Shown: positions 1 to 55,456 of the stretch, piece by piece
Layout: every line of letters starts with the position of its first letter
Position numbering within the stretch: position 1 is the first letter of the stretch
Assembly: GCA_003838145.1 (NCBI GenBank)
Contig: QYZZ01000008.1
Location: forward strand, 1-55,456
DNA length: 55,456 nucleotides
Direction: 5' to 3'
Source of the DNA: Tindallia sp. MSAO_Bac2
Lineage (GTDB): Bacteria; Bacillota; Clostridia; Peptostreptococcales; Tindalliaceae
Position numbers and translations under genes: made by a program
The notes under the pieces: model-generated
What the model was told of the DNA's origin: nothing
The model's database searches: none
What the model saw: the letters and a program-made list of their open reading frames with translations, nothing else

Positions 1-12
1 AAAGAAGATTTC

Positions 13-61
13 AAAAAAGGTTAAAGTGCTTAGCTCCAATGGAGTATCGAAGCCAAGCACT
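13..61 (-). terminator. Probable terminator of the CDF transporter gene
   Basis: Arms at 25-35 and 51-61 form an 11-bp stem with one G-U pair, read on the minus strand. A T6 run (plus-strand A6, 14-19) follows a few bases later. It lies about 65 bases past the stop codon of the transporter gene. The gap between stem and T-run makes it a moderate terminator at best. Confidence 0.45.
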
Positions 62-85
62 AACTGCATAAACTTTAATTTAATT

Positions 86-122
86 ACCTGTCTACTTGAC
101 ATGGGTCTGTTCACTGTCCCCC
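86..122. repeat. Possible insertion-sequence or REP-like end remnant
   Basis: The stretch contains the short dyad TGTCTACTTGACA and, next to it, an imperfect GGG...CCC dyad centred on GTTCAC. Such motifs are common at the ends of IS elements and REP-like repeats in clostridia. No transposase lies next to it here, and the left flank is outside the window, so this is a weak call. Confidence 0.2.
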
Positions 123-127
123 TGGTT

Positions 128-1066
128 TTAAATAGCCCATTTTTCATCTTCCGTAAAACTGACGGTTAACCATGGATCATAGGGCATTTCTCTGATTTTC
201 TGAAAGATTTCTTCCCGGACCCGATCTGTATCTTTTATTGTTTTGATACGGGCTTCAGGATCCGTTATGAAGTCAATCTCAATGAAAAGTGCTGAACCAA
301 CTTTACTGACACGACAATAGGATTGCTGAATACGATATTTTTCCCGAATTTCCGATACCATTTTTTCCATTTTTCGCTGCATTTTTTCTTCCGGAGCCAT
401 TCGCATCAACTCTCTCAAGCCACTTAGCATTGACTTGAGTGGTGATTTAACTAAAAAAGCGGAAATGACCAATACCAACAAAGGATCAACATAGGGAATC
501 AGCCAGGTGACGGATGTATTTCCTATAAGTTTTGCTAAGATAAAACCCAGTGTACTGCCAAGAGATATCAATCCGTCATTTTTCCATTCCAGTGCTTCCA
601 GTTTCAATAAGTCAGACTCGTAGTTTTTTCCTTTTTCCCGAAGAACAAAATATACCGCCAAGCAGAATAAAGCTGAGAAACTTACATAAGCCAGTGTGTA
701 ATTTATCTTGACGATTCTGCCACCGCTCAACAAGTCCTGGATGGCAAATACGACGGCGGTAACGACCAAGCCCAGCACCACAAGAGATTTCAAGAATATA
801 ATAGCTGCTTCCGCAACACTTTTGCCGAAGGGAAATCTTTTAGTCTCGCTTTGATTGTCTCTCTCTACAAAGTGAACAACCCATAAAGAGAGTAAGGACA
901 TTCCAATCAGTGTTGATGAGTAAAGGCCATCCAGCAGAATCATCCTGGAGTTTGTCATCATCCCCCATAAAATGCCAGTCACAGCAAAAATAAGAGTCCC
1001 CGCAATAGAGAATTTTATCATTTTTTTTATAAATTTTGTTTCCTTATGATGCTCATCGCTTTCCAT
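128..1066 (-). CDS. Cation diffusion facilitator (CDF) family transporter
   Basis: A 312-residue inner-membrane protein with the CDF layout: about six membrane helices in residues 17-215 and a soluble C-terminal domain (about 220-312). CDF proteins usually exchange Zn, Fe, Mn or Cd for protons. The metal site is unusual. At the TM2 position where FieF has DxxxD, this protein has D46-G-L-Y-S50. At the TM5 HxxxD position it has E-W-K-N-D. Two of four usual ligands are therefore replaced, so metal choice or even transport is uncertain. It is the last of three minus-strand genes, with 133 bp between it and the DUF401 gene, and probably has its own promoter there. The family call is firm; the substrate is unknown. 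Confidence 0.82.
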   Translation of the reverse strand: MESDEHHKETKFIKKMIKFSIAGTLIFAVTGILWGMMTNSRMILLDGLYSSTLIGMSLLSLWVVHFVERDNQSETKRFPFGKSVAEAAIIFLKSLVVLGLVVTAVVFAIQDLLSGGRIVKINYTLAYVSFSALFCLAVYFVLREKGKNYESDLLKLEALEWKNDGLISLGSTLGFILAKLIGNTSVTWLIPYVDPLLVLVISAFLVKSPLKSMLSGLRELMRMAPEEKMQRKMEKMVSEIREKYRIQQSYCRVSKVGSALFIEIDFITDPEARIKTIKDTDRVREEIFQKIREMPYDPWLTVSFTEDEKWAI

Positions 1067-1199
1067 GTCACACTTTCCTTTCGATTAATTTTACCTGCTT
1101 CCTCAGCATTGCAACGCACTTATGGCAAAGCTTTTCAATGTTTCCTGATACTCTTTCACGCCACCTTTTCTCTTTCTGTTATTATATTATGTTTACACA

Positions 1200-2435
1200 T
1201 TACACATACAGATATAGCAGCACCGTTGTGGAAGAAACCAGAATCAGCAACGCAGCCATGGCATACACGGCATATTCTTTATAGAGATCTTTCGTGGATA
1301 CTTTCATCACTTTAAGTGTAAAAGCCTGACAAAGATGAACCGGCGAGAAATAATACCCCAAAAAAGAGCTGATCAGTAAGAAGAAGGCAAAAATATGTAA
1401 CTGATCCGGTGGAAGCTGCAGCCGCGAAAGCATTGGCAATGTTACTGCCAATGCCGAAGTTGGATAACCAGTAATAAAGCCGAAGAAAAGAGATGTCACC
1501 ATAAACACCAGCATCATGGAAATGCTGGTGCCGGCCTGTTGAAAAATATAGTCGAAGACACTCAACATGGCATCCATTTCCAAAATAATATCCTTCATAA
1601 TTAAAACTGCAATGACGATTTTAACGGTGTCCCAGTTGGCAGACCGTTTTAATACCTGTGGAAATTTTTCTTTATTCGACAATAAATAAACGATTATCAC
1701 ACTTATCAGCATTGCCTGGTAAAATGGAGCACCTGTTAAGGTATTAATCAATACCGGGGCGTAAATTGGGGAAGTGTAAGTAATGAGTTTTCGGATACTG
1801 CCAAGAAAATCTTTTGAATCCAAAGAATTTTTGTCTTTAAGGACATTAATGTCTTTTAAATACAGAAAGTAAGCAACCGTCAGCAGTATTCCCAGAAATA
1901 CAGTGTTCATCATTATGATGCGATAAACATTGACAGAAGGCAACGCAGATCTTAAAAATAGCAGAGCCATGGAAAACGGAAAAACCAGCATGGCAATGTG
2001 TCGGAAAATAAGGTTAATGACAGCTCTTCTGGGCGGTTTTAAGCCAACTTCACCACCTATATCATCTACAAATGGCGCAGACAGAATTGCCCCTCCGGGT
2101 ATAATCAATGTGCCAATCAGAGAGGGTATCAACATAAGCACAATTTTTTTGTTTTTTACAATTCCTAATATTCCATCTACAATAGCATCCAGTAGTCCAT
2201 AATGTTTCATGGCACCACCCAGCATACTGACAATGAAAATTGTCAGTACAGTATCTCTGGAATATGGGTCCACAAAAACCCTGACAGCAATATTGGCTAA
2301 AGCCTGAAAGCCCAGACGGGATAGCAACGCCAAAATTATGGTAGTGGTAACAATAGTGGTACTTAGCTTAAATTTATAACGAAGCATAACTGGTATTACA
2401 AGAAATGCAATTACGGTTGCTATCAACTGGAACAT
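1200..2435 (-). CDS. DUF401-family integral membrane protein
   Basis: A 411-residue protein made almost wholly of hydrophobic helices, about ten or more. It carries patterns typical of DUF401/ion-transporter-like permeases: a GG-A-MKHYG region near residue 85, a proline/glycine-rich PSLIGTLIIPGGAILSAP stretch near 105-125, and a second GFITGYPTSA motif near 325. The two similar G/P-rich loops suggest an inverted-repeat transporter fold, as in the larger IT superfamily; that is inference. The start codon follows the sirtuin stop by 3 bases, and the ribosome site GAGGCG lies inside the sirtuin 3' end, so the two genes are translationally linked. Substrate unknown. Confidence 0.75.
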   Translation of the reverse strand: MFQLIATVIAFLVIPVMLRYKFKLSTTIVTTTIILALLSRLGFQALANIAVRVFVDPYSRDTVLTIFIVSMLGGAMKHYGLLDAIVDGILGIVKNKKIVLMLIPSLIGTLIIPGGAILSAPFVDDIGGEVGLKPPRRAVINLIFRHIAMLVFPFSMALLFLRSALPSVNVYRIIMMNTVFLGILLTVAYFLYLKDINVLKDKNSLDSKDFLGSIRKLITYTSPIYAPVLINTLTGAPFYQAMLISVIIVYLLSNKEKFPQVLKRSANWDTVKIVIAVLIMKDIILEMDAMLSVFDYIFQQAGTSISMMLVFMVTSLFFGFITGYPTSALAVTLPMLSRLQLPPDQLHIFAFFLLISSFLGYYFSPVHLCQAFTLKVMKVSTKDLYKEYAVYAMAALLILVSSTTVLLYLYV

Positions 2436-2438
2436 TTA

Positions 2439-3179
2439 TTATTCGCCTCTCAATTCTTCCATAGTGCGTCCAATAGAGTCTCTTATAACCCATCTGGCCC
2501 GATGGTCGTAGGGTGTTTCATCGCGATTGATAATCAGCAGGTCATCCCCTCGATAGTAATTAATTAGCCCTGCTGCAGGGTGAACTACCAAAGAGCTTCC
2601 GCCAACAATTAAAAAATCAGCCTGGGAAATGTGCCGAACTGCTGCCTCCAGCACTTCCATATCAAGGGACTCACCATACAGCACAACGTCAGGGCGTACC
2701 ATCCCTTTGCATTTTTTACATCTTGGTATGTCATCCTTCTGCTTTAACATCTCTTCAAGGGTTTCCTTTTCTCCACAGTCAATACAAAAGTTTTTCAGAA
2801 CAGAGCCATGAACTTCCAATACATTTTGGCTGCCTGCCATTTGATGCAAACCATCAATATTCTGGGTAATAATAGCCTTCAACTTACCCTGTCTTTCCCA
2901 TTCGGCCAGTACTTCATGGGTTTTGTTGGGTCTCGCCTCCGGATAAACAAGATTATTTAAATAGTATCCAAAGAAAACTTCTGGTTTATGTCGAAGCATT
3001 CGATGACTTAGCAGCTCCTCTGGCGGATAACCCTTTGTGTCTTTCTGATAAAGCCCCTGGGTAGCAGATCGAAAGTCGGGTATGTTGCTTTCTGTCGATG
3101 TCCCTGCACCGCCAAAGAAAACAATTTCTTTAGCTGACTCAAGTTTTTCTTTTATTTCATTTTTCACTGTTAAATTCAT
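2439..3179 (-). CDS. cobB: NAD-dependent protein deacylase, sirtuin (Sir2) family
   Basis: A 246-residue sirtuin that removes acyl groups from protein lysines using NAD+. The NAD-binding GAGTSTESNIPDFRS motif is near residue 25, TQNIDGLH near 110, the catalytic His is in LEVHGS, and four zinc cysteines follow as CIDC-x20-CKKC. The length is normal for the family. I place the start at the ATG at 3179, eight bases after AGAGG, rather than at an upstream in-frame GTG. It is first in a likely two-gene unit with the DUF401 protein. A typical substrate is acetyl-CoA synthetase, but none is encoded nearby. Confidence 0.93.
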   Translation of the reverse strand: MNLTVKNEIKEKLESAKEIVFFGGAGTSTESNIPDFRSATQGLYQKDTKGYPPEELLSHRMLRHKPEVFFGYYLNNLVYPEARPNKTHEVLAEWERQGKLKAIITQNIDGLHQMAGSQNVLEVHGSVLKNFCIDCGEKETLEEMLKQKDDIPRCKKCKGMVRPDVVLYGESLDMEVLEAAVRHISQADFLIVGGSSLVVHPAAGLINYYRGDDLLIINRDETPYDHRARWVIRDSIGRTMEELRGE

Positions 3180-3387
3180 GTTCAACACCTCTTTTATAGA
3201 TTATCATATTTTCTCTTTTTCATAAACAGAATTCTTGCTTCTGGTGTAGTTTTTGCTCTGTCAGAAGCTAAGAATTCTAAGAATACATTGTTCGCAGGTT
3301 ACAGTCACCACTGTTTGCCAAAACTGCGATCGGGTATTCATTATTACAGAAAGCAATATAATAATTTGTGCTATGGAGGGATTTAAG

Positions 3388-3741
3388 ATGAAGTCTGTTG
3401 AAGGTACTTTGAAAAGTATTTTACTGGCTGGAATTGGTACCGTTTCCTACTCTTATGAAAAAGGAAAAGAATTAGTGGATGAAATGGTAAAGAAAGGAGA
3501 ATTGACTGTTAAGGAAGGCGAAGAATTAAACTGGGAGTTAAAGCGCTTCTTCCATAAGGAAAAAAGCGGCGATAGCGAAAGCAGCTGGTTCGATAATACA
3601 ATCAGCCGGATTTTAGATGAAATGCATGTATCCACAAAGGAAGAAACTAACGAGCTGAAAAAGGAGCTTTCTGCACTGGAGGCTCGGGTATCCATACTGG
3701 AAAAGCAATTTGAATCATCTCAGCAGGAAGATAATCAGTAA
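3388..3741 (+). CDS. Phasin-like coiled-coil protein
   Basis: A 117-residue charged, helical protein. Residues 1-25 are mildly hydrophobic (VEGTLKSILLAGIGTVSYS). This is followed by KGKELVDEMVKKGELTVKEGEEL, a pattern seen in small phasin-superfamily (PhaF/PhaI-like) proteins, and a C-terminal coiled coil of heptad-spaced leucines (about 85-110). The start at 3388 is chosen because GGAGGG lies seven bases upstream; the longer upstream reading frame lacks a ribosome site. It is 17 bp upstream of the ABC1-kinase gene and surely cotranscribed with it. This gene pair recurs in Firmicutes. There is no PHA synthase here, so a polyester role is not implied. Confidence 0.72.
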   Translation: MKSVEGTLKSILLAGIGTVSYSYEKGKELVDEMVKKGELTVKEGEELNWELKRFFHKEKSGDSESSWFDNTISRILDEMHVSTKEETNELKKELSALEARVSILEKQFESSQQEDNQ

Positions 3742-3758
3742 AGGAGTGACATAAGAAC

Positions 3759-5351
3759 ATGAAAGGATCCGGAGAAGCCAGTCGAATCAGGGAAATTCTT
3801 TCCGTATTGATTAAACATGGAATTCAGGAGGGTGTAAAAGGAATTCAGGATCCGGTTCAATGGCGTATTGCCCTGGAAGAGCTGGGCCCCACGTTTATAA
3901 AGATCGGGCAGATCTTGTCAAACCGGCCGGATCTTCTTTCCGAGCCTTTTTTACTTGAATTTCAAAAGCTGCAGAATCATGTCAAACCGGAAAGTCCAGA
4001 AAAATCCCGAAAGCTCATTCAGGAAGAGTTAGGGGCTGCTCCAGAAACTATTTTTGATGACTTTGATCCGGAACCTTTTGCAAGTGCGTCCTTAGCTGTT
4101 GTTCATCGTGCCAGACTTAAAAGTGGAGAGGCCGTGGTTGTTAAAGTTCAGCGTGATGGCGTTCGCGAAATAATGCTTCGTGATATCCAGCTTTTGCGTC
4201 GTTTAACCAGGCTTCTGCGACCCTTGTTGCATAGTCAGGTTGTAAATCCACAGGAAGTGGTGGATGAGCTTCGCATTGCGGCAGAGAAAGAACTTGACTT
4301 TTTAACGGAAGCCTCAAACATCAATACATTCCGGAGTAAAAATGTTGACTTTCCTCACATTGGTGCTCCAAAAGTGTATGATGAGTATACCACCTCAAAA
4401 GTGCTGACGATGGAATTCATTGACGGAATTCCTGCCACTTCCAAAAACCTGCTGCTCAAACATAATTATGAATTAAATGATTTGGCTACAAGGCTTGCGG
4501 ATCATTATTTTAAACAAGTCTTGTCTGACGGTTTCTTTCACGGAGATCCGCACCCGGGAAACCTGTTAATCCGCAAAAACCAGATTGTTTACCTGGATTT
4601 TGGACAGGTAGGCAATCTGTCTGTCGGCATGCAAAAAAAATTAAACTACCTGCTCCTGGGAATAGCAGGCAGAAATATCGAACAGATGACTCAGGCTGTT
4701 TTATCTATTGGTATCAGACGTGGAGAAGTTAATACTCCAGCTCTCCATTCTGATCTGGAACGTCTATTCAACCGGTATATAGATCAGCCTATTTCCGATA
4801 TTGAGCTTACCACATTACTGGATGAACTGTTTTTTACTGCACGAAAAAACGAACTGGCCATGCCTTCGGAATTTACCATGATGCTAAAGGGTATGCTGAC
4901 TCTGGAAGGCGTTCTGGCAGATTTAGCACCTGAAATTCAGTTAATGGATATTGCCATCCCTTACGCCCGAAAACATTTAATGGCAGATTACAATTTGAAA
5001 GACGAACTGCAGGATCAGCTCCAGAACTGGATTAATGTATCGCGGCATATTCCCCGCATACCAGTAAAAATGATGGAGGTAATGAACCAGGCGTTGGCAG
5101 GGAGGCTTACGGTCCAGATGGAGCACCGAAATCTGGAGAAAAGTATTTCTGCACTTCAGGACATGGTAAACCGACTTGTTCTTGCCATTTTAATCGCTGC
5201 TTTACTGGTAGGATCCTCCATTGTAATCAACGCAGAAGCAGGACCAACCCTAAGAGGCATTTCCGTGCTGGGTTTTATAGGCTATGGCAGTTCTGCACTT
5301 ATTGGTATTTGGCTGATTATTGCTATTTTAAGATCTTATCGATATAAGTGA
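3759..5351 (+). CDS. ABC1/UbiB (AarF) atypical kinase-like protein
   Basis: A 530-residue member of the ABC1/ADCK/UbiB family, membrane-anchored atypical kinases or ATPases linked to isoprenoid-lipid metabolism. Visible marks are the KxGQ motif (FIKIGQILSNRPDLL, about residue 45), the alanine-rich loop that replaces the kinase glycine loop (FASASLAVVHRARL), the ATP-site lysine in VVVKVQ, the catalytic FHGDPHPGNLLIR and the metal-binding LDFGQVG. Two C-terminal membrane helices (about 470-525) anchor it. AAAGGAG precedes the start. Anaerobes without ubiquinone also keep this protein, where its job is unclear. It converges on the Cache-protein gene with 12 bp between the stop codons. Confidence 0.9.
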   Translation: MKGSGEASRIREILSVLIKHGIQEGVKGIQDPVQWRIALEELGPTFIKIGQILSNRPDLLSEPFLLEFQKLQNHVKPESPEKSRKLIQEELGAAPETIFDDFDPEPFASASLAVVHRARLKSGEAVVVKVQRDGVREIMLRDIQLLRRLTRLLRPLLHSQVVNPQEVVDELRIAAEKELDFLTEASNINTFRSKNVDFPHIGAPKVYDEYTTSKVLTMEFIDGIPATSKNLLLKHNYELNDLATRLADHYFKQVLSDGFFHGDPHPGNLLIRKNQIVYLDFGQVGNLSVGMQKKLNYLLLGIAGRNIEQMTQAVLSIGIRRGEVNTPALHSDLERLFNRYIDQPISDIELTTLLDELFFTARKNELAMPSEFTMMLKGMLTLEGVLADLAPEIQLMDIAIPYARKHLMADYNLKDELQDQLQNWINVSRHIPRIPVKMMEVMNQALAGRLTVQMEHRNLEKSISALQDMVNRLVLAILIAALLVGSSIVINAEAGPTLRGISVLGFIGYGSSALIGIWLIIAILRSYRYK

Positions 5352-5363
5352 CACCCTGCGCAT

Positions 5364-6035
5364 TTATTGTTTTTTCTTATATTTATTAATGAATAAGCGG
5401 TAGATAACCCATGCAACTAAAAATAACTGCATTGCCGTAATAATGAAAATAAAATTGATGTTCCGCTGTGCTTCAACAGTGCTTTCTATATCGTCGGTAT
5501 AAAGACCCGTTCCTATAATCCAGTCCCAGGGTTCAAAACCAGTTACAAAGGAAATTTTGGGCTCTTCTCTGTTTTCCTCATCATAATATTGCCAGCGGTA
5601 TTCACTAAAGCCTTCCCCTTCCGTTTCGACCAGGTTAACAAATTTACTGAAGAGCTGATATACTTCTTCTTCATTCTCAGCCATTAAATCGATACCCTCC
5701 AGATCCGGGCGGAATGGGTGTACTACCAAAACGGATTCATGTGTATTTATCCAAAAATAATCCTTGTTATGAGGGCCAAATCGAAGGCTCCTGATCAGTT
5801 GTTTTGCCTGACTCTGGGCTGCATCACGAGATAGCATGCCTTCACTTTCCATGGAATAAAAATGTTCTAGAATTGATACGCCTATTCGGGTTTTGTCCTG
5901 AATCTGATTCTGTTTTTCCTGCATCATACTACTTTCAAGTTTTGGCAACGAATACCAGGTATTAAAAACGATAAACAATATGATAGGTATCAGTATTACC
6001 GGCAGCCATTTTTGTCTTATCCATTTTTCGCTCAT
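5364..6035 (-). CDS. Stand-alone Cache-domain sensor protein
   Basis: A 223-residue protein: an N-terminal membrane helix (about 10-30), an extracytoplasmic single-Cache domain (about 35-190, with the typical DYFWINTHESVLVVHPFRPDLEG core cut here to DYFWIN and VVHPFRP, then GFEPWDWIIGTGLY), and a second helix (about 195-215). Such Cache domains bind small organic acids or amino acids and normally feed a chemoreceptor, kinase or cyclase domain. None follows here: the protein ends about ten residues after the second helix. It may signal through a partner or be a ligand-binding decoy. GGAGG lies eight bases before the start. Confidence 0.78.
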   Translation of the reverse strand: MSEKWIRQKWLPVILIPIILFIVFNTWYSLPKLESSMMQEKQNQIQDKTRIGVSILEHFYSMESEGMLSRDAAQSQAKQLIRSLRFGPHNKDYFWINTHESVLVVHPFRPDLEGIDLMAENEEEVYQLFSKFVNLVETEGEGFSEYRWQYYDEENREEPKISFVTGFEPWDWIIGTGLYTDDIESTVEAQRNINFIFIITAMQLFLVAWVIYRLFINKYKKKQ

Positions 6036-6127
6036 TCCGTTTCCTCCTCAACAATTGCGTCTATGCCATTATAAGTTTTCGGCAAACATTTATCAATATC
6101 TATTACCAATAATATTTTTTCTAAAAA

Positions 6128-6163
6128 GGACCTGCCCCGGAAGAAGTGGGCAGGTCCCTTTTA
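6128..6163. terminator. Rho-independent terminator after the transglutaminase gene
   Basis: A perfect 10-bp GC-rich stem (6128-6137 with 6148-6157) encloses a 10-base loop. On the minus strand it is followed by a T-run, placing it about 40 bases after the stop of the transglutaminase-like gene. A shorter T-run on the plus side could also give weak activity in that direction. Confidence 0.85.
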
Positions 6164-6199
6164 TGGAAAGAAGTTCGGAAAGGCATTGTTATTTACTGT

Positions 6200-6997
6200 T
6201 TAGATAGCGATTTTCTTTTGGAATTCTTCTGCATTTTTGATCATATCGTAGGCAACTCCTCCTGCTGCAAAAGCCGCATCCATGGTTGTGTCGATAACTG
6301 ACCATTCACCATCAACTAATACTTCGTTCCATGCATGATATTCCGCAATTCCAGGAGCATAACCCTTAACCATTCTCGCAGGAATTCCAACACTTCTCAG
6401 CATGGCTGCAAACAGCGAGGCATAATCATAGCAGATCCCTTTCTGTGTCTCAAATATTCTTTCAATATCCGGCAGATAATCACTGGTTAGATACGGGATT
6501 ATATCATAATCATATTTTATGTTTTGTACAATATATTGATGGATAGCTTCTACCTTTTCCCTGTCCGCTTCAAGATTTTTTGTCAGTTCTTTAGCTTTCA
6601 TAATGGGAGCCATGGATTCGTTCCATTTTATTTCCTGAACGGATCCAAGATACATTTTATTTTCATCTACGGCATCCACATACAATTTTTCTGTGACAAC
6701 TGGCCGGTACTGATTGCCGCTTACATGCTCCAAGATCGAAATTGTATACTCACCATTTCCCTGTTTTAGCGGAAAGCTTTCTTTTTCAGCGCCATAAGGA
6801 AGCCGGTAAAAATGTCTTTCTCCATTATTTTCGATCATAATCCGGGTATTGGATTTTCTTTGCATTTGGTATTCCACTGACAAAACACCAGTTTCCAGTG
6901 CCTGGAAATTCAATGCAGAAAGCTCCAGAGCACTTATTGTTATTACGTTAACCGCTAATACAAAAAGTATGATTAATATACTGACTGCTTTTTTCAT
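6200..6997 (-). CDS. Exported transglutaminase-like protein under riboswitch control
   Basis: A 265-residue protein with a signal-peptide-like N-terminus (MKKAVSILIILFVLAVNVIT), a middle domain of unknown fold (about 30-130) and a transglutaminase/protease-like core. The likely catalytic triad is Cys in KGICYDYAS, His in AEYHAWNEV and Asp in SVIDTTMD. Such secreted proteins are thought to be proteases or wall- or peptide-modifying enzymes; the substrate cannot be read from sequence. The start at 6997 follows GGGAGAG by seven bases; the longer reading frame runs back into the riboswitch and is rejected. Its leader holds two identical cyclic-di-GMP-I aptamers, so expression is probably tied to the sessile/motile switch. 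Confidence 0.85.
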   Translation of the reverse strand: MKKAVSILIILFVLAVNVITISALELSALNFQALETGVLSVEYQMQRKSNTRIMIENNGERHFYRLPYGAEKESFPLKQGNGEYTISILEHVSGNQYRPVVTEKLYVDAVDENKMYLGSVQEIKWNESMAPIMKAKELTKNLEADREKVEAIHQYIVQNIKYDYDIIPYLTSDYLPDIERIFETQKGICYDYASLFAAMLRSVGIPARMVKGYAPGIAEYHAWNEVLVDGEWSVIDTTMDAAFAAGGVAYDMIKNAEEFQKKIAI

Positions 6998-7013
6998 AAA
7001 AAAACTCTCCCTT

Positions 7014-7086
7014 CGGTAGCTGGCTGCCATTTTACAGGCCCTTTAGCTTTGCGTCCCCGTCTTTCGTTCGGGTTTGCCTTTATCGG
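7014..7086 (-). ncRNA. Cyclic-di-GMP-I riboswitch aptamer (GEMM-I), gene-proximal copy
   Basis: Read on the minus strand, this 73-base unit holds the GEMM-I core in order: GGCAAACC, a hairpin with a GAAA tetraloop, GACGCAAAGC, GGGCCT, and ATGGCAGCCAGCTACCG. It ends two bases before the ribosome site of the transglutaminase gene. Flanking bases 7088-7093 (RNA CUUUCC) can pair with the ribosome site GGGAGAG (7005-7011), extending P1. That arrangement suggests ligand binding hides the ribosome site. The GEMM-Ib (cGAMP) variant is not excluded by eye. Confidence 0.93.
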
Positions 7087-7122
7087 CGGAAAGCCGATTG
7101 TTTCAATAAAAAAACTCTTCTT

Positions 7123-7195
7123 CGGTAGCTGGCTGCCATTTTACAGGCCCTTTAGCTTTGCGTCCCCGTCTTTCGTTCGGGTTTGCCTTTATCGG
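7123..7195 (-). ncRNA. Cyclic-di-GMP-I riboswitch aptamer (GEMM-I), upstream tandem copy
   Basis: This copy is identical over all 73 bases to the copy at 7014-7086, at an offset of 109 bases. Similarity continues past the aptamer: AAGAAGAG, T7, ATTGAAA here corresponds to AAGGGAGAG, T7, ATGAAAA at the real gene start. A weak P1 extension (AACUUUU with AAGAGUU) is possible. The copy seems to be a recent tandem duplication that took the ribosome site and start codon along. Confidence 0.92.
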
Positions 7196-7238
7196 TAAAA
7201 GTTATCTTTACCAAAACAAGTATTGATTTGTTTTTAAT

Positions 7239-7266
7239 ATTATACCACATAGCTATGTTTTGTAAA
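7239..7266 (-). promoter_or_regulatory. Sigma-A promoter of the riboswitch leader
   Basis: On the minus strand, -35 TTTACA (7261-7266) and -10 TATAAT (7239-7244) are separated by 16 bases. Transcription would start near 7232 and give a leader of about 235 bases containing both aptamers. Confidence 0.75.
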
Positions 7267-7379
7267 CCGGTTTATGAAAGATGAGTAAGTTTTTTTATGA
7301 TTTTTTCTACGTATATAGGGTAATGATAAGGTAAAGCGAATATCATCTGAATTAATACTGCGAGGAAGAAGGGTTCTTT

Positions 7380-8639
7380 ATGACAAAGACATGCAGCCAG
7401 ATTGTCATTACAACCTTGGGCCGTTTTGACGTCTTTAAGGGTAATACTTCTCTGACAGCTATGCATCCTGGCTCTAAAAAGATCTGGGAGCTTTTTAAAT
7501 TTATGCTGTCTAATAGAAGCCGCTCATTTACCCCCGAGTCGTTGGTGGAGTCATTATGGCCGACGGAAGATTATTCGGATCCCCGGGGCACTTTAAGACG
7601 TCAGATGCATCGCTTACGTCAGGCTCTTGATGAGTCCGGAACTGATAAAGACTGCGGCAATCTTATTCTTTTTAGGAATGGTTACTATCGGTGGAATAAC
7701 GAGTCCGAAACCATTATTGACGCTGAACTGTTTGAAAAAGAGGTTGAACACGCAGACTTCGTTAAGCATTCTGATCCTCAAAAGGCTTTGAAGCACTACA
7801 GGAAGGCTATTGAGCTTTATCAGGGAGAGTATCTTCCGGATTGTTCTGAGCATCAGTGGGTTTTTTCCATTCGAAACCTATACCGACGCCTTTTCCTAAA
7901 AGCCGTTTTATCTGCCGGTGATTTGGTTGATAGCAGCGATGACTACAATGTGTTGCTGCCAATCTGCGAAAAAGCCATCCAGCTGGATTATTACGAAGAA
8001 GATTTTCATTTATTATATATGGAAACATTAATGCGTATTGGCGAGAAAAAAGCAGCTTTGCAACATTACGAACAAGTAACCGGATTCCTATATCATGAAA
8101 TGGGCGTTAAGCCTTCCGGTGCAATGAAAGCCATGTACAAAAAAATTCTTTCAACACACGAAGTGCATCGTTCCATTGATTCTCTTCATACAGAACTCGA
8201 AACCGACAAATTGGCTGAAGCTGCATTTTTTTGCGAGCCGCCAGTGTTTCGGTCAATTTATGAACTGGAGAAGCGACGAAGCGAGCGTAACGGCTATCAG
8301 ACCACCATCGGTCTTGTAACAGTAGGGGCGCCGGACTCACGCAACGTTTCCGAAACTGATAGCGAACTTAAGGATTTTACAACCCACCTGACCCACTCAC
8401 TACGGAAGGGCGATGTTGTAACACGCTGGAATGATAAACAGTTTTTAATTTTATTACCTGGATTATCCGAAGAAATGATGGAAAAGGTTCTCACCAGGAT
8501 TTTGTCGTCCTATAAAAGCAAAAACCTGCTAAACAAACCAGGATTCCCGGTGAATCATGAAATTCGTCAAATTCTCCCGCCACAAACTCCTCCTTTAGTC
8601 CCTATCCGGACGGAAGCTACAGGTCAGAATAAGCAGTAA
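7380..8639 (+). CDS. SARP/BTAD-type transcriptional regulator with GGDEF-like C-terminus
   Basis: A 419-residue protein. Residues about 8-105 form an OmpR-like winged-helix DNA-binding domain (GRFDVFKG, SKKIWELFKFML, LWP, RRQMHRLRQAL). Residues about 110-260 are a bacterial transcriptional activation domain of helical repeats (LPICEKAIQLDYYEEDFHLLYMETLM). The tail (about 275-395) resembles a degenerate nucleotide-cyclase fold: GDVVTRWNDKQFLILLPG sits where R-GD-x-R-x-GGDEF-x-hhLP is expected, with WNDKQF replacing GGDEF, so no cyclase activity is likely. AAGGG precedes the start. It is divergent from the cyclic-di-GMP-controlled gene and may regulate it or its neighbours; that link is positional only. 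Confidence 0.82.
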   Translation: MTKTCSQIVITTLGRFDVFKGNTSLTAMHPGSKKIWELFKFMLSNRSRSFTPESLVESLWPTEDYSDPRGTLRRQMHRLRQALDESGTDKDCGNLILFRNGYYRWNNESETIIDAELFEKEVEHADFVKHSDPQKALKHYRKAIELYQGEYLPDCSEHQWVFSIRNLYRRLFLKAVLSAGDLVDSSDDYNVLLPICEKAIQLDYYEEDFHLLYMETLMRIGEKKAALQHYEQVTGFLYHEMGVKPSGAMKAMYKKILSTHEVHRSIDSLHTELETDKLAEAAFFCEPPVFRSIYELEKRRSERNGYQTTIGLVTVGAPDSRNVSETDSELKDFTTHLTHSLRKGDVVTRWNDKQFLILLPGLSEEMMEKVLTRILSSYKSKNLLNKPGFPVNHEIRQILPPQTPPLVPIRTEATGQNKQ

Positions 8640-8642
8640 AAC

Positions 8643-8673
8643 GACGCTTAGCCAATTTGGTTAAGCGTCTTTT
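8643..8673. terminator. Bidirectional terminator between regulator and sortase
   Basis: An 11-bp stem (8643-8653 with 8659-8669, one G-U pair) has a 5-base loop. It is followed by TTTT on the plus strand and preceded by AAAA, so it can serve both convergent genes. It overlaps the last codons of the sortase gene. Confidence 0.8.
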
Positions 8674-9320
8674 ATGACACCATGAACAATAAGTCGATGT
8701 GTTGCTTCATATATTGGGTCGCAGGTTATCAGCGTTATCACCCGGTCTTTTCGATTCCTGTTCAATACTGAAAGATCATCAGGTTCCACTACCTTTATTT
8801 CATATACTGTATATATAAAAGTGTCTTCCGGTGTGGTCACAATAATTTCGTCACCCAGCTCAACCTCATTCAGACGGTTAAAAAACCTCCCATAGGTGTG
8901 ACTCCTATGAGCCGCTATTGCTGCGTTCCCTATTTCACCAATAGGAGTAGTCCCTTCCATCAATGCAGCTGCTACCCTCAGATTTTCCTGACTGGCTCCC
9001 AATACAACAGGCATTTCTGCATCGATTCCGGGAATTCTGATTGTTCCCAATGGCTCTCCTGATTCGCCTTCCTGAGTTTTAAGCTCAACCTGCTCTTCTT
9101 CTGTCTCACTTTCATAATCAGTAAAAATTTCCTGCAAATTCTCATAGTCTTCAGCAACACTGTCCTCTGCTCCAATGGTTGTTTCATCACTTGTCGTCTG
9201 TTCTTCCATCTGCCTCATCAGCCGTGCCTGCCCAAACCCACCATAAAGATAATTGGCCAGTGGATATAGAGCAATCAGAAGCCCGGCAATAATCAGCAAA
9301 ATCGATATTTTTTTCATCAT
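8661..9320 (-). CDS. Sortase (probably class D type)
   Basis: A 219-residue membrane-anchored transpeptidase: N-terminal helix (about 4-22), an acidic linker (about 40-75) and a sortase barrel. The catalytic His is in AAHRSHTYGRFF, the Cys in TLITCDP and the Arg in THRLIVHG. Sortases join LPxTG-like proteins to peptidoglycan, or act on other surface proteins. A -10 box TATAAT sits at 9351-9356 on this strand, so an upstream ATG at 9350 would lie at the transcript start; the start at 9320, five bases after AGGGG, is preferred. No obvious substrate with a C-terminal sorting signal is encoded here. Class assignment is tentative. Confidence 0.88.
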   Translation of the reverse strand: MMKKISILLIIAGLLIALYPLANYLYGGFGQARLMRQMEEQTTSDETTIGAEDSVAEDYENLQEIFTDYESETEEEQVELKTQEGESGEPLGTIRIPGIDAEMPVVLGASQENLRVAAALMEGTTPIGEIGNAAIAAHRSHTYGRFFNRLNEVELGDEIIVTTPEDTFIYTVYEIKVVEPDDLSVLNRNRKDRVITLITCDPIYEATHRLIVHGVIKDA

Positions 9321-9356
9321 AAACACCCCTGCAAATAGTATCTTTGACATATTATA

Positions 9357-9681
9357 GTCAATATCCTTATTGGCAACCTTATAGCACTATTATTAATTTA
9401 ATATATTAATACCCAATTATCAAATAATTATTTGATCTTTAATAACTCTGACGCTATTTTTTCAGTTGTCACCGTATTCATAAGCAGCCTTTTATATATA
9501 TCCACAAATATCTATGCAAACTCACTCCAGATCGAGTTGTTTCAATACATTGGTCCCATTTTTCCTTTTCGTTTATTTTTTATCAATTTTTTTAATAATT
9601 TTATTATCGCTGAGAGTGAAATTTCCCAATGGTTTCAGGTTTTTTCAAACTTCTCTTCCGGACTGTTTTGCTCTTAACCAT
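9357..9681. other. AT-rich intergenic stretch, nothing recognised
   Basis: This lies between the divergent sortase and electron-bifurcation genes. It is rich in T-runs. One 81-codon frame (9432-9677) has a hydrophobic low-complexity product and no ribosome site, so I do not call it a gene. Confidence 0.5.
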
Positions 9682-9711
9682 ATGACTAAATTCACTATCT
9701 TATGGTATAAT
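9682..9711 (+). promoter_or_regulatory. Promoter of the stn-like operon
   Basis: -35 ATGACT (9682-9687) and an extended -10, TGGTATAAT (TATAAT at 9706-9711), are spaced by 18 bases. It lies about 40 bases before the first gene's start. Confidence 0.65.
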
Positions 9712-9753
9712 TCTAGTTAGTTCTGTGAAAATATACAAAAGGAGTGATATTGA

Positions 9754-10293
9754 ATGCAATGTTGTGGAGGAAATGGCCCTCAGGCTCCGGATCAAACAAT
9801 TTCCGGCGCTGATTTATCCTTGCTGGAACCCGTATTGGATCAATACAAGGGCAAACCCGGAAGTCTTATCACGATTTTACAAAAAGCCCAGGACATTTAT
9901 GGTTATTTGCCTATTGATGTGTTGGATCATATTTCTGAGGAAACCGGCATCAAGGCGCCAGATGTTTACGGAGTCGCTACTTTTTATACCCAGTTCAGGC
10001 TGGAGCCTATCGGAAAATATCTTATTATGCTCTGCATGGGAACTGCTTGCCACGTAAACGGTGCAGGACCGGTTTATGATGCTATATGTGATGAATTAAA
10101 AATCCTTGATGGAGAAACAACGGAAGATGGTTTGTTCACACTGAATAACGTTGCCTGTCTCGGATGTTGCAGTCTCTCTCCTGTTATGATGATTAACGGA
10201 GAAACCCATGCAAAATTAACGCCGGACAGCACACGTAAAATCCTGCGTGAATTGCGCAAGTATGACAAAGAACAAGCAGGTAAGGAGGCATAG
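9754..10293 (+). CDS. stnA: NuoE/HydC-like [2Fe-2S] subunit of a bifurcating oxidoreductase
   Basis: A 179-residue thioredoxin-fold [2Fe-2S] protein like NuoE of complex I and HydC of bifurcating hydrogenases. The helical N-terminal part (GSLITILQKAQDIYGYLP) is followed by cluster ligands in CMGTACHVNG and CLGCC. It passes electrons between the FMN subunit and partner clusters. The start has AAAGGAG seven bases upstream. The next gene starts two bases after its stop, so subunits are made together. The stn name rests on the whole three-gene layout (NuoE, NuoF, GltD-FDH-like fusion) matching the Sporomusa-type Nfn complex; as a single gene it could equally be called nuoE- or hydC-like. Confidence 0.8.
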   Translation: MQCCGGNGPQAPDQTISGADLSLLEPVLDQYKGKPGSLITILQKAQDIYGYLPIDVLDHISEETGIKAPDVYGVATFYTQFRLEPIGKYLIMLCMGTACHVNGAGPVYDAICDELKILDGETTEDGLFTLNNVACLGCCSLSPVMMINGETHAKLTPDSTRKILRELRKYDKEQAGKEA

Positions 10294-10295
10294 AT

Positions 10296-12047
10296 ATGAG
10301 AATTGTTGTGGGTCAGGGCAGCTGCGGTATTGCGGCAGGTGCCAGTAAAGTCAGCGAAGCCTTTGAGCGCGAAATTGAATCCCGTAATGCACCGGTTAAG
10401 CTGGAGCTTACAGGTTGCTGTGGTACCTGTTATCTTGAACCGGTAGTGGATATATACGATGATAACAACGAGAAAAGAACCTATGTAATGGTAACGCCAG
10501 AAATGGCAGGCGAAATAATCGATGTTGAACTGCATGGAAAAGCTCCTGTAGAGAGTTCACGAATCAGCGATGAAGACCTTGAAGCACAGGAAAAACAAAA
10601 AAAAGTTGCTCTGCAAAATGCCGGTCATATAAACCCGGAAGATATCGACGAATACATTGAAAAAGAAGGCTATAAAGCCATTGAGCGATGTCTGAAAGAA
10701 ATGACACCTGCTGAAGTCATTGAAGAAATTAAAGTGTCTGGACTTCGAGGCCGTGGTGGAGCCGGTTTTCCTACCTGGTTTAAATGGAATGCCGCTTACC
10801 AGCAGCAATCAACTCCCAAGTACATGGTTTGTAATGCGGATGAAGGAGATCCGGGAGCCTTTATGGACAGAAGTATCCTGGAGGGTGATCCTCATGGCGT
10901 GATTGAAGGTATGATGATTGGTGGCTATGCCATGGGAGCAAACGAAGGTGTTTTTTATGTTCGTGCCGAATATCCCTTAGCTATCAAGCGTTTGGAAATC
11001 GCTATAGAGCAGGCGCGGGAAAGAGGTATTTTAGGGAAAAATATTATGGGGTCCGGCTTTGACTTTGATCTTTGGATTAAAGCCGGTGCCGGTGCATTTG
11101 TATGCGGTGAGGAAACAGCTCTGATCGCATCCCTTGAAGGCGAGAGAGGAATGCCTCGATTGAAACCGCCATTCCCTGCACAGAAAGGTTTCTGGCAGCA
11201 GCCTACAAATATTAACAACGTTGAGACTCTGGCAAATGTTCCCTGGATTTTCCGCAATGGCGGGGCTGCTTTCGCTGCCATGGGAACTGAAAAAAGTAAG
11301 GGTACAAAGGTTTTTGCTCTTGCCGGTAAAACGAAAAAAGGCGGCCTGGTGGAAATTCCCATGGGTCTTACGCTTCGTGAAGTAATTTACGACATCGGTG
11401 GTGGCATCCTCGATGACAAAGAGTTTAAAGCTGTTCAGATGGGTGGCCCTTCCGGAGGATGCATACCGGCTCAGTTATTGGACACACCAGTTGATTATGA
11501 ATCCATTACAAAAACCGGCGCAATTATGGGTTCCGGTGGTATGGTAGTTATGGATGAAACAACCTGTATGGTTGGTATGGCCAGATTTTTCCTTGACTTT
11601 ACCCGTAAGGAGTCCTGTGGAAAATGCATTCATTGCCGTATGGGTACCAAGAGAATGCTGGAAATTCTTACCCGCATTACTGAAGGAGAAGGCAAGGAAG
11701 GCGATATTGAATTACTGGAGGAATTATGTGAACGGGTTAAGGAAGGTTCCCTGTGTGCTTTAGGTGGAACGGCACCTAACCCGGTATTAACCACACTCAA
11801 GTATTTCCGAGATGAATACGAAGCACATATATATGAACAAAAGTGTCCTGCTCATCAGTGCACACAGCTTCTCACCTATACTGTCTCAGAAACCGCCTGT
11901 GTTGGCTGTGGCATCTGTAAAAAGAACTGTCCAACGGATGCTATTTCCGGGGAAAATAAGGAAGTTCACGTCATTCATCAGGATCTTTGCATCAAATGTG
12001 GTAAGTGTAAAACCGTCTGTCCTTTCAAGGCAATTGACGTAGAATAA
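10296..12047 (+). CDS. stnB: NuoF/HydB-like FMN and NADH-binding subunit
   Basis: A 583-residue flavoprotein. An N-terminal thioredoxin-like [2Fe-2S] domain (about 1-90, GCCGTCYLEP) is followed by the NuoF core: the glycine-rich NADH/FMN site RGRGGAGFPTWFKW with NADEGDPGAFMDR, then ESCGKCIHCRMGTKRM plus a distal Cys for the N3-type [4Fe-4S] cluster. Two C-terminal ferredoxin clusters follow (CVGCGICKKNCP and CIKCGKCKTVCP). This is the layout of HydB-type subunits, where FMN is thought to be the bifurcating or NADH site and the extra clusters serve ferredoxin. AAGGAGG precedes the start; the large subunit follows after 20 bp. Confidence 0.85.
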   Translation: MRIVVGQGSCGIAAGASKVSEAFEREIESRNAPVKLELTGCCGTCYLEPVVDIYDDNNEKRTYVMVTPEMAGEIIDVELHGKAPVESSRISDEDLEAQEKQKKVALQNAGHINPEDIDEYIEKEGYKAIERCLKEMTPAEVIEEIKVSGLRGRGGAGFPTWFKWNAAYQQQSTPKYMVCNADEGDPGAFMDRSILEGDPHGVIEGMMIGGYAMGANEGVFYVRAEYPLAIKRLEIAIEQARERGILGKNIMGSGFDFDLWIKAGAGAFVCGEETALIASLEGERGMPRLKPPFPAQKGFWQQPTNINNVETLANVPWIFRNGGAAFAAMGTEKSKGTKVFALAGKTKKGGLVEIPMGLTLREVIYDIGGGILDDKEFKAVQMGGPSGGCIPAQLLDTPVDYESITKTGAIMGSGGMVVMDETTCMVGMARFFLDFTRKESCGKCIHCRMGTKRMLEILTRITEGEGKEGDIELLEELCERVKEGSLCALGGTAPNPVLTTLKYFRDEYEAHIYEQKCPAHQCTQLLTYTVSETACVGCGICKKNCPTDAISGENKEVHVIHQDLCIKCGKCKTVCPFKAIDVE

Positions 12048-12067
12048 GGAATAGGGGTGAAAAAAGC

Positions 12068-15000
12068 ATGTCTGTGATCAGATTAAATATAAACGGAAAA
12101 GAAGTTACAGGGCAGAGCGGACAAACCATTCTCAATGTTGCCCGTGAAAATGGTATCGAGATTCCAACCCTCTGCTATGATGATCGAATGAAAATTTATG
12201 GTTCCTGCGGCCTTTGTATTGTTGAAGTGGAAGGAATTCCAAAGCTGCTGAGAGCCTGTGCAACGGAAATCGGCCAGGATATGGTTGTGATTACCAATTC
12301 TGAAAAAATTAAGGCTAACCGAAAGATCGCTCTGGAACTGTTACTGACAGACCACACTGGCGATTGCAGACCTCCATGCGTCCTTGAATGTCCGGGAAAA
12401 ACGGATTGCCAGGGATATGTAGGTCTAATTGCCAACGGAGAATACAAAGAATCTTTAAAGCTTATAAAAGAGCAATTGCCACTCCCAGCTTCTATCGGTC
12501 GTGTCTGTCCTCATCCGTGTGAAGATGCATGCCGAAGAGAACTGAAGGATGAGCCGGTGGCCATTGCCTGGCACAAACGGTTTGTTGCTGATATTGATTT
12601 GCAGGATCCGGAAGTGTTTATACCTGAAATCAAGGATCCCAGTGGTAAAAAAATTGCTGTCGTAGGTGGTGGTCCCGGTGGTCTTTCAACTGCTTATTAC
12701 TTGCTACAGGAAGGACATGAAGTTACTATTTACGATATGATGCCTGAAATGGGCGGTATGCTTAAGTACGGCATTCCTCAGTATCGTCTTCCAAAAGATG
12801 TTCTCAACCAGGAAATTAACATCATCGAAAAAATGGGTGCTAAAATGGTTAATAATGTTAGAATTGGACAGGACCTGACTCTGGATTATCTGCGCGCCAA
12901 TAATGACGCTGTTTACCTGTCTATAGGTTGCTGGGAAAGCTCTCCAATGAAGTGTAAAGGCGAAGATCTGGAGGGTGTTATTGGTGGTATTCACTTCCTG
13001 CGGGATGTAGTTGAGAATAAACCGGTAAAAATCGGCAAAAAAGTGGCGGTCATTGGTGGCGGAAATACAGCGATGGATGCTTGCCGAACTGCCGTCCGGC
13101 TTGGTGCTGATGAGGTTTATAATCTTTACAGAAGAACCAGGGAAGAGATGCCTGCAGAAGAAATTGAAATTGTGGAAGCTGAAGAGGAAGGTGTTATCTT
13201 TAAATTCCTTGTTAGTCCATTGGAAGTTATGGGAGCAGATGGAAAAGTTGATAAAATCCGTCTACAGAAAATGGAGCTGGGAGAACCGGATGCCAGTGGC
13301 AGAAGACGACCTGTTCCTATTGAAGGAGAAGAGGAAATCCTCGAGCTGGATTCAGTCATCGTTGCTATTGGACAGTATGTTAATGTTGAAGGCTTCGAAG
13401 CCCTGGAGCGAACAAAGTGGGATACCATCGTTTCAGACGAAAAAACTTTTTCCACCAGTATACCAGGCGTATTTGCCGGCGGGGATGCCATTAACGACAA
13501 TTTAAAAATAGCTATCCAAGCCATCGGAGATGGTAAAATAGCATCCCAGGTCATTCATGAGTACGTAAATGGTGTTCAGGTTCGTTATGAAAAGCCATAT
13601 CTGGTAACCCGCGACCCGGAAGATGTAAAGGTGGAAGAGTTTGCCCATCGTGAAAAAGCAAACCGCCCTCCTATGGCACATTTATCGCCGGAGTTCCGCA
13701 GACAGAATTTTGAAGAAGTTGGGCTTGGATTTACTCCGGAACAGGCCATCGAAGATGCTAAACGCTGTTTAGAGTGCGGCTGTCATGATTATTTCGAGTG
13801 TAAGCTTCTGGATTACTCCAACGACTATGACGTTGAGCCTGATCGTTTGGCCGGTGAAATTCATCATCGTCATGTTGAAAACAATCATCCCTTCATCGAC
13901 AGAAATCCTGATAAATGTATTCTGTGCGGCCTCTGTGTTCGAGTTTGCAGCGAGGTAATGGACGTAACAGCACTGGGATTGGTGGACAGAGGTTTTGACA
14001 CTATCGTAAAACCTGCAATGGACCGACCATTAAAGGATACTGATTGTATTTCCTGCGGTCAGTGTGTTGATGTCTGCCCAACCGGAGCATTGCAGGAACG
14101 TTTGCTGATAAATAAGTCGGTTCCTGTTGAAACAGATCAGATCAATACACTTTGTGGCTACTGCAGCGTTGGCTGCGAGAACACATTAGAAGTTCGAGGC
14201 GGTATGCTGGTAAGATCATTACCTAAGCTTGACAGTCCTGCTTCCGGAGGCCTGCTCTGCGTTAAAGGCCGCTTTGGTTTTGATATGGCTCAAAAGAATG
14301 ATCGAATCACCACACCTATGATTCGGAAAGACGGAAAACTGGTTGAAGCAAGCTGGGATGAAGCGTTGTTGCTGACAGCAAAGAAAGCTCAGGGACTGGG
14401 TTTCCAAAACGGTTTTGATGCTGTTGGCCTTACAGTTTCAGATCATTGGACTAACGAAGAAGTATATGCTGCCAAGCGTTTTGCTCACGAAGTACTTCAC
14501 ACACCTTGGTTTGGTTCTTTAAACAGAAGAGCTGACGGCTTACAGAATGTATTGGGCTTCGATGCATCTCCAAATACGCTGGAAGAAGTTCTTAGAACAC
14601 AGGTTATCCTGCTGGTAGGTTCACAAATTATGCGTGATCATGCAATGGCCGGCATTAAAGTGCGGCAGGCAGTACAAGAAAATGGCGCTAAACTGGTAAC
14701 CATCAACCCTTGCTCCACGAAAGCAGACGAATGGGCCACCATGAAAGTCAATCCGGAAAACCAGCTTTCTTTCCTTAAGGAAATAGCTTCAGCTCTTATT
14801 GAAATGGGATGTCAGCCTAAAAATGCAGAAGGTTTTGAGCCCCTGAAAGAAAGCCTTAAAGATGTAAAGCCAGGTGAAGAAGCGAAGAGAATTGCAGAAA
14901 TGTATAAAAATGCGAAATCTGCCATGATCGTCTTTGACGGTAAAATGCTGACAGCAGAAGCCGAAATAATGCTTGCTAATATTGCTGTTTTGTCTGGTCA

Positions 15001-15655
15001 TATTGGAGCGCCCAGACGAGGGATTTTAAAGCTTCAGCCTCAAAATAACAGTCAGGCACTGCCGCTAATTGGCGCAGACAAAGATGCTGATTCAATTATG
15101 AAGGCCATCAAAGATCAGCAGTTAAGAGGTCTTTTAGTATTAGGAGAAGACTTGCCAGCTGATGAATTAAAAAATCTGGAATTTCTGATGGTGATGGATT
15201 CACATCTGACTGAAACTGCTCAATTGGCTGACGTAGTTCTTCCTTCAGCAACCTATGCAGAATCTGACGGTACGTATACCAGCTTTGAACGTCGTATACA
15301 GCCTTTGGCCAAGGCTCTTCAGCCAGCTCAGTCCATGGAAAACTGGGAAGTAATGGCCAAGATGGCAGCCATCCTGCGCAAACCCTTCAGATACGAAACC
15401 ACTGAAGATATCACGACAGATCTGGCCATCAATGTTACTGGCTATCAGGGAATTCAGTACATGAATGGTGAACCGGCATTCTGGCCACTGGGACAGTCAC
15501 CCGTTTTATATACAGAAGGCTTTGGATTTGAAGATCAAAAAGCCAGGTTGCAGCAAACAGCTGACGCCCCCTTGTTCCAGGAAGCTATTTCGACTCATTA
15601 TATTACAAATCTCTTTATGAAAAAACTGGAAGAAGAAGGCTTGGATCGCTGCTAA
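12068..15655 (+). CDS. stnC: GltD/NfnB-FDH-like fusion, large subunit of Stn-type transhydrogenase
   Basis: A 1195-residue fusion. In order: NuoG-like [2Fe-2S] domain (about 1-80), His-Cys3 [4Fe-4S] segment (about 95-118), GltD/NfnB-like flavoprotein (about 120-540; FAD motif GGGPGGLSTAYYL, NADPH motif GGGNTAMDA with YRRTREEMPA), two ferredoxin clusters (CILCGLCVRVC, CISCGQCVDVCP) and a formate-dehydrogenase/NuoG-like domain from about 693 (CGYCSVGC, then GLLCVKGRFG). Where FDH has Sec or Cys, alignment by eye gives Ala (NRRAD), and the C-terminal pterin-binding domain is missing. FDH activity is therefore unlikely. With the two preceding genes this fits ferredoxin-linked NADH/NADPH transhydrogenation as in Stn; reaction direction is inference. 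Confidence 0.75.
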   Translation: MSVIRLNINGKEVTGQSGQTILNVARENGIEIPTLCYDDRMKIYGSCGLCIVEVEGIPKLLRACATEIGQDMVVITNSEKIKANRKIALELLLTDHTGDCRPPCVLECPGKTDCQGYVGLIANGEYKESLKLIKEQLPLPASIGRVCPHPCEDACRRELKDEPVAIAWHKRFVADIDLQDPEVFIPEIKDPSGKKIAVVGGGPGGLSTAYYLLQEGHEVTIYDMMPEMGGMLKYGIPQYRLPKDVLNQEINIIEKMGAKMVNNVRIGQDLTLDYLRANNDAVYLSIGCWESSPMKCKGEDLEGVIGGIHFLRDVVENKPVKIGKKVAVIGGGNTAMDACRTAVRLGADEVYNLYRRTREEMPAEEIEIVEAEEEGVIFKFLVSPLEVMGADGKVDKIRLQKMELGEPDASGRRRPVPIEGEEEILELDSVIVAIGQYVNVEGFEALERTKWDTIVSDEKTFSTSIPGVFAGGDAINDNLKIAIQAIGDGKIASQVIHEYVNGVQVRYEKPYLVTRDPEDVKVEEFAHREKANRPPMAHLSPEFRRQNFEEVGLGFTPEQAIEDAKRCLECGCHDYFECKLLDYSNDYDVEPDRLAGEIHHRHVENNHPFIDRNPDKCILCGLCVRVCSEVMDVTALGLVDRGFDTIVKPAMDRPLKDTDCISCGQCVDVCPTGALQERLLINKSVPVETDQINTLCGYCSVGCENTLEVRGGMLVRSLPKLDSPASGGLLCVKGRFGFDMAQKNDRITTPMIRKDGKLVEASWDEALLLTAKKAQGLGFQNGFDAVGLTVSDHWTNEEVYAAKRFAHEVLHTPWFGSLNRRADGLQNVLGFDASPNTLEEVLRTQVILLVGSQIMRDHAMAGIKVRQAVQENGAKLVTINPCSTKADEWATMKVNPENQLSFLKEIASALIEMGCQPKNAEGFEPLKESLKDVKPGEEAKRIAEMYKNAKSAMIVFDGKMLTAEAEIMLANIAVLSGHIGAPRRGILKLQPQNNSQALPLIGADKDADSIMKAIKDQQLRGLLVLGEDLPADELKNLEFLMVMDSHLTETAQLADVVLPSATYAESDGTYTSFERRIQPLAKALQPAQSMENWEVMAKMAAILRKPFRYETTEDITTDLAINVTGYQGIQYMNGEPAFWPLGQSPVLYTEGFGFEDQKARLQQTADAPLFQEAISTHYITNLFMKKLEEEGLDRC

Positions 15656-15687
15656 GTTCATAGTCAAAGAATAATGGCTTTCAAAAA

Positions 15688-15719
15688 GGCAAAACCCGGT
15701 CAATGGGTTTTGCCTTTTT
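15688..15719. terminator. Bidirectional terminator between stn-like operon and aroB
   Basis: A perfect 10-bp stem (15688-15697 with 15705-15714) has a 7-base loop. T5 follows on the plus strand and A5 precedes, so it can end both the plus-strand operon and the minus-strand aro operon. Confidence 0.9.
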
Positions 15720-16779
15720 ATATCATTATTTCGTATATTTCTTCCGGAAACAGCAATATTTCTTCAATTCCATTTCCTTCCTTTGGAAGCACAAATGAAA
15801 TCCTTTCCTCACGATTTTTTTTATCCTTTTTCATTTCTCGAATTAAGTCTGAGAGCGGAAAAATATCTTCCTCTTCAGCAGCCGGTATTTTTTTTACCAG
15901 TTCTTTATAACTGTTGCACTTTTCAAGTCCCAACCAGTTTATCCGCGATGCCAGTTCAAGTTCGAACAGCATTCCCTGCCGAACTGCCTCGCCATGGCCG
16001 ATTTGAAATTGGGATAACTTTTCGATGGCATGGGCTGTCGTATGTCCGACATTCAGCACCTTCCTTAATCCTTTTTCCCGCTCATCAGCCATCACGATGT
16101 CATTTTTGCATTCAATACACTTTTTTATTAGTTGGGTCATGGTCTCCGGTTGTCGTGATAAAATATTGCTCCAATTATCTTCAATCCATTTTCCAAAGTT
16201 TTCACCTTTAATAATAGCGTATTTTACAACTTCCGCAAAACCACCCCAAAACTCATTTTCAGCCAGTGTGTTTAATACCAGTGGGTCTATCCAAACGGCT
16301 TGCGGCTGATAGAAGCTGCCTGCCAGATTTTTTCCGGCTTTAAGGTTAATTCCAGTTTTTCCTCCTACACTGCTATCCACCTGAGACAACAGCGTGGTTG
16401 GTATTTGAATCCAATCAATCCCCCTCATGTAAACAGAGGCACAAAAACCGGCCAAATCCCCCACTACCCCACCGCCCAAAGCGATGATTCCATCGTAACG
16501 ATTAATGTTATTTTCTGCCATGGTTTCCAGAATATGTTCAGCCTTTTGGATGGTTTTGCTCTTCTCTCCCGGTGATATTACTATATTTAAGCAGGATCTT
16601 TCTTTTATGAGCTCAAACAGAGACAGCTGCTCACAGGCCACATTATGATCAGAAATCAGTACCCATCTGCTGTCTTTCAACGTGGATGTTATTTCTTTAG
16701 GAAGTGGTGATTCCAGAAGATCAGCTTTAATCAAAATTGGATAGGACCGTCCCTGAAAGTCTGCTGTTATCATTTCCAT
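15718..16779 (-). CDS. aroB: 3-dehydroquinate synthase
   Basis: A 353-residue enzyme for step two of the shikimate pathway, turning DAHP into 3-dehydroquinate with NAD+ and a divalent metal. Marks are the NAD site GGGVVGDLAGFCASVYMRG (about 100-120), PTTLLSQVDSSVGGKTGIN, and metal ligands in the E-VKYA region and GHTTAHAIE with a later GHGEAVRQGM. Length is typical. The start overlaps the aroC stop by 10 bases, so the two are translationally coupled. It is the last gene of the six-gene aromatic operon and reads into the terminator at 15688-15719. Confidence 0.96.
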   Translation of the reverse strand: MEMITADFQGRSYPILIKADLLESPLPKEITSTLKDSRWVLISDHNVACEQLSLFELIKERSCLNIVISPGEKSKTIQKAEHILETMAENNINRYDGIIALGGGVVGDLAGFCASVYMRGIDWIQIPTTLLSQVDSSVGGKTGINLKAGKNLAGSFYQPQAVWIDPLVLNTLAENEFWGGFAEVVKYAIIKGENFGKWIEDNWSNILSRQPETMTQLIKKCIECKNDIVMADEREKGLRKVLNVGHTTAHAIEKLSQFQIGHGEAVRQGMLFELELASRINWLGLEKCNSYKELVKKIPAAEEEDIFPLSDLIREMKKDKKNREERISFVLPKEGNGIEEILLFPEEIYEIMI

Positions 16780-17900
16780 CGTCGTTTCATCTCCTCCATT
16801 GAGTCAGCTCCAAAGGTCTCCAGAAAAGCATCTGTCAGCGTTAAACCAACAACAGCCTCCGCAACAACAGCTGCTGCCGGAACAGCACAGGTATCACTCC
16901 GCTCCACAGCAGCATTGTGAACGTCTTTCGAATGAAAATCCACTGTTTTCAGAGGCTTCATCAGTGTTGGAATCGGCTTCATACCACATCGGATAATAAG
17001 GATTTCTCCATTCGTCATACCACCTTCAATTCCGCCGGCGTGATTTGTCTTTCGATTAAATCCATTCGTTTCATTATAAAATATCTCATCGTGGACGCAG
17101 GATCCCGGTTCTTTAACTCCTTCAAACCCGTCTCCCACTTCAACAGCTTTTATCCCCTGAATACTCATTAATGCACCGGCTAATTTCCCATCCAGTTTTC
17201 GGTCCCAGTGGGTATAACTACCCAAACCAACCGGTAAACCTTTAACCTGAATTTCAATCACACCACCAAGGGTATCACCATCTTCTCTGGCTTCATCAAT
17301 GCACTGAATCATTCGTCTTTCTGCATCTTTACATACGGAGCGTACAGGCGAATCTTCCGATGCTTTCAGCTCGTGGAACTCCACCTGTTTTTGTTCGATA
17401 GCCGCTTGCCCAATTCGCCGTACATGACTTGCCACTTCGATACCGAAGACAGACAGCAACTGACTTGCGATGCTACCAGCAGCCACTCTGGCTGTGGTTT
17501 CTCTGGCGCTGCTCCTTTCCAGCACATGTCTCATATCACTGAAACTATATTTCAAAGCACCGGGAAGATCTGCATGTCCCGGTCTTGGATGACTGACTTT
17601 TTTATAGTTTAAATCGCCCTGAAAAGGATCCATTCCTTCTTTCCAGTTTTCATAATCTTTGTTGGGAATCATGAAACTGATAGGACTTCCCAAGGTTAGT
17701 CCGCCTCTCAGACCTGACAAAACCTGTATTTGATCCTTTTCAATTTTCATTCTCCCTCCTCTCCCATATCCCTTTTGTCTTCTGGCCAGATGATGATCAA
17801 TAATAGCCTTGGAAATGGGCACTCCCGCCGGCATACCTTCCAGGATTCCCGTCACCGCCTGTCCATGGGACTCGCCAGCCGTTAGCAATCTTAACATCAT
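16770..17900 (-). CDS. aroC: Chorismate synthase
   Basis: A 376-residue enzyme that converts EPSP to chorismate using reduced FMN. The N-terminus LTAGESHGQAVTGILEGMPAG, the RRQKGYGRG loop and the central SSARETTARVAAG motif are all present, and the length fits the bacterial long form. It starts 11 bases after the pheA stop and runs 10 bases into aroB. The order pheA-aroC-aroB places it in the common trunk of the aromatic pathway. Confidence 0.96.
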   Translation of the reverse strand: MMLRLLTAGESHGQAVTGILEGMPAGVPISKAIIDHHLARRQKGYGRGGRMKIEKDQIQVLSGLRGGLTLGSPISFMIPNKDYENWKEGMDPFQGDLNYKKVSHPRPGHADLPGALKYSFSDMRHVLERSSARETTARVAAGSIASQLLSVFGIEVASHVRRIGQAAIEQKQVEFHELKASEDSPVRSVCKDAERRMIQCIDEAREDGDTLGGVIEIQVKGLPVGLGSYTHWDRKLDGKLAGALMSIQGIKAVEVGDGFEGVKEPGSCVHDEIFYNETNGFNRKTNHAGGIEGGMTNGEILIIRCGMKPIPTLMKPLKTVDFHSKDVHNAAVERSDTCAVPAAAVVAEAVVGLTLTDAFLETFGADSMEEMKRRWK

Positions 17901-17911
17901 TTCGCCCTCCT

Positions 17912-18736
17912 CTACAGTGGTTTTTCTGATCTCGGAAAAGACCCAAAAATATACAGTTTTCTTGTTTTTTCCCGAAGCACTTCCAGTATTCCGGGGATTG
18001 GTTCTTCCTCCTGATGCCCATAGAAATCAATGAAAAAAATGTATTGCCCTAATTCCTGTTTAGCTGGTCTTGATTCTATTCTGGAAAGATTTATTTCATA
18101 ATCAGCAAATATTTTCAAAATTTTGTAGAGGCTCCCCGGCTGGTCATGCTGAAAAGAGAAGGCGATAGATGTTTTATCGGTTCCAGTCGGTTGTTTTTCT
18201 CCTCTTCCCAGCAGCACAAAGCGTGTTTGGTTAAAACGGTTATCCTGTATATCCTGACAAGCAACTTTCAATCCATTATGTTTTCCTGCCCACATACTGG
18301 CAACCGCTGCATATTTGCTTCCTTTTTGTTGTGCCTTATGACAGGCACCTGAAGTGCTTTCTGAGTTTATCAGTTTGACGTGAGGATAATTTTTTCTGAG
18401 AAAGCCGCGGCATTGTTCCAATGCCTGTGGGTGTGAAATAACGTATTCAACCTCTGACATTTGTCCCGTAGTATTAAATAAATGATGCCGAATACGGTAA
18501 GTTATTTCTTCCTGAATAACAATTTCTTTCAGGTCAAGCAGGCTGTCCATAACCGAAGTCACTGCTCCTTCAGTTGAGTTCTCAACGGGCAGAATACCAT
18601 AAGCAAGAGATTTGTTTTCCAGTTTCTCCAGTATTTCCATGAAAGACGAACAGGCCACCGGTTCCAGTTCCGGGAAAGCCTCTTTTAAAGCAAGATAACT
18701 GTACGAGCCTTCAGGCCCTAAATATCCACACTCCAT
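17912..18736 (-). CDS. pheA: Prephenate dehydratase
   Basis: A 274-residue monofunctional enzyme (no chorismate mutase domain) making phenylpyruvate from prephenate. It has a periplasmic-binding-like catalytic domain with GPEGSYSYLA, VENSTEGAVTSVMD and the TRF motif in NQTRFVLLG, followed by an ACT domain (about 190-265) with the ESRP phenylalanine-binding motif. Feedback inhibition by Phe is therefore likely. It lies 35 bp after aroA. No chorismate mutase gene was found in the window. Confidence 0.95.
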   Translation of the reverse strand: MECGYLGPEGSYSYLALKEAFPELEPVACSSFMEILEKLENKSLAYGILPVENSTEGAVTSVMDSLLDLKEIVIQEEITYRIRHHLFNTTGQMSEVEYVISHPQALEQCRGFLRKNYPHVKLINSESTSGACHKAQQKGSKYAAVASMWAGKHNGLKVACQDIQDNRFNQTRFVLLGRGEKQPTGTDKTSIAFSFQHDQPGSLYKILKIFADYEINLSRIESRPAKQELGQYIFFIDFYGHQEEEPIPGILEVLREKTRKLYIFGSFPRSEKPL

Positions 18737-18771
18737 TGTTTCAGCTCCTCTAATCAGAAAGTCTTTGCATA

Positions 18772-20052
18772 CTATTTATCAATAAGTGAGTCTATAACAT
18801 CCATAAATCCCGGGAAGGAAACAGCCATACAGGTTTCATTCGATATTTCCACCGGGTTTTCTGACATCAAGCCAGCTACAGCCATAGCCATTGCAATTCG
18901 ATGATCTCCATGACTGTTTGTCTTGCCTCCTTTAATGGGCTGAGGTCCGGATATGACCATCCCATCTTCCAGAGTTGTCACTTCAACACCAATATTCTTT
19001 AGCTCCTCTGCCATGGCACTGATCCGATCTGTTTCCTTAACCCGCAGTTCCGCAGCCCCGGTAATACTCGTTTTTCCGCGGGCGCAGGCTGCAGCTATGG
19101 CTAATACAGGCACTTCATCGATAAGGCTGGGGATAAGATCCTCACCAATGTCAACCGCCTTCAATGACGTTCCTTTTACATTCAGGTCAGCAATTGGCTC
19201 ACCACCAACTTCCCTCTGATTGAGCACGCTGATTTCCGCTCCCATTTGTTGAAGTACTTCTATAATTCCTGCCCTGGTGGGATTTATGCCTACGTTTTCC
19301 AATGTCACATCAGATCCTTTCAGACAGGCAGCAGCCACAAGGAGAAACGCTGCCGAAGATATGTCCCCCGGAACTTCGATATGAGTTCCCTTTAGTTTCC
19401 CCGGTTGAACCGTTTTTGTCAGTCCATCGCTTTTTACGCTTACACCAAAAGATTCAAGCATGCGTTCCGTATGGTCCCGGCTGGCTCGTGGTTCAATAAC
19501 ACTGGTCTTTTCTTCTGCGTAAAGTCCCGCCAGCAATATTGCTGATTTTATTTGTGCACTGGCGACAGGCATTTTATATCTGATTCCTTTCAGCTTGCTG
19601 CCACGAATAGCTAATGGTGCTTTCGTTCCTTCCATCCGACCATCAATGGAAGCACCCATTTCTCTGAGGGGTGCTGCAATCCGTTTCATCGGTCTTTTTC
19701 GAAGAGATTCATCACCTGTAATCACTGTATGAAAAGCCTGTCCACTAAGAATCCCAGCCATCAGTCTCATGGTTGTACCGGAATTGCCTGCATCCAGAAC
19801 GTCTTCCGGCTCTTTGAGTCCATATAGCCCATTACCGGTAACAACCAGTTGATTATTTTCTTCCCGGATCCTGACGCCCATTTGCTCAAAACACCTAATG
19901 GTGGAAAGACAGTCTTCTCCTTTTAAAAATCCATTAATTGTTGTTTGTCCTTCGCTGATTCCAGCCAACATTACCGCCCGGTGACTGATGGATTTATCAC
20001 CCGGAACACGGCATGTGCCTCTCAGTTTATTTACATTATGTACGGTCAGCAT
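18772..20052 (-). CDS. aroA: 3-phosphoshikimate 1-carboxyvinyltransferase (EPSP synthase)
   Basis: A 426-residue enzyme joining shikimate-3-phosphate and PEP. It shows the N-terminal PGDKSISHRAVMLAG motif, the LDAGNSGTTMRLMAG PEP site, and RVKETDRISAMAEEL near residue 340. Position 100 in LDAGNSGTTMRL is the usual glycine/alanine region that governs glyphosate response; I do not infer a phenotype. AGGAG precedes the start, which lies 17 bases inside the tyrA 3' end, so translation is coupled. Confidence 0.96.
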   Translation of the reverse strand: MLTVHNVNKLRGTCRVPGDKSISHRAVMLAGISEGQTTINGFLKGEDCLSTIRCFEQMGVRIREENNQLVVTGNGLYGLKEPEDVLDAGNSGTTMRLMAGILSGQAFHTVITGDESLRKRPMKRIAAPLREMGASIDGRMEGTKAPLAIRGSKLKGIRYKMPVASAQIKSAILLAGLYAEEKTSVIEPRASRDHTERMLESFGVSVKSDGLTKTVQPGKLKGTHIEVPGDISSAAFLLVAAACLKGSDVTLENVGINPTRAGIIEVLQQMGAEISVLNQREVGGEPIADLNVKGTSLKAVDIGEDLIPSLIDEVPVLAIAAACARGKTSITGAAELRVKETDRISAMAEELKNIGVEVTTLEDGMVISGPQPIKGGKTNSHGDHRIAMAMAVAGLMSENPVEISNETCMAVSFPGFMDVIDSLIDK

Positions 20053-21160
20053 GATTCATCTCTCCTTTTTTCCGGGTAAAGGATAAGCCTTTCTCACCCA
20101 GTGCTTTCATCGCTCGCCTTTCTTCTTCTGCTTCTGCAAAAGCAAGACGTACAGCTCCTTTTTCACCTTCACGCGCATGCAGTATTTCTATTTCCTTGAT
20201 ATTAACTTCTGCCTGGCCGATGATGCTGGTGATTCGTGCCAGAGCGCCCGGTTCATCTTTAATGTCCACATAGATTTGATACCATTCCGGAAGATAATCT
20301 TTTCCTGCCTGAGGAAGTGTATCTCTATATTTTTTTCCCTTTTCCAAAAGATCACGCACTTCTATTCGTTTCTTTAAAGCAATTGACTGACGAAATCCAC
20401 GAAGCATGTTTTCCAGCTTTTCTACTCCGTCCAACAACTCTCGCTGGTTATAGAAAAAAATTTCTTCCCACATAACCGGGTTTCCAGCAGCAATTCTGGT
20501 TGTATCACGAAATCCGCTGCCGGTGAAGTTTTTCAACTCTTCATCATTTTCTTCATCCATGGTGCAAGCCAGTACAGAAGCCACAAAGTGTGGAAGGTGA
20601 CTGGTTCTGGCTACAATATAGTCATGTTTTTGTGGAGTGATAAGCACAGGGAAAGCTCCAATAGTTGATACCAGCGATTTAATTCGATCCAGCACTTCAA
20701 CAGGTGTCCGTTCAGTGGGAGTCAGAAAGTAGTAAGCATTTTCAAACAGGTATGGGCTGGCTGCTTCAACACCGCCTTTTTCAGATCCGGCCAGAGGATG
20801 TCCGCCTACAAAAGAAACACCCTCCGGCAATCTTTCTGCGGCAGTCACCGCAGCTTCTTTTACACTTCCCAGATCTGATACAACCGCACCTTTTTTAAGG
20901 CTCTCAGCTAATGCATTGAATATACTTTCATAGTGGCCTACAGGTACGGCTAGCATGACAAGATCAGCATCTGTAACCGTTTCTTCGAGTGTTTTTCCCA
21001 TTCTGTCAACGATGCCCAGCCGAAGGGCGCTTTCCAATGCCTTCCTGTCTGAATCAAAGCCTGTTACAGTGCACTGAATTCCTCTTTCCTTTATCGCCAG
21101 TGCAAAGGATCCACCCATCAATCCCGTACCTACCAATGCTATTTTTTTAAAGTCGTCCAT
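20036..21160 (-). CDS. tyrA: Prephenate dehydrogenase with ACT domain
   Basis: A 374-residue enzyme giving 4-hydroxyphenylpyruvate for tyrosine. The NAD fold begins with ALVGTGLMGGSFALAIKERG, followed by the DLGSVKE and GGHPLAGSE active-site motifs, the dimer-forming helical domain (about 165-275) and a C-terminal ACT domain (about 290-370) that suggests control by tyrosine. The start at 21160 has GGAGG seven bases upstream, 19 bases after the aroF stop. The longer frame back to 21208 overlaps aroF and lacks a ribosome site. Confidence 0.94.
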   Translation of the reverse strand: MDDFKKIALVGTGLMGGSFALAIKERGIQCTVTGFDSDRKALESALRLGIVDRMGKTLEETVTDADLVMLAVPVGHYESIFNALAESLKKGAVVSDLGSVKEAAVTAAERLPEGVSFVGGHPLAGSEKGGVEAASPYLFENAYYFLTPTERTPVEVLDRIKSLVSTIGAFPVLITPQKHDYIVARTSHLPHFVASVLACTMDEENDEELKNFTGSGFRDTTRIAAGNPVMWEEIFFYNQRELLDGVEKLENMLRGFRQSIALKKRIEVRDLLEKGKKYRDTLPQAGKDYLPEWYQIYVDIKDEPGALARITSIIGQAEVNIKEIEILHAREGEKGAVRLAFAEAEEERRAMKALGEKGLSFTRKKGEMNHADRT

Positions 21161-21179
21161 TCCTGCACCTCCGGAACCA

Positions 21180-22181
21180 TTATCGTACTGAGTAAATTTT
21201 TTGAACAATGCTCATCATACGCTTGAAGTTATCAAACTTAAGGGACTGTCCGCCATCTGACATAGCCTCTTCCGGCTGATCATGAACTTCTACCATTAAT
21301 CCGTCAGCTCCCGCTGCCACTGCAGCTTTTGCCATTGGCTCTACCAGTGTCCATTTGCCGGTTCCGTGACTTGGGTCAACTACCACAGGTAAATGGCTTA
21401 GTTCTTTTACCACCGGCACTGCACTTAAATCCAATGTATTGCGGGTATATTTTTCAAAGGTCCGGATTCCTCTTTCGCAAAGGATGACGTTGGGGTTCCC
21501 TTTGGAAAGAATATACTCTGCTGACATCAACCATTCTTCAATAGTTGCACTGAGTCCTCTTTTCAGCATCACAGGCTTATTGCTGAGGCCTGCTTGCTTT
21601 AACAATGCATAGTTCTGCATGTTTCGAGCTCCTATTTGAAGAATATCTGCATAAGATGCCACCATATCCAGATTATCCTGGTCCATTACTTCGGTCACAA
21701 TGGAGAGACCTGTTTTTTCCTTCGCTTTTTTCAGCAACTTTAATCCTTCTTCTCCCATCCCCTGGAAACTGTAAGGTGATGTTCTGGGCTTAAATGCCCC
21801 TCCCCGAATCATGTTGGCTCCATTTGCCTTAACGTTGGTGGCAATTTCCATTAGCTGTTCTTCACTCTCCACGGCACAGGGCCCTGCGATGACTACCATG
21901 CTTCCATTTCCAATTTTTGTACCATTCACCTGTACTACCGTGTCTTCCGGATGAAACTCTCTCGATGCCAGCTTAAAAGGGTTAAGGACCCGGATGAGTC
22001 TTTCAACGTTTTCGTTGGCTTCAATCTGTCCCGGATTGATTCTTCGGGTGTCTCCAACAAGTCCCAGAATAAGATGGTTTGTTCCCTGAGATTCGTGCAC
22101 CTCACATCCCAGACTGATCATTTTCCGTTTGATTTTTTCTACTTTCTCCTTCGGTGCATCAGGCTTCATTACAATAACCAT
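21180..22181 (-). CDS. aroF: 3-deoxy-7-phosphoheptulonate (DAHP) synthase
   Basis: A 333-residue enzyme condensing PEP and erythrose-4-phosphate, the first committed step of aromatic synthesis. A ferredoxin-like N-terminal regulatory domain (about 1-70, [19 protein letters not shown]) precedes a TIM barrel with [27 protein letters not shown] and the metal-site DPSHGTGKW. This is the AroG-beta/AroF type in which the N-terminal domain mediates feedback inhibition. AAGGAGG precedes the start. It is the first gene of the operon and sits directly behind the leader-peptide attenuator, so its transcription should answer to aromatic aminoacyl-tRNA supply. Confidence 0.95.
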
Positions 22182-22210
22182 ACGATAACCTCCTTGTTTT
22201 TATTTAAATA

Positions 22211-22242
22211 AAAAAAGTGCCTCTTTCTAAGAGACACTTTTT
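22211..22242 (-). terminator. Attenuator terminator upstream of aroF
   Basis: On the minus strand a stem of up to 12 bp (22231-22242 with 22212-22223, one G-U pair and several A-U pairs) encloses a 7-base loop and runs into a U7 tract. It lies 30 bases before the aroF start codon, that is, inside the leader. Its loop and inner stem, CUUAGAAAGA (22222-22231), are exactly complementary over 10 bases to leader bases 22316-22325, which form the probable antiterminator. Confidence 0.85.
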
Positions 22243-22287
22243 GCGTACACGATCAAACTTTGTCCTGGAACTGAATATGGCAGCTAC

Positions 22288-22449
22288 TTATGCCAACAAT
22301 ACAGCCCGGCTGTTCCTTAGAAAGAACTCATTTCTCTGAAATTTTACCAACACAAAAGTTCCGGCGCTAAAATAAAAATAGCCCCAGAAATAGGTAAAAT
22401 AAAAGGATTCAAAGAAATTTTCGAGTTTCTTTTCCAGAAGGTTCAGCAT
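22288..22449 (-). CDS. Aromatic-rich leader peptide of the aro operon
   Basis: A 53-codon frame between a consensus promoter and the attenuator. Codons 12-27 read FFESFYFTYFWGYFYF: 12 aromatic residues in 16 (seven Phe, four Tyr, one Trp). A second Phe-Phe pair (codons 42-43) lies on the antiterminator strand. Such a run is what a transcription-attenuation leader needs: slow ribosomes at Phe/Tyr/Trp codons would leave 22316-22325 free to pair with the terminator and let RNA polymerase continue into aroF. The stop codon lies about 45 bases before the terminator. The ribosome site is weak (AAGAAAG); a GTG three codons upstream could also be the start. The role is inferred from layout. Confidence 0.85.
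   Translation of the reverse strand: MLNLLEKKLENFFESFYFTYFWGYFYFSAGTFVLVKFQRNEFFLRNSRAVLLA
22312..22329 (-). promoter_or_regulatory. Predicted antiterminator strand
   Basis: RNA bases UCUUUCUAAG (22316-22325) are a perfect 10-base complement of CUUAGAAAGA in the terminator (22222-22231). The same stretch can instead close a small local GUUC/GAAC hairpin (ends 22312 and 22327). It encodes leader codons around the second Phe-Phe pair, so a ribosome reaching the leader's end would cover it. Confidence 0.65.
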
Positions 22450-22504
22450 TTCATTCACACAGCTTTCTTTGTTTTGTTTTATAAATTTTCAGTAATTACG
22501 GACT

Positions 22505-22533
22505 ATTATAACGATCAAAATTCTATCTGTCAA
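22505..22533 (-). promoter_or_regulatory. Consensus sigma-A promoter of the aro operon
   Basis: -35 TTGACA (22528-22533) and -10 TATAAT (22505-22510) match the consensus at every position with a 17-base spacer. A transcript starting near 22498 would have a leader of about 320 bases before aroF. So strong a promoter implies that control occurs after initiation, which fits the attenuator. Confidence 0.93.
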
Positions 22534-22579
22534 CATTTATTTTCTGGATTTATTTTACGAAGGCTGACGCACTTCTCAT

Positions 22580-23317
22580 TCAAGGTGTCTTTCTGTTACG
22601 TTTTTCCTCGACAGAAAGACGTGCTTTCAGAGCTTTAGGGTCATTACAAAACACCAGAGAGTCAGGTACATTTAATTGCCGGATCATTTCGTTTGCTTTG
22701 TCAAATCTTCCAACGTCCCATGATATATGAGCATCGCTGCCCACAACCACCGGAACTTTATAGTTCCGGCAGGTTTCAAGTATTTTCAGGCATCGTTCCC
22801 AGCTGCCCTGACGAAAACTATGAGGGGTCAGTGAACTGTTGTTAATTTCAATCAGCTTTCCATATTTACCGGCAGCTTCTACCATTCTTTCGACATGAAT
22901 CGGGAAGGCAGGGTTTCCTGTATGTCCCAATATGTGAACGTGTGGATTTTTCATTACTTCAATTAATGCATTGGTGTTTTCCTTTTCACTGCCTGGTTTT
23001 ATACACGGAAGGTGAAAGCTGGCAATTACCAGCTCAAGTTGCTGCAAAATGCTGTCAGATAAATCCAGTTTTCCATCAAGTCCAATAATATTTACTTCCG
23101 CTCCCTTTAATATCTCCACCCCGTACATATGTGATGGCAATACTTTCAGGTTCCTAAAATGCAATTTGGATGCGGCATAGGGCATTGCCGGACCATGATC
23201 TGTCATGGCAATAAGGCTCAACCCCTTTTCTGCGGCTTGTTGAGCCATTTCCTGAACAGTACTGTATGCGTGGCCGCTGGCAATAGTATGGCAATGCGTG
23301 TCTGCAACAAGTTTCAT
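22580..23317 (-). CDS. PHP-domain phosphoesterase (YcdX-like)
   Basis: A 245-residue member of the polymerase-and-histidinol-phosphatase family, metal-dependent phosphoesterases. Metal ligands are visible in ADTHCHTIASGHAYST, TDHGPAMPYA, ASFH, HILGHTGNP and GSDAHISWDVG, giving the full set expected for a trinuclear zinc site. It resembles YcdX-type hydrolases rather than HisK; the substrate is unknown. The start at 23317 has GGAGG seven bases upstream; the longer frame is rejected. A -10 box TATAAT lies at 23387-23392 on this strand. It ends just ahead of the aro promoter with no obvious terminator between. Confidence 0.85.
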   Translation of the reverse strand: MKLVADTHCHTIASGHAYSTVQEMAQQAAEKGLSLIAMTDHGPAMPYAASKLHFRNLKVLPSHMYGVEILKGAEVNIIGLDGKLDLSDSILQQLELVIASFHLPCIKPGSEKENTNALIEVMKNPHVHILGHTGNPAFPIHVERMVEAAGKYGKLIEINNSSLTPHSFRQGSWERCLKILETCRNYKVPVVVGSDAHISWDVGRFDKANEMIRQLNVPDSLVFCNDPKALKARLSVEEKRNRKTP

Positions 23318-23450
23318 TTCATTTCCTCCAGTTTGACTCAAAAATGACAGCCCTTCATCTTTAAAAATAATGCATCTTGTAGTAGGATTATAACAGAAGT
23401 ATTTCAGATTTGAAACTAACTATATTGAAAGCCATAGAAGAAAGAGGGAT

Positions 23451-24683
23451 ATGATGAACATTATTGTACAAAAGTTTGGCGGCACATCACTGGCAACTTC
23501 CGAAAATCAGATGGATGCTATTAATAAAATTGTTTCTGCTGCAAAAAACGGATACATGCCTGTTGTTGTTGTTTCTGCCATGGGTCGTAATGGATCTCCT
23601 TATGCCACCGATACCCTGAAAAGTTTATTGTCTATCGACGGAACGATGCCTGATTCTCGTCACATGGATTTGCTTTTAAGCTGTGGCGAAGTAATCTCTG
23701 CTGTCATTTTATCTGATAAACTAAAAAAGGCCGGATACGAATCCGAGGCATTAACAGGCTGGCAGGCTGGCATCGTAACAAATGATCATTTTGGTTGTGC
23801 GGAAATATTGTCTATTGAGAAAGAAGTGCTGAAGTCCTATCTGGAAAAAGATATTATTCCGGTGGTCAGTGGTTTTCAAGGGATAACCATGGACCGGGAA
23901 ATCACTACCCTGGGCCGGGGTGGTTCTGACACAACGGCTGCTGCTCTTGGTGCGGCTCTTAATGCAGATTGCGTTGAAATATACACTGACGTTGATGGCA
24001 TCATGACTGCAGACCCAAGAGTAGTGGATGATGCCTGTATATTGGAAGAGATGCATTATGATGAAGTATTTCAAATGGCCGATCAGGGGGCGAAGGTAAT
24101 TCATCCCAGAGCTGTTGAAATAGCCCGTCAAAACAATTTATCCGTCAGGATTAAAAATACCCGCTCAGATCATCCAGGCACCTTGATTTGCTCCCAAAGA
24201 CAGCACTTTGACCTGCGCTATTCTTCCCATGGGCCGGAACATCTTTTGACGGCTGTTACACAAAAGAATGATATCGCCCAGGTTATTATATCCCGCATGG
24301 AAACCGGACTCCAGGAAGAAAGCCGCCTTTTCGAAGATATGGCTAATTGCGGCATCAGTATTGACATGATTAATTTTTCACCTGAAAGAAAAATATTCAC
24401 CATCGAAGAAGGAAAAACCATCGAGCTGAAAAACCTGTTAGAAAACTATCCTGTTCAGTTTAATGTGACTCCTCAATTAAGCAAAGTAACGGTTATCGGC
24501 AATAGAATGACGGGAATCCCCGGAGTTATGGCAACGGTTTTTTCAGCTTTGGCAGAGGAGGGTATTCGGATTCTTCAAAGTTCAGATTCTCACGCCACCA
24601 TCTCTTGCCTCGTCCGTCAAAATGAAGCTCCAAGGGCCGTCCAAAGCCTTCATCGTTTTTTTAAACTCCACAGAAGAAAGTAA
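23451..24683 (+). CDS. lysC: Aspartate kinase
   Basis: A 410-residue enzyme making aspartyl phosphate for lysine, threonine and methionine. The kinase domain opens with VQKFGGTSLA; GRGGSDTTAAALGAALNA and the TDVDGIMTADPR motif follow. Two ACT units occupy about 265-405, suggesting feedback control by an end product. The ATG at 23454 is better spaced from AGAGGG than the one at 23451. The leader is only about 100 bases, too short for a lysine riboswitch. The stop is 2 bp from that of the convergent yerC-like gene. Confidence 0.94.
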   Translation: MMNIIVQKFGGTSLATSENQMDAINKIVSAAKNGYMPVVVVSAMGRNGSPYATDTLKSLLSIDGTMPDSRHMDLLLSCGEVISAVILSDKLKKAGYESEALTGWQAGIVTNDHFGCAEILSIEKEVLKSYLEKDIIPVVSGFQGITMDREITTLGRGGSDTTAAALGAALNADCVEIYTDVDGIMTADPRVVDDACILEEMHYDEVFQMADQGAKVIHPRAVEIARQNNLSVRIKNTRSDHPGTLICSQRQHFDLRYSSHGPEHLLTAVTQKNDIAQVIISRMETGLQEESRLFEDMANCGISIDMINFSPERKIFTIEEGKTIELKNLLENYPVQFNVTPQLSKVTVIGNRMTGIPGVMATVFSALAEEGIRILQSSDSHATISCLVRQNEAPRAVQSLHRFFKLHRRK

Positions 24684-24685
24684 TA

Positions 24686-24979
24686 CTATATCTCTTCCAG
24701 ACGTTTCAAAATGCGTTGATAACCATCGGCACCATACAGCAGACAGCGGTTCACCCGGCTAATAGTAGCAGTACTGGCTCCTGTCTGCTTTTCAATTTCC
24801 GTGTAAGTCTTTTTTTCCTTCAGCAGTTTCGCCACTGCCAATCTCTGGGAAATTGACTGAATTTCTTTTATTGTACAAATATCCTCAAAAAACCGATAAC
24901 ATTCTTCTTCTGTTTCTAATGCGAGTATTGCTTTAAACAGTTCGTCTACAAAGGGATCTTTTATTTTTGACTCATACAT
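24686..24979 (-). CDS. yerC: YerC/YecD family TrpR-like DNA-binding protein
   Basis: A 97-residue helical protein with the Trp-repressor superfamily helix-turn-helix: AVAKLLKEKKTYTEIEKQTGASTATISRVNRCL (quoted here as TYTEIEKQTGAS and TATISRVNR). It follows the YerC/YecD pattern, ending LYGADGYQRILKRL. The ATG at 24979 follows GAGGTGA by six bases; an in-frame GTG at 24982 is closer than usual. Its ligand and targets are unknown for most of the family. Nearness to aromatic genes is suggestive but not proof of a tryptophan role, since they are on separate transcripts. Confidence 0.88.
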   Translation of the reverse strand: MYESKIKDPFVDELFKAILALETEEECYRFFEDICTIKEIQSISQRLAVAKLLKEKKTYTEIEKQTGASTATISRVNRCLLYGADGYQRILKRLEEI

Positions 24980-25008
24980 CACAGGCTCACCTCTGTCTAT
25001 ACGGAAAT

Positions 25009-26931
25009 TTATTTTTTAATGCTAAAGATTCTTCCTGTTAATGGCGGCAGTTTTACGCGAACTTTTTCATCTGTAATGCTGTTTTTTTCATCAGTAATCA
25101 AATCATGCAAGGTTGCGGTTGCTGAACCTATTTCATTCATTTCTTCTGTAACAGATATTTCTTCAAAGGATATATTGAATACAACCAATACCGTATCACG
25201 GCCTTTCATTTTTCTTGAAAATCCATAATGATGCTCTCCAATTGTCCAGGCTTCCCAGTCACCTTTCCGAAGCACCTCATATTGATTTCGTATCCGTACC
25301 ACCGCTTTAGTCCACTCCAGAATTTCCTCGTCTTCATCTCCCCACGGAAAGGTCCTGCGGTTCAGCGGATCCGAGAAACCTTCAAGACCTGCTTCGTCAC
25401 CATAATATATAGAGGGTACTCCGGGAAATGTCATCTGGAAAAGACTGGCCATTTTATACCTCGCTACTGCCAGTTCTCTGTTTTTCTTCGGGAGTCGATA
25501 CTGCATTTTGTCGGTCTCTGTCAGAGAATCAGGATCCGGAGCTTCTCCCAGTCTTGTTAGAATCCTGGATCGATCGTGACTGCCAATCAGATTCATGCAA
25601 CTATAAAAGTGGGTTATAGGGTAATTTTCAAACAAACTCATAAGGGCTGCATGAGTTTCATAACCGTTGCTCTCAGCTAAAAAAAACTCCAGTAAAGCGG
25701 ATCTGAATGGATAATTCATCACCGAATCAAGTTCGTCTCCCAGTAAGTACTCTCTTTTTTCGCCATGACTCACTTTATTGGATGCATCTTCCCACACTTC
25801 ACCAATCAATACAGCGTTCTCGTTCTCTTCTTTGAGTGCTTTTTTCAGTTCTTTAATAAATTCCGAAGGAAGCTCGTCTGCTACATCCAAACGCCAGCCA
25901 CAGGCTCCTTGGCGCAACCAGTGACGAGTAACGCTGTCTTCACCTTCGTATATGAACTTTTTGAAAGAATGTTCCAGCTCGTTGGTATTTGGCATGGTAG
26001 CAATTCCCCACCAGCAGTCATAATCATTCGGGTGTTCAGTAAACCGATACCAGGGATAGTATGGCGAATTTTTCGACTGATAGGCACCCAAAGAGCTATA
26101 GTTACCTTCACGGTTGAAATAAACACTGTCACTGCCTGTATGACTGAATACACCATCCAGAATAATTTTCATTCCCCTTTGCTCCGCTTCACGACAAAGT
26201 TGTCGGAACAACGCTTCCGTCCCCAGCATCGGATCAATTTTCATGTAATCAGCGGTGTCATATCGATGGTTGCTAGCTGCTTCAAAAATAGGGTTTAAAT
26301 ATATAATGCTGACACCTAAATCCTGAAGGTAGTCCAGTTTTTCAATAATGCCCTCAAGATTCCCTCCGTAGAAATCCCATTTCATGATATTCCCCTTGGA
26401 AGGGTCTTTAATATACAGGGGGTCATCTGCCCATCTCCCATGCAGCACACTGTCTTTTTTTGCCCCACGAATATTTCCGCTTTTTAGCCCATTGAAAAAA
26501 CGATCCGGGAAAATCTGGTACATAATGCCATTCAGATACCACTCAGGGATATGGGATTGCCTGTAAATTGTGATCTGGTATGAAAAAGGAATTTCCCGGC
26601 TTAGTTCACCACAGCCACCTTGTCTTTTTTTATTGTTTCCATAAAAGTAAATCCCATCTGCGGTTTCGACAATGAAGTAATACCAGAGTAAGCAAGGCGT
26701 CGAATCACTTGTGAGTGTCGCATGATAAAAATCATCTCTGTCATCTTTGGGTTTCATTTCCAGCAAGGATTCGCCCTGATGATCCCGCCAGACCCGCAGG
26801 TAAACACTCCGGGCCAAGGGCAGCAGGTCTCCTGATAATCCTATTCTTATCTGCCGGGAACAGGGAACAGCCCCAAAGGGGCTGCGATATGCTTCTTGAT
26901 GTGAGTCATGGAATAAAATACTTTTAATCAT
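25009..26931 (-). CDS. GH13 alpha-amylase / neopullulanase-type enzyme
   Basis: A 640-residue glycoside hydrolase. An N-terminal starch-binding beta domain (about 1-125) is followed by the GH13 barrel. Conserved regions are DGVFSHTG, the nucleophile Asp in GWRLDVADEL, the acid/base Glu in LIGEVWED and the third Asp in IGSHDRSR, then a C-terminal beta domain. The N-terminal domain and motif spacing favour the neopullulanase/cyclomaltodextrinase group. No signal peptide is seen, so it probably acts on internal glycogen or imported dextrins. It is the last gene of the glycogen cluster, 33 bp after glgP. The start at 26931 follows AGGTG by five bases. Confidence 0.88.
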   Translation of the reverse strand: MIKSILFHDSHQEAYRSPFGAVPCSRQIRIGLSGDLLPLARSVYLRVWRDHQGESLLEMKPKDDRDDFYHATLTSDSTPCLLWYYFIVETADGIYFYGNNKKRQGGCGELSREIPFSYQITIYRQSHIPEWYLNGIMYQIFPDRFFNGLKSGNIRGAKKDSVLHGRWADDPLYIKDPSKGNIMKWDFYGGNLEGIIEKLDYLQDLGVSIIYLNPIFEAASNHRYDTADYMKIDPMLGTEALFRQLCREAEQRGMKIILDGVFSHTGSDSVYFNREGNYSSLGAYQSKNSPYYPWYRFTEHPNDYDCWWGIATMPNTNELEHSFKKFIYEGEDSVTRHWLRQGACGWRLDVADELPSEFIKELKKALKEENENAVLIGEVWEDASNKVSHGEKREYLLGDELDSVMNYPFRSALLEFFLAESNGYETHAALMSLFENYPITHFYSCMNLIGSHDRSRILTRLGEAPDPDSLTETDKMQYRLPKKNRELAVARYKMASLFQMTFPGVPSIYYGDEAGLEGFSDPLNRRTFPWGDEDEEILEWTKAVVRIRNQYEVLRKGDWEAWTIGEHHYGFSRKMKGRDTVLVVFNISFEEISVTEEMNEIGSATATLHDLITDEKNSITDEKVRVKLPPLTGRIFSIKK

Positions 26932-26964
26932 CCTTGCACCTGCTTTCACGATCTATTCTAAACC

Positions 26965-29436
26965 TCACTTTGGTTTTGCAACCGGTAAGTGCCACACTTG
27001 GTCATTGTAGTCTTTAATGGTCCGGTCACTGGAAAACGCTCCTGCTGCCGCTATATTCAGAATAGCTTTTTCCCACCATATTTCCGGTTTTTTATACTCC
27101 AGACCCAATCTGGTGTGAGCATTGCAGTATGGTTCGAAGTCTTTGAGAAGGAAGTATTGATCTGCCATTCCATAGTTTCCATAAAGCAGCCCTTCGTAGA
27201 GGCCTCTGAACATATCAGGATGTTCCGGCTGTAAAAATCCGTTGACAAACTGGTCAAGAACCTGTTTCAGATCCGGATTTGTTTCATATATTTCATAAGG
27301 GTTATAGTGGCCATTCTTATAGTAGTGCGAAACTTCTTCTGCCGTCAGTCCAAATATATACATGTTTTCATTGCCAACAGCATCCTTCATTTCAACATTT
27401 GCTCCATCTAAAGTGCCAATAGTCAATGCACCATTAAGCATAAACTTCATATTACCAGTTCCGGAAGCTTCCTTTCCGGCAGTAGAAATCTGTTCACTGA
27501 CATCAGAAGCCGGGATAATTCGTTCTGCCAGCGAAACCCGATAATTTTCCATAAATACAACTTTTATTTTATCCTGAACCCGCGGGTCATTGTTAACCTT
27601 TTTCGCCAGGGTATGAATCAGTTTAATAATAGTTTTGGCGTTATAATATCCGGGAGCCGCCTTGGCCCCAAATATAAAGGTGCGCGGGTGCATTGGAAAA
27701 TCAGGATTTTCAAGTATTTTGTTGTACAGATACATTATGTGCATCGCATTCATTAGCTGTCTTTTATACTCGTGAAGCCGCTTAACCTGAACATCAAAGA
27801 TCGACTCCGGATTTATCTGTATCCGGTACTTACTTTCAATATGCTCGGCCAGATTTTTTTTGTTCTTTAATCTGATTTCAGCCAGTGCCTGCTGAACTTT
27901 TTTATCTCCGGCATATTTATTCAGTTTTTCCAACTGCTGCGGTTCTTTCATCCAACCATCACCAATATGATCTGTTATTAACTCGGCCAGTCGAGGATTT
28001 GCTTTTGCCAGGAATCGTCGATGAGTAACACCATTGGTAATAGCTTTGAATTTTCGAGGTTCCATCTGATAAAAATCCCGAAAAACTTCTTCTTTTAAAA
28101 TATCCGTATGCAACTTAGCCACACCATTTACGGAATACGATCCAACAATTGCCAGTTTTGCCATATGAATTTCCCCATGAGAAATAATTGCCATTCGAGC
28201 TATTTTATCCCATTCACCAGGGGATTCTTCCCATAAGTTCTTGCAAAACTGTTCGTTGATCTCGTGTACGATTTCATAAATTCTGGGCAGCAAGGATTTA
28301 AACAATTCTTCCGGCCATCTTTCCAGGGCTTCTTCCAGGATCGTATGATTGGTGTAGGCAAAGGTTTGACGGGTAATGCGCCAGGCATCTTCCCAGTCAA
28401 GACCTTCCTTATCCATGAGAATCCGCATTAGTTCCGGTATTCCAAGAGCCGGATGTGTATCATTAATGTGAATCGCCACTTTTTTGTGGAAGTCAAATAT
28501 GTTGTTTCCGGCATCTTTGAACTTGCGATAAATACTTTGAATGGATGCAGACACAAAGAAGTATTGCTGCTTCAGGCGAAGAGACTTGCCTTCCGGGTGG
28601 TTGTCTTCCGGATATAGAACTTTCGTGATCGCTTCAGCCAGTTCCTTTTCTGCCACTGAATCAACATAGCGTCCCTGGCCAAAAAGGCCCATGTCCATGG
28701 GTTTAAGCGCTCTTACACCCCAAAGTCTTAATGTGTTCACCACTTCGGAGTCATAGCCGACAACGGGAATGTCATAAGGAATTGCCTTCACACACTGAGC
28801 ATCCCGCAACGAAACATATTCTTTGCCTTTTTTAATGACTCTTTCTACCTTTCCACCAAAGCAAATTATTTCCGGTTCATCGGGTTTCGCAACTTCCCAG
28901 ACATTCCCATCCTCCAGCCACGGATCGGGAATCTCTACCTGGTACCCGTCCACAATTTTCTGTTTAAACAAGCCATATTCATAGCGGATACCATTGCCGT
29001 GTCCAGCCAGCCCCAGAGTTGCCAGCGAGTCAAGAAAGCAAGCCGCAAGTCTTCCCAGGCCTCCATTACCCAGTCCGGCATCCGGTTCACTGTTTCTTAC
29101 TTTGTCCAAATCGATATTTAATTCTTTGCAGACCTGTGCTACTGTATCGTCAAGTCCCAGGTTCATCAAATTGTTTCCAAACAGACGGCCCATAAGAAAT
29201 TCCATGGACAGATAGTACATTTGACGCTCGTTCGACTCATACTCCATTTCTTTGGAATATGCCCATTTCTCCATTACCCGATCCCTCAGAATCATTGCCA
29301 TTGTTTTGTAAATCTGAGCATCAGTGGCGGTTTTCATTGTTCTTCCAAAGAGTCGCTGCAGCTTGATTTCAACATCTTCCCGCATTCGTTTAACAATTTG
29401 TTCCCGGGTTAGTCCCTTCGAATTTTTCGGTTTCAT
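26965..29436 (-). CDS. glgP: Glycogen phosphorylase
   Basis: An 823-residue enzyme releasing glucose-1-phosphate from glycogen ends. The full-length family fold is present, with GNGGLGRLAACFLDSLATL near residue 125, HINDTHPAL near 325 and the pyridoxal-phosphate lysine in GTGNMKFMLNGALTIGTLDG near 660. It lies 17 bp after glgA. Pairing synthase and phosphorylase in one transcript suggests turnover is set by allostery rather than separate transcription. Confidence 0.96.
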   Translation of the reverse strand: MKPKNSKGLTREQIVKRMREDVEIKLQRLFGRTMKTATDAQIYKTMAMILRDRVMEKWAYSKEMEYESNERQMYYLSMEFLMGRLFGNNLMNLGLDDTVAQVCKELNIDLDKVRNSEPDAGLGNGGLGRLAACFLDSLATLGLAGHGNGIRYEYGLFKQKIVDGYQVEIPDPWLEDGNVWEVAKPDEPEIICFGGKVERVIKKGKEYVSLRDAQCVKAIPYDIPVVGYDSEVVNTLRLWGVRALKPMDMGLFGQGRYVDSVAEKELAEAITKVLYPEDNHPEGKSLRLKQQYFFVSASIQSIYRKFKDAGNNIFDFHKKVAIHINDTHPALGIPELMRILMDKEGLDWEDAWRITRQTFAYTNHTILEEALERWPEELFKSLLPRIYEIVHEINEQFCKNLWEESPGEWDKIARMAIISHGEIHMAKLAIVGSYSVNGVAKLHTDILKEEVFRDFYQMEPRKFKAITNGVTHRRFLAKANPRLAELITDHIGDGWMKEPQQLEKLNKYAGDKKVQQALAEIRLKNKKNLAEHIESKYRIQINPESIFDVQVKRLHEYKRQLMNAMHIMYLYNKILENPDFPMHPRTFIFGAKAAPGYYNAKTIIKLIHTLAKKVNNDPRVQDKIKVVFMENYRVSLAERIIPASDVSEQISTAGKEASGTGNMKFMLNGALTIGTLDGANVEMKDAVGNENMYIFGLTAEEVSHYYKNGHYNPYEIYETNPDLKQVLDQFVNGFLQPEHPDMFRGLYEGLLYGNYGMADQYFLLKDFEPYCNAHTRLGLEYKKPEIWWEKAILNIAAAGAFSSDRTIKDYNDQVWHLPVAKPK

Positions 29437-29453
29437 TAATTCTTCTCGCTCCT

Positions 29454-30896
29454 TTACCTTCCGCTAGAAGCCTGAAGGTTCTCATATATTTCCTTATAAC
29501 GCCGGGCTGAATTTTTCCAGCTGTTATCCTGCTGCATAGCCTTTTCCATTAGATGATTCCATTCCTGAGGGTGCTGATAGAGTTCCAGTGCTTCTTTAAT
29601 GGTAAACAGCATATCATGTGCATTGTAATCAGTAAAGGTAAATCCGCATCCCTGTCCGGAAGCATCCAGATAATGGGTTACTGTATCCTTTAGCCCACCG
29701 GTTTCCCTTACTATGGGTAAGCTCCCATACCTGAGTGCGATCAACTGCCCCAGTCCACACGGTTCAAACTGAGATGGCATTAAGAAAAGGTCGGAGGCAG
29801 CATACAGCTGTCGGGCCAGTCTGTTGTCAAACTTCAGCTGAACCGAGCACTTATCAGGATATCGCTGCCCTATCTCCCGAAGTTGCTCCTCGTAAATATG
29901 CTCTCCCGTTCCAATGACAGCAAACTGTAAATCCAACTCCAAAAGCTCAGACAGGACATGCATTAGCAGGTCTATCCCTTTTTGAGGCACCAGTCTGGTT
30001 ATCATGGCTATCAACGGCACATTCCTTACCGGAAGTCCCAGTTCTTTTTGCAGCCATGCTTTGTTTTTACCTTTTCCCTCAAAGTTCTGACTATCATAGG
30101 AGTATTGAATCAGCGGATCAGTGGACGGGTTGTATTCTTCGTAGTCCAAACCATTAATAACACCTATCAATTTGTGCGACTGACTCCGAAGTAGTTCGTC
30201 CATTTTTTCACCAAAGTAGGGTGTCTGTATTTCCTTTGCATAGGTTGGACTGACCGTGGTAACCAGGTCTGAATAGTTGATTCCACCTTTCAAAAAACTG
30301 ATATCTCCGTGAAACTCCAAACCATTTACTGTAAAGTGTTCTTCCCCAAGATTAAGAAGATCCGTCATCACGCTTTTGGGAAATCTGCCCTGGTATTTCA
30401 GGTTATGGATCGTGAAAATTGTTTTGATATGCTGATATTCAGGCTTTTGTCTGAAGAAGGCTTCGAGTAACGGAGGCACCATTCCAGCCTGCCAGTCATG
30501 ACAATGAATGATGTCTGGATAAAAATCGATAAAAGGCATCATTTCCAGAACCGCCCGGTTAAAGAAGGAAAAGCGCTCCCCGTCATCCGGATATCCATAG
30601 TATCCCGGTCGGTTAAAATGATATTTGTTATCAAGAAAGTAGATCGGAACACCCTGGTAGGTTGTATACTCCAATCCACAAAACTGATTGCGCCAGCCTA
30701 CAGGAACATAAATGCTCTCCTGCCACTTTATTTCATCTTCCAGTTCTTCCGGCATTTCCTGATATTTAGGCAGTACAACCCGGACATCGATATTTTCTCT
30801 TTTGAGCAATTTCGGAAGTGATCCGATAACATCACCCAGGCCGCCAGTTTTAATAAAAGGCGCCGCCTCCGAAGCCACCATAAGTACTTTTAACAT
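29454..30896 (-). CDS. glgA: Glycogen synthase (ADP-glucose type)
   Basis: A 480-residue GT5 glycosyltransferase that extends alpha-1,4-glucan from ADP-glucose. The N-terminal ADP-glucose loop is KTGGLGDVIGSLP; HCHDWQAGMVP and the C-terminal SQFEPCGLGQL motifs are intact. It follows glgD by 28 bp. Length and motifs are normal for bacterial GlgA. Confidence 0.96.
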   Translation of the reverse strand: MLKVLMVASEAAPFIKTGGLGDVIGSLPKLLKRENIDVRVVLPKYQEMPEELEDEIKWQESIYVPVGWRNQFCGLEYTTYQGVPIYFLDNKYHFNRPGYYGYPDDGERFSFFNRAVLEMMPFIDFYPDIIHCHDWQAGMVPPLLEAFFRQKPEYQHIKTIFTIHNLKYQGRFPKSVMTDLLNLGEEHFTVNGLEFHGDISFLKGGINYSDLVTTVSPTYAKEIQTPYFGEKMDELLRSQSHKLIGVINGLDYEEYNPSTDPLIQYSYDSQNFEGKGKNKAWLQKELGLPVRNVPLIAMITRLVPQKGIDLLMHVLSELLELDLQFAVIGTGEHIYEEQLREIGQRYPDKCSVQLKFDNRLARQLYAASDLFLMPSQFEPCGLGQLIALRYGSLPIVRETGGLKDTVTHYLDASGQGCGFTFTDYNAHDMLFTIKEALELYQHPQEWNHLMEKAMQQDNSWKNSARRYKEIYENLQASSGR

Positions 30897-30924
30897 TATT
30901 CAGCACCCTTTCGTCCTTCTGATA

Positions 30925-32043
30925 TTAGATAACCGCCTGTTTTTCAACTACCATGGGATACTCTGTATCACCAATTATCTGCTTGCCGGAGGTGATTACC
31001 ACGTCTTTGTCAATGATTGCATTTTCAACCACTGCACCTTCATGAATCTGACCTTTTTGCATCACAATACTGTTGCGGACAGTAGCTCCGGCATGAACAA
31101 CCACTCCACGGCTCAGGATGCTGTTTTCCACTATGCCTGCAACATGACAGCCGTTGGCCAGCAAGGAATTATTCACCTTGGCACTTTCCTGATATTTAGC
31201 CGGCGGCTCATCCTTTACTTTTGTACTGATGGTTCCATGACTCAGAAATACATCCTTCCAAACTTCCGGTTTTAAAAGATCCATACTGTGGGCATAATAC
31301 GTTCTGATGGAGTCAATCTTTGCAGCATATCCTTTATGCTCATAAGCAAATATTTTATATCGATGCAGGTTTTTAATTAGTCCATCTTTGGTAAAGTCAC
31401 GATATCCTCTCGCAATACAGTCGTCAATTAATTGCATAAACAAGCTTTTTTTCATAAAGGCAATTTCCAACGCTGCAGCCGGGCTCAGCATTTTATCCCG
31501 GGCATCAGCCATATCATGTACCCGCTCATTGTTATCCAGCAGCAGTGATAAAATTCGGTAGTTAGTTTTTTCACTTTCGGAAAGATTTTTATAAACCATG
31601 ACCACGTCTGCTTTTTTCTGATGATAAAATGCTTCAATTTCCCGATAATCCATATTGTAAATAATATTACTGTTACTGATAAGAATATATTCCTGACGAC
31701 TTCTGTTCAAATAGTCCATATGGTTATAATAGTGATCCACATCCCCCAGGTTACCGGTAAACTGGTCATATCGAAAAATTGGTGGCAAGATGAATAATCC
31801 ATCCCGTTTGCTCAGTAAGTCCCATTCTTTTCCGGAATCAACATGATCCAGTAAAGATCTGTTATAGCTTTGCGTCAAGATGCCAATATTTTTAATGCCG
31901 GAATTTGCCATGTTGGATAGCACAAAGTCTATAATACGATAGCGCCCGCCAAAAGGAACGGCAGCAGTGGATCTGGCTCTTGTCAGATCTTTCAGCTTTT
32001 GCTTTATATCTGTATCGTTAATGATACCAACAACGTTTTTCAT
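30925..32043 (-). CDS. glgD: GlgD, regulatory partner of ADP-glucose pyrophosphorylase
   Basis: A 372-residue homologue of GlgC that lacks the GGxGTRL nucleotide motif: its N-terminus reads [20 protein letters not shown], then keeps [10 protein letters not shown]. Firmicute GlgD proteins are non-catalytic or weakly catalytic and tune GlgC. The C-terminal left-handed beta-helix region ([13 protein letters not shown]) is present. Its start overlaps the glgC stop as ATGA, giving tight coupling and a likely heterotetramer. Confidence 0.93.
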
Positions 32044-33278
32044 CTTTCCACCTCCTTATGCTCCACTCCATTGGGACAGCATCCAAACTCATGGCAGTTG
32101 TCAATGTTAATTTCCACGCCAGCCGGTATATTTTTTCCTTTGCTGGCCACCACATTTTCTCCCAATACGGTGATTCCTTCCTGCCCTACTCCCGGTTGTC
32201 CGATCTGACAGTGATCCTCTATAGTACACTCCTCTCCAATAATACTACGTTCGATGATCACGTTATCACCAATGGTCACGTCCGACATGATAACCGAATC
32301 TTTAATCACGCTTCCCTCACCAACAACAACTCCCGGAAATAATACAGACTTCTCGATGGCTCCGTGAACCTGACAGCCTTCATTGACCAGAGATTTTTTC
32401 ACGGATGCTTCTTTACCAATATACTGAACCGGCTGGTTTGGGTTGACCGAATAAATTTTCCAGTCTTTTTCATAAAGATTAAGCTCCGGACTGTCATCCA
32501 GCAAGTCCATATTAGCCTGCCAAAGACTTTCTATTGTTCCTACATCTTTCCAGTAATGTTCAAAAGGGTATGCGTATACTTTTTGTTTTTCTTCCAACAT
32601 CTTGGGAATTACATTTTTTCCAAAGTCATGATCCGAGTTTGAATCCAGGTCGTCTTCTATCAAAGCATTCCGCAGTTTTTTCCACTCAAAAACATAGACA
32701 CCCATGGACGCCAGATTATTCTTTGCTTTCTTTGGTTTTTCTTCAAACTCAACAATCTTATTATCCGCTTCCGTGTTCATAATTCCAAAACGATGCGTTT
32801 CTTCCCATGGTACTTCAATAACAGCAATGGTGACATCTGCATCCTTTTCTTTGTGAAAATCAATCATTTTTGAATAATCCATTTTATAAATATGGTCACC
32901 TGATAAAATCAATACGTACTCCGGATTGTACTGATCAACAAATTCTATATTCTGATATACTGCATTTGCTGTCCCGAGATACCAGTGGCCACCATCATGA
33001 CGAACATAAGGCGGCAAAACAGTGACGCCTCCATGTTTTTTGTCCAGGTCCCAGTGACTCCCAATGCCGATGTACGAATTTAAAATCAAAGGTTGATATT
33101 GTGTCAGCACTCCAACAGTGTATATTCCTGAGTTAGAACAGTTACTTAACGGAAAGTCGATAATACGGTATTTACCCCCAAAAGGCACAGCAGGCTTTGC
33201 CAGCTTTCTCGTCAGAATACCGAGTCTTGTTCCCTGACCGCCTGCAAGCAGCATGGCAATTACCTCACGTTTTTTCAT
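32040..33278 (-). CDS. glgC: Glucose-1-phosphate adenylyltransferase
   Basis: A 412-residue enzyme that makes ADP-glucose. The nucleotide loop [29 protein letters not shown], the sugar-phosphate site GTANAVYQN and [10 protein letters not shown] are intact, with a beta-helix C-terminal domain. The ATG at 33278 follows GGGGGA by six bases; a GTG two codons upstream is an unlikely start. It is the first gene of the glgC-glgD-glgA-glgP-amylase transcript. No clear promoter stood out in the 140 bp upstream. Confidence 0.96.
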
Positions 33279-33371
33279 TTTCACTCCCCCTTTATAAAAC
33301 TTCAGCTAAGAATTACCTACCCATTTTCCGATGATTATCACGATGTATTGGGAATATGCTGCAACCATAAT

Positions 33372-33408
33372 GCAAAAAAGAGAAGGATTCACCTTCTCTT
33401 TTTTGCCT
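33372..33408. terminator. Strong bidirectional terminator between thrB and glgC
   Basis: A perfect 15-bp stem (33372-33386 with 33392-33406) has a 5-base loop and a T6 run inside the 3' arm. On the minus strand it ends the ACT-hom-thrB operon just before the glg operon begins. Confidence 0.92.
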
Positions 33409-33427
33409 ATTCAATATCATTATTACA

Positions 33428-34336
33428 TTATATGATGGCAGCTCCTTCGTTATCGCCTTTTAGCGTCAGAACATCCCACTCTGTTCCCCATCTTTCTGTA
33501 GTTTCTTCCAAAAGGTTTAAAAAAGTTTCCTTTCCACTGTCATGTTCTTGCCAGGTAATATAAGCCAGTGTCGGTCCAGCACCACTCAGGTATAATTGCC
33601 GTATTTTCCTGTCTTTTGCTTCAGAAAAAATGAAGTCCAGTTCCGGCAGTAATTTGCTTCTGTAGGGTTGGTGCAGGTAGTCCTGAAGTGCATTACTCAG
33701 AACACCGAAGTTTTCCGTAAGCAAAGCAGCTACCAATAATGATGCATTTCCCAGGTTTTTCACCGCATGTTCGAAGGGCACCTGCTGAGGCAGCGCCTGC
33801 CTTGCTTTCTTCGTGCTTAAACTGACATTAGGTACTGCAATAGTCCATTCCAGTTGCTCCGGTGCCGGGAACTGTACATAGGGTGTTGTTGCATTATCGC
33901 CTTTTGATGATACCACAACACCTCCCAGAAGTGCAGGGGTTACATTATCCGGATGGCCCTCAACTTCAACGGAGAGATCAAGTGTTTTTTTCTGGCTGAG
34001 AGGTTTTCCAAGCAATTCATTTGCAGCTACTATTCCTCCAACAATACATGCAGCACTGCTTCCAAGGCCTCTGGAAACAGGAATTTCATTAAATACTTTT
34101 ATATGAAGTCCCGGCGTCTTTTCCCCTGTTTCTTCATAAACTCTTTTCATGCTTTGATAAACCAGATGGGTCTCATCCACAGGCAGCATATCACTGTCTT
34201 TTCCCAGGTTTTCGATTACCAGTCCCTCATCTGTTTTTTCTACTTCTATCCGATTGTATAACCCAAGGGCTACGCCAAGACAATCAAATCCAGGTCCCAT
34301 GTTTGCCGAGGTTGCCGGCACACTGACCCGAATCAT
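33428..34336 (-). CDS. thrB: Homoserine kinase
   Basis: A 302-residue GHMP kinase making O-phosphohomoserine. It shows the N-terminal VPATSANMGPGFDCLGVALG, the ATP loop PVSRGLGSSAACIVGG and the C-terminal GAGPTLAYI motif. It lies 55 bp after hom. Threonine synthase (thrC), the next step, is not in the window. Confidence 0.95.
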   Translation of the reverse strand: MIRVSVPATSANMGPGFDCLGVALGLYNRIEVEKTDEGLVIENLGKDSDMLPVDETHLVYQSMKRVYEETGEKTPGLHIKVFNEIPVSRGLGSSAACIVGGIVAANELLGKPLSQKKTLDLSVEVEGHPDNVTPALLGGVVVSSKGDNATTPYVQFPAPEQLEWTIAVPNVSLSTKKARQALPQQVPFEHAVKNLGNASLLVAALLTENFGVLSNALQDYLHQPYRSKLLPELDFIFSEAKDRKIRQLYLSGAGPTLAYITWQEHDSGKETFLNLLEETTERWGTEWDVLTLKGDNEGAAII

Positions 34337-34391
34337 AGCAGTTCTTCCTTTACACTACGAATCACGTTCTTCATTAAATACACGCTCCCAT

Positions 34392-35684
34392 TTATGATAA
34401 TGATTCAACACGGATAAGATTAGCCACTTCTTGCACTGCTTCCAGTTCCTTGATCTGGCGGATGGTTTTCTGAACCGATGATTCTTTTGTTTTGTGTGTG
34501 ATGAACACCAGCGGAACCGCTCCTTCTCCTTCGCCCTTTTGAATTACCGATGATAAACTGACACCATTTCCACCAAAAGTGCTGGCTATCCGGCCCAAAA
34601 CTCCCGGCCTGTCTTTTACCATAAATCGAATATAATAGGCCGTTTGTGTATCTTCCATTGGAACAACTGTTTTAGCACTGTTCGAAAAATCAAGTTTATA
34701 TGCCTGCGGATGCGGATGGTGCAGATTCTGAGATACACCTATAATATCACCCAGCACTGCACTGGCTGTGGGTAAATCGCCGGCACCTTTGCCATAAAAC
34801 ATCAACTCACCTACAGCATTTCCTTCAACAAAAACAGCGTTAAAAGCATCCTTGACAGCAGCCAGTGGATGATCCTTATCTATGAATGTCGGATGTACCC
34901 TGAGTTCAATTTTTCCTTCTTTTTCTGTTCCAATTGCCAGAAGCTTAACTGCATAACCGAGTTCCTCGGCAAATTCAATGTCTGTCGGTGTTATCCGACG
35001 AATTCCTTCGCGATAAACCTGTTGAAAATCAATTCCTGCTTTAAATCCAAGAGCCGCCAGAATCGTCAGCTTGTGAGCAGCATCATAGCCATCCACATCT
35101 GCCGTTGGATCAGCTTCCGCATATCCTTTTTGCTGAGCTTCCGCCAGTGCATCTTCAAAACCCACGCCTTCCCGGCTCATTTTTGTCAGAATATAGTTAG
35201 TAGTACCGTTAACGATACCCATAATTCTTTCTATGCGATTGGCAGAAAGACTCTCCTGAATAGACTGTAAGATTGGGATGCCGCCTGCTACACTCGCTTC
35301 ATAACGTAGCTGAACACCTTTTGTTTCAGCTTTTTCAGTCAGTTCTTTTCCATAAAGCGCCAACAGTGCTTTGTTGGCCGTTACAACATGTTTTCCTTTT
35401 TCGATTGCTTTTTCCAGATAAGATTTTGCCTGGTCTGTGCCACCAACTAATTCAACTACAATCTGAATGCTGTCGTCTTCAAAAATCTCTTCAGGATTAG
35501 TGGTTAAAACACCAGCCCCGGGAACAATATCACGTTTTTTTTCCAGATTATTGATCAGAATCTTACTTATGCTGATTTGGAGTCCGGTGTTTTTTAATAA
35601 TTCATCCCTGTTCATTTCGATTGTTTTCCAGACGCCCTGACCAACCGTTCCAAAACCCAGCAGGCCGATTTTTATTTTCTCCAT
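34392..35684 (-). CDS. hom: Homoserine dehydrogenase
   Basis: A 430-residue NAD(P)-dependent enzyme reducing aspartate semialdehyde to homoserine. The dinucleotide fold starts LLGFGTVGQGVWK; the substrate motif GIVNGTTNYILTKM and DVDGYDAAHKL follow, and an ACT domain (about 350-428) suggests inhibition by threonine. Between the ACT-domain protein and thrB, it forms a compact homoserine/threonine unit. Confidence 0.95.
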   Translation of the reverse strand: MEKIKIGLLGFGTVGQGVWKTIEMNRDELLKNTGLQISISKILINNLEKKRDIVPGAGVLTTNPEEIFEDDSIQIVVELVGGTDQAKSYLEKAIEKGKHVVTANKALLALYGKELTEKAETKGVQLRYEASVAGGIPILQSIQESLSANRIERIMGIVNGTTNYILTKMSREGVGFEDALAEAQQKGYAEADPTADVDGYDAAHKLTILAALGFKAGIDFQQVYREGIRRITPTDIEFAEELGYAVKLLAIGTEKEGKIELRVHPTFIDKDHPLAAVKDAFNAVFVEGNAVGELMFYGKGAGDLPTASAVLGDIIGVSQNLHHPHPQAYKLDFSNSAKTVVPMEDTQTAYYIRFMVKDRPGVLGRIASTFGGNGVSLSSVIQKGEGEGAVPLVFITHKTKESSVQKTIRQIKELEAVQEVANLIRVESLS

Positions 35685-35738
35685 TCTTCTGTCACATCCT
35701 TATAACCAGTTTATTTTATTTCCGGGAAACAGCTCCTG

Positions 35739-36185
35739 TTACTCATTTCCCATGATTTTAACTTCCCGCACACCATCAATTACCTTTAAATTGTTAATCA
35801 GCTCTTCCACGTGAACATTCAGGTCTCTCGTTTCAATAGAGACAGTTGCATTGGCTACCTGCAAGTAGGGGATGTTTTGATTTATGGTTACGATACTTCC
35901 CTTAACTCTTGCTATTTCTCTCAGGACAGCCATCAGACATCCGGCAACATGATCCATTACCAATGAAATGGTAACAATTCTCCCTTTTCCCATTTCATAA
36001 AATGGGAATACGTGGTTTCGATACTTATAATAAGCACTTCGACTGATTCCCACCTTATCTACAGCTTCATAGATTGTTCTGACTTCTCCCCGGCTCAGCA
36101 TTTCATTTACCTGAACCGTTTTTTCCAACACTTCCGGCATTGCCGAAGTATGTACCAGATAATATGTGTTTTTTTCTGATTTCAT
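35739..36185 (-). CDS. ACT-domain protein (UPF0735/PheB-like), probable regulator
   Basis: A 148-residue protein. Residues about 20-60 look like a helix-turn-helix (IYEAVDKVGISRSAYYKYRN) and about 70-146 form an ACT amino-acid-binding domain. This architecture is labelled PheB or UPF0735 and is often upstream of hom. It may sense threonine or another amino acid and act on its own operon, whose promoter carries a 21-bp dyad; that is inference. The start at 36185 follows AAGGTG by nine bases. The longer frame to 36242 runs through the dyad and is rejected. Confidence 0.85.
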   Translation of the reverse strand: MKSEKNTYYLVHTSAMPEVLEKTVQVNEMLSRGEVRTIYEAVDKVGISRSAYYKYRNHVFPFYEMGKGRIVTISLVMDHVAGCLMAVLREIARVKGSIVTINQNIPYLQVANATVSIETRDLNVHVEELINNLKVIDGVREVKIMGNE

Positions 36186-36221
36186 TTTATTCACACCTTT
36201 TTGTCTATGAGTGCGGAACAA

Positions 36222-36242
36222 ATGTATCTGCAACAGATACAT
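36222..36242. promoter_or_regulatory. 21-bp dyad at the start of the ACT-hom-thrB transcript
   Basis: Nine-base arms (ATGTATCTG and CAGATACAT) around a 3-base centre are a perfect inverted repeat. It touches the -10 box and covers the predicted transcript start, a usual place for a repressor site. As RNA it would also form a 5' hairpin. Confidence 0.55.
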
Positions 36243-36269
36243 CCTACCATATTTGGAAGTTGTTTACAA
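36241..36269 (-). promoter_or_regulatory. Promoter of the ACT-hom-thrB operon
   Basis: -35 TTGTAA (36264-36269) and -10 TAGGAT (36241-36246) with a TGG extension are 17 bases apart. Each box matches the consensus at four of six positions. Confidence 0.55.
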
Positions 36270-36335
36270 TAATAATTCATTGATTGTCATAACCACTATC
36301 GCGGACAGTAATTGTTTCTCCGATGACTACCACCG

Positions 36336-37337
36336 CTAAGAATCCTGTTTATATTGCCGATATTCAAAAATAGATCTCAAATCCTCCACTTCAGAAGTTA
36401 CACCCAGGGCAAGCATCAGCTTTATTCTGGCTTTTTGACCCGGCAAATCGCCACCTAACAAAACACCCATATCTTTCAGCTCTTTCCCTCCACCCGGATA
36501 CCCATAGGTACCAAGCACTCTTCCGGTCGGACAACGCGAAACCATTACTACGGTTACCTGATTCTCCAGTGCATACGCCAGATCTTCTAGCATATCCGGC
36601 GGAACATTGCCCCGGCCCAGAGCTTCCAGTACAATCCCTTTATCGCCCCGATCCACACAGTAACGGATTAAAGAGCCATCCATACCGGCTGTGCATTTTA
36701 TAAGGGTAACTCGTTTTTCCAGGATTTTAGCGGGGATTGTCTGTCGGTTAACAACTTCTCTGTGAAATATCACTTCATCGTTATCCACAATACCTAAAGG
36801 TCCAAATTCCATAGATTGAAAAGTGTTCAGACTCAGTGTGCTTGTCTTTGTGACTTCACTGGCTGCGTTCACTTCATTATTCATAACCACCAATACGCCT
36901 TTATCATCTGACTCCGTAGAAATTGCTGTACAAACAGCTGCCGCTAAATTGCTGGGACCATCATAACCCAACTCCGAGCTATTTCGCATTGCTCCGGCAA
37001 TAATGACCGGCTTGTTTGAACGCAGCTTCAAATCCATCAGGTAGGCTGTTTCTTCCAATGTATCTGTTCCATGGGTAACAACTACCCCTTTAATATCTTG
37101 TCGGACCAACAGTTCTTCAACCACGTCACAAAGCTCCATCATTCTATCCGGCGTCATATGTGGTCCGGGTATGGCAGAGAAGTTGACAGTCTCAATACTG
37201 GCTAAGCGGTCAATATTTGTAACCAGCGATAGAATCTGTTCTCCTGATAAAGACGGTATTGCTGCACCGATACGTTTATCCACTGTCATTGAAATGGTTC
37301 CGCCAGTAAAAACAACAGCGACTTTTGGTTTTTTCAT
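36336..37337 (-). CDS. ansA: L-asparaginase (type I-like)
   Basis: A 333-residue enzyme hydrolysing asparagine to aspartate and ammonia. The first catalytic Thr is in VFTGGTISM and the second motif is VVTHGTDTLEETAYLM; AGAMRNSSELGYDGPSN follows. No signal peptide is present once the start is set at 37337 (GGAGG nine bases upstream), so it is cytoplasmic. The type I/II distinction is not certain from sequence alone. It has its own promoter behind the terminator of the previous operon. Confidence 0.92.
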   Translation of the reverse strand: MKKPKVAVVFTGGTISMTVDKRIGAAIPSLSGEQILSLVTNIDRLASIETVNFSAIPGPHMTPDRMMELCDVVEELLVRQDIKGVVVTHGTDTLEETAYLMDLKLRSNKPVIIAGAMRNSSELGYDGPSNLAAAVCTAISTESDDKGVLVVMNNEVNAASEVTKTSTLSLNTFQSMEFGPLGIVDNDEVIFHREVVNRQTIPAKILEKRVTLIKCTAGMDGSLIRYCVDRGDKGIVLEALGRGNVPPDMLEDLAYALENQVTVVMVSRCPTGRVLGTYGYPGGGKELKDMGVLLGGDLPGQKARIKLMLALGVTSEVEDLRSIFEYRQYKQDS

Positions 37338-37373
37338 GAAAATAGTCCTCCTGACATGTAATTGGTTACCGTC

Positions 37374-37402
37374 ATTATAAACAAAAAACAGCCTGCAAAC
37401 AA
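37374..37402 (-). promoter_or_regulatory. Promoter of the asparaginase gene
   Basis: -10 TATAAT (37374-37379) is perfect; -35 TTGTTT (37397-37402) is weak; the spacer is 17 bases. The -35 box and spacer lie inside the terminator hairpin of the upstream operon. Confidence 0.6.
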
Positions 37403-37409
37403 CAGGCTG
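37383..37409 (-). terminator. Terminator of the four-gene unknown operon
   Basis: A 7-bp stem (37389-37395 with 37403-37409), CAGCCTG/CAGGCTG, has a 7-base loop and is followed on the minus strand by T6. It lies 15 bases after the stop at 37424. Confidence 0.8.
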
Positions 37410-37423
37410 CTTAAATATCAAGC

Positions 37424-38017
37424 TTATTCATTCGTTTTTTCTGTTCCATTAACCCAGTCATCAAACTTTTCCATCACCCGGTCGTAGGTTTTTTGGGAAA
37501 TGTCCGGCAAACCACCCAGAGCCTCTTCTGCCGCATTAAATCCTTTGATAATGGCATCCCTGAGTATTTCTGCCTTGGATATATCACCGCCAGATACAGC
37601 TATTGCAAAGTCTACTATTCGGTCACTTACCTGCTCTATACCCAATTCACCTTCAGGTCCCAGCATTTCTTCCAGCTCAGCTCTGGCAGTCTCATCTATT
37701 TTAAGTCCTTCCATATTGTCCAGCTGCTCTGTGGATACACCCTGTCTTTCCAGAAGCTGTCTGACAATGTCCTTAAGCTGCTGATGTGCTGCCTGACTCT
37801 GTTCCCAGAGTTTTTCGATAGCTTTCTCATCACGAACATGCTTTGGTTTATCATAGGTGACTTTATCCACTGTCTTTTGCTGGTCCATTTTGTCCTGTAC
37901 CGCTTTTTTCTTGTTTTCGCTTTTTTGCGAAGTTTCCTCCGGATTCCGTTCCGCCATCTTCTTTCGGTTCATTTGAGCCTGGTAAGAAGATGATTCATTA
38001 TGATTTATTTTCACCAT
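37424..38017 (-). CDS. Conserved-looking hypothetical protein, charged and helical
   Basis: A 197-residue protein I do not recognise. The first 75 residues are highly charged and probably disordered or coiled (RKKMAERNPEETSQKSENKK). The rest is predicted helical, with a well-formed segment EMLGPEGELGIEQVSDRIVD followed by FAIAVSGGDISKAEILRDAI and FNAAEEALGGLPDISQKTYD. There is no membrane segment or signal peptide. It has a good ribosome site (AAAGGAGG) and ends at a terminator. It is the last of four genes after the MTHFR-like, phosphoesterase and unknown 327-residue genes. Confidence 0.75.
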   Translation of the reverse strand: MVKINHNESSSYQAQMNRKKMAERNPEETSQKSENKKKAVQDKMDQQKTVDKVTYDKPKHVRDEKAIEKLWEQSQAAHQQLKDIVRQLLERQGVSTEQLDNMEGLKIDETARAELEEMLGPEGELGIEQVSDRIVDFAIAVSGGDISKAEILRDAIIKGFNAAEEALGGLPDISQKTYDRVMEKFDDWVNGTEKTNE

Positions 38018-38069
38018 AATCGCCTCCTTTCACATACATTATCGGCATTCAGGGAGAAATAATTATTGA

Positions 38070-39053
38070 TCAACGAATTTTTTTTGATGCTTCCTCGCCC
38101 AATTTTTTGACCAGTTCCTGGCTCCGAAATATTCCTTCCTCACTTTTTGATCGTTTTTTGGTATTTCCTTTTGTTTCTTTCTGAGTTTCCATCCACCCTA
38201 TTTTTTTATTTCGATGATAAAGATCCAGGTCAACAAGTCGTTTTCCGGCTTTATCATACTCCAGCCCCATTAAAATAGATTTCATTTCTGCCGGAGGTAT
38301 GAAAGAAAATAACCTTATCTGATAGGCAACTACCGACAATAAGGCCAAGGCATGGTCTTTCGTCCAGTTTTCCCCTAAGACATAGCCCATTTCCAGTTCC
38401 GTCAAAACATGCATCAATCGTTTATAGTGCTTATCATAATCACCATAACTGTCATATATATTAATCCTGTATTCATACCAGTCCTGATCTGCCATACTGT
38501 GATTTATATATAAAAGCACTTTGCGACCCAGCTGGTCAAAGAGCTCATCTGTTGGTATATCGATCAATAAATGCTCTCCCAGAAGGTCATCCTCTGTTAA
38601 CCGGCTCATTAAAGGTTTTTTTGTCAACCAAATCAAAGACTGATCCTTTCCACCTTCTTCCATTCCTTCTTTCCAGGAAACCGGCTTTCCCCCAAAATCT
38701 TCCACCAAAGCCTTCATGATTGTTTCTTCGTTGCCAGGAATACGCATCACCAGTGATCTGGTACCGATATCTACACGACTGACAGTTTCACCAATATTCG
38801 AGTTAATCAAATCTGCAAGCACTTCTGTTCCATTGTCTTCAGACAGTAAAATATATCGCGCATCCTCTATCCTTGTTTTTCTCGAACTTAAGTCAGTTAA
38901 AAAGATCAGGCTGCTCTTTTCATCTGAATCGCGGATCCCTTCCTTCAAATTTACAGACTTTGCAATTCCTTGCTCTTCAATCTCCGATACGGTGACTTGA
39001 GGGTCCCGGGTACGCAAAAAAAGCATATTAGGCCCTTTACGAAGCGATATCAT
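38070..39053 (-). CDS. Unknown 327-residue protein
   Basis: No family was recognised. The protein is soluble with alternating beta and helical segments. Residues about 1-130 look like two similar alpha/beta units: DPQVTVSEIEEQGI...SLIFLTDL and GNEETIMKALVEDF...SLIWLTK. Both end in an S-L-I-x-L-T strand, suggesting an internal repeat. The middle (about 150-270) is mostly helical; the last 45 residues are very basic (KKRSKSEEG), possibly for nucleic acid or partner binding. GGAGGG lies five bases upstream of the start. It follows the phosphoesterase gene by 15 bp. Confidence 0.75.
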   Translation of the reverse strand: MISLRKGPNMLFLRTRDPQVTVSEIEEQGIAKSVNLKEGIRDSDEKSSLIFLTDLSSRKTRIEDARYILLSEDNGTEVLADLINSNIGETVSRVDIGTRSLVMRIPGNEETIMKALVEDFGGKPVSWKEGMEEGGKDQSLIWLTKKPLMSRLTEDDLLGEHLLIDIPTDELFDQLGRKVLLYINHSMADQDWYEYRINIYDSYGDYDKHYKRLMHVLTELEMGYVLGENWTKDHALALLSVVAYQIRLFSFIPPAEMKSILMGLEYDKAGKRLVDLDLYHRNKKIGWMETQKETKGNTKKRSKSEEGIFRSQELVKKLGEEASKKIR

Positions 39054-39068
39054 TTTATCCCTCCATTT

Positions 39069-39695
39069 CTACAGTCCAGTGCGGCGGTAGGTCATTTTAC
39101 GGTATTCATTTGTTCCATAGGGGTATTCCAAATGGTAAATCTTCCAGTTTTGAGCATCTATAATATTGATATTTAAAAGGCCATTCAGGTAAACTGTACC
39201 TTCTGTTTCCCGATGTGACGGTTCAAATTTGTGACCAAAGCAGTAATAACCTTTTTTATCCTGTTCAATGTCTAACTCATGTCTGAGAAAAAATTTGCGC
39301 TGATAGAGTTCTATCTCCTGCTCTTCATTATCCGGCTGAGGTGAAAAGTCTCTAATGGCATCAATCAAGTCATGATTTCCTGCAACTATATACAAATCAG
39401 CTGAAGGCGCCGCTTTGGTAATACCGTTTATAAATCTTTTCGCAGCTATTTCATAGTGTGCAATTTGTTCTGTCTGATTCTCTATTTTATGATTATCCGC
39501 CAGATCTCCTGTGTGTATAATGACGGCAGGTTTAAGCCTGGCCGCTAACTTATAAATAAATTGATAAATCTGCACCGGCGTATCGCTGATATGCATAATG
39601 AGAGGGCCTTCGCTTTTTGCTAATCCTTCGGGGATGTATGGCTGGTTAAAAAGCCCCCATATAAATGCCTTGGATTTACTGGCAAATTTCCTCAT
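39069..39695 (-). CDS. Calcineurin-like metallophosphoesterase, variant metal site
   Basis: A 208-residue metallophosphoesterase. GDLADN and AGNHDLIDA match the second and third family motifs, and CFGHKFEPSH resembles the final GHxH region. The first motif, normally D-x-H, reads MHISDTPVQIY, with Pro in place of His. One metal ligand may therefore be missing or supplied from elsewhere. The length is short for the family. It lies between the MTHFR-like gene (13 bp upstream) and an unknown gene (15 bp downstream). Its substrate is unknown. Confidence 0.8.
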   Translation of the reverse strand: MRKFASKSKAFIWGLFNQPYIPEGLAKSEGPLIMHISDTPVQIYQFIYKLAARLKPAVIIHTGDLADNHKIENQTEQIAHYEIAAKRFINGITKAAPSADLYIVAGNHDLIDAIRDFSPQPDNEEQEIELYQRKFFLRHELDIEQDKKGYYCFGHKFEPSHRETEGTVYLNGLLNINIIDAQNWKIYHLEYPYGTNEYRKMTYRRTGL

Positions 39696-39708
39696 ATTCT
39701 GTTTCCTT

Positions 39709-40623
39709 TCACTTCATCAGTATTTTTATGTCATTCATTAGCTCTAATGATGCATCTATTTCTTCTTTTTTCACAGAAACGCTCTCAACGTTGCAGCCGA
39801 TAGGTATGTTTTTCTTCGCTGCAAATTCCAGCAGTTCTTCAAAAACATTCTTTGAAAGCTTTATGGATTGAGCAAGGGTATCCGAAGAGTGAACAAGTTC
39901 GTTCTCCATCCATTTGGGAACGCTTACACCAAGCCATTTCATAAACTTCAATGTCTTAATGGATCCACAGGGAGTCAATGTGAAAATCATGGGTACCATC
40001 GATATTTCACGTTCCTGACAGAGATAAAAATAATCCGACAAAAAACTTTTCGAGGCCTCCACATGGTATACTGCCTGAGAAACAAAAAAACGGCACCCGT
40101 GTCCTTTTTTCTTCATTACCCGTTCGTGTTCATTGTTCTTTTTCTGATGCCTTTCGGGTATGGCAACGCCACCCAGCAGAAAATTCTCGCTTTTGTTTTT
40201 TGCTAATTCGTAAGCTTTTTCCAGACTTATACTTACCTGCTGAGTGCCCGTCGCAGCACCTACAAAAACTGAAATTCTTGTTTCATCCTCCGGGTTTTTT
40301 ATCCATTTTTCCAGGCTGTCTTTTGAGTGCTTTCCAACACATTTATAGACGATCCGCGGTATTTCCAGTTCGCTCAAATACTGATTGCTATATACTTCAG
40401 GGTCCACGGTTTTCATATAAGGAAAAGGTCTCTCTTCGTCACATCGCTCTTGCTCATCCTGGATGTCATAAAGAATCAAACCATCTATATCCATTTTTTT
40501 AATCCGCTCTTTTTGACGGGTTGAAATTTCCACCAGTTTTTCTTCAGTATGGTTATTTTTAGGCGGTGTCAGTCCATACAACAGTATTCCTGATTTTTTA
40601 TCAATGATTTTTTCTTTTAACAT
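39709..40623 (-). CDS. Divergent methylenetetrahydrofolate reductase-like protein
   Basis: A 304-residue TIM-barrel protein of the MetF superfamily. Shared features are the N-terminal LYGLTPPK at the FEFFPPK position, GGVAIPERH at the YPEGHP position, and CRFFVSQAVYHVEA at the A-F-I-T-Q-F-F-F-D position. The catalytic Glu of FEFFPP is Gly here, so ordinary 5,10-methylene-THF reduction is doubtful. No MetV partner is adjacent. It could be a flavin- or folate-binding protein with another task. The start at 40623 has GGAGGG six bases upstream. It heads a four-gene operon that includes the phosphoesterase. Confidence 0.75.
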   Translation of the reverse strand: MLKEKIIDKKSGILLYGLTPPKNNHTEEKLVEISTRQKERIKKMDIDGLILYDIQDEQERCDEERPFPYMKTVDPEVYSNQYLSELEIPRIVYKCVGKHSKDSLEKWIKNPEDETRISVFVGAATGTQQVSISLEKAYELAKNKSENFLLGGVAIPERHQKKNNEHERVMKKKGHGCRFFVSQAVYHVEASKSFLSDYFYLCQEREISMVPMIFTLTPCGSIKTLKFMKWLGVSVPKWMENELVHSSDTLAQSIKLSKNVFEELLEFAAKKNIPIGCNVESVSVKKEEIDASLELMNDIKILMK

Positions 40624-40700
40624 TTTTTTCCCTCCAGGCATTTCTTATCTATTCTAATAAAAATGCCCGACAAATGCCATCAATTTTTCAAAAAAGGCAA

Positions 40701-40725
40701 AAAATCCGCAAGATGCGGATTTTTG
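40701..40725 (-). terminator. Terminator of the AOR operon, after the MoaD-like gene
   Basis: A 9-bp stem (40701-40709 with 40715-40723) with a 5-base loop is followed on the minus strand by T-rich sequence. It lies 12 bases after the MoaD-like stop, separating the AOR operon from the next four genes. Confidence 0.85.
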
Positions 40726-40734
40726 TTGAAATAA

Positions 40735-40959
40735 TCACCCGCCTCCCACCGGCGGAAAAATAGATATGACGTCGCCTTCTTGGAGAGTATCTTCCAGAGT
40801 GGCATCTTTGCCATTAATCAAAAAAATTGCAACGTCTTTTTCTTCAATTTCCAGGGTATTGATTAACTCACTTCCCGTCATGCCCTCTCCAGCTTTAATC
40901 TCTACTTCTTTTCCCCTTCCTTCACGAAGGGTGGCAAAAAGCCTGATTTTAATTCCCAT
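40735..40959 (-). CDS. MoaD/ThiS-family sulfur carrier
   Basis: A 74-residue ubiquitin-like protein ending VGGG, with the terminal Gly-Gly needed for adenylation and thiocarboxylation. MKIRLFATLREGRG-type N-terminus (here IKIRLFATLREGRG) and EGDVISIFPPVGGG are typical of MoaD. MoaD donates sulfur for the dithiolene of molybdopterin. Placed after the AOR and its radical-SAM maturase, it is probably dedicated to the tungsten-pterin cofactor. The start at 40959 has AAAGGAAG upstream; a longer frame lacks support. Confidence 0.88.
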   Translation of the reverse strand: MGIKIRLFATLREGRGKEVEIKAGEGMTGSELINTLEIEEKDVAIFLINGKDATLEDTLQEGDVISIFPPVGGG

Positions 40960-41017
40960 AATTTTTCTTCCTTTCCGCAGATGCATATTCAAATCTTTAT
41001 ATATTTATACCCATTGG

Positions 41018-42180
41018 TCAGGGGCAGGTCACAAATTTCCGCGCCCAAAGACAGTCTGCACAGGTAGGCCTGACTCCGTAACAGTCTTCCTCCGTTGTCA
41101 TTGTGTATTCACAACCGTCTACCAGGTCACAATCCATACAGGATGGGTAAAAATTACAGTGAATCGTGTATCGGAAGTTCCGATAGTCTTTACTATTATA
41201 TACTTCCAGCAACGAACTGTCATTAATGTTGCCGTACGAGTGTTTCCAAACACGTTTCTTCCTGCCAAAAACGTACTCGTCATATGGGTGTGAAAATCTG
41301 TAACAAGGTACCACATCACCACCTGCAGTTATATATGTGGTGACGTCCTCGATGAAGGGACATTCTCGCTCTGTCTGCAAGGTTACAGAAGGAAGCTGTA
41401 CGCCAATTGTTTTTGCATTGGCATGCTGCCTAATTTCATGCCATAGTTTTTTTAGGGGGTGTTTTGTGACTGAATGAAAATCATATAAATAGTCGTTTTT
41501 GTTTTCTTCTGACTGGGGTATTAAGTGGGACAATATCACCTTGCCACAACCCATGTCGCTGGAAATGTCGATGACATCATATATCTGGTCAATATTTTTT
41601 TCCGAGGCAACAAACTGGATACTTATTTTAGGATACGCGGTATCCTGTTCATACTTTTTTTCTGCAAGGCACGAATTCCTTTAACAATGCCATCCAGACT
41701 AATTCCACGTATATCACAGAAAGCTTCCCCCACTCCGTCTATGGAAACAGTGATCTCCTGAACAGTCCCGGTTAACGCTTCAATAATCTCTTCTGTCAGT
41801 AATGTTCCGTTGGTGGTAATATGCAGAGGGTACTTCTCCAGTCTCTTAATGATTTCTGTAATTTTAGGATGATAGAAAGGTTCACCAATGCCGCCAATCA
41901 CAATCTTCTGGATCCCTTCAATCTCATCCAGATCTCTATATACTTTTTCAAGAGTTTCATCGGTCATATCCCGATCATAGTCCATGTCTTCCCAGCTTTT
42001 CCGATAACAAATTGAGCAGTTTAGATTGCATCTGTCTGTTATTTCCAGATAAATTTTTCTAATTTCCTGCTGTTCTTTAAACTCGATCTGGTATCCTAAC
42101 TCATTCAGTGGATTTTTAGGTCGGATATTTTTTCCGTATAAGTATTCATAGATCAGCGTTTCCTGCATTTTACTCTTCAT
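41018..42180 (-). pseudogene. AOR-associated radical-SAM maturase, interrupted by a -1 frameshift
   Basis: Two frames together make one radical-SAM/SPASM-type protein of about 387 residues. The N-terminal part (42180-41623) has the cluster motif CNLNCSIC and GGIGEPFYHP. The C-terminal part (41554-41018 as annotated by its first ATG, but open further upstream) has the Cys-rich tail CDLVDGCEYT and CADCLWARKFVTC. They join at an A7 tract (plus-strand T7, 41655-41661): adding one A gives a smooth reading through QKKKYEQDTAYPKIS into ISSDMGCGKV. The family is the tungsten-oxidoreductase maturase found beside AORs. Sequencing error, a real mutation, or slippage on the A-run could explain it; both halves look otherwise intact. 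Confidence 0.8.
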
Positions 42181-42210
42181 AGGACAACTCCCTTTAGCTT
42201 TATAGAAGAA

Positions 42211-42238
42211 GAAGAGCTTCTTGATTCAGAAGCTCTTC
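42211..42238 (-). other. Hairpin between the AOR and maturase genes
   Basis: A perfect 10-bp stem (GAAGAGCTTC/GAAGCTCTTC) with an 8-base loop sits 41 bases after the AOR stop. The following minus-strand sequence is TTC-rich rather than a true T-run, so it may be a partial terminator or mRNA-end stabiliser that keeps AOR levels above those of its maturase. Confidence 0.65.
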
Positions 42239-42278
42239 CTGTTGGTTAAAATGATGGTCCTATCTTAACTCTTGATGC

Positions 42279-44075
42279 TTACTTTATGCTAAGTTCGTTT
42301 AACTTATCCTGTGACGGCGCACCTTTTGCATCCCATCCACGAACTTCGTAATATGCTGGCAGCATTTCACCAAGCAATGATTTATTACCTTTAGATGGGC
42401 CATCTCCAATTTCTTCGTTCAGCAGTCTTGGTGGAAGTGTATCTTCTTCCGGAGTAATACCTGAGTTCATGTTAAACACCTTTTCCATGTTCCAGATTCT
42501 CTCTCCCGCCTGAAGCAGTGATTCCGCTGTATAGTCGAAACCAGTAACCGCCGAAAGCATATCTGCATAGTCATCGGCTGTCATGGCAAAGGAAGTGAAG
42601 AGGCAAAGGCCGGTAGAATCGATGGCTGCTGTCAGATCCTGGAATATTTTTACCCACTCAGGCTTGCCGGCAACGTCGAATCGGTCGAGTTTTTCAGGCA
42701 GTGCCAGGATTTCCGGAGAAATCAGGTATGCACGAACATGGCACCCGCCACGGTTAGAAGTTGCATAGGCCAGTCCCTGCCCCTGAATAGCTCTTGGATC
42801 GTAAGCCGGAAGTTCCTGTTTCTTAACACTCATAGAAAGCTCAGGTGCTCCATACATTTCTCCCAGTCGGTAAGATCCTTCTGCCATTTTATCTCCAAGA
42901 CCTTCACGAAGACCCATGCGCTTTGTCCACTCAATAACCGCTTCATTATTTCCGAATTCAAGAGAAAGGCCGTCCAGCTCATCATCTTTGATGTGACCCT
43001 TCTGGTACAATTCCATAGCCGCTGCAATAGTACAGGAAGCGGAAATAGTATCCAGACCCACTTCATTACACCAGTAGTTAGCTTTTATGATGGATTTCAT
43101 GTCAGAGACACCACAGTCAGCACCGAAGCCCCAAACAGTTTCGTACTCAGGTCCACCACTCTCAATGCCATCTTCAACTTCGCAGTGACGTCCGCAGGCG
43201 ATTGGACATCCGAAACATCCAGTGTTTTTGATAAGATGTTTTTCAGCCAGGGTTTCACCACTGATTTCTTCCGCTTTATCAAAAGTTGCCTTCTGGAAGT
43301 TGTTTGTAGGGAATACACCGTTTTCATTAATGATGTTAACCAGAACAGCTGTACCATAAGTCGGCAGTCCGGTTCCAGTAACACCGTTCTCTCTGATTTT
43401 CGCATTTGAACGTTTTACAACTTCTTTCAGCTTGTCTTTATCCGCAACTTCCGGCTTACCTGAACCTTTTACGGTGATGGCTTTTACATTCTTGGATCCC
43501 ATTACAGCACCAACGCCTGAACGTCCTGCAGCACGGTCATAGTCATTCATAATCGCCGCAATTTTCGAGAGTTTCTCGCCTCCCGGTCCAATATTTAATA
43601 CTTTTGTTTTTTCTCCTTCTTCTTCAAGAAGCATCTTTGTAGCTTCACTGGTCATTTTGCCCCAAAGATGAGCTGCGTCTTTGATTTCCACTTTGTCATC
43701 AACGATATTAATGTAAACTGGTTTTTCTGCTTTACCTTCCATGATCACCATGTCATACCCGGCAAACTTAAGCTCTGCACCCCATCTGCCGCCAGAGTTA
43801 GAGGATGCTATAGTTCCAGTCAGTGGTGACTTTGTTATTGCCATATAACGTCCACCAGTTGGAGTTGGTGTTCCACTTAAAGGCCCTGTAGCAATAAATA
43901 GCTTGTTTTCCGGACTAAAGGCATCAATTTTTGCATCCACTTCGTTGGAGAACATTTTTTCAGCCAGACCACGACCACCAACATATAGTTTTGCCAGTTC
44001 CTTGTCCAACGCTTCTGTTTTAACATCACCTGTCGACAAATTAATTCTTAAAATTTTTCCTGTATAACCGTACAT
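42279..44075 (-). CDS. aor: Aldehyde:ferredoxin oxidoreductase (tungsten type)
   Basis: A 598-residue AOR family enzyme, which oxidises aldehydes to acids with ferredoxin or, with low-potential ferredoxin, reduces acids to aldehydes. Marks are the N-terminal GKILRINLSTGDVKTE, the [4Fe-4S] ligands CFGCPIAC with a distal Cys in the IDSTGLCLF pterin motif, and GGRWGAELKFAGYD. No signal peptide: cytoplasmic. GGAGGAG precedes the start at 44075. The promoter is sigma-54 type, with three activator dyads about 130-210 bp upstream. The maturase and a MoaD-like gene follow on the same strand. Confidence 0.95.
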   Translation of the reverse strand: MYGYTGKILRINLSTGDVKTEALDKELAKLYVGGRGLAEKMFSNEVDAKIDAFSPENKLFIATGPLSGTPTPTGGRYMAITKSPLTGTIASSNSGGRWGAELKFAGYDMVIMEGKAEKPVYINIVDDKVEIKDAAHLWGKMTSEATKMLLEEEGEKTKVLNIGPGGEKLSKIAAIMNDYDRAAGRSGVGAVMGSKNVKAITVKGSGKPEVADKDKLKEVVKRSNAKIRENGVTGTGLPTYGTAVLVNIINENGVFPTNNFQKATFDKAEEISGETLAEKHLIKNTGCFGCPIACGRHCEVEDGIESGGPEYETVWGFGADCGVSDMKSIIKANYWCNEVGLDTISASCTIAAAMELYQKGHIKDDELDGLSLEFGNNEAVIEWTKRMGLREGLGDKMAEGSYRLGEMYGAPELSMSVKKQELPAYDPRAIQGQGLAYATSNRGGCHVRAYLISPEILALPEKLDRFDVAGKPEWVKIFQDLTAAIDSTGLCLFTSFAMTADDYADMLSAVTGFDYTAESLLQAGERIWNMEKVFNMNSGITPEEDTLPPRLLNEEIGDGPSKGNKSLLGEMLPAYYEVRGWDAKGAPSQDKLNELSIK

Positions 44076-44136
44076 ACTTCTCCTCCTTTGCATATATGGT
44101 TCATAAATTAATAACGTAACTTCCTAATATGTTTAA

Positions 44137-44152
44137 TGCAATTCATATGCCA
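44137..44152 (-). promoter_or_regulatory. Sigma-54 (-24/-12) promoter of aor
   Basis: TGGCATATGAATTGCA on the minus strand has the invariant GG and GC ten bases apart, matching TGGCAC-N5-TTGCA at most positions. It lies about 62 bases upstream of the aor start. A sigma-54 activator gene is next door. Confidence 0.88.
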
Positions 44153-44280
44153 AATATTTGAGTAAGAAGGTCATAATTTTAAAGGAATCCTCGAAGCACT
44201 GTTGAAAGCCTATTCTAATCAACTTCTTTTTTTCAAAATATTCCAAGTTTATTACAGGCTAAACTGAATTATTCTTCGCG

Positions 44281-44297
44281 TGTTCCAAAACGGATCA
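44281..44297. promoter_or_regulatory. Activator dyad 1 upstream of aor
   Basis: TGTTCCAAAACGGATCA: 17 bp with half-sites TGTTCC and GGATCA around five bases. Its near-copies lie at 44315-44331 and 44333-44349, and related dyads lie upstream of the alcohol dehydrogenase gene. Confidence 0.75.
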
Positions 44298-44314
44298 CAT
44301 GGATCCAATTCCAG

Positions 44315-44331
44315 TGTTCTGTTTTGGATCA
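44315..44331. promoter_or_regulatory. Activator dyad 2 upstream of aor
   Basis: TGTTCTGTTTTGGATCA, 34 bp from dyad 1 (about three helical turns). It overlaps the stop codon of the sigma-54 activator gene. Confidence 0.75.
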
Positions 44332-46269
44332 TTGTTGCGTTTTGGAACAGTCGATGTCGTATTTTTTCGCCTTTCGATAAAAGGTATTTCTGCCTATGCC
44401 CAGAGCTTCCGAAGCCAGAGAAACATTGCCATCAAAACAGTGATATATCCGCTCTATATGCCTTCTTTCCATTTCTTCCAGCGAGATGATCTGCTGGTCA
44501 TCCTCATTATATTGGAAGGTACTTTCAGGTTGGTGTCCAGCTTCCCAGAGGTGACAGGTGTTAAGGTTTATAATCTGTTCGACTGCATTTTCCAGTTCTC
44601 TGATATTCCCCGGCCAGGAATAGGAAATCAGCGCATCTAACTGCTCCTGGGTTAAGGAGACAGGATTTTTCCCCAGCTTAATGGATTTGACAGTGATGAA
44701 GTAGTCCACCAGCAAGCCGATATCGTCTTTTCTTTCGCGAAGTGGGATAATTTCAAGTGGAACTACATTTAATCGGTAATACAAGTCCCTCCTGAAATTA
44801 CCTTTATCAACTTCAGACTTCAGGTTTTTATTGGTGGCCGCCACAATGCGCACATCAATGTCCAGCTCCTTATTTCCCCCAACCCTGAAAAGTTTTCCTG
44901 TTTCCAGTACCCTTAGCAGGTTTGTTTGCATATCGTAAGGCATTTCACCAATCTCATCCAAAAATAGTGTACCTCCATCTGCCCATTCGAATTTTCCCGG
45001 TTGGCCTCCCCTTTTCGCGCCTGTAAATGCGCCTTCCTCGTATCCAAATAACTCGGACTCAATCAGTGTTCTTGGAAGGGCACCGCAGTTAATTGCCACG
45101 AAGGCTTCCTCTCTTCGTTTGCTGGCATTGTGAATAGCCTGCGCAAAGACCTCTTTCCCAACACCACTCTCCCCGGTTATAAGAATTGTCGAAGTACTGT
45201 CTGCTGCACGCCTGGCGTATTCAATGATATCCAAAAACCGCTTGTTTCTCCCGACGATTTTATCGAAGGTATAAACAGCTCTGCTCCCAACTATTTTGTG
45301 AGCTATTTTTCTTGCTTTTTTCACTTCCTTAATAACGCAAATGACGCCATTGAACCTCCCGTCTTTGTAAGGTATTGGATAAGTGGTAAAGGAGCAACGG
45401 GTTTTCTTTGTTTTTCCGGTTATATTCAGTTCATCCTCTACGTAGTCAACGCCCCGGTCCAGGTTTTGCTCGATTTTATCCCAGTTTTCCACCACTTGAG
45501 AAATGTGCATCCCCTGGGTTTCATCCGTATCATACCCCAACATCACCGTCGCCGCATTGTTAATGGTTTTGATATATCCCCTCGGACCAACTGTAAAGAT
45601 GCCTGAAGTGATAGAGTCAATAATGGTTGAAATTGATCTTCTGGCCAGCTCCAGCTTTTGGTTGGCTTCCCGGATGTTAAGCATGTGCTCAATGGCATTC
45701 ACAGCCGCCACCACCATCCCCAGGGTGTGGGAATTAACCAGGTAGGAGCACCCCGTTAAATCCAGGGTGCCAATAATTCGGCCTTTAGGATTTCGAATAG
45801 GCGCAGCGGAGCAGGTCCATCGGTGGTAAGCAGTAACATAATGTTCATCGCCATCCACCTGAACCGGACATTCTTCAACCAGAGCTGTACCCATGGCGTT
45901 AGTCCCTATATGCTTCTCGTGCATATAGGCGCCACGGATCATCTGAAGTCTTTCTGCTTCTTTAAGGACTTTTTCATCTCCCTGGATATCCAAAATACAT
46001 CCTTCCCAATCCGTCAGTATTGCAAAAAACCCCGAACCCTTTACAAAATCGCATAGCTGTTCCAAAAAAGGAGTGGCAGTCTGGATCAATTCATGGTTTT
46101 CTTCCATTTTTTCATGCAATTCTTCTCCACGAAGAATTTTCGAGCTAAAAATTCTCCCCATTTCCACGCCATACTCAAAACTTCTGGCATGCGAACGCTT
46201 GATGTATTCCTTGGTATTATTCTGATCTCTATTTTCATGAATCCGATAAACTTCTTCCACATTTTTCAT
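44329..46269 (-). CDS. Sigma-54-dependent activator (AcoR-like) of aor and adh
   Basis: A 646-residue enhancer-binding protein. Order: GAF-like domain (about 65-215; KHIGTNAMGTALVEE typical of AcoR relatives), PAS domain (about 225-320), AAA+ ATPase (about 345-570) with Walker A GESGVGKE and the sigma-54 contact loop GAFTGA, and a Fis-type helix-turn-helix at the end (LASEALGIGRNTFYRKAKKY). The GAF and PAS domains probably sense a small molecule or redox state, perhaps an aldehyde or acid; that is inference. Its own gene lies 62 bp after tpx. Target dyads at its 3' end and before the adh gene suggest it drives both. Confidence 0.92.
   Translation of the reverse strand: MKNVEEVYRIHENRDQNNTKEYIKRSHARSFEYGVEMGRIFSSKILRGEELHEKMEENHELIQTATPFLEQLCDFVKGSGFFAILTDWEGCILDIQGDEKVLKEAERLQMIRGAYMHEKHIGTNAMGTALVEECPVQVDGDEHYVTAYHRWTCSAAPIRNPKGRIIGTLDLTGCSYLVNSHTLGMVVAAVNAIEHMLNIREANQKLELARRSISTIIDSITSGIFTVGPRGYIKTINNAATVMLGYDTDETQGMHISQVVENWDKIEQNLDRGVDYVEDELNITGKTKKTRCSFTTYPIPYKDGRFNGVICVIKEVKKARKIAHKIVGSRAVYTFDKIVGRNKRFLDIIEYARRAADSTSTILITGESGVGKEVFAQAIHNASKRREEAFVAINCGALPRTLIESELFGYEEGAFTGAKRGGQPGKFEWADGGTLFLDEIGEMPYDMQTNLLRVLETGKLFRVGGNKELDIDVRIVAATNKNLKSEVDKGNFRRDLYYRLNVVPLEIIPLRERKDDIGLLVDYFITVKSIKLGKNPVSLTQEQLDALISYSWPGNIRELENAVEQIINLNTCHLWEAGHQPESTFQYNEDDQQIISLEEMERRHIERIYHCFDGNVSLASEALGIGRNTFYRKAKKYDIDCSKTQQ
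44333..44349. promoter_or_regulatory. Activator dyad 3, within the regulator's 3' end
   Basis: TGTTGCGTTTTGGAACA, 18 bp from dyad 2. It lies wholly inside the last codons of the activator gene. Confidence 0.75.
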
Positions 46270-46331
46270 TGTTTCACCGTTCCCTTTCGAGATTCATCGG
46301 TTTTCAGACAAACCATCACTTTAAGCCCTTT

Positions 46332-46841
46332 TTATAGCCGCTTTAAGAATGACAGTGCATCTTCATAGTCAGGCTGCTCTCCAATTTCCGGTACAATCTG
46401 CACATACCGAAGCACACCTTTTTCATCAATAATTACAACACCTCTGGCCAGGAGCCGGAATTCTTTCATTAAAAATCCATATTTAAGACCAAAATCGGCT
46501 TCGCGATGATCCGACAGGACTTTGGCATTGTCTATTTCCCTGGCTGCACAATACCGCTTAAGGGCGGAGGGGAGGTCCATGCTGATACTGATTAAAAGTG
46601 TGTTATCAAAGGAAGCCGCTTCTTCATTAAAGTGCATGGTTTGCAAGTCACAAACATCCGTATCCAGAGACGGTGCAATACTTATGATGATTTTTTTACC
46701 AAATTCCCCGCTTAAGGTGAATGGAGACATATCCAGATTCAGTGCCGTAAAGTCCGGAGCCATCTGTCCTTCCTGTACCGGGTTACCAACCAGTGTTACC
46801 GGGTTTCCTTTCATCGTTGCAATTCCTTTTCTTTTTTCCAT
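46332..46841 (-). CDS. tpx: Thiol peroxidase (Tpx, atypical 2-Cys peroxiredoxin)
   Basis: A 169-residue peroxidase that reduces hydroperoxides with thioredoxin. The peroxidatic Cys is in SLDTDVCDLQTMHF and the resolving Cys in RYCAAREIDN, the spacing typical of Tpx. The start at 46841 has GAGGAG seven bases upstream; a longer frame to 46919 is rejected because family length and ribosome site fit the shorter form. Being upstream of the AOR activator, it may be cotranscribed and would protect oxygen-sensitive Fe-S and tungsten enzymes. Confidence 0.93.
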   Translation of the reverse strand: MEKRKGIATMKGNPVTLVGNPVQEGQMAPDFTALNLDMSPFTLSGEFGKKIIISIAPSLDTDVCDLQTMHFNEEAASFDNTLLISISMDLPSALKRYCAAREIDNAKVLSDHREADFGLKYGFLMKEFRLLARGVVIIDEKGVLRYVQIVPEIGEQPDYEDALSFLKRL

Positions 46842-46978
46842 GTTTACACTCCTCACAATGTTTTTTATTGATATCGATTCTTTTTTAGGATGGTTGCAGA
46901 ATAATAATTTATTTTTCAATATTTACTTTTTGCCTGTATCACCAAAGGTTATAATGGTAGCAGAAAGGATGGTGTTTT

Positions 46979-48946
46979 ATGAAAAAATATAAAAGTGCCT
47001 GCAGTATGGATTGCTGGGACATTTGCAGTATCATTGCCGAAGTAAAAGATGATGGTTCCCTGAAAATCAGCGGTGATTCAGACGACCCGGTCACCCGGGG
47101 TTTTCTCTGTCAGAAAGGATATGTTTCAGCCAATTATTTTCAGGATCCGGAGCGTATAACCGAGCCATTAAAAAGAACATCGGATGGCTGGCAGATCCTG
47201 AGCTGGGATCAGGCGCTCTTTGAAATCAGCGAAAAGCTCAAATCAATCCTTTCCAGCAACGGATCTCAAAGTCTTATTCATTACAAAGATGCAGGTCATG
47301 GCGGCCTGTCTAAAAATATTGACTCAGCTTTTTTTAATGCACTTGGCGGGGTCACTACAGCTACCGGAAACCTTTGCTGGGGTGCCGGAATGAAAGCCCA
47401 GCAGCTTGACTTTGGTCAGGTTTACAGCCATTATCCAATGGATATGCTTAATAGTCAGTGCATTGTCCTTTGGGGCAAAAACCCAATGGACACCAGTCCT
47501 CATATGGTGCCTATTCTCAAAAAGGCTGCTTCAAAGAATATTCCAATCCTTTTGATTGACCCGGTAAAAACCGCCAGTACATCTCTGGCAAGCCACCACT
47601 ACCCAATACTTCCAGGAAGCGATGGGCATCTGGCTCTGGCTATAGCAAAAATATTGACTGATAAAAAATTGATCGACCTCCATTTTGCAGAAAATTATTG
47701 TCTGGGTGCAGAAAAATTCATTCATGCTCTTGATCAGTTTTCAATAGAAGAGCTGGTTTCAGCAACAGGATTATCCATCAGTCAAGTTCATGAACTGGCA
47801 GAGTTATATGGCACAGCTACATCCGCTTCAATTTTTTTAGGATATGGTCCTCAGCGAAACCGCAACGGATGCCGAAATCTCCGGCTTATTGATGCGCTGG
47901 CAGCTTTGAGCGGTAACATCGGTATCGAAGGCGGCGGCGTTAACTACGCCAATCATTACATTAATCAGTGGATTGACAGGAATCACTTGCTAAATGATTC
48001 TGAACAGGCGACGGGTCTGCCAACCTTTCCACAGCCAGCTTTTGCTGACTATGTCTTAAATAAACCTCTTGGGGATATTCAGGGTATATTTGTCACCCTG
48101 GCTAATCCGCTGGTTCAATTGCCGGATACCAACAGAGTCATCGAGGCATTTAAATCCATCCCTTTCCGGGTGGTGATCGACCTGCGCATGACAGATACAG
48201 CCCGAATGGCAGACTACGTACTGCCCTGCACCCACATTATGGAAGAGTCAGACTTCCTGATGTCATCCATGTGGCATAACTTCTTCACTTATACGGATCA
48301 GGTTGTTGAACCCACCTACAACGCGAGACATGAATTTGATATATTCCATAGTCTGGCCAGGATGCTGGATCTCAATGCTTTCACCAGTAAGTATCCAAAC
48401 ATCCCCGATTATATCGCTAAAAGCATCAAGCCGTTGTGCCAAAAACTGAACTGCAGTCCAGAAGAATTAATTGGAAAAAGAAGCTTTTTCCCCGGCAACG
48501 AAATCCCCTGGAGAAATAGGGATTTCGAGACATCGGATGGCCTATTCCATTTTTACATTCCTGGGTCGGATCAGGATTTTTTTTCCGCACAGACTAAGGA
48601 TGCCAGCTATCCTCTCCACCTCGTTTCCGTTCACTCCAGATATTCCATGCATTCACAGCATTTTTCCCATCGGCCCGAATCCGAACTTCCCACCGTATCG
48701 ATCTCTACGGTCTCATTAGGAAATATCGAAGCTTCGGAAGGAGACACTATTAAACTGATTTCAGCAAACGGTGAGTTAAAATGCACGTTAGCCATAGATA
48801 ACAGCCTGCCCCATAATGTTATAAAGGTGACTCAGGGATGGTGGCATAAGAATGGCAGCGTCAATATACTAACGTCTCAGAAATTATCCGATGATGGTGA
48901 ACAAGCCACTTATAATGACTGTTTTTGTCGTCTGGAAAAAATTTAG
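46979..48946 (+). CDS. Molybdopterin (Mo/W-bis-MGD) oxidoreductase, DMSO-reductase superfamily
   Basis: A 655-residue catalytic-type subunit. The N-terminal [4Fe-4S] motif is CSMDCWDIC with a fourth Cys in GFLCQKG. The fold continues with WDQALFEISEKL, a probable metal-ligand Cys in TATGNLCWGAG, LWGKNPMDTSP, GYGPQRNRNG, and the C-terminal pterin-binding domain (about 540-655). No Tat signal, so it is cytoplasmic, and no electron-transfer partner gene is adjacent. The substrate is unknown. A -10 box TATAAT lies at 46950-46955 and AAAGGATGG precedes the start. Divergent from tpx, it may use tungsten like its AOR neighbour; that is speculative. Confidence 0.88.
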   Translation: MKKYKSACSMDCWDICSIIAEVKDDGSLKISGDSDDPVTRGFLCQKGYVSANYFQDPERITEPLKRTSDGWQILSWDQALFEISEKLKSILSSNGSQSLIHYKDAGHGGLSKNIDSAFFNALGGVTTATGNLCWGAGMKAQQLDFGQVYSHYPMDMLNSQCIVLWGKNPMDTSPHMVPILKKAASKNIPILLIDPVKTASTSLASHHYPILPGSDGHLALAIAKILTDKKLIDLHFAENYCLGAEKFIHALDQFSIEELVSATGLSISQVHELAELYGTATSASIFLGYGPQRNRNGCRNLRLIDALAALSGNIGIEGGGVNYANHYINQWIDRNHLLNDSEQATGLPTFPQPAFADYVLNKPLGDIQGIFVTLANPLVQLPDTNRVIEAFKSIPFRVVIDLRMTDTARMADYVLPCTHIMEESDFLMSSMWHNFFTYTDQVVEPTYNARHEFDIFHSLARMLDLNAFTSKYPNIPDYIAKSIKPLCQKLNCSPEELIGKRSFFPGNEIPWRNRDFETSDGLFHFYIPGSDQDFFSAQTKDASYPLHLVSVHSRYSMHSQHFSHRPESELPTVSISTVSLGNIEASEGDTIKLISANGELKCTLAIDNSLPHNVIKVTQGWWHKNGSVNILTSQKLSDDGEQATYNDCFCRLEKI

Positions 48947-48950
48947 ACAA

Positions 48951-49012
48951 AAAAGCAGCCAGCCGAGACTCTACGAAATAGCAAATAGAATTTCAGCTTC
49001 GGCTGCTTTTTC
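48951..49012 (+). terminator. Possible terminator after the molybdopterin enzyme gene
   Basis: Ten-base arms AAAAGCAGCC (48951-48960) and GGCTGCTTTT (49001-49010) pair around a 40-base loop, and the T-run follows on the plus strand. The large loop and overlap with the fabZ 3' end make it uncertain. Confidence 0.4.
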
Positions 49013-49396
49013 CCCATTAACAGTGGCAATACCTTTTCCGGCACCGAAAGATTTTCTGGCTTTTGTAATTTCAATTTCCAGCTTTAACACATCACCAGGG
49101 ATAACCTTTCTTCTGAAGCGAGCAGAATTCACTCCAGCAAAATAAGCGGTTTTACCTTTGAACTCTTCTTCGTTCAAAAGTAAAACTGCCCCCACCTGGG
49201 CCAGAGCTTCCAGGATTAAAACACCGGGCATAACCGGCTCCCGGGGAAAATGACCCTGAAAAAAAGGTTCATTCATTGTAACGTTTTTATGTCCTACTGC
49301 TGTCTTTCCCGCCTCTAAGATTTCCACCGTATCAATCAGTAAAAATGGATACCGGTGCGGAATGCATTCCATTATTTCTTTTATGTCCATCTTCAT
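48971..49396 (-). CDS. fabZ: 3-hydroxyacyl-ACP dehydratase
   Basis: A 141-residue hot-dog-fold enzyme that removes water from 3-hydroxyacyl-ACP in type II fatty-acid synthesis. Active-site His is in [16 protein letters not shown] and Glu in [20 protein letters not shown] at the N-terminus is typical. It is transcribed away from the alcohol dehydrogenase and is apart from the other fab genes 2.3 kb away. A weak promoter (TTGATT-18-TATAGT) lies near 49465-49495 on this strand. Confidence 0.95.
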
Positions 49397-49532
49397 GTTT
49401 GCGCCTCCTTATTTTAGTTAAAATCCAGAAACCCGATGTTAAGAATGAATATTCTTACAATTACTATAACATACAAGTGTTCATACAATCAAGCAAAGTG
49501 TGCCAAATTAGCACTCCTATTTTATTCTTAAT

Positions 49533-49549
49533 TGTTCCATTGTGTTACA
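49533..49549. promoter_or_regulatory. Activator dyad upstream of adh, copy 1
   Basis: TGTTCCATTGTGTTACA shares the TGTTCC left half and the 17-bp frame of the aor dyads; the right half GTTACA differs from GGAACA at two positions. Confidence 0.55.
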
Positions 49550-49550
49550 G

Positions 49551-49567
49551 TGTTCTGTTTTGTTGTT
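49551..49567. promoter_or_regulatory. Activator dyad upstream of adh, copy 2 (half-degenerate)
   Basis: The first 12 bases, TGTTCTGTTTTG, are identical to aor dyad 2, but the right half is TTGTT and does not complete the dyad. It overlaps copy 3 by four bases. Confidence 0.4.
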
Positions 49568-49580
49568 CTTTTTTGCAACA
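49564..49580. promoter_or_regulatory. Activator dyad upstream of adh, copy 3
   Basis: TGTTCTTTTTTGCAACA, close to aor dyad 3. It lies 140 bp upstream of the -24 box, like the spacing at aor. Confidence 0.6.
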
Positions 49581-49719
49581 GTCTATTTTTGATTATACTT
49601 ACCTTATACCACCTATCCGCTTAATTGTTTTCGTTAAAAATTTAATTATTGTTCGAAACTCCTTCATTTAACTGTATTTTTGTTTTATTTTGAATTGTTA
49701 ATCAATTAACAGGAAGTTT

Positions 49720-49735
49720 TGGTACGGCCTTTGCA
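49720..49735 (+). promoter_or_regulatory. Sigma-54 (-24/-12) promoter of the alcohol dehydrogenase
   Basis: TGGTACGGCCTTTGCA has GG and GC ten bases apart and the TTTGCA -12 element. Transcription would start near 49746, about 60 bases before the gene. The 140 bp up to the dyads is AT-rich and could hold a bending site. Confidence 0.88.
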
Positions 49736-49807
49736 TTTATACTTAAGCAGATCGACATCGTGCATTTGCGCGGTGAAACGCAGAAAAAATAATGAGGAGG
49801 AGATTGA

Positions 49808-50953
49808 ATGATTTACTCGTATTTTATGCCGCCTGTTAACCACATGGGACCTGGTGCTGCCAGAAATGTTGGGCCGGAAGCAGCCAACCGGGGATTGAAA
49901 AAAGCTTTAATTGTTACAGACAGTTTTCTGGAAAAAGCACTTGCACCAGACGTTGTTCAGTATTTGAAGGATGCGGGTGTTGATTCTGTTGTATTCGGCG
50001 GCGCTCAGCCTAACCCGACAGACATCAACGTTCATGACGGAGAAAAAATGTATAAGGACAACGGGTGTGACTGCATTGTTTCTCTTGGTGGCGGTTCATC
50101 CCACGACTGTGCAAAAGGTATTGCTTTTGTTGTTGGCGGCGGCGGACATATCCGCGACTATGAAGGCGTTGACAAAAGCGAAAAAATGGGACCACCATTG
50201 CTGGCTATCAACACAACTGCCGGAACTGCCAGTGAAATGACCCGTTTCTGTATTATCACTAATACCGACACAAAAGTTAAAATGGCTATTGTTGACTGGA
50301 GATGTACAGCTGCTGTTTCTTTCAATGACTCAGAGATGATGAAAGGAAAGCCACCGGCTCTTACCGCAGCAACTGGCATGGATACTCTCACCCACGCTGT
50401 AGAGGCGTATGTTTCTACCGTAGCAACACCAGTAACAGACTCAGCAGCATTAATGTCTATTAAATTGGTTGCCGAGTATCTGCCAAAGGCTGTTGCCAAC
50501 AGTCAGGATATGGAGGCACGTAACCAGATGATGTTTGCCCAGTTCATGGGAGGTATGGCATTTAACAACGCTATTCTTGGTTATGTTCATGCAATGGCTC
50601 ATCAGCTTGGTGGATTCTATGATCTTCCACATGGCGTTTGTAATGCGATTCTGCTGCCAGCGGTTTCCAAGTTTAATATTATTGCCAAAATGGAACGATT
50701 CGCTGACATCGCTGAAGCAATGGGCGTGGATACCACCGGTATGACTACCCGAGAAGCTGCTTTCGCAGCAGTTGACGCTATCAAGAAGCTGTCTGCAGAT
50801 ATCGGTATCCCTGCAGGGCTGACAGAAATTGGCGTTAAGAAAGAAGACCTCAAAGTTATGGCTGAAAACGCAATGAAAGATGCCTGCGGCGGAACCAATC
50901 CAAGATGTCCTACTTTAGAGGAAGTTATTGGTATCTTCGAAGACGCAATGTAA
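49808..50953 (+). CDS. adh: Iron-containing alcohol dehydrogenase
   Basis: A 381-residue group III alcohol dehydrogenase, interconverting an aldehyde and alcohol with NAD(P)H. The nucleotide motif GGGSSHDCAKG is near residue 97; iron ligands appear in MDTLTHAVEAY and in HAMAHQLGGFYDLPHG. Length is normal. GAGGAGG precedes the start. With the shared sigma-54 control it probably forms a route with AOR: acid to aldehyde (ferredoxin) to alcohol (NADH), or the reverse. Substrate chain length cannot be read; 1,3-propanediol- or ethanol-type enzymes share this family. Confidence 0.94.
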   Translation: MIYSYFMPPVNHMGPGAARNVGPEAANRGLKKALIVTDSFLEKALAPDVVQYLKDAGVDSVVFGGAQPNPTDINVHDGEKMYKDNGCDCIVSLGGGSSHDCAKGIAFVVGGGGHIRDYEGVDKSEKMGPPLLAINTTAGTASEMTRFCIITNTDTKVKMAIVDWRCTAAVSFNDSEMMKGKPPALTAATGMDTLTHAVEAYVSTVATPVTDSAALMSIKLVAEYLPKAVANSQDMEARNQMMFAQFMGGMAFNNAILGYVHAMAHQLGGFYDLPHGVCNAILLPAVSKFNIIAKMERFADIAEAMGVDTTGMTTREAAFAAVDAIKKLSADIGIPAGLTEIGVKKEDLKVMAENAMKDACGGTNPRCPTLEEVIGIFEDAM

Positions 50954-50997
50954 TTTGAGTTTCACACCTCATCATTATATGCCAGGATTGAGAAAGG

Positions 50998-51025
50998 CAG
51001 GCGGCCGAAAAGGTTGCCTGTTTTT
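50998..51025 (+). terminator. Terminator of the alcohol dehydrogenase gene
   Basis: A 9-bp stem (50998-51006 with 51012-51020, two G-U pairs) with loop GAAAA is followed by T5. Confidence 0.85.
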
Positions 51026-51110
51026 CTTGTCAAATCAGTATATCCGATAGAGAACTGATAGCCGACGCTATTTACTGTGATATAATAACAAATTAAAAGG
51101 AGCCATTACA

Positions 51111-51518
51111 ATGAATATCAGCATTCCGGATACCTATTTTGAAATGGCGTTACTGAATGCGCTTAAACAAAAAAGTGGTCCTGTCACCAAGGAGCAATTA
51201 TCATCCTTGAAGGTGCTCCGCGCCTGGGAAAGAGAAATAAAAAACATCGAAGGAATTCAGTACTGTACAGGTCTGCAGGAACTATTTTTGGGATATAACT
51301 ATATCGAAGACATTTCTCCTTTAAAGGAATTGGACCAGATAAAGGAACTGTACTTAAACGGAAATTTCATAAAGGATCTAGCTCCCCTCTCCGGCTACAG
51401 GCATTTAGAAATTCTTAATGTGAGCCATAATCAGATTTCGTCCTTCCAGCCTGTTCAGCACCTTCTTGATAACCCTTCCTGTAAGGTTTATTACAGCCAT
51501 AATCCTGTAAAAGAATAA
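51111..51518 (+). CDS. Small leucine-rich-repeat protein
   Basis: A 135-residue cytoplasmic protein with about three internalin-type LRR units: LQELFLGYNYIEDISPLKEL, IKELYLNGNFIKDLAPLSGY and LEILNVSHNQISSFQPVQHL, each about 22 residues. A helical cap (about 1-45) precedes them, and no signal peptide is present. AAAGGAG lies eight bases upstream of the start. LRR proteins bind partners; none can be named. It stands alone between the adh terminator and the fab operon. Confidence 0.82.
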   Translation: MNISIPDTYFEMALLNALKQKSGPVTKEQLSSLKVLRAWEREIKNIEGIQYCTGLQELFLGYNYIEDISPLKELDQIKELYLNGNFIKDLAPLSGYRHLEILNVSHNQISSFQPVQHLLDNPSCKVYYSHNPVKE

Positions 51519-51519
51519 G

Positions 51520-51589
51520 TAGTATACCGGTCTTTTTTCAAAAAACGTTCCGAAAAACATTGCGTTTTTTGAATAAAACCGGTATACTA
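51520..51589. repeat. Large nested inverted repeat (terminator/promoter region)
   Basis: Outer arms TAGTATACCGGT (51520-51531) and ACCGGTATACTA (51578-51589) are perfect 12-bp complements. Inner arms TTCAAAAAACG (51537-51547) and CGTTTTTTGAA (51563-51573) are perfect 11-bp complements. It can act as terminator for the LRR gene in RNA. The right outer arm contains the -10 box of the fab promoter. Confidence 0.85.
51560..51588 (+). promoter_or_regulatory. Promoter of the fab operon
   Basis: -35 TTGCGT (51560-51565, approximate) and -10 TATACT (51583-51588) are about 17 bases apart. The FapR-like site begins four bases later, over the predicted transcript start. Confidence 0.55.
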
Positions 51590-51591
51590 TT

Positions 51592-51608
51592 TTAGTATCT
51601 GGTACTAA
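51592..51608. promoter_or_regulatory. FapR-like operator of the fab operon
   Basis: TTAGTATCTGGTACTAA is a 17-bp inverted repeat very close to the known FapR site (TTAGTACCTNGTACTAA type). FapR represses fatty-acid genes and is released by malonyl-CoA. The position just after the -10 box fits repression. No fapR gene is in the window. Confidence 0.75.
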
Positions 51609-51646
51609 TATCTGATTTTATTTGTTATTGATAGGAGCGTGAACTA

Positions 51647-52660
51647 TTGAATAGAGAATACTCCGCCAAAGTTACAGGCATTGGCAGTTGTGTTCCAAAG
51701 CATGTGCTTACCAACCATGATCTGGAACAAATGGTGGATACCAGCGATGAGTGGATACAGACCAGAACCGGAATTCGCGAAAGAAGAAAAGCTGATCCCG
51801 GCGAAGCTACCTCTGATCTGGCTACAACAGCTGCGGAGATAGCGCTAAAGGAAGCAGGTATCTTACCTCAGGATTTAGATGCAATTATCGTTGCTACCAC
51901 TACACCCGACATGACATTCCCTTCCACAGCATGCATGGTTCAAAAAAACATCGGAGCGCAGCATGCATTTGCGTATGATATCAGTGCCGCCTGTGCAGGG
52001 TTTCTTTTCGCCCTCTCCAACGCAAGCCAGTATATCGAGAACGGGACGTGTCAATCCGTACTGGTTATAGGTGCTGATTTAATGACACATATTACAGACT
52101 TTGAAGATAGAAACACTTGTGTTCTTTTTGGAGATGGAGCCGGTGCTGTCGTCCTGAGCAAAAGCCTGGATGAGGAAGGAATTATTCGAACTGAACTGGG
52201 GTCTGACGGCCGACACGGAGATATCCTTTCAGTTCCTGCAGGAGGCACTAAGCTACCGCTTACGGAAGAAACTGTAACATTAAGAAAGCATTATATCTCT
52301 ATGAATGGAAGCGAAGTTTTTAAAATGGCTGTCCGCGCCATGGGGAACAGCGCAAAAAAATTGCTGGAAAAAACAGGTTATGATATTCATCAGATTGACT
52401 GGCTTGTTCCGCACCAGGCTAATAAGCGAATTATTGATACTTTAAGAAAAAAGATGGGTTTTCCGGAGGAGAAAGTGTTTATTAATCTGCAGCATTACGG
52501 TAATATGTCTGCCGCATCCATACCCGTCGCCCTGGATGAAGCTTACCGAAGCCATTTAATAAAACCGGACCAGCTTGTCCTTATGGTTGCCTTCGGAGGA
52601 GGACTAACCTGGGGTTCATCTTTACTGCGCTGGTCGCTGGAATTAAAGAATGACGGATAG
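51647..52660 (+). CDS. fabH: 3-oxoacyl-ACP synthase III (KAS III)
   Basis: A 337-residue condensing enzyme starting fatty-acid chains from acyl-CoA and malonyl-ACP. The catalytic triad is Cys in SAACAGFLFAL, His in PHQANKRI and Asn in YGNMSAAS. The start codon is TTG, with GGAG nine bases upstream; no in-frame ATG gives the conserved N-terminus (VTGIGSCVPKHVLTN). A TTG start may lower its output relative to the next genes. First gene of fabH-fabK-fabD-fabG. Confidence 0.94.
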   Translation: MNREYSAKVTGIGSCVPKHVLTNHDLEQMVDTSDEWIQTRTGIRERRKADPGEATSDLATTAAEIALKEAGILPQDLDAIIVATTTPDMTFPSTACMVQKNIGAQHAFAYDISAACAGFLFALSNASQYIENGTCQSVLVIGADLMTHITDFEDRNTCVLFGDGAGAVVLSKSLDEEGIIRTELGSDGRHGDILSVPAGGTKLPLTEETVTLRKHYISMNGSEVFKMAVRAMGNSAKKLLEKTGYDIHQIDWLVPHQANKRIIDTLRKKMGFPEEKVFINLQHYGNMSAASIPVALDEAYRSHLIKPDQLVLMVAFGGGLTWGSSLLRWSLELKNDG

Positions 52661-52671
52661 GAGGAATACTT

Positions 52672-53619
52672 ATGTTTAAGACGAAAATATGCGATTTATT
52701 AAATATTGAAGCACCCATTCTACAGGGTGGCATGGCATGGGTTGCTACAGCCGAACTTGCCGCAGCTGTTTCCAACGCTGGTGGACTGGGAGTCGTTGCT
52801 GCAGGAAATGCACCGGCAGAAATTGTCGAGGAACAAATCGTAAAGACCAGGCAGTTGACTGATAAACCTTTCGGTGTCAATATTATGCTTCTTTCACCTT
52901 TTATTGACGAAGTGGTGGAAGTAGTTCATCGGCAGAAAGTCCCGGTTGTCACCACAGGTGCCGGCAATCCAGGCAAGTATATGGCTTATCTGAAAGAGTA
53001 TGGCGCTAAAATCATACCGGTTGTTCCGTCTGTCGCTCTTGCAAAACGTATGGAACGGGCAGGATCTGATGCCATTATTGTAGAAGGAACCGAAGCCGGC
53101 GGCCATATTGGTGAGCTGACCACTATGGCCTTGGTCCCTCAGGCTGCACAGGCAGTATCGATACCTGTCATCGCCGCCGGGGGCATAGCCGATGGCCGCG
53201 GATTTTTAGCCGCTCTGTCTCTCGGCGCTCAGGCAGTACAGGTAGGAACCCGTTTTGTCTGTTCTACTGAGTGTGAAGCGCATGATGCCTATAAAGAAAT
53301 GCTTGTTAAAGCCGGGGACCGGGATGCCGTCGTAACTGCCAGAAGTACAGGACATCCGGTGCGTGTTCTGAAAAACCGTTTTGTTAAAGAACTGCTGGCA
53401 ATTGAAAAAGAAGGCATCAGCCTGGAGGATCTGGAGCAAATGGGCGCCGGAAAACTACGCATAGCCGTTCAGGATGGTAATATTCAGGATGGTTCTGTTA
53501 TGGCCGGTCAGATAGCTGGGTTAATCAACGACATAAAGCCCTGCAAAGAAATTATCACCGGAATACTGCAGGACGCTAGCGATCAGTTAGAAAAACTGAA
53601 CTCGCTGAAAGGAGAATAA
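52672..53619 (+). CDS. fabK: Enoyl-ACP reductase II
   Basis: A 315-residue FMN- and NADH-dependent TIM-barrel enzyme that completes each elongation cycle. ILQGGMAWVATAELAAAVS at the N-terminus, VEGTEAGGHIG and VIAAGGIADGRG with LGAQAVQVGTRF are typical. It resembles nitronate monooxygenases, but the setting between fabH and fabD makes FabK the right call. The organism therefore may not depend on FabI; no FabI is seen here. A ribosome site AGGAGG lies six bases upstream. Confidence 0.93.
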   Translation: MFKTKICDLLNIEAPILQGGMAWVATAELAAAVSNAGGLGVVAAGNAPAEIVEEQIVKTRQLTDKPFGVNIMLLSPFIDEVVEVVHRQKVPVVTTGAGNPGKYMAYLKEYGAKIIPVVPSVALAKRMERAGSDAIIVEGTEAGGHIGELTTMALVPQAAQAVSIPVIAAGGIADGRGFLAALSLGAQAVQVGTRFVCSTECEAHDAYKEMLVKAGDRDAVVTARSTGHPVRVLKNRFVKELLAIEKEGISLEDLEQMGAGKLRIAVQDGNIQDGSVMAGQIAGLINDIKPCKEIITGILQDASDQLEKLNSLKGE

Positions 53620-53622
53620 CGA

Positions 53623-54645
53623 ATGAACAGTCTCGCATTTATTTTTCCCGGCCAGGGGGCTCAGTACGTCGGTATGGGGAAAGATTTTCTTCAGCAGTAT
53701 CAGACAGCCCGGGAAACTTTCGAAGAGGCGGACGAGCTTCTGAAAATGCCTTTGACCCGTTATTGTCTTGAGGGACCGGAGGAAAAACTGAATCTTACTG
53801 AAATAACGCAACCTGCTGTTTTGGCTACCAGCATTGCAATGCTTCGATTGCTTAAGAAAGAAGGATTTTCTTCTCACTATACAGCCGGTTTAAGCCTGGG
53901 CGAATACTCAGCTTTAATTAATGCTGACTCTATCAATTTCGGCGATGCTGTTAATCTGGTTCGATTAAGAGGTAAGTATATGCAGGAGGCTGTTCCGCAG
54001 GGAAAAGGCGGTATGGCTGCCATTTTGGGACTCAGGAGAGAATATCTTCAGGAGTGTCTGGAGTCTGGCCTCAGGAATGGTTATGTTTCCGTTGCCAATT
54101 ACAACTGTCCGGGTCAGATCGTTCTTTCAGGAGATGTAAAAGCGGTGGAGGCCGCTATGGTTGAATGTCAGAACAAAGGAGCTAAGAAAGTGGTTATGAT
54201 GCCCGTCAGTGCTCCGTTTCATACTTCCATGCTGAGCCCTGCAGGCGAAAAACTTTCAGAAGCACTGTCTCAACTGGACATCAAAACCCCAAATCAGACA
54301 TTTATCAGCAATGTATCCGCTACTCCCATTATCGACTCCGAGGAAATTGCTCCTTCTTTGGTCCGGCAGGTGAGCCATTCCGTACTATGGGAAGACAGCC
54401 TGACGTATATGATGAACCAGGGGTGTCAGACCTTTGTGGAAATTGGACCCAGCAACAGTCTGAGTGGATTTGTAAAACGAACAGCCAAGGAATATAAAAA
54501 ACCATACAAGGCTTACCACTTCGAAACAGTGGATCAGTATTTATCTGTTATGGAAACCTTAGAAAAGGAGGGATTGCATGCTTCAGAACAAAACCGCGTT
54601 GATTACGGGAGCATCCAGGGGGATCGGACGCTCCATTGCTCTTAG
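53623..54645 (+). CDS. fabD: Malonyl-CoA:ACP transacylase
   Basis: A 340-residue enzyme loading malonate on ACP. Active-site Ser is in GLSLGEYSALI, with FPGQGAQYVGMG at the N-terminus and the catalytic His in VSAPFHTSML. The family usually ends near residue 310-318. Here the frame continues about 22 codons into fabG (68-base overlap), so the last residues (from about GLHASEQN) are encoded by fabG sequence in another frame and are probably a non-conserved tail from loss of the original stop codon. Confidence 0.92.
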   Translation: MNSLAFIFPGQGAQYVGMGKDFLQQYQTARETFEEADELLKMPLTRYCLEGPEEKLNLTEITQPAVLATSIAMLRLLKKEGFSSHYTAGLSLGEYSALINADSINFGDAVNLVRLRGKYMQEAVPQGKGGMAAILGLRREYLQECLESGLRNGYVSVANYNCPGQIVLSGDVKAVEAAMVECQNKGAKKVVMMPVSAPFHTSMLSPAGEKLSEALSQLDIKTPNQTFISNVSATPIIDSEEIAPSLVRQVSHSVLWEDSLTYMMNQGCQTFVEIGPSNSLSGFVKRTAKEYKKPYKAYHFETVDQYLSVMETLEKEGLHASEQNRVDYGSIQGDRTLHCS

Positions 54646-55318
54646 AATGGCAGAGCATGGTGCCAACATCGCCGTTAATTATGCCAGTAACAAAGAGGCT
54701 GCCATAGAAGTTGTCAGAGAAATCGAATCCATGGGCGCAAAAGCCATTGCTGTTAAGGCAGATGTTTCTGACGAAACTCAGGTTTCCGAAATGATGGAGA
54801 TTGTTAAGGAAAAGCTGGGACCTGTCCATATCCTGGTTAATAACGCCGGAATCACCCGGGATGGTTTGTTGCTTCGAATGAAAACAGAAGATTGGAGAAA
54901 AGTGTTGGATATTAACCTTACAGGCTCTTATCTTTGTTCAAAGTCTGTGATCAGAGATATGATGAAAGCTAAAGGCGGCAGAATTATTAATATGTCTTCT
55001 GTAGTAGGTTTGTCTGGAAATGCCGGTCAGTGTAACTACAGTGCCTCAAAAGCTGGTGTTGTGGGCTTCACAAAGTCTCTGGCCAAAGAATTGGCTGGTA
55101 AGGGAATCACTGTGAATGCTATAGCACCGGGATTTATTGAAACCGAAATGACAGATGCTCTTTCTGAAAAGGTGAAAGCACAGATTTTAGGTGAAATCCC
55201 AATGAACTGCCTGGGTAGTTCCGAAGATATTGCTGAAGCTGCTCTGTTTCTGGCTTCAGAAAGCAGTCGATATATTACCGGTCAGGTATTGCAGGTTGAT
55301 GGTGGAATGGGAATATAA
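54578..55318 (+). CDS. fabG: 3-oxoacyl-ACP reductase
   Basis: A 246-residue short-chain dehydrogenase reducing 3-oxoacyl-ACP with NADPH. TGASRGIGRSIALRMAEHG binds the nucleotide (shown here as TGASRGIG), NNAG is intact, and the catalytic Ser-Tyr-Lys appear in INMSSVVGLSG and YSASKAG. AAGGAGG precedes the start, inside the fabD frame. The acpP and fabF genes that often follow are not within the remaining 138 bases. Confidence 0.96.
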   Translation: MLQNKTALITGASRGIGRSIALRMAEHGANIAVNYASNKEAAIEVVREIESMGAKAIAVKADVSDETQVSEMMEIVKEKLGPVHILVNNAGITRDGLLLRMKTEDWRKVLDINLTGSYLCSKSVIRDMMKAKGGRIINMSSVVGLSGNAGQCNYSASKAGVVGFTKSLAKELAGKGITVNAIAPGFIETEMTDALSEKVKAQILGEIPMNCLGSSEDIAEAALFLASESSRYITGQVLQVDGGMGI

Positions 55319-55341
55319 ATATCCTATTTTAATTAAATAAC

Positions 55342-55456
55342 TCAACTTTCGCAGAGCGAAAATGGCAGATAAGCCCTGATATACCTGGGCAGATCCTCTA
55401 TCCACTGATGTAGTTGACACATAATTGCTTTGCGAAGTCGTTTGCTGGTCTGCTCC
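55342..55456 (-). CDS. Possible partial gene running off the window's right end
   Basis: On the minus strand an open frame of 38 codons enters from the right edge and ends at TGA (55342-55344). The product has a basic stretch (SKRLRKAIMCQLHQW) and an aromatic tail (DLPRYIRAYLPFSLCE) resembling the C-termini of some transposases, but it is too short to assign. It could be chance reading of intergenic DNA. Confidence 0.3.
   Translation of the reverse strand, partial: EQTSKRLRKAIMCQLHQWIEDLPRYIRAYLPFSLCES

Follow-up and report, generated by a model that had tools for sequence, protein, structure and literature searches.

What controls the aroF-tyrA-aroA-pheA-aroC-aroB operon of Tindallia sp. 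MSAO_Bac2, whose first gene is preceded by a short frame crowded with Phe, Tyr and Trp codons? Aromatic control in Firmicutes is usually credited to T-boxes and to TRAP, whose target leaders carry GAG/UAG repeats, and the enteric pheA, pheST and trp attenuators carry the codons of their end products in a leader that can adopt the alternative pairings 1:2, 2:3 and 3:4. In the trp attenuator, the control codons lie within segment 1. An original prediction, made from the DNA alone, held that a leader-peptide attenuator controls the aro operon, and we followed it up in the window (the whole 55,456-nucleotide stretch that was analyzed, contig QYZZ01000008.1), in the source genome and in relatives. 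Attenuation by a leader peptide proved to be the best reading, with an additional pairing state that the original prediction had missed.

The aro leader and its operon

On the minus strand, the parts follow one another as promoter, leader frame, intrinsic terminator and aroF (Table 1), and the run of Phe/Tyr/Trp codons corresponds to the end products of the operon downstream. The consensus promoter and the 53-codon frame were found as predicted; TTGACA and TATAAT are likewise present in L082-L084 and L086. Of 1614 stretches in the whole window that run for 20 or more codons without a stop, none but the leader has 12 aromatic codons in 16 (the runner-up has 9). When the leader interval was put through 2000 dinucleotide shuffles, 12 were never reached and 10 were reached once. 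An alternative in-frame GTG occurs at 22458, 9 bases 5' of the ATG. Since L082 has no in-frame GTG at that place, the ATG is the likelier start.

Table 1. Features of the aro leader and operon (window positions).
Feature	Position	Strand	Details and basis
Promoter	22505..22533	-	TTGACA - 17 - TATAAT; 12/12 consensus match
Leader ORF	22288..22449	-	53 codons, MLNLLEKKLENFFESFYFTYFWGYFYFSAGTFVLVKFQRNEFFLRNSRAVLLA; ATG 22449, stop 22288
Aromatic run	22369..22416	-	codons 12-27, FFESFYFTYFWGYFYF; Phe/Tyr/Trp = 12/16; aromatic runs in relatives
P0 5' strand (segment 1)	22423..22447	-	leader start region; minimum free energy fold
P2 hairpin	22361..22387	-	YFYF codons; CUGGGGCU (22387-22380) with AGCGCCGG (22368-22361); fold
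P0 3' strand (segment 2)	22309..22329	-	holds antiterminator element; fold, permutation test
Antiterminator element	22316..22325	-	TCTTTCTAAG, within leader ORF; co-varies with terminator in relatives
Partner of element (segment 3)	22222..22231	-	CTTAGAAAGA; end of terminator 5' arm, loop, start of 3' arm
Intrinsic terminator (segments 3:4)	22212..22242	-	stem 14 pairs, loop 3 bases, T run
aroF, DAHP synthase	21180..22181	-	first gene of operon; NF006421 527 bits, TIGR01361 430.9 bits
tyrA, prephenate dehydrogenase	20036..21157	-	PF02153; best NCBIfam NF005107, 324.7 bits, below curated cut-off of 414
aroA, EPSP synthase	18772..20052	-	TIGR01356
pheA, prephenate dehydratase	17912..18736	-	NF008865
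aroC, chorismate synthase	16770..17900	-	TIGR00033
aroB, 3-dehydroquinate synthase	15718..16779	-	TIGR01357

Thirty bases separate the end of the terminator from the aroF start, and TCTTTCTAAG and CTTAGAAAGA form the exact 10-base complement from which an antiterminator had been proposed. On its own this complement is the weaker evidence, a match of at least 10 bases being reached in 15 of 2000 shuffles. The predicted absence of a T-box core was borne out: Rfam gave no family at gathering score at the aro leader, T-box RF00230 included, and a T-box or other known RNA was ruled out there on that basis. Elsewhere in the source genome there are 16 T-box matches, of which 13 exceed the cut-off. 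Rfam also gave no known RNA at gathering score at 20 selected aroF loci without an aromatic leader. The leader peptide matched no known protein family in NCBIfam and Pfam, and a search for plasmid copies gave no match.

Recurrence of the leader upstream of aroF

The original prediction had proposed a search for homologous leaders in related genomes. Of seven family genomes, six have aroF, and in all six an aromatic leader frame precedes it, with the core GYFYFSAG or, in L086, DYYYFSAG. We extended the search to 150 aroF loci, i.e., 80 loci plus 70 from the order. An upstream frame with 8 or more aromatic codons in 16 occurred at 82 of the 150; the antisense strand had one at 10 of 150 and shuffles gave 2.1 per 150 on average, so that conservation of the aromatic codons also held up. 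In the order subset the frame was found at 60 of 70 loci; this subset is non-random and tilts to close relatives because it consists of the 30 best-scoring aroF loci and 40 hand-picked ones, mostly one per genus. The ten order loci at which the frame was absent are L099, L129, L132, L134, L135, L136, L141, L142, L147 and L149, of which L129 and L132 are positioned after another aroF copy.

Removal of five duplicates and of L115, where no terminator was found, reduced the 82 loci to 76 leaders (the L085 leader is identical to that of L001). Their aromatic stretches contain Phe, Tyr and Trp in 58 cases, Phe and Tyr only in 16 and Tyr only in two. The predicted joint sensing of three amino acids therefore suits most leaders, including that of the window, and not the remaining 18. 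Sensing of Phe-, Tyr- and Trp-tRNA by the leader is what the codons suggest.

Multiple copies were also seen. Two aromatic leaders, each with a terminator, stand before a single aroF in L119 (positions 485-639 and 182-312, minus strand), and in both the P2 sequence is a different one, CUGCAGCU:AGCUACAG. At G096:C1:2376994-2378616 and G075:C65:241578-243168, aroF copies lie in tandem, and each is preceded by a leader of its own.

Competing pairings and their covariation

The two ends of the leader compete for the same element. In single folds of the window leader and six relatives, the start region paired with the element and the terminator formed in 7/7, and when the 5' part was blocked the element paired with the terminator arm in 6/7, the exception being L103. 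These folds, together with the covariation below, show a predicted three-way RNA switch: the element is paired either with segment 1 or with the 5' arm of the terminator, or else the terminator itself forms. The original prediction had described the terminator and antiterminator correctly but lacked the third state, the pairing of the antiterminator element with the leader start region.

Covariation of terminator and antiterminator, also proposed as a check, was clear. Across the 76 leaders, the leader part 3' of the run and the terminator 5' arm plus loop had a mean duplex energy of -12.25 kcal/mol when matched and -9.3 kcal/mol when permuted (z -10.1; 20,000 permutations). For further comparison, 48 of the 76 leaders, chosen for a recognizable SAG-like core, were divided into alignments A1 (24 leaders, the window's group) and A2 (24 leaders); A3 comprised 43 of these 48, and A4 63 rows from 62 chosen loci. 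In the 48 leaders, segment 1 and the element gave -17.9 matched against -12.9 permuted (z -10.5), the element and the terminator gave z -7.5, and the control pairing of segment 1 with the terminator gave z +0.2. Inside group B alone, the element-terminator pairing was not significant (z -1.2). Individual element/terminator pairs that change together include TCTAAG/CTTAGA, TCTAATGAG/CTCATTAG and TCGAAG/CTTCGA (L104), and the second leader of G001 has the co-changed pair AAATCCCTC/GAGGGATTT.

Since the segments slide by a few bases in group A, the duplex permutation test was used there, and it is this test that supports the window's group (z -6.7). A fixed-register covariation count in A1 found nothing beyond shuffles, with P0 unsupported and P2 supported. 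The A2 alignment supports three nested helices, P0, P1 and P2, with 88.9% of cells paired, compared with 41-49% when slid, and its level of covariation was attained in 0 of 500 shuffles. P1 was found in group B only, and we make no claim of it for the window. In A4, two-sided changes occurred in 24 of 28 pairs, a result that tilts towards the structure because the rows were fitted to it. In three alignments, 97.0, 98.6 and 98.4% of the cells in the P2 columns are paired; in the window, the P2 stem contains an internal G x G mismatch.

Reading-frame constraint and translation signals

The aromatic run is held in frame. The P2 loop is 5, 6, 8, 11, 14, 17 or 20 bases long, with a remainder of 2 on division by three in 61 of 63 leaders, and when read in the frame of the AGC codon 62 of 63 leaders are aromatic-rich, against 1 of 63 for either alternative frame (the true frame was read over 8 codons, the other two over 7). 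Frame is not kept in the spacing between P2 and the element (remainders 32/20/11). Steps of three in the loop and an unframed distance to the element indicate that the constraint acts on codons in the run and on the RNA itself in the element. Indeed, the nucleotides of the element survive a change of frame: from CCTTTTCTAATGAG, L113 reads TFSNE and L131 reads KPFLMS, and L131, L126 and L139 are all in a different frame from L113 in this region.

A Shine-Dalgarno match of at least 4 bases precedes the frame in 70 of 76 leaders, compared with 14 of 76 shuffled regions; the window's own site before the ATG is, by eye, weak. The leader ORF thus appears translatable, with a start and a ribosome-binding site.

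Proposed mechanism

With the frame and its codon run, the alternative pairings, their covariation in relatives and the constraint on the run's frame established by comparison of sequences, we read the aro leader as a ribosome-mediated transcription attenuator, with a probability close to 0.9. In the mechanism we infer (a stalled ribosome, a masked segment 1, a possible pause at P2 and a response to amino acids), RNA polymerase would start near 22498, as judged from the promoter, and make a leader RNA of ~290 bases. By default, segment 1 would pair with segment 2, enclosing the aromatic codons and P2, the terminator (3:4) would fold, and transcription would stop 30 bases 5' of aroF. When Phe-, Tyr- or Trp-tRNA is scarce, a ribosome would stall within codons 12-27 and open P2, and a stalled, queued or initiating ribosome would hold segment 1 off segment 2. 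The freed element could then pair with the terminator 5' arm (2:3), permitting transcription of the operon. When charged tRNA is plentiful, the ribosome would continue across the element in the direction of the stop codon, and the terminator would fold.

An equilibrium folding model of 48 leaders bears on the masking step. With all RNA up to the stalled ribosome blocked, the antiterminator formed in 42-47 of 48, and with the ribosome at the stop codon, 1:2 formed in 44/48 and the antiterminator in 6/48. When the footprint alone was blocked, 1:2 was kept in 37-44 of 48 leaders and the antiterminator (at least 5 expected pairs) formed in 17-25 of 48; in the window leader it formed at none of three stall positions. 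Since in this calculation a block by the footprint alone mostly leaves 1:2 in place, a stall would additionally have to mask segment 1 or act kinetically. Within this model, 1:2 must be prevented for antitermination, so that an exposed element is insufficient by itself. With only the footprint acting, this simple scheme leaves the element unfreed in most leaders. Considering that the run of the window leader starts at codon 12, about one ribosome length past the start, a stalled ribosome and the one following it would together cover segment 1.

Alternative explanations

The peptide itself, rather than uncharged tRNA, could be the sensor. In a nascent-peptide arrest of the TnaC type, the WG-YFYF-SA(G/S) peptide would stall the ribosome on binding a free aromatic amino acid, and the stretch FYWGFYFFSA(G/S)YFAW is indeed closely alike across genera, with the motif serine at least 90% conserved in 43 peptides. 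However, the conserved residues are mostly those that encode P2, and the peptide varies where P2 persists. In the tandem leaders of L119 the residues are CS...SYS, yet CUGCAGCU:AGCUACAG can form, and in L010 and L013 they are LC...STG, with a U-A pair in place of the usual mismatch. The aromatic leaders of other phyla are without the motif, and we consider peptide arrest improbable.

The conserved P0-P1-P2 structure, and an element preserved as RNA through changes of frame, could also belong to a riboswitch-like RNA that binds a ligand or protein, with the reading frame incidental. Loop lengths in steps of three, aromatic richness confined to one frame and the Shine-Dalgarno sites all speak against an incidental frame, and Rfam places no family at the leader, which makes this explanation very unlikely. 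Hardly credible is a translated short ORF followed by a constitutive terminator, with the apparent switch a product of chance or a relic: the 10-base complement alone could be so explained, given how often shuffles attain it, but two competing pairings that co-vary and a leader that recurs before several aromatic genes speak against it.

Further genes associated with the leader

Ribosome-mediated attenuation might extend beyond aroF. We trained a covariance model, R1, on 24 group B aroF leaders with the window left out, and it detected the window leader with 42.0 bits (E 4.1e-5 over 252,811 bases); it missed G002, whose leader scored 31.0 bits. In a sample of the phylum, only 12 of 249 genomes (the window's included) had a match, and all 12 matches precede aroF. 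A second model, R2, whose training rows include the window and seven other phylum matches (L151-L156, L159), matched 19 of 398 phylum genomes, again always before aroF (19/19); 12 of these are the R1 phylum matches. In the source genome the aro leader is the sole R2 match; no second leader was found there, the next match having E 7.95 and no aroF.

In the order, R1 gave 73 matches in 56 of 118 genomes. Several of its training leaders came from genomes that were searched again here; the 13 identified non-aroF matches lie outside training. Of the 73, 59 stand before aroF, 13 before other aromatic genes or transporters and one before a masked stretch, the target of a non-aroF match being taken as the first ORF of at least 100 codons 3' of the leader. 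Five targets are shikimate kinases, four of them fused to chorismate mutase (the scores of the kinase parts are, like those of the transporters, under curated NCBIfam cut-offs); two are prephenate dehydratases, one fused to chorismate mutase, and one is a dehydroquinase. The others are four SSS-type symporters and one BASS-type transporter (L185, L207, L211, L212 and L206), labels that hold at superfamily level only because the NCBIfam scores are under curated cut-offs. We regard both as candidate transporters of aromatic amino acids or precursors. For L214 and L217 the terminator script found none; by eye, each has a hairpin with a broken T run. Within the family, a leader precedes the chorismate mutase-shikimate kinase gene in two of the six genomes in which the gene was found (G001 and G003); those without one are in the source genome, G004, G005 and, as a partial match, G002.

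Judging from these searches, the leader is not a one-off and belongs to a family with a recognizable hairpin and several kinds of target gene. A broader reading, which we offer tentatively and at somewhat less than even odds, is that P2 forms the core of an RNA family that Clostridia-like Bacillota dedicate to aromatic starvation. Its cis regulon (aroF, chorismate mutase-shikimate kinase, shikimate kinase, prephenate dehydratase, dehydroquinase and the two transporter families) would read the charging of Phe, Tyr and Trp tRNAs jointly, and the substrates of the SSS and BASS proteins would be predicted to be aromatic amino acids or precursors. The matches of the covariance model also indicate target genes without annotation.

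Outside the phylum, eight loci (L036, L041, L046, L057, L060, L066, L068, L071) from Chloroflexota, proteobacterial and deltaproteobacterial genomes have aromatic frames and terminators before aroF or a neighbor, with only 7 in 16 in L041, and the family signature is absent from them. R2 matched none of the eight at E <= 1, and we treat these frames as separate or convergent. After three of them, by eye, stands an AroH-type chorismate mutase.

Relation to known attenuators

The aro leader resembles the enteric attenuators in its end-product codons and in its 1:2, 2:3 and 3:4 pairings, but mixes Phe, Tyr and Trp codons. In contrast to trp, its control codons occupy the loop that separates segments 1 and 2, where a hairpin of their own, P2, surrounds them; the placement of control codons outside segment 1 is a mechanistic point in its own right. 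With the T-box RF00230 it shares control of a Firmicutes amino-acid operon through premature termination, and it differs in giving no match to a model that has 16 matches elsewhere in the same genome. If our reading is correct, many genomes of one Bacillota order, and scattered others in the phylum, use, in place of T-boxes and TRAP, a Yanofsky-type leader that integrates three amino acids for a common pathway.

In S. aureus, a leader peptide has reportedly been found for branched-chain synthesis. Among Firmicutes, leader-peptide attenuation is described before hisZ/hisS in Bacilli in the accessible part of PMC2965389, and a C. difficile hisZ leader in that of PMC4833913; these are alike in type of attenuation but have histidine codons and unrelated genes. 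The text of PMC2965389 does not mention DAHP, aromatic or deoxy-7-phosphoheptulonate, and the accessible parts of PMC2965389, PMC1262725, PMC2494555, PMC11477304 and PMC4833913 name no leader peptide of the aromatic kind upstream of a clostridial aroF.

The nearest published lead that we found, and the one direct precedent in the literature searched, is uORFC-13-1, which lies upstream of aroF in Acholeplasma and for which the authors suggest a Phe-dependent attenuator responding to the speed of Phe incorporation (PMC8632094). As far as the accessible part of that article goes, the motif comprises 24 sequences, from Acholeplasma and environmental samples only and exclusively before aroF, with a U run encoding at least one Phe and one further base-paired substructure (PMC8632094). 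Both systems have a short ORF and a terminator 5' of DAHP synthase; the mixed Phe/Tyr/Trp run seen here is not noted in that part of the article. In the Acholeplasmatales aroF loci L047 and L077, R2 gave no match at E <= 1. The suggestion that a mixed aromatic leader in a clostridial aroF operon may be undescribed therefore needs qualifying: none was found named in Clostridia, and uORFC-13-1 is a precedent. These sources are open literature, consulted in part, and a description elsewhere in print may exist.

Other features of the window

Two c-di-GMP-I riboswitch aptamers lie in tandem at 7012-7196 on the minus strand (60.4 and 59.3 bits). By eye, an ORF at 12068-15655 on the plus strand (1195 residues) has the appearance of a fusion of an FAD oxidoreductase with a formate dehydrogenase-like protein, and the ORF at 23451-24683 resembles aspartokinase. 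Near the latter, at 24686-24982 on the minus strand, is a small protein that we take to resemble the TrpR-like YerC.
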